Part shown: piece after piece, positions 1-33,903 of the stretch | Position numbering within the stretch: the first letter of the stretch is position 1 | Layout: each line of letters starts with the position of its first letter | From: an uncultured Lentisphaerota bacterium | GTDB taxonomy: Bacteria; Verrucomicrobiota; Kiritimatiellia; RFP12; UBA1067 | Reading direction: 5' to 3' | DNA length: 33,903 nucleotides | Assembly (NCBI GenBank): GCA_900321575.1 | Contig: ONWT01000046.1 | Span: 1-33,903, forward strand | Translations under genes and position numbers: made by a program | Notes under the pieces: model-generated | Told to the model about the DNA's origin: nothing | The model's input: the letters and a program-made list of their open reading frames with translations, nothing else | The model's database searches: none

Positions 1-192
1 CAGATTTTTGTGCAGCCTGCGTAGCAGGCGCTTTCGTGGTCGCGCGTAGCGCCAAACGAGTTTGAAAGCGGTTTAAGAAGTGCGAAGCAGCGTTAAGCGT
101 TAGCGGTAGCCCAACCATCGGAGTTAAATTTCGTGCGTTTACTCTTGGACATGACGCGCAAAAACGGCAATACAAGAAAGCCCCAGATTTGG
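1..192. other. Non-coding leader region with small hairpins and short repeats
   Basis: I see no convincing gene here. Two hairpins share the loop GTA: a 6-bp stem at 15-20/24-29 and a 4-bp stem at 42-45/49-52. Around 90-107 the heptamer AGCGTTA occurs twice in tandem, followed by a near copy. The mix of GCGTAGC-like words looks like an intergenic repeat element or the 3' tail of a transcript entering from the left, but no second copy exists in the window to test this. The right end leads into the ddl promoter. Confidence 0.4.
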
Positions 193-198
193 TATAAT
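190..198 (+). promoter_or_regulatory. Extended -10 promoter of ddl
   Basis: A perfect TATAAT at 193-198 is preceded by TGG, forming a TGn extended -10. I see no good -35. Only 8 bases separate the box from the ATG at 207, so transcription should begin at or within a base or two of that ATG. No Shine-Dalgarno fits between, which points to a leaderless or near-leaderless mRNA. Confidence 0.75.
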
Positions 199-206
199 AT
201 ATGCCA

Positions 207-1121
207 ATGGAAAAGATTGCAGTATTGATGGGGGGTACTTCAAGCGAGCGCGAGGTCTCTCTCGTGAGCGGCAGAAATGTCGCCAATGCGCTTGCGTCGC
301 TCGGCAAGTATGATGTGGTTCCCGTAGACCTCAAGTCCGACAGCCTCGAAGGCATGCCGGACGGTGTTTCGCGCGTCTATATCGCCCTTCACGGCGGCTG
401 GGGAGAGAACGGCGGGGTGCAGGCGGCTCTGGACGCAAGAAAGATTCCCTACACAGGGCCAGGCGCGATGTCGTCCAAGGTGGCGATGGACAAGATAAAG
501 ACGAAGATGGTCCTCGAAATGAAAGGCGTGCCCACGGCTTCATGGTCGCTCGCCTCGCCCGGCACGGAATCGTCCCCGCTGCCGCTGCCGGTCGTCGTTA
601 AGCCGCCGTGCGACGGCTCGTCTGTCGGCATCTCCAAGGTTTCGCGCGCCGAAGAATGGCAGGGCGCTCTCGACGCCGCACTCGCCGCGCAGGGCGGCAA
701 GGGCGAGGTTCTCGTCGAGGAGTTCATCCCCGGCCGCGAAATGACGGTCGGCATCATTGATGGAGAGGCCTTGCCGGTGCTGGAGATCGTCGCCAAGGGC
801 GGCTGGTACGGCTATGAAGAGAAATACAACTCCGACGAGACGCGATACCCCTTCTATGGCGAAGACAAGGCCGCGCTGATCGCGTCCTGTCCGCCCGAAA
901 AGCTGCAGAAGATCGCGCTCGAGGCCTATGGCGCGCTGGGCTGCCGCGGCGTGGCGCGTGTCGATTTCAGGGTGTCGCCAATGGGCAGGTGCTACGTGCT
1001 GGAGCTCAATACTTCCCCAGGCTTCACCCCGCACTCGCTCGTGCCGAAAGCCGGAATGAAGACGGGGCTTTCGTTTGCGGGAGTGTGCGACAAGATACTC
1101 GACAGCGCGAGGTTCGGCTGA
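207..1121 (+). CDS. ddl: D-alanine--D-alanine ligase
   Basis: ATP-grasp ligase that joins two D-alanines in the cytoplasm for the peptidoglycan stem peptide. The 304-residue length is normal for the family. Visible signatures are the N-terminal MGGTSSEREVSLVSG (residues 8-22), ALHGGWGENGGVQ (60-72), the ATP-binding strand with DGSSVGIS (136-143), EEFIPGREMTVG (171-182), and the metal/substrate region RVDF...LELNTSPG (251-272). An ATG at 201 would add two residues, but it lies two bases after the -10 box, so the ATG at 207 is preferred. The stop is one base before the ftsQ start, so ddl leads the division cluster. The usual upstream mur genes are not visible, and ddl has its own promoter. Confidence 0.95.
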   Translation: MEKIAVLMGGTSSEREVSLVSGRNVANALASLGKYDVVPVDLKSDSLEGMPDGVSRVYIALHGGWGENGGVQAALDARKIPYTGPGAMSSKVAMDKIKTKMVLEMKGVPTASWSLASPGTESSPLPLPVVVKPPCDGSSVGISKVSRAEEWQGALDAALAAQGGKGEVLVEEFIPGREMTVGIIDGEALPVLEIVAKGGWYGYEEKYNSDETRYPFYGEDKAALIASCPPEKLQKIALEAYGALGCRGVARVDFRVSPMGRCYVLELNTSPGFTPHSLVPKAGMKTGLSFAGVCDKILDSARFG

Positions 1122-1122
1122 G

Positions 1123-1944
1123 ATGAAGAAGAACAAGATCGAAAAAAACAACGGCATCAAAGGCTTCATGCTGCTGCTTGCCGCGATTCTGCCGCTTGGC
1201 GCGGCGGTCGGGCTTTTCATCGCCTATTCGCATCTGCGCGATCTCTGGCTCGAGCAGTGCGTCATCACCGACGCGGCGACGCAGGTGCAGATTTCGTCCG
1301 GCAAGCTTGTGCAGGCCGGCACGATCGCCGAAAAGTTCGGCCTTGTCAACGGTGCGAACATAGCGCTCATAGACTTTCCGGCGAAGCGGCAGGAGATGCT
1401 CGCGAAATATCCGGCGATCAGGGACATGTCGATCGAAACGATCATGCCTAACAAGGTAAACATCTCCATAATCGAGCGCGAACCGGTCGTAAGAATGAAC
1501 ATTCGCGGACAGAAAGGCGACACGGGGCGGGTCGCCGACACCGATGGCGTGGTCTTCCAGTGCCGGCGAGGGACGGGGCTTCTGCCGATAGTGCGCGAGC
1601 CGCAAATGCCGGGCACGGCGGTCGGCTCTAAGCTGTCGGGCCGCGCACTCGCCGCGCTGAGGCTCGTCGAAACGTGCCGCAGGCCCGATTTGCAGGAGTT
1701 GGGCATTCTGGAGGTCGACACTTCGAAAGAGGATTTTCTCTGCGCAACATTGAGCGACTATTCGAAGGCGAAGATAGCGTGGAGCGGGATGGACGATCCG
1801 GACGCGTCGCAGAACGCCGATCTGCTCGCCACGCTCACCAATCTGCGCGACGCCATAAAAAGCAATGTCGGCACGGGCGTGACCACGTGGAACGCCACCT
1901 CGACAGAATTCATCTACGCCGACACTAAGGAGAAGATACAATGA
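1123..1944 (+). CDS. ftsQ: Cell division protein FtsQ (divergent)
   Basis: Bitopic divisome protein that links the FtsA/FtsZ ring to septal wall synthesis through FtsB/FtsL. The 273-residue protein has a short basic cytoplasmic N-terminus rich in Lys/Asn, one membrane segment at about residues 14-36, and a POTRA-like region. In that region the pattern of a glycine-asparagine turn, an arginine helix, a proline-bearing strand and IIEREPVVRM (about residue 115) matches FtsQ. Sequence similarity elsewhere is weak, so the call rests on POTRA pattern, topology and position between ddl and ftsA. GAGG about 10 bases upstream of ATG 1123 can act as the ribosome site. The end overlaps ftsA by four bases (ATGA). 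Confidence 0.85.
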   Translation: MKKNKIEKNNGIKGFMLLLAAILPLGAAVGLFIAYSHLRDLWLEQCVITDAATQVQISSGKLVQAGTIAEKFGLVNGANIALIDFPAKRQEMLAKYPAIRDMSIETIMPNKVNISIIEREPVVRMNIRGQKGDTGRVADTDGVVFQCRRGTGLLPIVREPQMPGTAVGSKLSGRALAALRLVETCRRPDLQELGILEVDTSKEDFLCATLSDYSKAKIAWSGMDDPDASQNADLLATLTNLRDAIKSNVGTGVTTWNATSTEFIYADTKEKIQ

Positions 1945-3146
1945 GCGACATTTACGCCGCTATCGAAATCGGCACGACGCGAACCCTGCTAGCGGTCGGC
2001 GAAGAGAACCCCAACGGACGGCTGACCGTCACGTGCCACGCCGAGATTCCGTCCACAGGCGTGAGGAAAAGCCAGATTCTCGACATAAACCAGGCGACGC
2101 AGTCCATCAAAGGCGTGCTGCACTCGATCGAAAAGAAGCAGGCGGAGTCAGGTACGGACATAACGATCGGCAACGCCTTTCTCGTGGTCTCGGGCCAGCA
2201 CATACGGGCGGACAGCTTTTCGCGTCCCGTGCCGGTCGACGGGCGCGTCACCGACGACGACATAAACGAGGTCGTCGAGCAGTCCAGGATGATGGGGCTG
2301 GCGAAAGACCGCGAACTGCTCGATATCGTCGAACAGGACTACTGCCTCGACAGCCTCAGCGGAATCGCCGCGCCCAAAGGGATGGCCGGCAGAATGCTCA
2401 AGCTGAACACCCTTCACATCCACGCCGACAGAAACCGCATCGACGACGCCAGAACGGCGGCGAACGGCGCGCGGCTCGAAATTCGCGAACCACTTTTCGC
2501 GGCCACATGCGCCGCCGAAGCCGTTCTCGAAGAGCACGAGCGCAAAAACGGCGTGCTTGTAGTCGATCTCGGCGGAGGCTCCACGAGCTATGCGGCGTAT
2601 TCCGACGGCTATCTCGTCACGACAGGCGTAATCGGCGTGGGCGGCGACCATGTGACGAACGATATCGCGCATGCCTTCCAGACGACCCAATCCCAGGCCG
2701 AGGCGCTGAAGACAAACGAAGCGGCCGCGGTCATCGGCAAGACAGACGCCGAAAACGGGCGGGTGAAGATTCAGGGCTCGTCGGCCCTCATGGACTCCCG
2801 CACGATTTCGCGCCGCGCGCTCGATACCGTAGTGAACGCGAGATTGAGGGAACTCTTTTCCATAATAAGGGACACCCTCGAAAGCCAGGACCTTCTCCAC
2901 CGCCTTCACGCAGGAATCGTCCTTACAGGCGGCGGCTCGGCCATGCGCGAGATAACCACGCTTGTGCAGCGCGAAATGGGGACGAATGTCAGGATCGGCC
3001 GCCCGACGGGCATAGACGGACTTGAAAACGAACCGAACCCCGCGTCGTTCGCGGCCATTGCAGGCGCCCTGATATACGCCTGCCACACCAATGCGCCGAA
3101 ACCGCTGTTCGGTCTCGACAAACTATTCGGAGGCTTCTTCAAATGA
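1941..3146 (+). CDS. ftsA: Cell division protein FtsA
   Basis: Actin-fold ATPase that tethers FtsZ filaments to the inner membrane and recruits the divisome. The 401-residue protein shows the phosphate-1 strand (AIEIGTTRT, residues 7-15), a 1C-type insert, the phosphate-2 strand VVDLGGGSTSYAAY (about 207-220) and the adenosine loop VLTGGGSAMREI (about 325-336). It ends in an amphipathic tail with alternating Phe/Leu/Gly and Lys (last ~14 residues), the usual membrane-targeting helix. AAGGAG at 1927-1932 lies 8 bases before the ATG. The gene overlaps ftsQ and ftsZ by ATGA at both ends, so translation of the three is probably coupled. Confidence 0.95.
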   Translation: MSDIYAAIEIGTTRTLLAVGEENPNGRLTVTCHAEIPSTGVRKSQILDINQATQSIKGVLHSIEKKQAESGTDITIGNAFLVVSGQHIRADSFSRPVPVDGRVTDDDINEVVEQSRMMGLAKDRELLDIVEQDYCLDSLSGIAAPKGMAGRMLKLNTLHIHADRNRIDDARTAANGARLEIREPLFAATCAAEAVLEEHERKNGVLVVDLGGGSTSYAAYSDGYLVTTGVIGVGGDHVTNDIAHAFQTTQSQAEALKTNEAAAVIGKTDAENGRVKIQGSSALMDSRTISRRALDTVVNARLRELFSIIRDTLESQDLLHRLHAGIVLTGGGSAMREITTLVQREMGTNVRIGRPTGIDGLENEPNPASFAAIAGALIYACHTNAPKPLFGLDKLFGGFFK

Positions 3147-4267
3147 ACGAATGCACCTCTAGCATGCTTTTGATCGGCATCGGCTCTTCAGGCTGCTCCA
3201 TAGCGCACAAAATCGCCTCGTCGTTCGAGGGCGGCATACGCCATGTCTTGGCCGACACCGACGCGAGATCGGGCGAGGGCGGCGAGCCATTCGTGCTTAT
3301 CGGCGGCGACCGCCTCGGCGGCAACGGCGCGGGGGGCGACATGGTGGCGGCGAGACTCGCGGCCGAAGATTCGATCGGTTCACTCGACACGCTGCTCGAA
3401 GGCGTGAGGCTCGCGGTGATCGTGACGGCCCTCGGCGGCGGCACGGGCAGCGGCGCCACCCTTGAAGCCGTGAAGCGGCTGCGCGAACACGGCATACCGA
3501 GTTGCGTCTTCGCGACCACTCCGTTCGCCTTCGAGGGCGAAGACCGCCAGCGCAACGCGCGAGGGGTGATGACGATGATCGAAGAGTCCGCCAATGCGTG
3601 CTTCTTCATGCAGCTCGACAAGCTTGTGGGCGACGCCGACCAGCAAATGGGCGGCGCGATGCGCAAGGCGATAGAGACGGTGTCCGCCGGAGTGACGCTT
3701 TTCTGGAACCTTGTCGCCAAGCCTGGCTACATCAAGCTCGACACCGAACGAATACGCCATATCATAGCCGGTTCCGGCAGAGGACGTTTCGCGACAATCA
3801 CCGTCGAAGGCGAAGACCGCGCGCAGAAGGCCGTCGAAGAGCTTTGCAAGGCGCCCCTTCTGCTGACGGCTTCCGGTCCCGTGCGGGCGATGCTTTGCGG
3901 CGTTCTCGCCGGTGACGACCTGAGGCTCGCCGAAATCGGACTGATCGCTGATGAACTGCACAGGTTTTTCGGCGAACAGGCCTCGTTCTCGCTGGCCACG
4001 GTAAACGACGAAGCCACCTTCTCGGGGCGGCTAGCGGTAGTGCTGATGCTGTTCGAGTCGGACGCACGCGACGCTGACGGCGATGAAGAGAGCGACGAAA
4101 CCGGCAAGGCCAGCGACGCCGCGCGACGCCGCCGCAAACAGAAAGCGATATTGGGAACAGCTCCGACGGGACGGGGAAGGTTCAACAACTCCGAGTCCAC
4201 GATATGGAACGGCGAGGATCTGGACGTACCGACATTCGTAAGAAGGAACATCAACCTTGATTTCTGA
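3143..4267 (+). CDS. ftsZ: Cell division protein FtsZ, divergent, with atypical T7 loop
   Basis: Tubulin-family GTPase expected to form the division ring. The 374-residue protein keeps the T2-like ADTDAR (37-42), the tubulin signature GGGTGSGA (98-105), the ribose/T5 region TTPFAFEGEDR (125-135), an acidic/basic spacer (about 306-333), and a C-terminal FtsA-binding peptide, LDVPTFVRR (360-368). Two key loops are altered. The glycine-rich T1 loop reads GIGSSGCS (12-19), and the T7 synergy loop reads IKLDTER (197-203) where typical FtsZ has NxDFAD, so the Asn and the second Asp are lost and only D200 remains. GGAGG at 3130-3134 precedes the ATG by 8 bases. Position and tail make FtsZ secure; catalytic competence is uncertain. 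Confidence 0.92.
   Translation: MNECTSSMLLIGIGSSGCSIAHKIASSFEGGIRHVLADTDARSGEGGEPFVLIGGDRLGGNGAGGDMVAARLAAEDSIGSLDTLLEGVRLAVIVTALGGGTGSGATLEAVKRLREHGIPSCVFATTPFAFEGEDRQRNARGVMTMIEESANACFFMQLDKLVGDADQQMGGAMRKAIETVSAGVTLFWNLVAKPGYIKLDTERIRHIIAGSGRGRFATITVEGEDRAQKAVEELCKAPLLLTASGPVRAMLCGVLAGDDLRLAEIGLIADELHRFFGEQASFSLATVNDEATFSGRLAVVLMLFESDARDADGDEESDETGKASDAARRRRKQKAILGTAPTGRGRFNNSESTIWNGEDLDVPTFVRRNINLDF
4243..4247 (+). promoter_or_regulatory. Shine-Dalgarno deciding the mutL TTG start
   Basis: AAGGA inside the 3' end of ftsZ lies 9 bases before the TTG at 4257. No ATG or GTG is available near the conserved MutL N-terminus, so this site supports initiation at TTG within ftsZ. Confidence 0.65.
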
Positions 4268-6041
4268 CCGCGACGGGCATATACGGGTATTGCCTCTCCA
4301 TGTGGCGAACAAAATCGCCGCTGGCGAGGTAGTCGAGCGCCCTGCCTCGGTCGCCAAGGAACTGGTCGAAAACGCCATCGACGCGGGCGCGAAGAAGATT
4401 TCGATATCCATCGTGCAGGGTGGGCGAAAGCTTGTGGCCGTCCAGGACGACGGTTGCGGAATGAGCAGGGAGGATGCTGTGCTTTCGCTCGAACGGCAGG
4501 CCACGTCGAAAATACGCGATGTAGGCGACATCGAGCAGATAGATACGCTCGGCTTCCGCGGCGAGGCGATTCCGTCCATAGCGGCGGTATCGCGCTTCAC
4601 GCTTACGACACGCCGCCACGACAGCGACGAGGGCACGCGAATACAGGTCAATGCGGGCAACCTCGCCGAAGTTTGCGTCGCCGGCTGTCCGCCGGGCACC
4701 ATAGTTGAAGTTCGGGACCTGTTCTGCAACGTCCCTGCGCGGCGAAAGTTTCTCAAGGCGTTCGCGACCGAAGAAAACCACGTCAAGCAGATCTTCACCG
4801 TGCACGCTTTGGCCCATCCGGATATCGGCTTCTCCCTCAGCGTGGACGGACGCGAACTCTATCGTCTGGCCCCTGCCGCAGACGCCGCCGAACGCATACG
4901 CGAATTGCTCGGGGCGGATGCGGCCGACAATATGCTGCCGATCTCTTTCGATGGCGCAGTCAAGGTATCCGGCTTCATCGAAAGGCCCAACCTGTCCACC
5001 CCGACACGCCGCGACCAGTACATATTCGTCAACGGCCGGCCGGCAAGCGCGCCTTCGATCGCATACGCCATAAAAGAGGCCTTCCCGAAGCGGCAGGCGG
5101 ACACGAAACCCGCAGCGGTCATTTTCTTGCGCGTCCCGCCGGATCAGGTCGACGTGAACGTCCACCCCACCAAGCGCGAAGTAAGATTCAGGGACAACAC
5201 ATCCGTCAAGAACGCCTTGGCGACAGCCATAGGCAACGCTCTCGCAAGCGGGCTGTCCGCTTTGCCCGCGAAGGAGCAGCAGCCCGGCCAGGCCGCGCCT
5301 ATGGCGCAAAAGGCTTTTGCGGCCCGCGAAACCACGCCGCCAAAGGCCGCGCCAACTGCGATGGAATACGCGGCGCCGCCACAAAAGCGGCCGGAAACGC
5401 CGCCTCTGCCCGAACCGGCCGCAGTCGCGGTGGACCTGCCTCTGGCTGCGGCGGAGAACGATTCGCGCGCGAAGCCGTGGGCGTGGTTCCACTACTTGGC
5501 GACCACGGCCTCTGGCTATCTGCTGATCGAGACCGACGCGGGAGTCGTGACGATAAACCCCCATGCCGCGCGCGAGCGTATCGCGTTCGAGCAGCTGAAG
5601 GTCAAAGGCGTTTCGCAAAGCCTTCTCATACCCGAGACGGTGCAGCTTTCGCCGCCGGATTTCGCCCGCCTCAACTCGGCTTTGCCTATAGTCGAGTCTA
5701 TGGGCTTCAAGCTTGAGCCGTTTGGCCGCGACACATTCAAGATAGAAGCGATACCCCAACTGATCGACGGGCTGTCCCCCACCGCCGTGATCACGACAAT
5801 CGCAAAAGATCTTGCCGATGGCGCGACCCGGCGAATCGGCGAGCGATGGCGCGAGAATCTTGTGGCCAAATCGGTCGCGAAATCGTTTGCCGGAATGTCT
5901 CTCACGCTTACGGAAGAAGGCGCCACAAGGCTCGTAGAGGAACTCGCCTCCTGCACGATGCCTTACGTTTGTCCACGCGGCAAGCCAACGATGATCTTCA
6001 CCTCCACGCGAGAGCTGAACCGCAAATTCGCCAAAGACTGA
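4257..6041 (+). CDS. mutL: DNA mismatch repair protein MutL with substituted endonuclease motif
   Basis: GHKL ATPase that couples MutS mismatch recognition to strand removal. The 594-residue protein has an intact N-terminal ATPase: VANKIAAGEVVERPASV (16-32), ELVENAIDAG (35-44), DDGCGM (64-69), GFRGEA (99-104) and NVHPTKREVRF (301-311). An Ala/Pro-rich linker (about 335-405) leads to a C-terminal dimerisation domain. In methyl-independent MutL that domain carries DQHA(X)2E(X)4E and CPHGRP. Here the first reads NPHAARERIAFE (434-445) and the second CPRGKP (572-577), so the catalytic Asp is Asn and the Gln is Pro. The start is TTG and overlaps ftsZ by 11 bases. Placement behind ftsZ implies co-transcription with division genes. 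Confidence 0.95.
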   Translation: MISDRDGHIRVLPLHVANKIAAGEVVERPASVAKELVENAIDAGAKKISISIVQGGRKLVAVQDDGCGMSREDAVLSLERQATSKIRDVGDIEQIDTLGFRGEAIPSIAAVSRFTLTTRRHDSDEGTRIQVNAGNLAEVCVAGCPPGTIVEVRDLFCNVPARRKFLKAFATEENHVKQIFTVHALAHPDIGFSLSVDGRELYRLAPAADAAERIRELLGADAADNMLPISFDGAVKVSGFIERPNLSTPTRRDQYIFVNGRPASAPSIAYAIKEAFPKRQADTKPAAVIFLRVPPDQVDVNVHPTKREVRFRDNTSVKNALATAIGNALASGLSALPAKEQQPGQAAPMAQKAFAARETTPPKAAPTAMEYAAPPQKRPETPPLPEPAAVAVDLPLAAAENDSRAKPWAWFHYLATTASGYLLIETDAGVVTINPHAARERIAFEQLKVKGVSQSLLIPETVQLSPPDFARLNSALPIVESMGFKLEPFGRDTFKIEAIPQLIDGLSPTAVITTIAKDLADGATRRIGERWRENLVAKSVAKSFAGMSLTLTEEGATRLVEELASCTMPYVCPRGKPTMIFTSTRELNRKFAKD

Positions 6042-6089
6042 TCTGGCGCAATCTGTCCGCCGGCGTCATCGGAGGCTTTGAGAGTTCCT
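6042..6089. other. Convergent intergenic gap between mutL and gspF-like gene
   Basis: These 48 bases separate two converging genes. I see a short CGCCGGCG palindrome but no hairpin followed by a T-run in either direction, so no intrinsic terminator can be called. Confidence 0.4.
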
Positions 6090-7274
6090 TTACCCGATCG
6101 ACGACGAAACCTTGAAGACGGCCATGAGAATCGCGACCGCCACAAAGCCCACGGCGATCGCTATGGCGACGATCAGAATAGGCTCGAGAGCGTTCGTGAA
6201 CGCCGTTATGTTGCGATCCATATCTTTCTGGTAGCGCCGGCCTATATGCTCGAGCGAGCCTGCCATGTCGCCAGCCTGTTCGCCTACGGCAAGCATATCC
6301 GTCATCAGCCTCGGGAAAGCGCCCGATGACGCCAGCGGACCCGAAATGCTCGTTCCGTCGGCAACGCGTTTTCTCGCCGTAGAGAGTGCGGCGGCGATCA
6401 CCGCGTTGCCGCAAGTCTCTTCGGCTATCTTGAGCGCTTGCAGCACATTGACGCCGTTCACGAGCAATGTCTTCAAAGTGTAGGCCAAAGACGCGTATGC
6501 GCCACACGCGACGATACCCTTCACAAGCGGCATTTTAAGCTTCCAGCCATCGATCTTCAACCGTCCCGAAGGCGTTTTGCGCCACTTGTTGAACCAAAGC
6601 GCAAACACGGCCGCGCCAATGGCCATCAGCCAGCCGTAATGTATCAGCCCGTTGCTCATGCCGATCAATATCTGGGTGGGTAACGGCAGCGAAGCGCCCA
6701 TGCTGTCGAACACCTTCTGGAACTGCGGTATTATCCACACGAGCGCGCCGATCATGGCCAAGACGCCGAAACAAAGCACGATCACCGGATAGCTGAGCGC
6801 ACTCTTGATCTTGCCGCGCATGTTGTCGTAGCGCTCGTAATGGTCTACCAGGCGCCTCAACACCTCGACCATCGCCCCCGAAGCCTCTCCCGCGCGGATC
6901 ATGTTGGCGTAAAGCGGCTCGAACGTCTTTGGGTGATGTGCGCACGCATCGGAGAAATTCTCGCCGCGCACGATTCTGTCGCAGAGATCTTGGCAGACAT
7001 AGCGCTGGGCGCTGTTCTCCTCGCCTTGTCCGGCAAGCGCCTTGAGGGCCTGCCCCAAAGTCATTCCTGCCTCTATGAGGTCGGCGAGTTCAGAAGTGAA
7101 CAGCAGAACTTCGACGTTTTTCATCGAAGTGCGGCCCTTCGAGCCGCCGATCTGCATATTCCATATCGAGCCGGTCGGCGCAGGCTTGCCGCTCTGCGCA
7201 ACAGGCGCCGCAGCATCGGGCGCGGCAACGCTCTTTGCTGCGTTTTTGACCGTGCTCTTTCTCGCGTAGCCCAT
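6090..7274 (-). CDS. Type II secretion / type IV pilus inner-membrane platform protein (GspF/PilC family)
   Basis: Polytopic inner-membrane protein that forms the assembly platform for pseudopilin or pilin polymerisation with its ATPase. The 394-residue protein begins with an Ala/Pro/Lys-rich cytoplasmic tail (about 1-50). Two homologous GspF domains follow, recognised by FTSELADLIEAGMTLGQALK (about 60-79) and a second copy around TLKTLLVNGVNVLQALKIAE. Membrane segments lie after KIKSALSYPVIV, around WLMAIGAAVFALWF, and at the C-terminus (ILIVAIAIAVGFVAVAI). The start ATG shares one base with the serA stop (TAATG) and has no clear Shine-Dalgarno, suggesting translational coupling. No other secretion gene is present here, so the specific system is unknown. 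Confidence 0.88.
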   Translation of the reverse strand: MGYARKSTVKNAAKSVAAPDAAAPVAQSGKPAPTGSIWNMQIGGSKGRTSMKNVEVLLFTSELADLIEAGMTLGQALKALAGQGEENSAQRYVCQDLCDRIVRGENFSDACAHHPKTFEPLYANMIRAGEASGAMVEVLRRLVDHYERYDNMRGKIKSALSYPVIVLCFGVLAMIGALVWIIPQFQKVFDSMGASLPLPTQILIGMSNGLIHYGWLMAIGAAVFALWFNKWRKTPSGRLKIDGWKLKMPLVKGIVACGAYASLAYTLKTLLVNGVNVLQALKIAEETCGNAVIAAALSTARKRVADGTSISGPLASSGAFPRLMTDMLAVGEQAGDMAGSLEHIGRRYQKDMDRNITAFTNALEPILIVAIAIAVGFVAVAILMAVFKVSSSIG

Positions 7275-8440
7275 TACTTGATTACGCGAACCTTCAGCAC
7301 CGCATCGCTGGATTCGAGCGCTTTCACCACGTCGGCAGGCACGGGAGAGTCGGTATCTATAAGCGTATACGCAAAATCGCCGCGGCTCTTGTTCGCGATC
7401 GCGTCGATGTTGACGTTCGCATTTCCGAGTATCGACGTGAACGTGCCGATCATATTGGCGACATTCTTGTGGCAAACCGATATTCGCCCGGGCTTCGACG
7501 CGACTCCGAGGGAACATGCGGGATAATTCACGGAGTTCGCTATATTGCCGTTCTCCAGGAAATCGCGCATTTCCTTGACAGCCATGACCGCGCAATTGTC
7601 TTCGGCCTCTTCGGTGGACGCGCCGAGATGGGGTATGACTACGCACCCCTTCTTGCCCGCAGTGACTTCGTTGGGGAAATCGCTCACATAGCGTCTGACC
7701 TTGCCGGACTCCAGCGCAGCGATGACATCCGCCTCGTTGACGAGGGCGTCACGCGCCGCGTTGACGATTATCACGCCGTTCTTCATCATCGCGATGGTCT
7801 CGGCGTTGATCATGCCTTTCGTGGACTCAAGGGCGGGAACATGTATCGTGATTATGTCGCAGGCGCCGTAAATCGACTCTACGTTCTTGCAATGGTGCAC
7901 GGCGTGGTCGAGCTGCCAGGCGGCGTCCACGGAGAGGTACGGATCGTATCCGTAAACCTCCATCCCCAGCGCTATTGCGATATTGGCGACCCTCTGCCCG
8001 ATAGCGCCAAGCCCGATGACGCCAAGCTTCTTGCCCTGGATTTCGGTGCCGGCGAACGCTTTCTTGGCCTTCTCCGCCGTCTTTGCGATCGCCGGATCTC
8101 CCGCATTGGCCTTTACCCACTCGATGCCGCCGACTATATCGCGGCTCGCAAGGAGCATGGCGGCGATGACGAGCTCTTTGACGCCGTTCGCATTCGCGCC
8201 GGGGGTGTTGAACACCACAATGCCGCGCTTGGCGTATTCGGCGTGGGGTATGTTGTTCACGCCCGCGCCAGCTCGCGCAACTGCGAGCAACCTTGGCCCG
8301 GCCTCCATGTCGGCCATCTTGGCCGAACGCACGAAAGCCACATCGGCCTGCGCGAAGTCTTCGGTGCGCTCATAGCCGTCGTCCAGATTCCTGAGCCCGA
8401 CTTCAGCTATGGGATTCAGACAGCAATACTTGAATTTCAT
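7274..8440 (-). CDS. serA: D-3-phosphoglycerate dehydrogenase (short, ACT-domain form)
   Basis: NAD-dependent oxidation of 3-phosphoglycerate, the first step of serine synthesis. In the 388-residue protein the Rossmann motif is GVIGLGAIGQRV (140-151). The 2-hydroxyacid dehydrogenase triad is visible as Arg230 (NAARDALVNE), Glu258 (FPNEV) and His271 (PHLGAST). Residues about 318-388 form a single ACT domain, the usual serine-sensing module, so feedback inhibition is plausible. Length and layout fit the short SerA type of clostridia and Bacteroides rather than the long form with an extra domain. It follows purH by 9 bases with no good Shine-Dalgarno. Confidence 0.93.
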   Translation of the reverse strand: MKFKYCCLNPIAEVGLRNLDDGYERTEDFAQADVAFVRSAKMADMEAGPRLLAVARAGAGVNNIPHAEYAKRGIVVFNTPGANANGVKELVIAAMLLASRDIVGGIEWVKANAGDPAIAKTAEKAKKAFAGTEIQGKKLGVIGLGAIGQRVANIAIALGMEVYGYDPYLSVDAAWQLDHAVHHCKNVESIYGACDIITIHVPALESTKGMINAETIAMMKNGVIIVNAARDALVNEADVIAALESGKVRRYVSDFPNEVTAGKKGCVVIPHLGASTEEAEDNCAVMAVKEMRDFLENGNIANSVNYPACSLGVASKPGRISVCHKNVANMIGTFTSILGNANVNIDAIANKSRGDFAYTLIDTDSPVPADVVKALESSDAVLKVRVIK

Positions 8441-8449
8441 GGCGATACA

Positions 8450-9748
8450 TCAGTGGCGGAAGCTGCGCTGGCCGGTAAAGACCATCGCCACTCCTGCGTC
8501 GTTGCAGCAGTCGATGACATCCCAATCGCGGATTGCGCCGCCGGGCTGGACTATCGAGGTGATACCTTCGCGGATGCCGACTTCTGCGCCGTCTCGGAAC
8601 GGGAAGAACGCGTCGGAGACCATCGCGCAACCGGGCAGGCCGCCCTTCTCGGCTTTGGTCTGCTCCATTATCTCGGCCTGCTTCTTCGCGCCGTCTTCCT
8701 CGCCGAACGCCAACCTGAGATCGTTGTAGGGTTTACGGTATTTCTCCCACGAAATCCAGTCCGCATGCTTCGTATAGGCCTTGTCGCGCGCAATCTCCGC
8801 CACGCCGACGCGATCCTGTTCGCCTGTGCCGATGCCGACAGTGGCGCCATCCTTGACGTAGAGCACGGAATTCGAAGTTACTCCCGCTTCGACCAGCCAG
8901 CCGAACACGAGGTCTTCGTATTCCTTCGCCGTGGGCAGACGGGCGATCTTGTGCTCTTCGTAGCGCACTTCGCCGGTCGCCTTGTCGGTGATCTTGCGGT
9001 TGCAGTAGGCAGGCATGAAATCTTCGCTCTTTCTGGCGTTCGCGCTGAACGATGTCTGCGCGACGATACCACCGTCGATGAGCGACTTGAAATCTATCAC
9101 GTGCTTCGCCACGAAATCGGTCAGGCGCGACATGTTGCGCACCCTGAACACGCGGAGATTCTTCTTCGTCGCGAAGAGGTCCATCACGCCGGGCTTGAAA
9201 TCGGGCGCGACCACCACCTCGGCGTAATTCTCGACGATGAGCTTGGCGGTCTCCATGTCGCATTCGCGGTTCAGCGCGATCGCGCCGCCGAACGCCGCCA
9301 GGCGGTCCGCCTTGTTAGCGCGGAAGTACGCCTCGGCCAAGGTCGACCCTGTCGCCACGCCGCACGGATTGTTGTGCTTTACGATGACGGCTGTCGGCTT
9401 CTCCATGAGATAGCGCAGAATGTTCAGCGCGTTATCGGTATCGGTCACGTTGGTCTTGCCCGGATGCTTGCCGCTCTGCAAAAGCTCGGGGACGGACGCG
9501 AGATACTGGCCCGCCTGCAGCATTTCGACATCGCCGAGCACGAGATTGCCGTTGACGAGGCGGTACAGCGCGGCCTCCTGGCCGGGATTCTCGCCGTAGC
9601 GCAAGCCCTTCTTCTCGCCGCCGATCTCCCACTGAACCTTCTCGTAGCGGAGAGTCTGGCGCGAATCGCCGTCGATGAACGAAATTTCCATAGCGGGCGC
9701 GAAGTGATCGGCCTCGATGGTCTTGTATGCTTCTTTCAGGTCTTTCAT
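8450..9748 (-). CDS. purH: AICAR transformylase, stand-alone (PurH C-terminal domain only)
   Basis: Transfers a formyl group from 10-formyl-tetrahydrofolate to AICAR to give FAICAR in purine synthesis. The 432-residue protein contains the complete transformylase domain: LRYGENPGQEAALY (49-62), the catalytic VKHNNPCGVA with Lys125-His126, RLAAFGGAIALNR, and the C-terminal SDAFFPFRDGAEVG, QPGGAIRDWDVI and FTGQRSFRH. The IMP cyclohydrolase (MGS-like) domain that usually makes up the first ~190 residues of PurH is absent; only about 45 residues precede LRYGENP. The last purine step must therefore be encoded elsewhere. A strong extended -10 lies 7 bases upstream of the ATG with no Shine-Dalgarno, implying a leaderless transcript in addition to read-through from rlmB. 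Confidence 0.93.
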   Translation of the reverse strand: MKDLKEAYKTIEADHFAPAMEISFIDGDSRQTLRYEKVQWEIGGEKKGLRYGENPGQEAALYRLVNGNLVLGDVEMLQAGQYLASVPELLQSGKHPGKTNVTDTDNALNILRYLMEKPTAVIVKHNNPCGVATGSTLAEAYFRANKADRLAAFGGAIALNRECDMETAKLIVENYAEVVVAPDFKPGVMDLFATKKNLRVFRVRNMSRLTDFVAKHVIDFKSLIDGGIVAQTSFSANARKSEDFMPAYCNRKITDKATGEVRYEEHKIARLPTAKEYEDLVFGWLVEAGVTSNSVLYVKDGATVGIGTGEQDRVGVAEIARDKAYTKHADWISWEKYRKPYNDLRLAFGEEDGAKKQAEIMEQTKAEKGGLPGCAMVSDAFFPFRDGAEVGIREGITSIVQPGGAIRDWDVIDCCNDAGVAMVFTGQRSFRH

Positions 9749-9755
9749 AAGTCGT

Positions 9756-9764
9756 ATTATACCA
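9756..9764 (-). promoter_or_regulatory. Extended -10 promoter of purH
   Basis: Reading the minus strand, TGG-TATAAT is followed by 7 bases and then the purH ATG. There is no Shine-Dalgarno and no convincing -35. The geometry puts the transcription start at or next to the start codon. Confidence 0.7.
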
Positions 9765-9774
9765 TAACTTGTTG

Positions 9775-10563
9775 TCAGCTTCTCTGCCTAAGTATTTCGT
9801 AAAGCGTCACGGCCGTCGCGACGCCCGCATTCAGCGACTCGAAGCCGCCCGGCATTGGCAGCTCGGCGATGAAGTCGCAATTCTCGCGCACGAGACGAGA
9901 TATGCCGCGCCCTTCGGCGCCTACCACGAGCCCGACGCGTCCCTTGAAATCTATCTTCGTGTAGGGCTTGGCGTCTTCGCCCCAATCGAGGCCGGTGAAC
10001 CACAACCCCGCATCCTTCAAATCCTTAATGGCGCGGACGAGATTCACGACATGCGCCACCTTTATATGCTCTGCGCCGCCCGCGGAAGCGCGAACCGCGG
10101 CCGGAGTTATTCCGCACGCCCTGTCCTCCGGAATCACCACTCCCGTGACCCCTACAGCGCACGCCGTGCGCAGTATGGACCCGACATTCTGCGGATCTTC
10201 AAGATGGTCAAGCACGACTACGAGCGAATTTTCGTCGTCTTGCGCGTCGCGCAGAAGTTCGTTGAAGTCGACATAAGGATAGCCCGTCGTCTTAAGCGCC
10301 ACTCCCTGGTGGTGGCCGAACCGCGTCAGCTTGTCCAGCTGGACGCGATCCATGGTGCGCACCACGATATGGCGCTCGCGGGCCTCGTCGCGGATGCGGC
10401 GTATCTGGTCGTCCTCGTCGGGAAAAGGCGGGGGCAGCACGATTTCGCTCGCGGTGCGGCGACCCGCAGCGAGAGCCTCTTCGACGGGGTTTCGCCCGAA
10501 GAGCCATTCGCCGCCGGTCACCAGTTCGCGCGGCCCCTTGTGGTGGTTGGCGCCCTGCTTCAT
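9775..10563 (-). CDS. rlmB: SpoU-family rRNA 2'-O-methyltransferase, probably 23S G2251 (RlmB)
   Basis: SAM-dependent ribose methyltransferase of the SPOUT superfamily; RlmB modifies Gm2251 in the 23S rRNA P-loop. The 262-residue protein has an N-terminal substrate-binding domain with the family opening GGEWLFGRNPVEEAL (17-31). The knotted SpoU domain follows, with motif 1 Asn126...Arg132 (DPQNVGSILRTA), motif 2 LVVGAEGRGISRL (212-224) and motif 3 LPMPGGFESLNAGVA (235-249). A TrmH-like relative cannot be fully excluded, but the N-terminal domain favours RlmB. The start ATG shares one base with the fucO stop (TGATG). The G-N-A-G-V-A-T variant of motif 3 departs slightly from the usual SLNVSVA. 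Confidence 0.9.
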   Translation of the reverse strand: MKQGANHHKGPRELVTGGEWLFGRNPVEEALAAGRRTASEIVLPPPFPDEDDQIRRIRDEARERHIVVRTMDRVQLDKLTRFGHHQGVALKTTGYPYVDFNELLRDAQDDENSLVVVLDHLEDPQNVGSILRTACAVGVTGVVIPEDRACGITPAAVRASAGGAEHIKVAHVVNLVRAIKDLKDAGLWFTGLDWGEDAKPYTKIDFKGRVGLVVGAEGRGISRLVRENCDFIAELPMPGGFESLNAGVATAVTLYEILRQRS

Positions 10564-11711
10564 CACACGAGCGAGAGGTAGAGCCTGGCGATGTCTTTCA
10601 CGGTGCAATCGCGCGGATTGCCGGGCCTGCACGCATCGGCGTAGGCCGACTCGGAGAGGAATTTCACATCCTCCTTCTTCAGCACGCCTTTGAGGTCCGC
10701 GGGAATGCCCACATCCTTCGACAGCTTCTCGACGGCCGAAATCGCGGCCTGCCGATATTCCTGCACGGACATTTCGTCCACGCCCTTCACGCCCATCGCG
10801 CGTGCGATTTCGCGATATTTCGTCCCCGTCTTGGAGGCGTTGAACTTCATCGCCACGGGCAGAAGAATCGCGCAAGCCTTGCCGTGCGGCATGTCGTAGA
10901 GCGCCGAAAGGCCGTGGGCCATCGCGTGATCTATGCCGAGACCGACGTTGGAGAAGCCCATGCCTGCGATATACTGCCCGAGAGCCATGCCTTCGCGCCC
11001 CTTCGGCTTGTTGGCCACGGCGTCTCTCAGCGACTGGGAAATCAGGCGTATCGCCTCAAGGTGCAGCATGTCGGTCATGCGGCACGCGCCCTTCGTGATA
11101 TAGCCTTCGATGGCGTGCGTAAGAGCGTCCATCCCGGTAAACGCCGTGAGCCCCTTTGGCATGGACGACATCATATCCGGATCGACAAACGCCACGACCG
11201 GAATGTCGTGGGGGTCTACGCACACGAACTTGCGCTTCTTTTCGACATCAGTGATGACATAGTTTATCGTCACCTCCGCAGCGGTTCCGGCCGTGGTGGG
11301 AACCGCGAGAATCGGCACGGACGGCTTCGTCGTCGGCGCGACGCCCTCCAACGAGCGGACATCCGCAAACTTGGGATTGGCGATGATTATGCCGACCGCC
11401 TTTGCGGTATCCATAGCCGAACCGCCGCCGATGGCGATTATCGAATCGGCTTTCGCCTTCTTGAAGGCCTTGACGCCGTTCTTCACGTTCTCGATCGTCG
11501 GATTGGCCTTTATGTCGGAGTAGACTTCATACGCGACCTTTGCTCCGTCAAGTATCTTCGTGACCTTGGCGGAAACACCGAACTTGATCAGATCGGGGTC
11601 GGTGAACACGATAGGCTTCTTGAGTCCTCTGGCCGACAGCTCCGCGACAATCGACTCGACCGCGCCCGAGCCATGGTATGACGTTTCGTTGAGAATAATT
11701 CTTGTAGGCAT
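10563..11711 (-). CDS. fucO: Lactaldehyde reductase / iron-dependent alcohol dehydrogenase (FucO-like)
   Basis: Group III Fe-dependent dehydrogenase that reduces L-lactaldehyde to 1,2-propanediol with NADH, the fermentative end step of fucose and rhamnose catabolism. The 382-residue protein matches the E. coli FucO pattern along its whole length: IAIGGGS (92-98), FADVRSLEG (115-123), PTTAGTAAEVTINYVITD (138-155) and KFVCVDPHDIP (161-171). Expected metal ligands are present at Asp195, His199, His262 and His276. ATG 11711 is chosen because AAGGAG lies 5 bases before it; an in-frame GTG six bases upstream would bury that site. Gene context gives no sugar-degradation partner, so other aldehyde substrates remain possible. 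Confidence 0.92.
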   Translation of the reverse strand: MPTRIILNETSYHGSGAVESIVAELSARGLKKPIVFTDPDLIKFGVSAKVTKILDGAKVAYEVYSDIKANPTIENVKNGVKAFKKAKADSIIAIGGGSAMDTAKAVGIIIANPKFADVRSLEGVAPTTKPSVPILAVPTTAGTAAEVTINYVITDVEKKRKFVCVDPHDIPVVAFVDPDMMSSMPKGLTAFTGMDALTHAIEGYITKGACRMTDMLHLEAIRLISQSLRDAVANKPKGREGMALGQYIAGMGFSNVGLGIDHAMAHGLSALYDMPHGKACAILLPVAMKFNASKTGTKYREIARAMGVKGVDEMSVQEYRQAAISAVEKLSKDVGIPADLKGVLKKEDVKFLSESAYADACRPGNPRDCTVKDIARLYLSLV

Positions 11712-11734
11712 AATCACTCCTTGCTTGTCTTTGT

Positions 11735-11743
11735 ATTATATCA
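11735..11743 (-). promoter_or_regulatory. Extended -10 promoter of fucO
   Basis: Minus strand TGA-TATAAT, 23 bases before the fucO ATG. The leader contains a proper Shine-Dalgarno, AAGGAG. No recognisable -35 is found at 16-18 bases; that region is instead occupied by a GC-rich palindrome. Confidence 0.7.
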
Positions 11744-11748
11744 AATTT

Positions 11749-11758
11749 GGCGGCCGCC
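11749..11758. promoter_or_regulatory. 10-bp perfect palindrome in the fucO promoter, possible operator
   Basis: GGCGGCCGCC is self-complementary and sits 8 bases upstream of the fucO -10 box, where RNA polymerase would contact the spacer or -35. It could be a repressor or activator site. Such GC-rich palindromes also occur by chance in a genome of this composition, so this is tentative. Confidence 0.25.
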
Positions 11759-11787
11759 GAGGCGCGGAATTTTCCGTTTCTCCCCTC

Positions 11788-13662
11788 TCAGCATTTTACC
11801 GGCACCAGCCGCACATCGCCCCAGCCGCACGGCAAAGCGAATATGACGGTATTCCCCTCGCGCTTCTTGTCGCCGCGCATCAAGGGCTTGAGCGAATCGA
11901 ACGAAAATCCCTGCGGCAGCTCCACACCAAGCCCCGCAGACGCGAAGACCTCTTTAAGTTCGTCGCTCCAGCCTTGCGCCGCCAAGCCGAGGCTCTCGGC
12001 GAGCTTGGCCTCTTCGACGCAGCCGATCGCCACGGCCTCGCCGTGGGAGATCGTGTAACCGGTCGCCGACTCTACCGCATGCGCGACAGTGTGCCCGCAA
12101 TTGAGTTTTGCGCGCTCGCCCGTCTTTTCCAGCGGGTCTTGCATGACTACAGACACCTTCACGGCGACATTCCGCCTTATCTCCTCCGCCGAAGGCACCC
12201 CGCCATTCGCGGTATACGCCTTTTCGCCCCCGATTATCGCGTGTTTGATCATCTCCGCGCGTCCGCTGCGAAGTTCGCGTTCTGGCAAAGTGCGCAGAAA
12301 GCCGACATCCATAACGACCTTTCGCGGCGGATGAAACGCGCCGGCCAGATTCTTGCCCTCGGGCAGATCGCACGCAGTCTTGCCGCCGTAAGAAGCGTCC
12401 ACCATCGAAAGCAGCGTCGTCGGCACATTTATCCAGTCGATTCCGCGCATGAACGTCGCCGCGGCGAATCCCACAAGATCGCCCGTGACACCTCCGCCTA
12501 TCGCAGTCACGCAGTCTTTGCGGCCGAGCCCCGCCTTGGCGAACGCACTCCACAGCATGGCGACTGTTTCGATCGTCTTGTGGCTTTCGCCGGACGGCAC
12601 CACGCAAATCGCCCGTTTCGCCAGCTCCGGATACAGCCGTGCGACATTGGCGTCTATCACGATATTGGGCAGCCCTTCGCCGCCGCCGACCGGGCGATAC
12701 TCCATGCCGCTCTCGTCGGCCAGCATGGCGTCGAGGACTGCGAACGCGGTCAGCGCCTCCGCCACGGGAACGGCGCGCCGCGCTATGCACGGGTCGTGCC
12801 TGCCGCGAATCTGCAGCTCTACCGGAGTCATCGTCGACAGGTCGACGCTCTGCTGCGTCTTGTATATCGACGGGGTCGGCTTCATCGCCAGCCTGAACTC
12901 GATGGGCATTCCGCTCGTCATGCCGCCGAGTATTCCGCCGTGGCGGTTGCCCAGCGTGACGACGCGCCCGTTCTCCACGGCAAACGCGTCATTGTTCTCG
13001 CTGCCTCGCAGAGCGGCGCTCCTGAAGCCGTTGCCGAACTCCACTCCCTTTACGCCGGGAATGCCGAATATCGCCTGCGCGATGGCCCCGTCGAGGCCGT
13101 CGAACATCGCTCCGCCGATACCCGGCGGCAAACCGGTGACCGAAACAGAAATGACGCCGCCCACGGAGTCGCCCTCGGCCTTCGCCGCAAGTATCGCCTC
13201 GTCGCTCACATCGGCCTTCGCCGAGACGCCTACTCCGCGCCGCTTGAGCTCCTGCAGACACAGCGCCCCCGCGATACACATCGCGGCGGTCATGCGTCCG
13301 GAATTCGCTCCGCCCCCGGGCGCAATGCTTCCCGTCTTGACCCAATGCGGAAAATCGGCGTGCCCTGGACGGGGGACGCTCTTTTCGTAGTCGCCGCTTC
13401 GCGTGTCTGTATTGCGTATGATCGCCTCTATCGCCGCGCCTGTCGTCACCCCGTCCGCGAGACCTGCGACGAACTCGGGCTCGTCCGGTTCCCTCCGCGC
13501 AGTGGACATCGCGTCCCTCCCGGGTGCGCGACGCTCCATGAAGGCGCGAAGCGCCGCAAAGTCTACCGCGATCCCCGAAGGGAACCCCTCCAGCCGCATG
13601 CCGATCTTCGGCGCATGCGATTCGCCGTAGACTTCAAGCTTGAGGCGCCTGCCGATTTTCAT
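11788..13662 (-). CDS. Fused chorismate synthase / 3-dehydroquinate synthase (AroC-AroB)
   Basis: Two shikimate-pathway enzymes in one 624-residue frame. Residues 1 to about 316 are chorismate synthase (EPSP to chorismate, needs reduced FMN): YGESHAPKIG (12-21), PRPGHADFPHW (97-107), SGRMTA (121-126) and RGRHDPCIARRAVPVAEA (286-303). Residues about 320-624 are 3-dehydroquinate synthase (DAHP to DHQ, NAD and zinc): PSGESHKTIET (356-366), IGGGVTGDLVGFAAATF (388-404), PTTLLSMVDASYGGKTA (414-430), ligands Glu470, His524 and His540. The AroB part lacks the first ~35 residues of the usual N-terminal NAD subdomain, and both that subdomain and the C-terminus are shortened. AAGGA 7 bases upstream supports ATG 13662. 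It follows the rubredoxin gene by 13 bases. Confidence 0.92.
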   Translation of the reverse strand: MKIGRRLKLEVYGESHAPKIGMRLEGFPSGIAVDFAALRAFMERRAPGRDAMSTARREPDEPEFVAGLADGVTTGAAIEAIIRNTDTRSGDYEKSVPRPGHADFPHWVKTGSIAPGGGANSGRMTAAMCIAGALCLQELKRRGVGVSAKADVSDEAILAAKAEGDSVGGVISVSVTGLPPGIGGAMFDGLDGAIAQAIFGIPGVKGVEFGNGFRSAALRGSENNDAFAVENGRVVTLGNRHGGILGGMTSGMPIEFRLAMKPTPSIYKTQQSVDLSTMTPVELQIRGRHDPCIARRAVPVAEALTAFAVLDAMLADESGMEYRPVGGGEGLPNIVIDANVARLYPELAKRAICVVPSGESHKTIETVAMLWSAFAKAGLGRKDCVTAIGGGVTGDLVGFAAATFMRGIDWINVPTTLLSMVDASYGGKTACDLPEGKNLAGAFHPPRKVVMDVGFLRTLPERELRSGRAEMIKHAIIGGEKAYTANGGVPSAEEIRRNVAVKVSVVMQDPLEKTGERAKLNCGHTVAHAVESATGYTISHGEAVAIGCVEEAKLAESLGLAAQGWSDELKEVFASAGLGVELPQGFSFDSLKPLMRGDKKREGNTVIFALPCGWGDVRLVPVKC

Positions 13663-13675
13663 GGAACAGTCCTTT

Positions 13676-14305
13676 TCAAGCCTCTTCCACGAACTCCGAG
13701 CCGGGATGCTTGCATAGCGGACACAAATAATCGGCCGGAGGCTGGCCTTCGCCTTCGTAGACATAACCGCAAATGGGACAAATCCATCTCTTCGGTGCGC
13801 CTGGCGCGGCAGGCGCGATCTGCGGTTTCGGTTTGACGTTCTCCTGATAGTAGTCGTATGTCATGGTCGGCTCGTCCGACAACGTCTGCGCCTCGGTGAC
13901 CGCGCAGATGAACATACCGTGGGTGCCGAGATCGACATAGCTCTCGACGGCAAGCGAGAAGAAACTGTTCGAGTGGCGCGAAACGACCACAAGACCGTTC
14001 GCCGAGCGCGTGAACGCCGCGCCGTCGAACTTGTCGGTGTCGCGTCCGCTCCTGAAGCCGAAGTTCTCGAACACCGAAAACGGAGCGCTCTGCGAAAGCG
14101 TGCAGACGTTCATCTTGCCTGTCGCGCGGATCGTGTCGTGGGTATAGTTCGCCTTGTTGATGGTGACGGCGAGCCGCGGCGGTTCGCCGGTGACTTGCAC
14201 TACAGTGTTGCAAATCATGCCGTTGTCGCGCTTTCCGTCGCTGGTAGTGACGACATAAAGCCCATAGCCGATTTTGAAAAGAGATTTGTTGTCTACAATT
14301 GCCAT
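13676..14305 (-). CDS. Flavin reductase-rubredoxin fusion (high-molecular-weight rubredoxin type)
   Basis: Small redox protein that joins an FMN-binding flavin-reductase-like domain to a C-terminal rubredoxin. Residues about 1-155 match the flavin-reductase fold (FKIGYGLYVVTT near the start, DGKRDNGMICNTVVQVT, and a GTHGMFICAV strand). After an Ala/Pro linker, the last ~40 residues are rubredoxin with two iron-ligand pairs, WICPICGYVYEG and LCPLCKHPGSEF. Related proteins in anaerobes pass electrons from NAD(P)H-rubredoxin oxidoreductase to flavodiiron proteins for oxygen or NO detoxification; that role here is inferred. AGGAGG lies 8 bases before the ATG. It is first in a two-gene unit with aroC-aroB; reduced flavin supply for chorismate synthase is an attractive but unproven link. 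Confidence 0.9.
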   Translation of the reverse strand: MAIVDNKSLFKIGYGLYVVTTSDGKRDNGMICNTVVQVTGEPPRLAVTINKANYTHDTIRATGKMNVCTLSQSAPFSVFENFGFRSGRDTDKFDGAAFTRSANGLVVVSRHSNSFFSLAVESYVDLGTHGMFICAVTEAQTLSDEPTMTYDYYQENVKPKPQIAPAAPGAPKRWICPICGYVYEGEGQPPADYLCPLCKHPGSEFVEEA

Positions 14306-14331
14306 AGTGCAACCTCCTGATATTTTGTGGA

Positions 14332-14361
14332 ATTATACCCAAATATCCCCAATCTAGTCAA
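14332..14361 (-). promoter_or_regulatory. -35/-10 promoter of the flavin reductase-rubredoxin gene
   Basis: Minus strand TTGACT (14361-14356), an 18-base spacer, then TATAAT (14337-14332). This is the one promoter in the window with a recognisable -35 and without the TGn extension (GGG instead). The leader is 26 bases with a strong AGGAGG. A 7-base direct repeat, AGCAAGC on the plus strand at 14361-14367 and 14370-14376, borders the -35. Bases 14306-14391 otherwise hold no gene and no evident terminator for fcl. Confidence 0.75.
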
Positions 14362-14391
14362 GCAAGCCCAGCAAGCTTCTCGCAAGTGGCG

Positions 14392-15339
14392 CTAGAGTCT
14401 CACAGCACCCGTGGCGACTTCGTCACGGTAGGCCGCGACAGTGCGGGCGAGACCTTCCTTCAGAGCGATCTTGCTGCGCCAGCCGAGGGAGCGTATCAGC
14501 GCGGTGTCGCACAGTTTTCGCGGGGTGCCGTCCGGCTTTGTCGCGTCCCAAACTATTTCCGCCGTGGAGCCTGTAGCCTCGCGGACGAGCTCAGCAAGAT
14601 GGCGAATCGTGACCTCTTCGCCGCTGCCGACATTCATCAAATCGGGCGGATTGTCGAGTTCAAGCGAAAACAGACAGGCCGAAGCGAGGTCGTCCACATG
14701 CAGAAATTCGCGTATCGCCGAGCCAGTTCCCCACAGTTCGACGCGGTTTTCGCCAAGATTCCGCGCATTTTCGAATTTTCTGATCAGTGTCGGCAGGACG
14801 TGTCCATGCACGATATCATAATTGTCGCCGGGCCCGTAAAGGTTGGTCGGCATCAGCGAGTGATAGACGAGACCCCTTTCGCGGCGCAAAAATTCGCAGA
14901 GTTTCAAGCCGGAAATCTTGGCGAGCGCATAGCCCTCGTTGGTCTTTTCGAGTTCGCTTGTCAGCAGGGCCGATTCGGGAATCGGCTGCGGAGCGAGGCG
15001 CGGGTATATGCATGTAGACCCCAAAAAGAGCAGTCTCTCCACGCCCGCTTCGGCCGCCGCCCAAACGGTATTCATCGCGATCATCTCGTTTTCGTAGAGA
15101 AACAGCGAATTGGCGGACGAATTGGCGCCGATTCCGCCGACTCTCGCAGCCGCGATCACGGCGACTTCCGGCTTTTCCGCCTCATAGAATTCGCGCACGG
15201 CCTTCGCATCGAGGAGGTCGAGTTCGGCGTGGGTTCGAGTGACGATATTGCCGAAGCCTGCCGCCTTGAGAGCGCGGCAGACGGCAGAGCCGACCATGCC
15301 GCGATGTCCGGCGACGTAGATTTTTGCATCTTTGCGCAT
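14392..15339 (-). CDS. fcl: GDP-L-fucose synthase
   Basis: NADPH-dependent 3,5-epimerase/4-reductase that turns GDP-4-keto-6-deoxy-mannose into GDP-L-fucose. In the 315-residue protein the extended-SDR features are the nucleotide loop GHRGMVGSA (about 11-19), the family strand GSTCIYP, and the catalytic YALAK with the upstream Ser/Thr. The LMPTNLYGPGDNYD segment is also typical. ATG 15339 starts two bases after the gmd stop; longer in-frame starts would run inside gmd and are rejected. With gmd it completes the pathway from GDP-mannose, so the cell can make activated fucose for capsule, LPS or glycoprotein. No fucosyltransferase is seen in the window. Confidence 0.95.
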   Translation of the reverse strand: MRKDAKIYVAGHRGMVGSAVCRALKAAGFGNIVTRTHAELDLLDAKAVREFYEAEKPEVAVIAAARVGGIGANSSANSLFLYENEMIAMNTVWAAAEAGVERLLFLGSTCIYPRLAPQPIPESALLTSELEKTNEGYALAKISGLKLCEFLRRERGLVYHSLMPTNLYGPGDNYDIVHGHVLPTLIRKFENARNLGENRVELWGTGSAIREFLHVDDLASACLFSLELDNPPDLMNVGSGEEVTIRHLAELVREATGSTAEIVWDATKPDGTPRKLCDTALIRSLGWRSKIALKEGLARTVAAYRDEVATGAVRL

Positions 15340-15341
15340 TG

Positions 15342-16361
15342 TCAGACCCTCTCGCCGGCCTCTTTGAAACGGCGCTCCTGCTCGGCCAACGCCAAGTCGG
15401 ACTCCACCATCAGCTTCACGAGCTCCTTGAAGCGCACTTTGGGCTCCCAACCGAGCACGCGCTTCGCCTTGGACGCGTCGCCGAGCAGCTGATCGACTTC
15501 AGTCGGGCGCGCATAGCGCGAGTCGTATTCGACATATTTTCGCCAGTCGAGCCCGACTTGGCCAAACGCCTCTTCGAGGAATTCCTTGACGGAATGCATC
15601 TCGCCCGTGGCGAGAACGAAGTCGTCCGGCTTGTCTTGCTGGAGTATCCGCCACATGCCTTCGACGTAATCCGCCGCATAGCCCCAGTCGCGCAGAGCCT
15701 CGATGTTGCCCATATAGAGCTTGTCCTGAAGGCCCGTCTTTATGCGCCCCACCGCACGCGTGATCTTTCTAGTCACGAACGTCTCGCCGCGGCGAGGAGA
15801 TTCGTGGTTGAAGAGAATGCCGTTGGCCGCGAAGATTCCGTACGCCTCGCGGTAGTTGCGGCACGCCCAATAGGCGTAGAGCTTCGCCACGGCATACGGC
15901 GAGCGCGGATAGAACGGCGTCGTCTCCTTCTGCGGCACCTCCTGCACAAGACCGAAGAGTTCGCTTGTCGAGGCCTGGTAGAATCTGGTCTTCTCCGTGC
16001 GGCCCGTGAGGCGTATCGCCTCCAGAAGCCTCATCGCGCCGAGCGCGTCGACATCGCCCGTGAACTCGGGCGAATCGAACGAAACGCGCACATGGCTCTG
16101 CGCGGCAAGGTTGTATATCTCGTCGGGCTGTATCTCGTAGACGAGGCGGATGAGGTTGGGCCCGTCGCCAAGATCGCCGTAGTGCAGAAACAGCGTTCTG
16201 CCGTTTACGTGCGGATCCTGGTAGAGATGGTCGATTCGGCCAGTGTTGAAGGTGCTCGCCCTGCGGATCAATCCGTGCACCTCGTAGCCCTTCGACAGCA
16301 GAAGCTCCGCGAGGTAGCTCCCGTCCTGTCCGGTGATTCCGGTTATGAACGCTTTCTTCAT
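15342..16361 (-). CDS. gmd: GDP-mannose 4,6-dehydratase
   Basis: Extended SDR that converts GDP-D-mannose to GDP-4-keto-6-deoxy-D-mannose. The 339-residue protein has the NADP loop [14 protein letters not shown] (8-21), an Arg-rich cofactor stretch [16 protein letters not shown] (35-50), the ASTSELFG strand with the catalytic Thr/Ser-Glu, and [10 protein letters not shown] carrying Tyr-x3-Lys. [17 protein letters not shown] and [13 protein letters not shown] are hallmark family motifs. It lies four bases downstream of the Lnt-GH20 stop with only a weak purine-rich stretch for ribosome binding, so translation may depend on the upstream gene. Directly followed by fcl. Confidence 0.97.
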
Positions 16362-16365
16362 ATTC

Positions 16366-19300
16366 TTACTCTTTCGTATTGCTGGTGAATTCCTTAGTGT
16401 CCAAATATCGCAAGCCGGCCACTTCCCGGGGATGGTCGCTCGTACCGGCGACCGGCAGAAAGGTGCCGATCCACTTCCAGCCGCCCTTCTTGGGCAGCAC
16501 GATCTTGACCGTGTTTTCGCCTTTCTTCAGATGTATGCGCGATGGCTCGCGATACCAATAGTCTTCATCGACGAGCGGAGTCTCTTTAGGATTGCCCGAA
16601 ACGCCTGGATGTATCCACTCGGGCGGCTTTACGGCGACTCCGTTTATCTCTATCGTCGCGCCGTGCTTGTTCCACTGTCCGCGACTCGGCGTGGGCGCGT
16701 CGCGGCTGCGTCCGTCCGAACGCGAGAAGCCGGTCATGCCGATCCACGCGCCGCAATCCATGTCGCGGTCGCTGACGATACGCGCCTCAAGCGTGACGCG
16801 TCCATCCCCGCTGGGAGCGTACGCACCCTTGGGGAACCAGAAATGGCGGGGATATATCGTGGCCTGCGGAATATTCTCCGCGAGAACCTTGCCGTCGGCG
16901 TCGGTCATTCGCCAGCGCATGGCGGTCTGCGCGACATAGGGGAAAGGATGCCTGAGTCCCTTCAGGACCTTGTCGCGCTGGGCGAGAGTACGCCGTTCGA
17001 GGTCGGCCGCCAGAGCGAAGCGCGGATCGTCCGGCGACGGCAATCTCGCATAAAGGCCAGGTTCGTCCTTCTCGCGTCCGCGCCAGAAATTGTCCGACAA
17101 AAGCACGATCGCGGGGTAGACGGCGTTCATGCGCACGACATCCTCCGTGTCGGCGATGGCATCGTCATGCCAGACGCCTATGATCGCGCCGAGGTGCTCG
17201 GACTTGGCGCCCCATCTGCACGGCTGCTGATAGGCGGCGACCGAAAGCAACTCTTCGGGATCGACATGGTTTATGTAGTAGCTGTTCTGCGAGTCGATAT
17301 AGGGCGTCTTGTCTCCGCGCGGATCGTTCGCCCCCATCCATAGCTGCTTTATGGACTGTCCGGGCAATTTCAGGCCGGGGCTCCACCCCATCAAAGCGCG
17401 TCCGTTCGAAGTCACTTTGCCAGCCCAGTAGTCGAGGTGGCTTTGGGGCACCTTCTCGCCCCTCTCGCGCGCCTCGTCCGTGCCGAGATGGATTATCGGC
17501 ATATCGTCCGCAGGGGCGAGGGCGCAAAGCTCGTCTATGAGCTCGCCCAGCATGATTTTCGCCTTCTCGCAAGCGAGATCGTCGATACCCGTAGCCTTTC
17601 GAAAGGCGAGAGTGTGGCCGGGCATGTCAAGCTCGGGTATGACGGTGACTCCGCGGCGCTTGGCATAGGCGAGGACATCCTTGAACTCGGCCTGCGTATA
17701 GTACTTGCCGATCTGGCGCGAAAGCGCGGACGCGTTTTGCAGCTCGGGGTGGATTTTCGATTCGAGCCGCCAGCCGTAATTGTCGGTCAGATGCCAATGG
17801 AACACATTGAACTTGTAGGCCGCGAGCATCGAAATCACGTCCTTTACGGACTCCACACTCTGATAGTTGCGTCCGCAATCAAGCATGAGGCCGCGATATT
17901 TGAACTCGGGCCAGTCGTTTATGACGCAATCGGGAACGCGCTCCGCGCCGGCGAGTTTCACAAGCTGCGCGTAAGTCATGCGCGCATAATGCCGCCCTTC
18001 CGCATCGCCGGAGAAACTTGGCTTGCCGTCTTTGACGGCAAGCTGATACGAGCCAGGGCCAGTTGGAGGCTCTACTTTCCCGGACGGGCTACGAAGGACT
18101 TGGCGAGGCCGCGGCATAAGCTCGTCGAGGCAGTCGGCGCTTGCCGGCGAAACCGCGGCGAAGAGAACGCAAGCGAGGGTCGAGAGGCGAAACGCGCGCC
18201 GCCTAAACAGGCCTTGCGGCAGAAATATCGCGGCAAGAAGCACGAGAAACGCGACGAAAAGCGGAGTGTCGCCGACGAGGACATAGGGCGTCAGCGACTT
18301 CTGTTCGGGGCAGTACGGCACTCTGTCGAACATAGTGCCGCTATCGTCGACAAGGGGACGTCCCTCGTCGTCGATCAGCCATGTCGCGCGGCCCCATGGC
18401 GTTATGGTTCCGGTAACGCCCGAGTTGCCTACGCGGATTATGGGAAGTCCCGTTTCCATCGAACGTGCGACGGACTGCCAAGCGTGCTGCTCGGCCTCGT
18501 CCGAATGGGAAAACCAGCTGTCGTTCGTTATGAACACGAGAATCCGCGCCCCCATTGCGGCCAATCGCCTGATCTGCGCCGAATCGGTATCTTCATAACA
18601 TATCGCGACGCCAAGTTTCACGCCGTCGAAATCGAGAGTCTTCAGCTCACCGGCCGTGCAGCTGCCCACAGGGGCAAGCTTCTGGAGAGAAGTGAATATC
18701 TTGTCGCCGGGTATGAATTCGCCGAACGGCACCAGATGAACCTTGTCGTATATCTGGCAGCGCCCTGACGCATCAGTGATCGCGGCGGAATTGAACTCCT
18801 TGTCGCCATCAATGCGCGTGCCGCCGCCCAATACCGCCTTGGCTCCCGCAAGTTCGCAGACCCACTTCGAGAAAATCGCTGCGTCGTACGTGCCGAAACG
18901 GCCCGCTTCGCAATATGCGCTCTCGGGGAGAACGACAAGACGCGGCTTGAGCGGCGCGACATTGCCGAGAAGCCCTGCGTAGATTTTGGCGGGAGATTCC
19001 TCTCGCGCAGGGTTGAAGACGCACGGAAAGTTTCTCTGCACCATAGCTACAGGCATGGAATCGCCGCAAGATTCCGTTTCGTCGCGCACGGTGCTTGTCG
19101 CATTAGCGAAGGAGTAGAGGCCGAATATCAACGCGAAAGGCAGAAGAGTCTCCACGCTGCGCGACCAATGGCGACGGGACGGATCGAGCACCCTTTCGGC
19201 AATGGACGCGATAGTGCCGTTTATCAGCACCACGACCATCGAAAGCAGATATACGCCGCCAAGCGCGGCAGGGGCGCCAAAGCCGCCTACTGCAGGCACA

Positions 19301-19764
19301 ACGCCAAGCTGATTCCAGGCAAAGCCGCCGAAAAGGCGCGAACGCACGAGTTCGAGTCCGCCCCAGAGCAGAGGCTCGACTACTATCAAGGCCGCGAGGC
19401 GCCATATGTAGCCGCGATCGCGCACAGACGACCAGACTTTTGCCGACAGATAGCCGAACGCAGCGAAATAGGCGGCGCAATATGCGGCCAGCGCGCCCCA
19501 GCCGAGTACGACCAACGGCCATGGACCGCCGTTCTTGACAATCGCTGGCATCCACGAGAGCGTGGCTACCCAGAACACCAGCCCGTTGACGAACCAGCGT
19601 CTGGCGGACTTTCCCGGCTCTGCGCGGCGGGCGAACCACAATAGCGGCGCGAGCGCGAAAAGGCTGTCCGCCATTTCCCCCATAGGCGGAAAGGACGCCC
19701 ATAGCAGGAAACCCGGCAAAAGCCACAATATCCGGGACGCTTTCTTCAGTGCTTTGCGTATCAT
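16366..19764 (-). CDS. Apolipoprotein N-acyltransferase fused to GH20 beta-N-acetylhexosaminidase
   Basis: One 1132-residue frame holds two envelope enzymes. Residues 1 to about 518 are Lnt, the inner-membrane enzyme that adds the third acyl chain to lipoproteins. They comprise several N-terminal membrane helices and then a nitrilase-type periplasmic domain with the triad Glu281 (LPESAYCE), Lys341 ([12 protein letters not shown]) and Cys389 (VAICYEDTD), and a last membrane helix (about 501-516). Residues about 521-543 are Arg-rich then hydrophobic and end in Ala-Ser-Ala, like a signal peptide. Residues about 550-1132 are a GH20 glycosidase: [34 protein letters not shown] and HLGTDE (catalytic Asp763-Glu764), plus a C-terminal beta-sandwich. 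ATG 19764 overlaps the U32 stop by ATGA; an upstream TTG (19776) is rejected. Confidence 0.93.
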
Positions 19765-21962
19765 ATATTCCCCCAACTAAGATCTATTCGCGTAGAAACG
19801 CCGTCCGGCACGGTGAACGTGCGAGGAACGCGGCGCGTGGTGACCCACAATCCGTCGCGCTTGAACACGGAGAGCCCCTCCAGCTCTTGCGAAGCAGGCT
19901 CCGAAAGCGACACGAAGAGCGGCGTGGACTGCTGGACGAGAAACTCCACGTCATATCCGCTCTCCGCTAGATACTGCAGATTGTCGCGTCCGTTTTCCGG
20001 ACTCGCCACGAAACGGCGCACGCCGAGTTCGGAGAGTTCTGCGAGAGCGCGAGAATTGAACGCGTAGAGAGTCCAGTCGGCGCTGATGTCGTCCACCCCC
20101 GCCGACTTCACCAAAGAGAGAGTCGCGAGGTCCGACACCTCCCATTTCGCATACCCTGCGCGAACGAGCCGCTTCACGAGAATGCGAAGTTTCGGGAAGT
20201 CCAGCTCTGACGTATAGACGGGAAGCGCCAGCCTTACGGGGCAGCCATAGCCATCAAGCGCCGAAAGGTCGGCATTGTCGGGAGAGACCGAAACAGTTAT
20301 TTCGTCCCAATCGCCGGCCGGCAAGGTCTGGCCGGCGCGTATCTTAACGGTCTTGCGCGGCGCCGGGGGAGTGAGATCCACATCTGCAACGTCCGATTCG
20401 GCAGCGGCTATCTTCGCGCGCCGTTCGTCATTGCGCAGCTCGTCGAGGCGTTCGACCACATCGCGCCGCAGATCGTTCAGCACGCTCATGGGCGCGAAGC
20501 GCCGATCGGGATCGACAAGATTCAGCGAGCCGAGCGAATAATCCGTCTCGCCGAGTTTCGAAAACGCCTTTTCGACGGCGGAATAAGTCTTCTCCGGGCT
20601 CTTCGCCGCGTCGAAATCACCCTTGATCTCGCTTTCCGCGACGGCGCCGCGCAGTGTCGCCACAGCCTTGATCGAGTCGGCTGCGAGTTCCACGCGCAAA
20701 TCGATCTTCGTTACGCCTGGGTAATCCCCCGGACGATAGCTTGGCGCCGGGAAGCGCCTCTTGACGGCGTTGGACATCGAGCAGTAGACAGTATCACCGC
20801 TACGCAATACGCGCGGCCATTCGACCTCGCCATTGTCCGGCAGGAGAATCTCGACATCAGATCCGGCAGAGACCTCAAAGACGTTCGCACGCGATATCGC
20901 CTGGCGCATCTCGCCGATTCCGAAGCCGAGAGGCTTGCCCCCATCAGGCGCGGCGAACTGCAGTCCATCATGGCGCTCAAGCGCGCGCGCAGTGTGAAAG
21001 CGCAGCCAGGCCCTTCCGTCGCGGTCTTTGGTTACGCGCTTTATGGTGCCTATAGGAGTGCCGAGATGGCCGAGCGAAACGGGATCGATAACCTCGCCGC
21101 CGTGTCCGTTGAGATAGAGACTTGTCGTTCTGCGAGAGAACACCGTCTCGATATCGGCTAGAGTCGCAGCCGCCGCGCTTGGGCGACCATCGAGAATCGC
21201 GCGATAATAGCTGGTCACGCTCGCCACGTAAAGCGACGATTTCATGCGCCCTTCTATCTTCAGCGACGCAACGCCTATCTCCGCTAGGCGCTTGGCTTCT
21301 TCGCCGGCGCGAAGATCTTTCATCGAAAATGCGAGGGTTTTGCGGCCGTCCTCGTCTTGATAGGGCAGGCGACAGCAATAGGCGCACTTGCCGCGATTGC
21401 CGCTGCGACCTTTTTCCATCGCGGAGAAAAGACAAAGCCCTGAGACCGAATAGCAAAGCGCGCCGTGTATGAAGCACTCCAGCTCGAGGTCGCCGCAACG
21501 CTTGGCAATGGACGATATCTCCGGGATGGACAGCTCGCGGGCGAGAACCACGCGCGAGAAGCCGATCTTCTTGAGCGCCATGACGCCTTCGAGATTGTGG
21601 GCGACAAGCTGGGTCGACGCATGGATCGCGAGCGATGGGAAGTGCCTGCGGCAAAGCCTCGCCACGCCGAGGTCCTGAACAATCAGTGCGTCGGGGGCGA
21701 TTTCGTCCAGCCTGGCAAGCGTCTCTATGGCCGGCTCCAATTCATCCTCGTCTATGATCGTGTTGAACGTGACGTAGACCTTTTTGCCCTTCGCGCGTGC
21801 GCAAGCGACAAGGCGGCGAAGGTCTTCGAACGAAAAGTTCTTGGCGAAAGCGCGGGCCGAGAAGTCCTGAAGCCCGCAGTACACCGCGTCCGCGCCCGCC
21901 GCGAAAGCGGCGAGAGCTGTTTCGAAATCCCCTGCAGGGGAAAGCAGTTCGGCATTGTTCAT
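19761..21962 (-). CDS. U32-family RNA hydroxylase, RlhA-like
   Basis: Member of the U32 'peptidase' family, several of which are iron-sulfur enzymes that hydroxylate cytidine or uridine in rRNA or tRNA using prephenate-dependent chemistry (RlhA for 23S C2501, TrhP for tRNA). The 733-residue protein opens with ELLSPAGDFETALAAFAAGA (5-24). It has the family cysteine cluster at Cys170, Cys177, Cys193 and Cys196/197 within HGALCYSVSGLC and SGNRGKCAYCCRLPY. The length beyond the ~300-residue core, with an inserted middle domain, fits RlhA more than TrhP. It starts four bases after ettA, another ribosome-related gene. A product of the shikimate pathway, encoded nearby, would supply prephenate. Confidence 0.88.
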   Translation of the reverse strand: MNNAELLSPAGDFETALAAFAAGADAVYCGLQDFSARAFAKNFSFEDLRRLVACARAKGKKVYVTFNTIIDEDELEPAIETLARLDEIAPDALIVQDLGVARLCRRHFPSLAIHASTQLVAHNLEGVMALKKIGFSRVVLARELSIPEISSIAKRCGDLELECFIHGALCYSVSGLCLFSAMEKGRSGNRGKCAYCCRLPYQDEDGRKTLAFSMKDLRAGEEAKRLAEIGVASLKIEGRMKSSLYVASVTSYYRAILDGRPSAAAATLADIETVFSRRTTSLYLNGHGGEVIDPVSLGHLGTPIGTIKRVTKDRDGRAWLRFHTARALERHDGLQFAAPDGGKPLGFGIGEMRQAISRANVFEVSAGSDVEILLPDNGEVEWPRVLRSGDTVYCSMSNAVKRRFPAPSYRPGDYPGVTKIDLRVELAADSIKAVATLRGAVAESEIKGDFDAAKSPEKTYSAVEKAFSKLGETDYSLGSLNLVDPDRRFAPMSVLNDLRRDVVERLDELRNDERRAKIAAAESDVADVDLTPPAPRKTVKIRAGQTLPAGDWDEITVSVSPDNADLSALDGYGCPVRLALPVYTSELDFPKLRILVKRLVRAGYAKWEVSDLATLSLVKSAGVDDISADWTLYAFNSRALAELSELGVRRFVASPENGRDNLQYLAESGYDVEFLVQQSTPLFVSLSEPASQELEGLSVFKRDGLWVTTRRVPRTFTVPDGVSTRIDLSWGNI

Positions 21963-21966
21963 CTTC

Positions 21967-23574
21967 TCACTTGCGGCGCTTTGCGATCATTTCGTGGTAG
22001 TCCGAGAACCCTCCCTCGAACCATGTCGTCTTGCCGTCGCCCTCGAAAGCGAGGATATGCGTGGCAATGCGGTCGAGGAACCAGCGATCGTGCGAGACGA
22101 CCATGACGCAGCCGCCGAAATCCTGAAGGCCTTCTTCGAGCGAACGCAGCGTCGCAACGTCAAGATCGTTTGTGGGTTCGTCTAGCAGCAGGAGATTTCC
22201 GCCCGAAGTCAGAAGCTTCGCGAGATGCACGCGATTTCGTTCGCCGCCGGACAACACGCCCACCTTCTTCTGCTGCTCCGCGCCGCGAAAGTTGAACCGC
22301 GAGCAGTATGCGCGGCCGTTCATCATGGTCGTGCCTGCGAGACGCACGAACTCGCCGCCGCCCGTTATGGCTTCGTAGACGGTCTCGTCGCTCTTGAGCT
22401 CGCTGCGCGTCTGGTCAACATAGCTCAGCTTCACCGTATCGCCGACGGAGAACGTGCCGGAGACGGGCTTGAGCTGCCCGGTGATGAGTTTGAAAAGCGT
22501 CGTCTTGCCTGCGCCATTGGCCCCTATTACGCCCACTATGCCGCCGCGGGGCAGATCGAAGTTGAGATCGTTGTACAGCACCTTGTCGCCGAACGCCATC
22601 TTGACGTGCTCGGCGCGAACGACAAGATTGCCAAGACGCGGGCCAGGCGGTATGCGTATGACAAGGTCGTCTTCGCGGGTCGATACCTCCTGCTTCTGCA
22701 GCTCTTCGTAGCGCTTGACGCGCGCCTGGCTCTTGGAATGGCGGCCGGAGGGATTTGTCTGTATCCACTTGAGCTCGTTTTCGATGAGTTTCTGGCGGGA
22801 TTTCTCGGCCTTGGCTTCACGGGCAAGCATCGCCTCCTTCTGTTTCAGCCACTCTTCGTAGTTGCCCTTGTAAGGATAGCATACCCCGTGATCCAGCTCG
22901 AGAATCCAGTCCGTAACGTCGCTCAGGAAGTATCTGTCGTGGGTGACGACGATAAGAGTGCCCTTGAACGGCTTCAGATATTCTTCAAGCCACTGGACGG
23001 TCTCAGCGTCAAGATGGTTGGTCGGCTCGTCCAAGAGCAGTACATCCGGCTCGGTCAAAAGCAGTCTGCATATCGCGACACGGCGCCGTTCGCCGCCCGA
23101 AAGCACCGATACGGGCTGGTCGCCCGGCGGACAGTGCATCGCCGCCATCGATCTTTCTACCACAGAATCGATGTTCCAATAGTCGTGCGCATCTATTTCA
23201 TCCTGAAGCTTCGCCATCTCGGCTTCGGCTTTGGGGTCGTCAAGATTGCAGCACAGTTCTTCATAGCGATCGAGCTTGTCCTTTATCGGCTGCACGGCCT
23301 CGGCGACAACCTCGGCGACGGTCTTTGTTTCGTCGAGTTGCGGCTCCTGCGGCAAATAGCCGACCTTTGTCCCTTTCGCCACTTGGACGGTGCCCATCAG
23401 ATCGGTGTCGAGCCCGGCGAGAATCTTGAGCAAAGACGACTTGCCCGCGCCGTTGCCGCCAATCACGCCGATATGCGCACCGTAGAAGAACGACAGATTG
23501 ACGTCCTTCAAAATCGTCTTCGTCCCCGCCTGCTTTGTGACGTCTATTAGACTGAACTGATATTCTCCAGCCAT
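21967..23574 (-). CDS. ettA: Energy-dependent translational throttle EttA (ABC-F)
   Basis: Soluble ABC-F ATPase that binds the ribosomal E site and gates entry into elongation according to the ATP/ADP ratio. The 535-residue protein has two nucleotide-binding domains: Walker A GGNGAGKSS (39-47) and GANGAGKTT, signatures LSGGERRRV and LSGGERNRV, Walker B LLLDEPTNHLD and LLLDEPTNDLD. The arm sits in the first domain, and a charged inter-domain linker contains NPSGRHSKSQARVKRYEEL, the EttA-type P-site motif. It has no membrane segments. AAGGAGG lies 5 bases before the ATG, one of the best ribosome sites in the window. Confidence 0.95.
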   Translation of the reverse strand: MAGEYQFSLIDVTKQAGTKTILKDVNLSFFYGAHIGVIGGNGAGKSSLLKILAGLDTDLMGTVQVAKGTKVGYLPQEPQLDETKTVAEVVAEAVQPIKDKLDRYEELCCNLDDPKAEAEMAKLQDEIDAHDYWNIDSVVERSMAAMHCPPGDQPVSVLSGGERRRVAICRLLLTEPDVLLLDEPTNHLDAETVQWLEEYLKPFKGTLIVVTHDRYFLSDVTDWILELDHGVCYPYKGNYEEWLKQKEAMLAREAKAEKSRQKLIENELKWIQTNPSGRHSKSQARVKRYEELQKQEVSTREDDLVIRIPPGPRLGNLVVRAEHVKMAFGDKVLYNDLNFDLPRGGIVGVIGANGAGKTTLFKLITGQLKPVSGTFSVGDTVKLSYVDQTRSELKSDETVYEAITGGGEFVRLAGTTMMNGRAYCSRFNFRGAEQQKKVGVLSGGERNRVHLAKLLTSGGNLLLLDEPTNDLDVATLRSLEEGLQDFGGCVMVVSHDRWFLDRIATHILAFEGDGKTTWFEGGFSDYHEMIAKRRK

Positions 23575-23584
23575 TGTTACCTCC

Positions 23585-24604
23585 TTATCTCATCCAAATG
23601 AACATGCCCCGCTCTATGTGGGACGGGTCTATTTTGTTTCCCGGCACGACCTTGTCGCGTATGGTATAGTACGTATCGGGCGAATTCCATTTCGGCCCCG
23701 CGATCTTCATGGCGGTATTGTCTTTCGACACCGAACCGCGAATCTTGTATCCGAGCGCAATCAAATCCTGCTTGTTCTGCGGGATTTTCGCCGACTGTAT
23801 CCGTGGCGCCTTCGCGGACGATGCCGTCTGGACAGTCTTTGCGGCCGCGGTGCTTTTCGTAGCGGCCGGCTTGCTCGGCGTGGTTTTCCACTTCAGCCAG
23901 TTGAATATCCCGTTGGCTTTCTCTTCCTGCGGCTTTTTCTTGTAGACGGCGGCCATAGTGTCCACATTGCCGTAGAGAACCTTTCGCAGATAGTCGTCGC
24001 CCACTACAAGACGTTTGGCTCTGACATCCGCATCATACGCAGGCCGCTTTTTGAGCCCCAATTGCGCACGCACGCTCGGCATGGCGAACAGCATCCCGCA
24101 GCGTTTTCTGCCGCGATGTTTCTGCCGGTGCCAGCGATTCGGCGCGCCATACGCCACGTGGCTGTGGCACACGACCTTGTCGTCGGAAAGCCTGTACATC
24201 GACTGCAATTCCTTGACGAGTTTCTTTATGGCCGCAATCTGGACGGTCGGCATGGCTTTGTCGTGATAGCCGACACATTCGATTCCGATGGAAAACTTAT
24301 CGACGTCTTCCTTGCCGTTCCACATCGAGCGGCCCGCATGGAAAGCCTCCCTGTCGCGATCGACGATTCTGTACACGCTGCCGTCCTCCGTCACGCAAAA
24401 ATGCGCTTCTCCGCGATCGCACAGTTTTATCAGAGATCCCCGCTCGGCGGCCTCGGTCGTATGAAGCACGATGAGTTCCGTCGAGCGGCGTATCTTGCGT
24501 TCGGGATTTCTCGGACTTCTGTAGCGATCGGACGCATCGATGGCAGATGCGCGCAGCGACAGTAATGCCGCCGCGAGAAACACCGCTAGAAGCCGGACAA
24601 GCAC
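23585..24604 (-). CDS. Secreted N-acetylmuramoyl-L-alanine amidase (Amidase_2 family)
   Basis: Zinc amidase that cuts the bond between MurNAc and L-Ala in peptidoglycan or its fragments. The 339-residue protein has a signal peptide (about 1-21, ending Ala-Ser-Ala) and an Amidase_2/PGRP-like domain at about 40-180. Likely zinc ligands are His48 (IVLHTTEA), His147 (VVCHSHVAYG) and Cys169 (KRCGMLF). A Lys/Ala/Thr-rich linker (about 235-270) leads to a C-terminal region of about 70 residues that I do not recognise, possibly a wall-binding or anchoring module. The start is GTG, one base after the gpmI stop. Wall recycling or daughter-cell separation are plausible roles. Confidence 0.88.
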   Translation of the reverse strand: MLVRLLAVFLAAALLSLRASAIDASDRYRSPRNPERKIRRSTELIVLHTTEAAERGSLIKLCDRGEAHFCVTEDGSVYRIVDRDREAFHAGRSMWNGKEDVDKFSIGIECVGYHDKAMPTVQIAAIKKLVKELQSMYRLSDDKVVCHSHVAYGAPNRWHRQKHRGRKRCGMLFAMPSVRAQLGLKKRPAYDADVRAKRLVVGDDYLRKVLYGNVDTMAAVYKKKPQEEKANGIFNWLKWKTTPSKPAATKSTAAAKTVQTASSAKAPRIQSAKIPQNKQDLIALGYKIRGSVSKDNTAMKIAGPKWNSPDTYYTIRDKVVPGNKIDPSHIERGMFIWMR

Positions 24605-24605
24605 C

Positions 24606-26192
24606 TCACACGTTGAGAGATGTTTTGCTCCACGGCTCCTTGCCGGCGAGGAGCGATGGAGTCGTCATCTCCTGCGGCACGGGCAGACCAAGCATCTGCA
24701 GCGCGGTGGGCGCAACGGCGGAAAGCTTCGCGAGCGGAGTAAGCCTGACGCCCGCCGCATCGTTCGCCACGTAGAAGCAGTCCACAAGATTGAGGGTGTG
24801 CGAAGTCTTCGTGAGGCCCGACTTGTAGTCGACCATCTGCTCGGCATTGCCGTGATCGGCGAATATCAGGACATGCGCATCAAGCTCGAGCAGGCGTGGC
24901 AATATCTTGCCGATGCACTCGTCGGTGACTTCGACGGCTTTCGTCGCCGCGGCTTCATCGCCCGTGTGGCCCACCATGTCGCAATTGGCGTAATTGACGA
25001 CGATGAACCCGTAAGGATTGGCCTCAAGGCGCTTGAGGAGCTCGTCCGTCACGTTGTACGCATCCATTTCTGGATGGGAAGCGAACGTCGCCGGATCGAA
25101 GCGGCTCTTGACTTCGACCTGGTCCTCTCCCTCGCTTGGCGTCGTTGACTTGCCATTGAAGAAGCTCGTGACGTGGCGAAACTTCTGGGTCTCGGCCAGA
25201 CGCAACTGGCGTATGCCCGCCTTGGAGACGACCTCGCCAAGAAGATTGTCCATACCGCCGCCCGCACCCATGGCGCCGAGCAGATAGTCCTCGAACTCGT
25301 CCCAATAGCGGGTAAAGCCGAGGAACGTCACCTTCGGCCGCGCAGAGCGCTCGCCGGCGTAATCGTCGCACACGAAAGCCTGCGTAAGCTGTATTGCGCG
25401 ATCCTGGCGATAGTTGGTGTGCATGACGACATCGCCGTCTTTCATGCCTTCATAGCCGCCGATCACGTAGCAAGGGATATACTCGTCGGTCATAGGCGTC
25501 CCGTCAGGCGTGACGCCAGTCTCGTATTCGGCCTTCACGCACTCCTCGATGGTCGCGCTCTTCTTGCCCTTGCAGCTGACGATGCAATCGTAGGCCTCGC
25601 TTGTCAACTTCCAGTTCTTCACGCGATCCATGCCATAGTAGCGGCCCATAGCCGTCCCGATCGTGGCGTTGCCAACTGCGGCGAGTTCCGCCTTGAGTCG
25701 GGCTATGTACTCCAGCGTGGAGCGCGGCGGAGTGTCACGGCCGTCAAGGAACGGGTGCACCACTATCCGGCCTTCGGGGAACTCCGCACGGGCACGCTTC
25801 ATGAGCTTGAAAAGGTGCTCCTGGTGGGCATGCACGCCCTCGTCCTGCAAAAGCCCGAAGAAATGGAACTGCGAATTGTTCGCCTTCCACTGCGCGATGA
25901 GATTCTGCCACTTGGGGCTCTTGAAGAGCTCGCCTGAAGAAAGCCCGTCATCGATACGCTTCAGCTCCTGAACGACGATGCGGCCCGCGCCCATGTTGAG
26001 GTGGCCTACCTCGGAACTGCCCTGGTAGCCGTCCGGCAAACCTACCGCCTCGCCGCAGCAGTCTAGCAGGCAATGCGGATACCGCGCCCTTATCTGATCT
26101 ATTACAGGCGTCTTCGCACCATACACGGAGTTGCCCTCGGAACGAGGGTTGACACCCCATCCGTCACGAATTATGAATACGACTGGTCTCAT
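24606..26192 (-). CDS. gpmI: 2,3-bisphosphoglycerate-independent phosphoglycerate mutase
   Basis: Dimetal (usually Mn2+) enzyme of the alkaline phosphatase superfamily that interconverts 3- and 2-phosphoglycerate in glycolysis. The 528-residue protein has the metal-binding RDGWG (9-13), the phosphoserine loop GYQGSSEVGHLNMGAGR with Ser60 as nucleophile, FLDGRDTPP, NYANCDMVGHTGD and FADHGNAEQM. The length is near the family norm of about 510. AAGGA lies 8 bases before the ATG, and 39 bases separate it from the upstream secreted-protein gene. No promoter box like those elsewhere is seen there. Confidence 0.96.
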   Translation of the reverse strand: MRPVVFIIRDGWGVNPRSEGNSVYGAKTPVIDQIRARYPHCLLDCCGEAVGLPDGYQGSSEVGHLNMGAGRIVVQELKRIDDGLSSGELFKSPKWQNLIAQWKANNSQFHFFGLLQDEGVHAHQEHLFKLMKRARAEFPEGRIVVHPFLDGRDTPPRSTLEYIARLKAELAAVGNATIGTAMGRYYGMDRVKNWKLTSEAYDCIVSCKGKKSATIEECVKAEYETGVTPDGTPMTDEYIPCYVIGGYEGMKDGDVVMHTNYRQDRAIQLTQAFVCDDYAGERSARPKVTFLGFTRYWDEFEDYLLGAMGAGGGMDNLLGEVVSKAGIRQLRLAETQKFRHVTSFFNGKSTTPSEGEDQVEVKSRFDPATFASHPEMDAYNVTDELLKRLEANPYGFIVVNYANCDMVGHTGDEAAATKAVEVTDECIGKILPRLLELDAHVLIFADHGNAEQMVDYKSGLTKTSHTLNLVDCFYVANDAAGVRLTPLAKLSAVAPTALQMLGLPVPQEMTTPSLLAGKEPWSKTSLNV

Positions 26193-26231
26193 TTTGATTG
26201 TCCTTGATTGTGTTTTAACTCGTTGTTTCTG

Positions 26232-27095
26232 TCAGTAGCCGCGATTAATGAGGTTGTTTATCTGCTCATCGTCCTTTAGCGCTTTCTGCCGCTCGAGAAG
26301 TTTGCGGTAGTCGACGCGATTGCTGAACAAATCTTCGCAAAGCGCCTCGGGGAAGAAAGATATTCCGCTCGCTCTGACACCAGTCGCGAGGCTCTTCGCG
26401 TCGGGACTGTTCTGCATAAGCCCCGGCAACTTGTCGAGCACGATGCGCGCCGTGCCAGAATCGCCCTTCACGCAAGTGTAGCGAGAGCCGAAGCACACGA
26501 ACCCGCCCTTTCTGAGATGCGCGTCGATGTCCGTTCTCGCCTGGCTTATCTTCTTCAGGAGTGCCTTCGTCTTGTCGTTGTGCTTGAACTCGCCGTCGAA
26601 CGAATACGTAACCGTCACGGTCGGCTTGCGGGGCTTCGGCTTGCGGGCAGGCTTGTTCTTCGACGCCGAAGAAGACTTCTTGGAGGCCGGCTCGTCATCG
26701 AAGAGGTCTGACAGCAAAAAGTCGTCATCGCCGTACATATCGTCATCATCTTCTTCCGGGATTTCCGGCAAATCGACAGTCTCCTCGGCAGGAGTCTCCC
26801 CGCCGCCGGTAACGGTCTTGGTCGCCTTTACGCCTTCTTGCGTCTTGACGAACCTCTCCCAGGGAATCAGCGGACCGGTGACCGGTATCTTGTTTATGCG
26901 CAGCACAAGGCCATAGCGCTGAACCGTATAGGGCGGCGGTATATACTTGCCGTCGATGAACACCATGCCGGATCTGAACGGCTTTCCGCTCTCGACCTTC
27001 AACGCCTTCACGGCGCCTTTGGGGTTGGGCGCAAAATCCGCCTGTGCTATCGACGCGACAAGCGCCATAGCCAGAATTGCCGCCAGTTTTCTCAT
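26232..27095 (-). CDS. Secreted protein of unknown function with charged low-complexity linker
   Basis: I do not recognise a family. The 287-residue product has a clear signal peptide (about 1-20, MRKLAAILAMALVASIAQA) and is probably periplasmic or exported. Residues about 21-85 look folded. They are followed by an Asp/Glu-rich run and then a Ser/Lys/Pro-rich stretch (about 110-165, including alternating Lys-Pro and Arg-Lys-Pro). A C-terminal part of ~120 residues has two cysteines close together (FVCFGSRYTCVKG) that could form a disulphide. AAGGAG 8 bases upstream supports ATG 27095 rather than an in-frame ATG at 27146 that would displace the signal peptide. Confidence 0.8.
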   Translation of the reverse strand: MRKLAAILAMALVASIAQADFAPNPKGAVKALKVESGKPFRSGMVFIDGKYIPPPYTVQRYGLVLRINKIPVTGPLIPWERFVKTQEGVKATKTVTGGGETPAEETVDLPEIPEEDDDDMYGDDDFLLSDLFDDEPASKKSSSASKNKPARKPKPRKPTVTVTYSFDGEFKHNDKTKALLKKISQARTDIDAHLRKGGFVCFGSRYTCVKGDSGTARIVLDKLPGLMQNSPDAKSLATGVRASGISFFPEALCEDLFSNRVDYRKLLERQKALKDDEQINNLINRGY

Positions 27096-27277
27096 TTTGC
27101 CGTCTCCTTTCCGCCCGATTGGCTTTGCGATTAAGAAGTCCCACATTGCCGTAGCACAGAATCCCCGGAACCCGTCGTTCCAAATGTAAGGCCGAAGCCC
27201 CCTTCTAAAATGTCGGTCGAAGAAATATCTGCTGAATCCGCGTGCAACACAGGACCCACGTCCTTGGTAAATCTCCG
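27096..27277. other. Longest internal intergenic gap, between pheT and the secreted-protein gene
   Basis: These 182 bases hold no convincing reading frame. On the minus strand there is a GGGGC-UUCG-GCC hairpin (plus-strand 27188-27204) with G-U or bulged extension but no following U-run, so termination is doubtful. No TATAAT-type box like the other promoters is seen, although the gap size would allow one. The Shine-Dalgarno for the downstream gene lies at the very end. Confidence 0.35.
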
Positions 27278-29722
27278 TCAGCTCTCCCTCACCTCGATAC
27301 CTGCGGTAGCCTTGAGGGCGTCGACAATCCGCTGGAAGGTCTTACCGACCTCGTCATCAGTCAATGTCCTCTCAGGTGAGCGGAATTCGAGAGCATACGC
27401 GAGCGAACGCCGCCCATCCTTGAGTTCTTTCGACTTGAATATATCAAATAGTGCGACACGGGTCAACTCCCGGCCGCCGTTTTTCTTTATGACCTTGACG
27501 ACGACATCGTTCGTGATCTGCTTTTCCGCCACAAGCGCGATATCGCGCCGGACTAGCGGGAATTGCGGCACCGCCGAGACCTTGCCGAGTTCGTCGACGC
27601 GCTTGAGAAGCGGCGCAAGCTCCAGCTCGCAAATCGCCATCTGCGTCGTAAGCCTGTAAGGATGGCGCATTTTTGCGGAAAGCGCCCCCGCCACACCGAT
27701 CTGGCGGCCGTTTAGTTTTACGGCCAGCGCCGCTCCCTTCGCGAATGCGGCATGCTCCACCGGCAAGAACTCCAGATGCCCTGCATGAAGCTTGGCGACG
27801 AGTTCTTCCACTGCGCCTTTCATCCAAAGCACTGCCTCCTCTTCGCTGACTGGTGCGCGCGTTCTCAAGGCTTCGCGCCCCACAGGCCCGACAAAACCGA
27901 GCGAGAGTCGCTCGGCCTCCGCAGGGCGCCCGTCTTTGACAAAGAACACCTTGCCGATTTCGAAGAGTAGCGCGGTTTCCAGCTGGTGCGACGCGTTGCG
28001 TCCGAGCGAACCCATCATCTGCGGCATGAGAGAATCGCGCATCACGCCATATTCCGCAGAGACCGGATCGGGAATGACAAGCCTCGCCTCCGCACCGCGC
28101 TTGTCGAAGTCGTCCAACTCTTTCTGCGAAAGAAACGAATAATGCATCGCCTCCGAAAAGCCCAACGCCGTGGCGATCTCGCGAACACGCGATTTGGCGC
28201 GGAATTCGCTGTCGTCGAGCGAAGAAATGGAGGGCGCGGAAGGCATCGTGTCCGGAATGTTGTCCAGCCCGTAAAGACGGGCGATTTCCTCGACAAGATC
28301 GGCCTCCATCGAAATGTCGTAGCGCCAGCTGGGCACCCCAAGGCTCACCGATGTAACGCCCGCATAGTGCCCCGCATTCTCTTCGCGCGGAACGAGCCCG
28401 AGCGATTTTAGCGTGTAGACCATCACATCGTTGCCGATCGGAATTCCGATGAGCCTACGCGCGCGTTCAAAGTCCAGCGTCACGTCGGCGTTCAGCGGCC
28501 TTTTGCGATTGTCCACGTCGACCACGCCCTTGGCAATGACAGCCTTGCCGTACTTCTGCAGAAGATGCGCGGCGCGGCGGCTCGCGAAATCGGCGAGATC
28601 CTTGTCGACGCCGCGTATGTAGCGGTAGCTCGACTCCGTGGCCAATCCGAGTTTTGTGGCGGTGAATTTCGTGGAAGCCGTGTCGAACAGCGCGGACTCA
28701 AGCAGCACGGTCTTCGTGCCGCTCGCGATTTCGCTCTCTTCTCCGCCCATTATGCCGGCGACCGCATTGGGACGCTCAGCATCGCATATCATGAGCATCG
28801 AAGAGTCGAGCTTGCGCTCGACGCCGTCAAGCGTCTTCATCGTTTCGCCATCCCTCGCGCAGCGCACCACAATCGTACGCCCAGCAAGTTTAGTATGGTC
28901 AAAGGCGTGCATCGGCTGGCCGAGCTCGAGCATGACGTAGTTCGTGACGTCCACGACAAGCCCGAGCGAGCGCATCCCGCAAAGCTCCAGCCTTTTCGCC
29001 ATCAATTCGGGCGAAGGACCGTCCTCTACGGACGTAACGACGCGTGCCGTATATCGCGGACACTTCACGGCGTCTTCCACGACAACCTTGACTTCGCCCG
29101 CCACGTCAACATCGCCCTCCACGAAATCGACCGCGGGCAACTTCACGTCTCTATGCAGGATCGCGCCGAATTCGCGCGCAAGACCGACGATAGAGAGCGC
29201 ATCGGGACGATTCCACGTCACCTCGATGTCAAAAACGACTTCCGGCTTGTCCCCCGGCAACACATCGCGCAAGTATGCGCCGACTGGCGTCTCGGACGGA
29301 AACTCCATTATTCCGTCGTGATTGCCGTTCGGCAAATTCAACTCCGCCGAGCTGCAGCACATTCCAAACGATTCCACGCCGCGCAGCTTGCCTTTCTTGA
29401 TCTTGAATCCGCCATTGGGGATGACCGCGCCGATCTTGGAGAACGCAGTTTTGATCCCCTTGCGCATATTGGGGGCCCCGCAAACTACCTGAATCGTCTC
29501 CACGCCGTCCGTAACCTTGCAGACGTGAAGATGGTCCGAATCAGGATGCGCCTCGCACTCGAGAACCTCGACGACGACGAAATGGTCGTCAAGCGGTTCC
29601 GCACCGACAGTCTCTATCGTCTCCACCTGAAGCCCCGCGCGAGTCAATCTCTCGGCGAGGTCTTTTGGTGCGATATCGTCAACCTTTATGTATTCGTTAA
29701 GCCAACTGAGCGGTAGTCTCAT
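27278..29722 (-). CDS. pheT: Phenylalanine--tRNA ligase beta subunit
   Basis: Non-catalytic beta chain of the alpha2-beta2 PheRS; it binds tRNA and edits mischarged Tyr. The 814-residue protein starts with the family pattern MRLPLSWLNEYI. It has the EMAP-like tRNA-binding domain (about 38-150, with HPDSDHLHVCKV and VCGAPNM), the B3/B4 editing domain, B5, the catalytic-like core, and a C-terminal ferredoxin-fold anticodon-binding domain (last ~95 residues). Its first 26 bases overlap the zinc-finger gene. pheS, the usual upstream partner, is not adjacent, so subunit balance must be set in trans or from a distant locus. Confidence 0.96.
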   Translation of the reverse strand: MRLPLSWLNEYIKVDDIAPKDLAERLTRAGLQVETIETVGAEPLDDHFVVVEVLECEAHPDSDHLHVCKVTDGVETIQVVCGAPNMRKGIKTAFSKIGAVIPNGGFKIKKGKLRGVESFGMCCSSAELNLPNGNHDGIMEFPSETPVGAYLRDVLPGDKPEVVFDIEVTWNRPDALSIVGLAREFGAILHRDVKLPAVDFVEGDVDVAGEVKVVVEDAVKCPRYTARVVTSVEDGPSPELMAKRLELCGMRSLGLVVDVTNYVMLELGQPMHAFDHTKLAGRTIVVRCARDGETMKTLDGVERKLDSSMLMICDAERPNAVAGIMGGEESEIASGTKTVLLESALFDTASTKFTATKLGLATESSYRYIRGVDKDLADFASRRAAHLLQKYGKAVIAKGVVDVDNRKRPLNADVTLDFERARRLIGIPIGNDVMVYTLKSLGLVPREENAGHYAGVTSVSLGVPSWRYDISMEADLVEEIARLYGLDNIPDTMPSAPSISSLDDSEFRAKSRVREIATALGFSEAMHYSFLSQKELDDFDKRGAEARLVIPDPVSAEYGVMRDSLMPQMMGSLGRNASHQLETALLFEIGKVFFVKDGRPAEAERLSLGFVGPVGREALRTRAPVSEEEAVLWMKGAVEELVAKLHAGHLEFLPVEHAAFAKGAALAVKLNGRQIGVAGALSAKMRHPYRLTTQMAICELELAPLLKRVDELGKVSAVPQFPLVRRDIALVAEKQITNDVVVKVIKKNGGRELTRVALFDIFKSKELKDGRRSLAYALEFRSPERTLTDDEVGKTFQRIVDALKATAGIEVRES

Positions 29723-31106
29723 CTTTCGCCTCTTCTTTTTTTGCGATTTCGCCTTCAGCCGCCGTCTCGACGGGGGCCTCTACTTTCGTCTCCGCCGCCT
29801 TGGGCTTGCGGTTTTGCCACTGCGGACCGTATTTCGGGTATTTTTCGACTGCGGAATAGACTCCATTCGTGAACGCCACTACATGGCCGGTCGACACGAG
29901 CCACACGAGATGCTTCTCGATATCGGGGCTTGTGACGATGTCCACGCGCGGCGAACAAGGATGCTCCGCGATGAAATTCGCCACCTTGGCCAGTTCCGGT
30001 ATTGCATGCTCTGCATCGAACTCCTTGAGCTCCGCGCCAGTGACGAATTCAGGTCCGCGCGCATCGTTCGCCCTGAAAAAGTGCAACTTGCGGTGGTGAA
30101 AAGCCCCGCGCAGCGCAAAGCAAATGTTGTATGGCGCACGGCGCTCGGCCTCAATCGCATCGCGAACCGCCCAGACAAGCGGCTTCACCGGACTCTTCAT
30201 CGCCATTTCGGCGGTTATCATGAGATGCTTCGGCGTATCGAGCATCGACGGCATGATATTGCGCTTGAACTCGGCTTCGGCCTGTTCGCGCGTCAACTGC
30301 GGCGCATTCTCGCCGGCCCCTTTCGCCACGAAAACGGTCTTCTTCACCGCGTTCTTTCGCCACTCTTCTATCGCCTCCGCGTCGCGCACCATTTCGATAT
30401 GGGCGCGATACTGCTCTTCGCTCATGTTCGGATATCGCGTGCGGATCATCTCGCGGACGACGCCGTTGAACTCGTGTATGTTGGGCGGCCCCAGCAGAAC
30501 GCCGGAAAGGCCACACTTCGCCACGCAGCTGAAGTTGCCCTTGGGCGGCTCACAGTCTATCTCTTTAATTTCGTAGTAGTCGCCGATGTGCGCGGTCAGC
30601 ATATGCTGCACGACATCTTCCTCGTTCGTGGACGCAAAACCGCAAGCCTTGCACTGCCGGAACAGCCGCTGCGGCTCGGAGCCGGCGGACGCCGCGCGCG
30701 GCGTGACCTTGAGAAGGACCGACGAGGGATTATCCAGGAAGAAATACGCCAGATCCTTCAGCTTGTACGCGTGGAAATCCTGCTGAAGCTTGCGGATTAT
30801 CGTGCCCAGAGCCTTCGTCTCCGGCAGAATCTTGACCTCCACATCAAGCGGCTTCGGCCTTTCGGCATTGCGCGGAGCCTTGCGGTCAAAGCCGCGAGAG
30901 CCGCCGCTCTTCTTGTCGCCGAATGGACGGCGATCGCCAAAACCTTTCTTCTCGCCCAAGGGGCGGCGCTCGCCGAAACTCTTGCGCTCGCCGCCTTCGC
31001 GGTCGGACTTGACGTGGCCGACGCTGACACCAGCGTCCCTCTTTGCCCAATCAGGGGTGAAATCAATCGACCCGAGATCGAGTACAGGTCTATCTTCTGT
31101 TTCCAT
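29697..31106 (-). CDS. Uncharacterised zinc-finger protein with tandem charged hexapeptides
   Basis: Function unknown; probably binds nucleic acid. The 469-residue product begins with a flexible basic region that holds four tandem hexapeptides (44-67: FGERRP, LGEKKG, FGDRRP, FGDKKS) and further Gly/Arg residues. A folded part follows from about residue 86. A C2H2-type finger has Cys152, Cys155, His168 and His173 (C-x2-C-x12-H-x4-H), and a second Cys/His group lies at 185, 194, 198 and 211. Residues about 363-425 look like a winged helix, and an acidic Ala/Glu/Lys tail ends the protein. The pattern reminds me of conserved hypothetical proteins in Verrucomicrobia. It lies between smpB and pheT, which suggests a link with translation. 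A -10 box 8 bases upstream and no Shine-Dalgarno imply a leaderless mRNA. Confidence 0.8.
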   Translation of the reverse strand: METEDRPVLDLGSIDFTPDWAKRDAGVSVGHVKSDREGGERKSFGERRPLGEKKGFGDRRPFGDKKSGGSRGFDRKAPRNAERPKPLDVEVKILPETKALGTIIRKLQQDFHAYKLKDLAYFFLDNPSSVLLKVTPRAASAGSEPQRLFRQCKACGFASTNEEDVVQHMLTAHIGDYYEIKEIDCEPPKGNFSCVAKCGLSGVLLGPPNIHEFNGVVREMIRTRYPNMSEEQYRAHIEMVRDAEAIEEWRKNAVKKTVFVAKGAGENAPQLTREQAEAEFKRNIMPSMLDTPKHLMITAEMAMKSPVKPLVWAVRDAIEAERRAPYNICFALRGAFHHRKLHFFRANDARGPEFVTGAELKEFDAEHAIPELAKVANFIAEHPCSPRVDIVTSPDIEKHLVWLVSTGHVVAFTNGVYSAVEKYPKYGPQWQNRKPKAAETKVEAPVETAAEGEIAKKEEAKDETTAQLA

Positions 31107-31114
31107 ATCCGTAT

Positions 31115-31123
31115 ATTATAACA
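31115..31123 (-). promoter_or_regulatory. Extended -10 promoter of the zinc-finger gene
   Basis: Minus strand TGT-TATAAT ends 8 bases before the ATG at 31106. No Shine-Dalgarno is present. It lies directly after the smpB stop, so the zinc-finger gene and pheT can be transcribed independently of rpoZ-smpB. Confidence 0.7.
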
Positions 31124-31130
31124 TATTTTC

Positions 31131-31577
31131 TTAACACAGTCCGCGTTCCATGTCGCGCTTGAGAGACTTTGCCTTCAGCGAATCCCGCTTGTCGTGCAAC
31201 GCCTTGCCGCGGCATACGCCCAGCGCCACCTTTATGCGCCCATGCTTCAAATAGAGCTTGAGCGGCACGAGAGTCAGGCCTTTGGCCTCCGTCTTCATCT
31301 TGAGGTCCTGGACTTCTTTGTTGTGCACAAGCAGCTTTCGCATCGCCTTGGGCTCGTGGTTGAACCTGTTGCCGAACTTGTAGGCCGATATGTCTGCGCC
31401 GACAAGCCACAACTCGCCCTTGAGCACCGCCGCATACGCGCCAGAAAGCGACACTTCGCCGTGCCTGATCGACTTCACTTCCGTGCCAGTCAAGACAATA
31501 CCGCACTCGATTGTGTCGAGTACGGTATAATCATGCCTCGCTTTGCGGTTTTCGGCAAATATCGGATTAAATGCCAT
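31131..31577 (-). CDS. smpB: SsrA-binding protein SmpB
   Basis: RNA-binding partner of tmRNA that delivers it to stalled ribosomes in trans-translation. The 148-residue protein has the usual oligonucleotide-binding barrel: NRKARHDYTVLDTIECGIVL, TGTEVKSIRHGEVSLSGAYA and NRFNHEPKAMRKLLVHNKEV. A basic C-terminal tail follows. The AUG shares its A with the rpoZ stop (TGATG), so the two genes are coupled; longer in-frame starts lie inside rpoZ and are rejected. No ssrA gene is visible in the window. Confidence 0.96.
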   Translation of the reverse strand: MAFNPIFAENRKARHDYTVLDTIECGIVLTGTEVKSIRHGEVSLSGAYAAVLKGELWLVGADISAYKFGNRFNHEPKAMRKLLVHNKEVQDLKMKTEAKGLTLVPLKLYLKHGRIKVALGVCRGKALHDKRDSLKAKSLKRDMERGLC

Positions 31578-31855
31578 CAGTCCCCGTAAAGGGTGTTGAT
31601 ATTGCCGTGCTTGACGTTCCACTTCGTCTTGGCGTCTTCGGCCTTGGCAATGGCGTCGAAATCGATCTCGGCGATAAGCTTGCCCTCGGCCACCTCTCTG
31701 AGCGCTATGTCGCACTTGTCCTCGTCAAGCGACTCCGGACGGACAAGAGGCTTCGCGCCATTGATGAGCTCGCGCTCGCGCTTCGAAATAAGGTTCACTA
31801 GGACAGGCGTCGAAGGAATCTTTTCGTGGGCTTTTTTAAGAAGTTCACTGTTCAT
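31577..31855 (-). CDS. rpoZ: RNA polymerase omega subunit
   Basis: Small chaperone-like subunit that wraps the beta-prime C-terminus of RNA polymerase. The 92-residue protein has the Rpb6/omega core VLVNLISKRERELINGAKP (about 18-36) followed by DIALREVAEGKL. The C-terminal ~25 residues are an unrecognised extension. It has its own promoter right after the thyX stop, with GGAGAG about 10 bases before the ATG. Coupled to smpB downstream. Confidence 0.88.
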   Translation of the reverse strand: MNSELLKKAHEKIPSTPVLVNLISKRERELINGAKPLVRPESLDEDKCDIALREVAEGKLIAEIDFDAIAKAEDAKTKWNVKHGNINTLYGD

Positions 31856-31884
31856 CTTGCATTACTCTCCAATTGAAGTTGTGT

Positions 31885-31893
31885 ATTATACCA
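31885..31893 (-). promoter_or_regulatory. Extended -10 promoter of rpoZ-smpB
   Basis: Minus strand TGG-TATAAT, identical over nine bases to the ddl promoter. It lies two bases beyond the thyX stop and 29 bases before the rpoZ ATG. This leader is long enough for the GGAGAG ribosome site it contains. No good -35 is seen. Confidence 0.75.
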
Positions 31894-31895
31894 AA

Positions 31896-32450
31896 TTATT
31901 TCACTTCGCGGTAGGCTGTAAGCGCTTTTTCGTAAGCGGCCGACCCGAAGAAGCCGCACGGCTTGAATTCCGGACAGAACCCGCGATAGACGCATTCAGG
32001 CACGCAGCACGCCGCCACTTCAGGCTCCTTCTCGGCTATTGCGTCCACGACGGCCTTCCATGCGGCACGCGTTTCCGGACTGGCCTGGCCGCAAAGGCGG
32101 CGGCGCGAAATGAACATCACCGCCTGCGCATTGGCGAAGCATTCATGCATCACCGGAGCGTCCTGCCTGTTCGCGTCGCGCTGCACGCCCGTCCTGTCGC
32201 TTCTCTGCGTCGAAACGAAGTGCTCTATGCCGAATTTGTGCCGCACGAAATGCACCGACACCCAATATGGCAGGTCGACCCATTTCCAATTGAAGCACAG
32301 CTTCCTCACAGGCGAATGTTCGGCCAGAAGAATACGCTTCTTCCACTTGGAGCTGGGCTCCTTCGTGCCTTCGTCAAGCCTTATGGTCGTGCGGGCGGCG
32401 TCGGCGACCTCCCGCCATGTTCCCTTGACCCTCATAAACTTGATTTTCAC
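31896..32450 (-). CDS. thyX: ThyX-like flavin-dependent thymidylate synthase, atypical subclass
   Basis: ThyX makes dTMP from dUMP with methylene-tetrahydrofolate and FAD/NADPH. The 184-residue protein is a shorter, divergent member: the signature RHR-X7-S appears as RHK-X7-S (70-80) in VHFVRHKFGIEHFVSTQRSDR. Other features are an early AARTTIRLDEG, an AEHSPVRK segment (43-50) and a late FISRRRLC. The C-terminal part has closely spaced cysteines (148, 149, 153, 159, 165 in PECVYRGFCPEFKPCGF), suggesting a metal site absent from classical ThyX. The start is GTG with GAGGAG 8 bases upstream, inside the leuS stop region. The exact reaction should be treated as likely rather than certain. Confidence 0.78.
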   Translation of the reverse strand: MKIKFMRVKGTWREVADAARTTIRLDEGTKEPSSKWKKRILLAEHSPVRKLCFNWKWVDLPYWVSVHFVRHKFGIEHFVSTQRSDRTGVQRDANRQDAPVMHECFANAQAVMFISRRRLCGQASPETRAAWKAVVDAIAEKEPEVAACCVPECVYRGFCPEFKPCGFFGSAAYEKALTAYREVK

Positions 32451-32462
32451 GTTGCCTGCTCC

Positions 32463-33903
32463 TCAACGGACCACGAAATTCACCATGCGCTTCGGCACGG
32501 CGATCACCTTGACGATCGTCTTGCCCTCAAGAAACTTCGCGACATCGGCATTGGCCTTGGCGGCGGCCTCCATGTCGGCCGGCGTAGCCGCGACGGGCAC
32601 GCGGATTCGTCCGCGAAGCTTGCCGAGAACCTGGACGGGTATTTCCACCTCGTCCTCGACGAGCGCCTTGGGATCGTATTCCGGCCAAGGTTCGTAAGCG
32701 AGCGACTTGCCGTGGCCCAACAGCTGCCAAAGCTCTTCGCCGAGATGCGGCGCAAACGGAGCAAGGCACAGGACGAACTTCTCGAGGTACTCACGCGGCA
32801 GCCCGCCCGTCTTGGCGAATTCTTCCGCCTCGTTGATGTAAACCATCATCGCGGAAATCCCCGTATTGAACGCCATCGCCTCAAGGTCGTCGCCAACCTT
32901 CTTCACCATGGCGTTGAGCGATTTCGCCTCGGCCTTGGTCATCGCACGGTCTGCGACAGGGGTCTCCGAAACAAGCCTGTTCGCGCGCTTAAGGAACCTG
33001 TGAACGCCCTCCACACCCTTTGTGGACCATGGCTTCACAGCCTGCAACGGGCCCATGAACATCTCGTAAAGCCTCAGCGAATCGGCGCCGTAATCGCGTA
33101 TCACATCGTCGGGATTGACGACGTTTTTGAGCGACTTCGACATCTTCGCCGGAAACTCCACAAGCTCCTCCAGTTCGGACAGATCGGCGCCCTCCATGCC
33201 CCAATTCTTCGGCCCGAACGGCTTGCCGTCCTTCCATGTCACATGGTCGGCCGGCACCAGCACTCCACGTCCATTCTTGTACGCGAGGCCGAGAATCATG
33301 CCTTGGTTGACGAGCCTCTGGAACGGCTCCGGCGTAGGCACGAACCCAAGATCGAAGAGAACCTTGTGCCAGAAGCGGGCATACAGCAAGTGGAGAACCG
33401 CGTGCTCGGCGCCGCCGACATAGAGGTCAACGGGAAGCCACTTCTTGAGCAGTTCGGGATCGGCGAAGCACTTGTCGTTCAGCGGGTCGATATACCTCAA
33501 GTAGTACCAGCAGCTGCCGGCCCACTGGGGCATCGTGTTCGTCTCGCGAACGCCCTTCTTGCCGGAAGCATCGACCACGTTCACCCACTCCGACGCCTTG
33601 GCGAGCGGGGGCTCGCCCGTGCCTGTTGGCTTGTAGTCTTCAAGCTCGGGCAGCGTTAGAGGAAGGTCTTCTTCGGGCACGAGCGATTGCGTGCCGTCTT
33701 CCCAATGTATCACGGGGAAAGGCTCGCCCCAATAGCGCTGACGCGAGAAAAGCCAATCGCGGAGCTTGTACTGCGTCTTGGCCTTGCCTACGCCCTTCTC
33801 TTCCAGCCACGCTATCATCCGCTTGCGCGCATCGTCCACCGAAAGCCCCGTTATGAAGCCCGACGAAACCATCACGCCGGTCGCGATGTCCGTGAACGCC
33901 GCG
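32463..33903 (-). CDS. leuS: Leucine--tRNA ligase, C-terminal part (cut by window edge)
   Basis: Class I synthetase that charges tRNA-Leu. About 480 C-terminal codons are present; the N-terminal HIGH-containing part lies beyond base 33903. Visible are the end of the editing/catalytic junction ([17 protein letters not shown]), the conserved [20 protein letters not shown], the catalytic insertion [35 protein letters not shown], and [16 protein letters not shown]. The helical anticodon-binding domain and the C-terminal RNA-binding domain complete it. thyX begins 12 bases after its stop, with the ribosome site overlapping the stop region. Confidence 0.97.

Follow-up and report, generated by a model that had tools for sequence, protein, structure and literature searches.

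Apparent in-frame fusion of Lnt to a GH20 hexosaminidase through a former signal peptide

The window analyzed here, a whole contig of 33,903 nucleotides, carries a gene in which Lnt and a GH20 hexosaminidase are read as one protein (Table 1). Alignment shows the bridge between the two to be homologous to the signal peptides found in about 28 relatives whose GH20 stands alone. The best explanation, and on balance a likely one, is a lineage-specific fusion in which a stop codon was lost in frame. The product would be a membrane polyprotein in which signal peptidase I probably still cleaves the internal signal peptide. Instead of a new envelope pathway, the case seems to represent a kind of gene fusion that recurs and is tolerated. 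That the fusion is real and in frame is very likely, and the main uncertainty is that it comes from a single draft metagenome assembly. This assembly measures 1.44 Mb in 119 contigs and is 82% complete. Among named relatives, the nearest are Kiritimatiellae/Verrucomicrobia of the ruminant gut, and the source bacterium is probably a rumen organism.

The frame runs from an ATG at 19764 to a stop at 16366-16368. A preliminary description of this DNA had reported Lnt and GH20 as fused in one ORF, and both the fusion and its coordinates are borne out; the gene, however, lies on the minus strand, and a plus-strand reading of 16366-19764 is ruled out by four stops there. Three Pfam domains match significantly, namely LNT_N at residues 18-183, CN_hydrolase at 275-471, and Glyco_hydro_20 at 621-725, and such matches in an open frame of 1132 codons are not due to chance. 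Across 18,120-18,220, where a check of the frame had been advised, the assembly sequence is open, and each of the other two frames has a stop near the junction. Only one Lnt and one copy of the fused GH20 were found in the genome, both being this gene. Lgt and LspA are found in the same genome as well, as is a second GH20 (contig C11), 40% identical to the fused one.

Table 1. Coordinates of the fused gene, its parts, and its direct neighbors in the window
Feature	Position	Strand	Basis or remark
Fused gene lnt-gh20, 1132 aa	16366..19764	minus	Open frame without a stop
Lnt part, residues 1-520 (LNT_N, periplasmic nitrilase domain, last helix)	18205..19764	minus	Pfam, NCBIfam, model versus 5vrg
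Lnt catalytic Glu281	18922..18924	minus	Aligned with E. coli Lnt
Lnt catalytic Lys341	18742..18744	minus	Aligned with E. coli Lnt
Lnt catalytic Cys389	18598..18600	minus	Aligned with E. coli Lnt
Last Lnt helix (500-520; 21 residues, none charged)	18205..18267	minus	Hydropathy; homology to the C-terminal helix of relatives
Arg521-Arg523, positive cytoplasmic loop, Lnt's own tail	18196..18204	minus	Lnt tails of relatives
Former signal peptide: uncharged residues 527-543 (17 in all) with Ala-Ser-Ala at the end; signal peptidase I site predicted at 543/544	18136..18186	minus	Alignment to stand-alone GH20 signal peptides
Mature GH20 part, residues 544-1132	16369..18135	minus	Pfam, PDB profile match, 75-82% identity to stand-alone relatives
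GH20 catalytic Asp763-Glu764 in HLGTDE	17473..17478	minus	Alignment to 4pys
Peptidase U32 gene, directly upstream, 4-base overlap (ATGA) with lnt	19761..21962	minus	U32-lnt neighborhood conserved across the genus
GDP-mannose 4,6-dehydratase gene (gmd), 4 bases downstream of lnt-gh20	15342..16361	minus	Neighborhood not conserved

The first half of the protein scores 222.7 bits against the NCBIfam equivalog for lnt, TIGR00546 (cut-off 132.9). The triad Glu281/Lys341/Cys389 had been named correctly to the residue, and it aligns with E267/K335/C387 of E. coli Lnt. In the E. coli structure, the Glu/Lys/Cys triad lies in the nitrilase domain, and the N and C termini are both cytoplasmic (PMC5500888). 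A structure model built from 38 homologues is confident for Lnt, and its best match is E. coli Lnt (5vrg, TM-score 0.81 over the target), a match that takes in both the eight-helix membrane domain and the nitrilase fold. The first half is, to judge from these alignments, a complete Lnt that is predicted to carry out the N-acylation of lipoproteins. Its closest relative is 75% identical and ends in ...IARRS, and the Lnt proteins of relatives end about 20-55 residues past position 499, with a tail that often contains Arg or Lys.

In the second half, the Glyco_hydro_20 match reaches 145.2 bits (cut-off 22.3) and covers profile positions 1-111 of 348. Asp763 and Glu764 in HLGTDE, also pointed out exactly beforehand, align with the GH20 catalytic pair of 4pys and are invariant in nine relatives. 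The second half of the GH20 (beta/alpha)8 barrel has no Pfam match and models poorly. A separate GH20 model, built from nine close sequences, is poor (mean pLDDT 56.6). In the model from 38 homologues, GH20 is only partly modeled, with residues 795-909 below a pLDDT of 50 in a region of shallow alignment and no profile match. The N-terminal half and the catalytic pair suggest that the enzyme is active. Compared with orthologs, the GH20 half has a dN of 0.14-0.16 against a dS of 1.1-1.8 and the Lnt half a dN of 0.19 against a dS of 1.09, and with dN this low relative to dS, both halves are under purifying selection.

The nature of the bridge becomes clear from GH20 hexosaminidases that stand alone in Kiritimatiellae of the same genus. 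These are orthologous enzymes, 75-82% identical, that likewise have their own signal peptide, but each is a separate gene with its own Met start. Their order is Met, a signal peptide with a small last residue, and then D-C/A-L-D-E-L. Of 30 sequences aligned across this region, 26 carry Ala or Gly at -1. In the fusion, the Lnt tail LFRRR directly abuts the signal peptide (20 protein letters, not shown). The Arg-Arg-Arg and Ala-Ser-Ala noted earlier are exactly R521-R523 and A541-S542-A543, and the suggestion that the join makes topological sense is upheld by a homologue of a GH20 signal peptide standing right behind the last helix of Lnt and its Arg-rich tail. The features sought in a signal peptidase I substrate were a positive n-region, an h-region of 10-17 residues, and small residues at -3 and -1; the bridge offers RRRAFR, 17 uncharged residues, and A541-S542-A543. 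By hydropathy, the uncharged run of 17 residues compares with 21 in the preceding Lnt helix, and the bridge is short for a membrane anchor. Residues 520-543 are disordered or of low confidence in the model. Between residues 490 and 595, only two start-like codons are present: GTG508, which lies within the Lnt helix, and ATG550, which comes after the signal peptide. Since no ATG, GTG, or TTG lies between GTG508 and the end of the signal peptide, a GH20 with its export signal could not be made separately by normal initiation. The GCG at residue 524, with AGGCGG before it, could be a decayed GTG start.

The same GH20 ortholog has entered at least two further in-frame fusions, in two sister species. 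In one of them (G072; C191, L139 3023-5971), it lies in frame behind a YibE/F membrane protein in a product of 982 aa, and its signal peptide still has an in-frame ATG preceded by GGAGG; fused and free forms may both be made. In the other (G002; C13, L138 3640-7050), it is fused to a secreted SGNH-SASA (sialate O-acetylesterase) esterase, giving 1136 aa, and the signal peptide has been lost or eroded. The fused GH20 gene of G002 is followed by an iPGM gene, which is 93% identical to the iPGM of the window.

Lnt has a further partner as well. In genus g3 of a sister family, it is fused to a TPR protein of about 800 residues, and the two are in one frame in 15 of 16 genomes (loci L152-L157, L164-L174, L176, and L177). 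The layout is Lnt, a positive loop, a segment of 14-24 uncharged residues with an A-x-A-type end, and then the TPRs, which are related to YbgF/CpoB. In the sixteenth genome (G092, locus L175), the lnt and TPR genes are separate and overlap in ATGA, and the TPR protein has a normal signal peptide initiated by Met. In at least two of the g3 fusions, the 60 codons that precede the TPR part include neither ATG nor GTG nor TTG. The passage from the G092 overlap to fusions without a start is what would be expected if operon neighbors were becoming an obligatory fusion, and the Lnt-TPR proteins are independent of Lnt-GH20 while sharing its bridge design. In a sample of 388 genomes from the phylum, the Lnt lengths among the matches listed are otherwise ordinary. 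Long Lnt frames in G398, G279, G203, and G542 of this sample proved to be read-outs of the upstream frame rather than C-terminal fusions, and the same is true of G006 and G062.

The favored course of events can be set out in a few steps. The GH20 gene would have come to sit directly behind lnt, and the loss of the lnt stop and the gh20 start would have left one gene. Lnt would still insert with a cytoplasmic C terminus, with its Arg-rich tail now acting as the positive n-region. Because the Lnt C terminus is cytoplasmic (PMC5500888), a signal peptide behind its positive tail would be oriented to re-cross the membrane, bringing GH20 into the periplasm. Signal peptidase I would most likely cut after Ala543 and yield, in equal amounts, an Lnt of normal size (about 543 residues) and a soluble GH20 with 589 residues. 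Such a fusion could be tolerated because both products and their topology stay unchanged, and no special cooperation between the enzymes is needed. More tentatively, and with chances a little short of even, one could consider the cytoplasmic, positive C terminus of Lnt as a recurrent docking point, where secreted proteins fuse via their own signal peptides and signal peptidase I splits the resulting polyproteins (Lnt-GH20 and Lnt-TPR).

The preliminary description had left a choice between a tethered hexosaminidase and a polyprotein released by signal peptidase, and the analysis supports this choice. If left uncut, the signal peptide would be a ninth helix and would anchor the hexosaminidase beside Lnt, on the outer side of the inner membrane. 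Nothing in the sequence forbids this, and the frame does encode one protein. However, 17 uncharged residues with a Pro and a conserved Ala-Ser-Ala are typical of a cleavable signal, and the small -1 residue is kept both here and in the independent Lnt-TPR fusions. This favors cleavage after Ala543 as the most likely outcome and makes a lasting tether rather unlikely.

The distribution of the fusion is narrow. When 61 genomes of the genus and 162 of the order were searched with a query spanning the junction, Lnt-GH20 was found in one piece in 1 of 61 and 1 of 162, in both cases the genome of the window. The other 60 genus genomes all have lnt and gh20 as separate genes, which, where seen, are on different contigs. 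Relatives that always encode two genes had been named beforehand as a refutation, and this is indeed the situation in the genus. Because all 60 keep two genes, the notion of a conserved function for the pair is removed, but the reality of the ORF is unaffected.

Of course, an assembler could have joined two unlinked contig ends, and both the draft state of the metagenome assembly and the separate genes in all 60 relatives would fit with this. However, the join lies only a few residues from the natural ends of the two genes, is in frame, and has lost the GH20 start codon. The sequence at the junction is found a single time in the genome and contains no 14-mer or longer sequence that recurs within the window, which speaks against a mis-assembly driven by repeats. 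Also, G+C by codon position is alike on both sides (GC3 0.70 and 0.74), and similar fusions of both partners are found in other, unrelated assemblies, leaving an artefact improbable. It is very improbable that an internal start or an undetected sequencing frameshift makes two proteins from the one frame. The ATG with GGAGG retained in the G072 fusion is a precedent for an internal start, but the stretch between residue 508 and the end of the signal peptide has no ATG, GTG, or TTG in the GH20 frame, and a single indel would end Lnt and still leave GH20 without a start.

The surroundings of the genes bear on function. The adjacency of U32 and lnt is widely kept in the genus, and the position of gh20 is variable, with unrelated neighbors. 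A conserved lnt-gh20 or gh20-gmd operon was not found among the loci of relatives, and in none of the loci of the 60 relatives does gmd adjoin lnt or gh20. The theme of GDP-fucose and envelope glycans put forward earlier is not supported by these comparisons. The least probable reading of all, a bifunctional machine dedicated to coupling the maturation of lipoproteins with glycan trimming, could draw on the physical linkage and the neighboring GDP-mannose dehydratase, but the pair is absent from all relatives examined, and GH20 also fuses with unrelated partners.

Several other features of these genomes were observed. Genome G082 has two GDP-mannose dehydratase genes (C1 and C132), one of them directly behind aroC-aroB. 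In the window, chorismate synthase and 3-dehydroquinate synthase form an AroC-AroB fusion at 11788-13764 on the minus strand; among 20 other genus genomes, 10 (11 places) match AroC-AroB in a single continuous stretch, and several others have the two as separate genes. The last part of a division and cell-wall cluster occupies 1-6041 on the plus strand. It comprises ddl, a likely ftsQ, ftsA, and a short protein of 374 aa that resembles FtsZ, and behind it comes a mutL-like gene.

Fusions of Lnt have been described, as have bacterial polyproteins, but both are rare, and a literature search of limited extent found neither the Lnt-GH20 nor the Lnt-TPR architecture. The cases described here form a natural series for how adjacent genes for a membrane and a secreted protein become one gene with topology kept, from an ATGA overlap through an in-frame join with an internal start to a join without a start. 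They raise the testable question of whether signal peptidase I cuts a signal peptide behind eight membrane helices, and they warn annotators that a fused gene does not necessarily mean a common pathway.

Among known systems, the nearest mechanistic case is the FbcH cytochrome b/c1 polyprotein of Bradyrhizobium, in which a multi-span membrane protein, an internal signal peptide, and a periplasmic domain follow one another and the product is cut into two. The FbcH partners are subunits of one complex, whereas no shared task is known for Lnt and GH20. In the literature, the closest case is the mycobacterial Lnt-Ppm protein, a two-domain Lnt-Ppm1 in slow-growing mycobacteria (Rv2051c/BCG_2070c) that corresponds to the separate, adjacent MSMEG_3860/3859 of M. 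smegmatis (PMC3850990). It resembles Lnt-GH20 in that Lnt and then a second enzyme share one ORF and the partner is separate in relatives (PMC3850990). The partner in Lnt-Ppm1 is a polyprenol-phosphate mannose synthase, whereas that of Lnt-GH20 would be exported via an internal signal peptide. In Lnt-Ppm1, no return signal is known between Lnt and the partner. Closest in design is the Lnt-TPR protein of g3, which shares with Lnt-GH20 the order of Lnt, Arg-rich loop, signal-peptide-like segment with an A-x-A-type end, and periplasmic domain. It differs in its YbgF/CpoB-like TPR cargo and in its conservation, and because it is kept in 15 of 16 genomes, the Lnt-TPR fusion is the older and fixed one.
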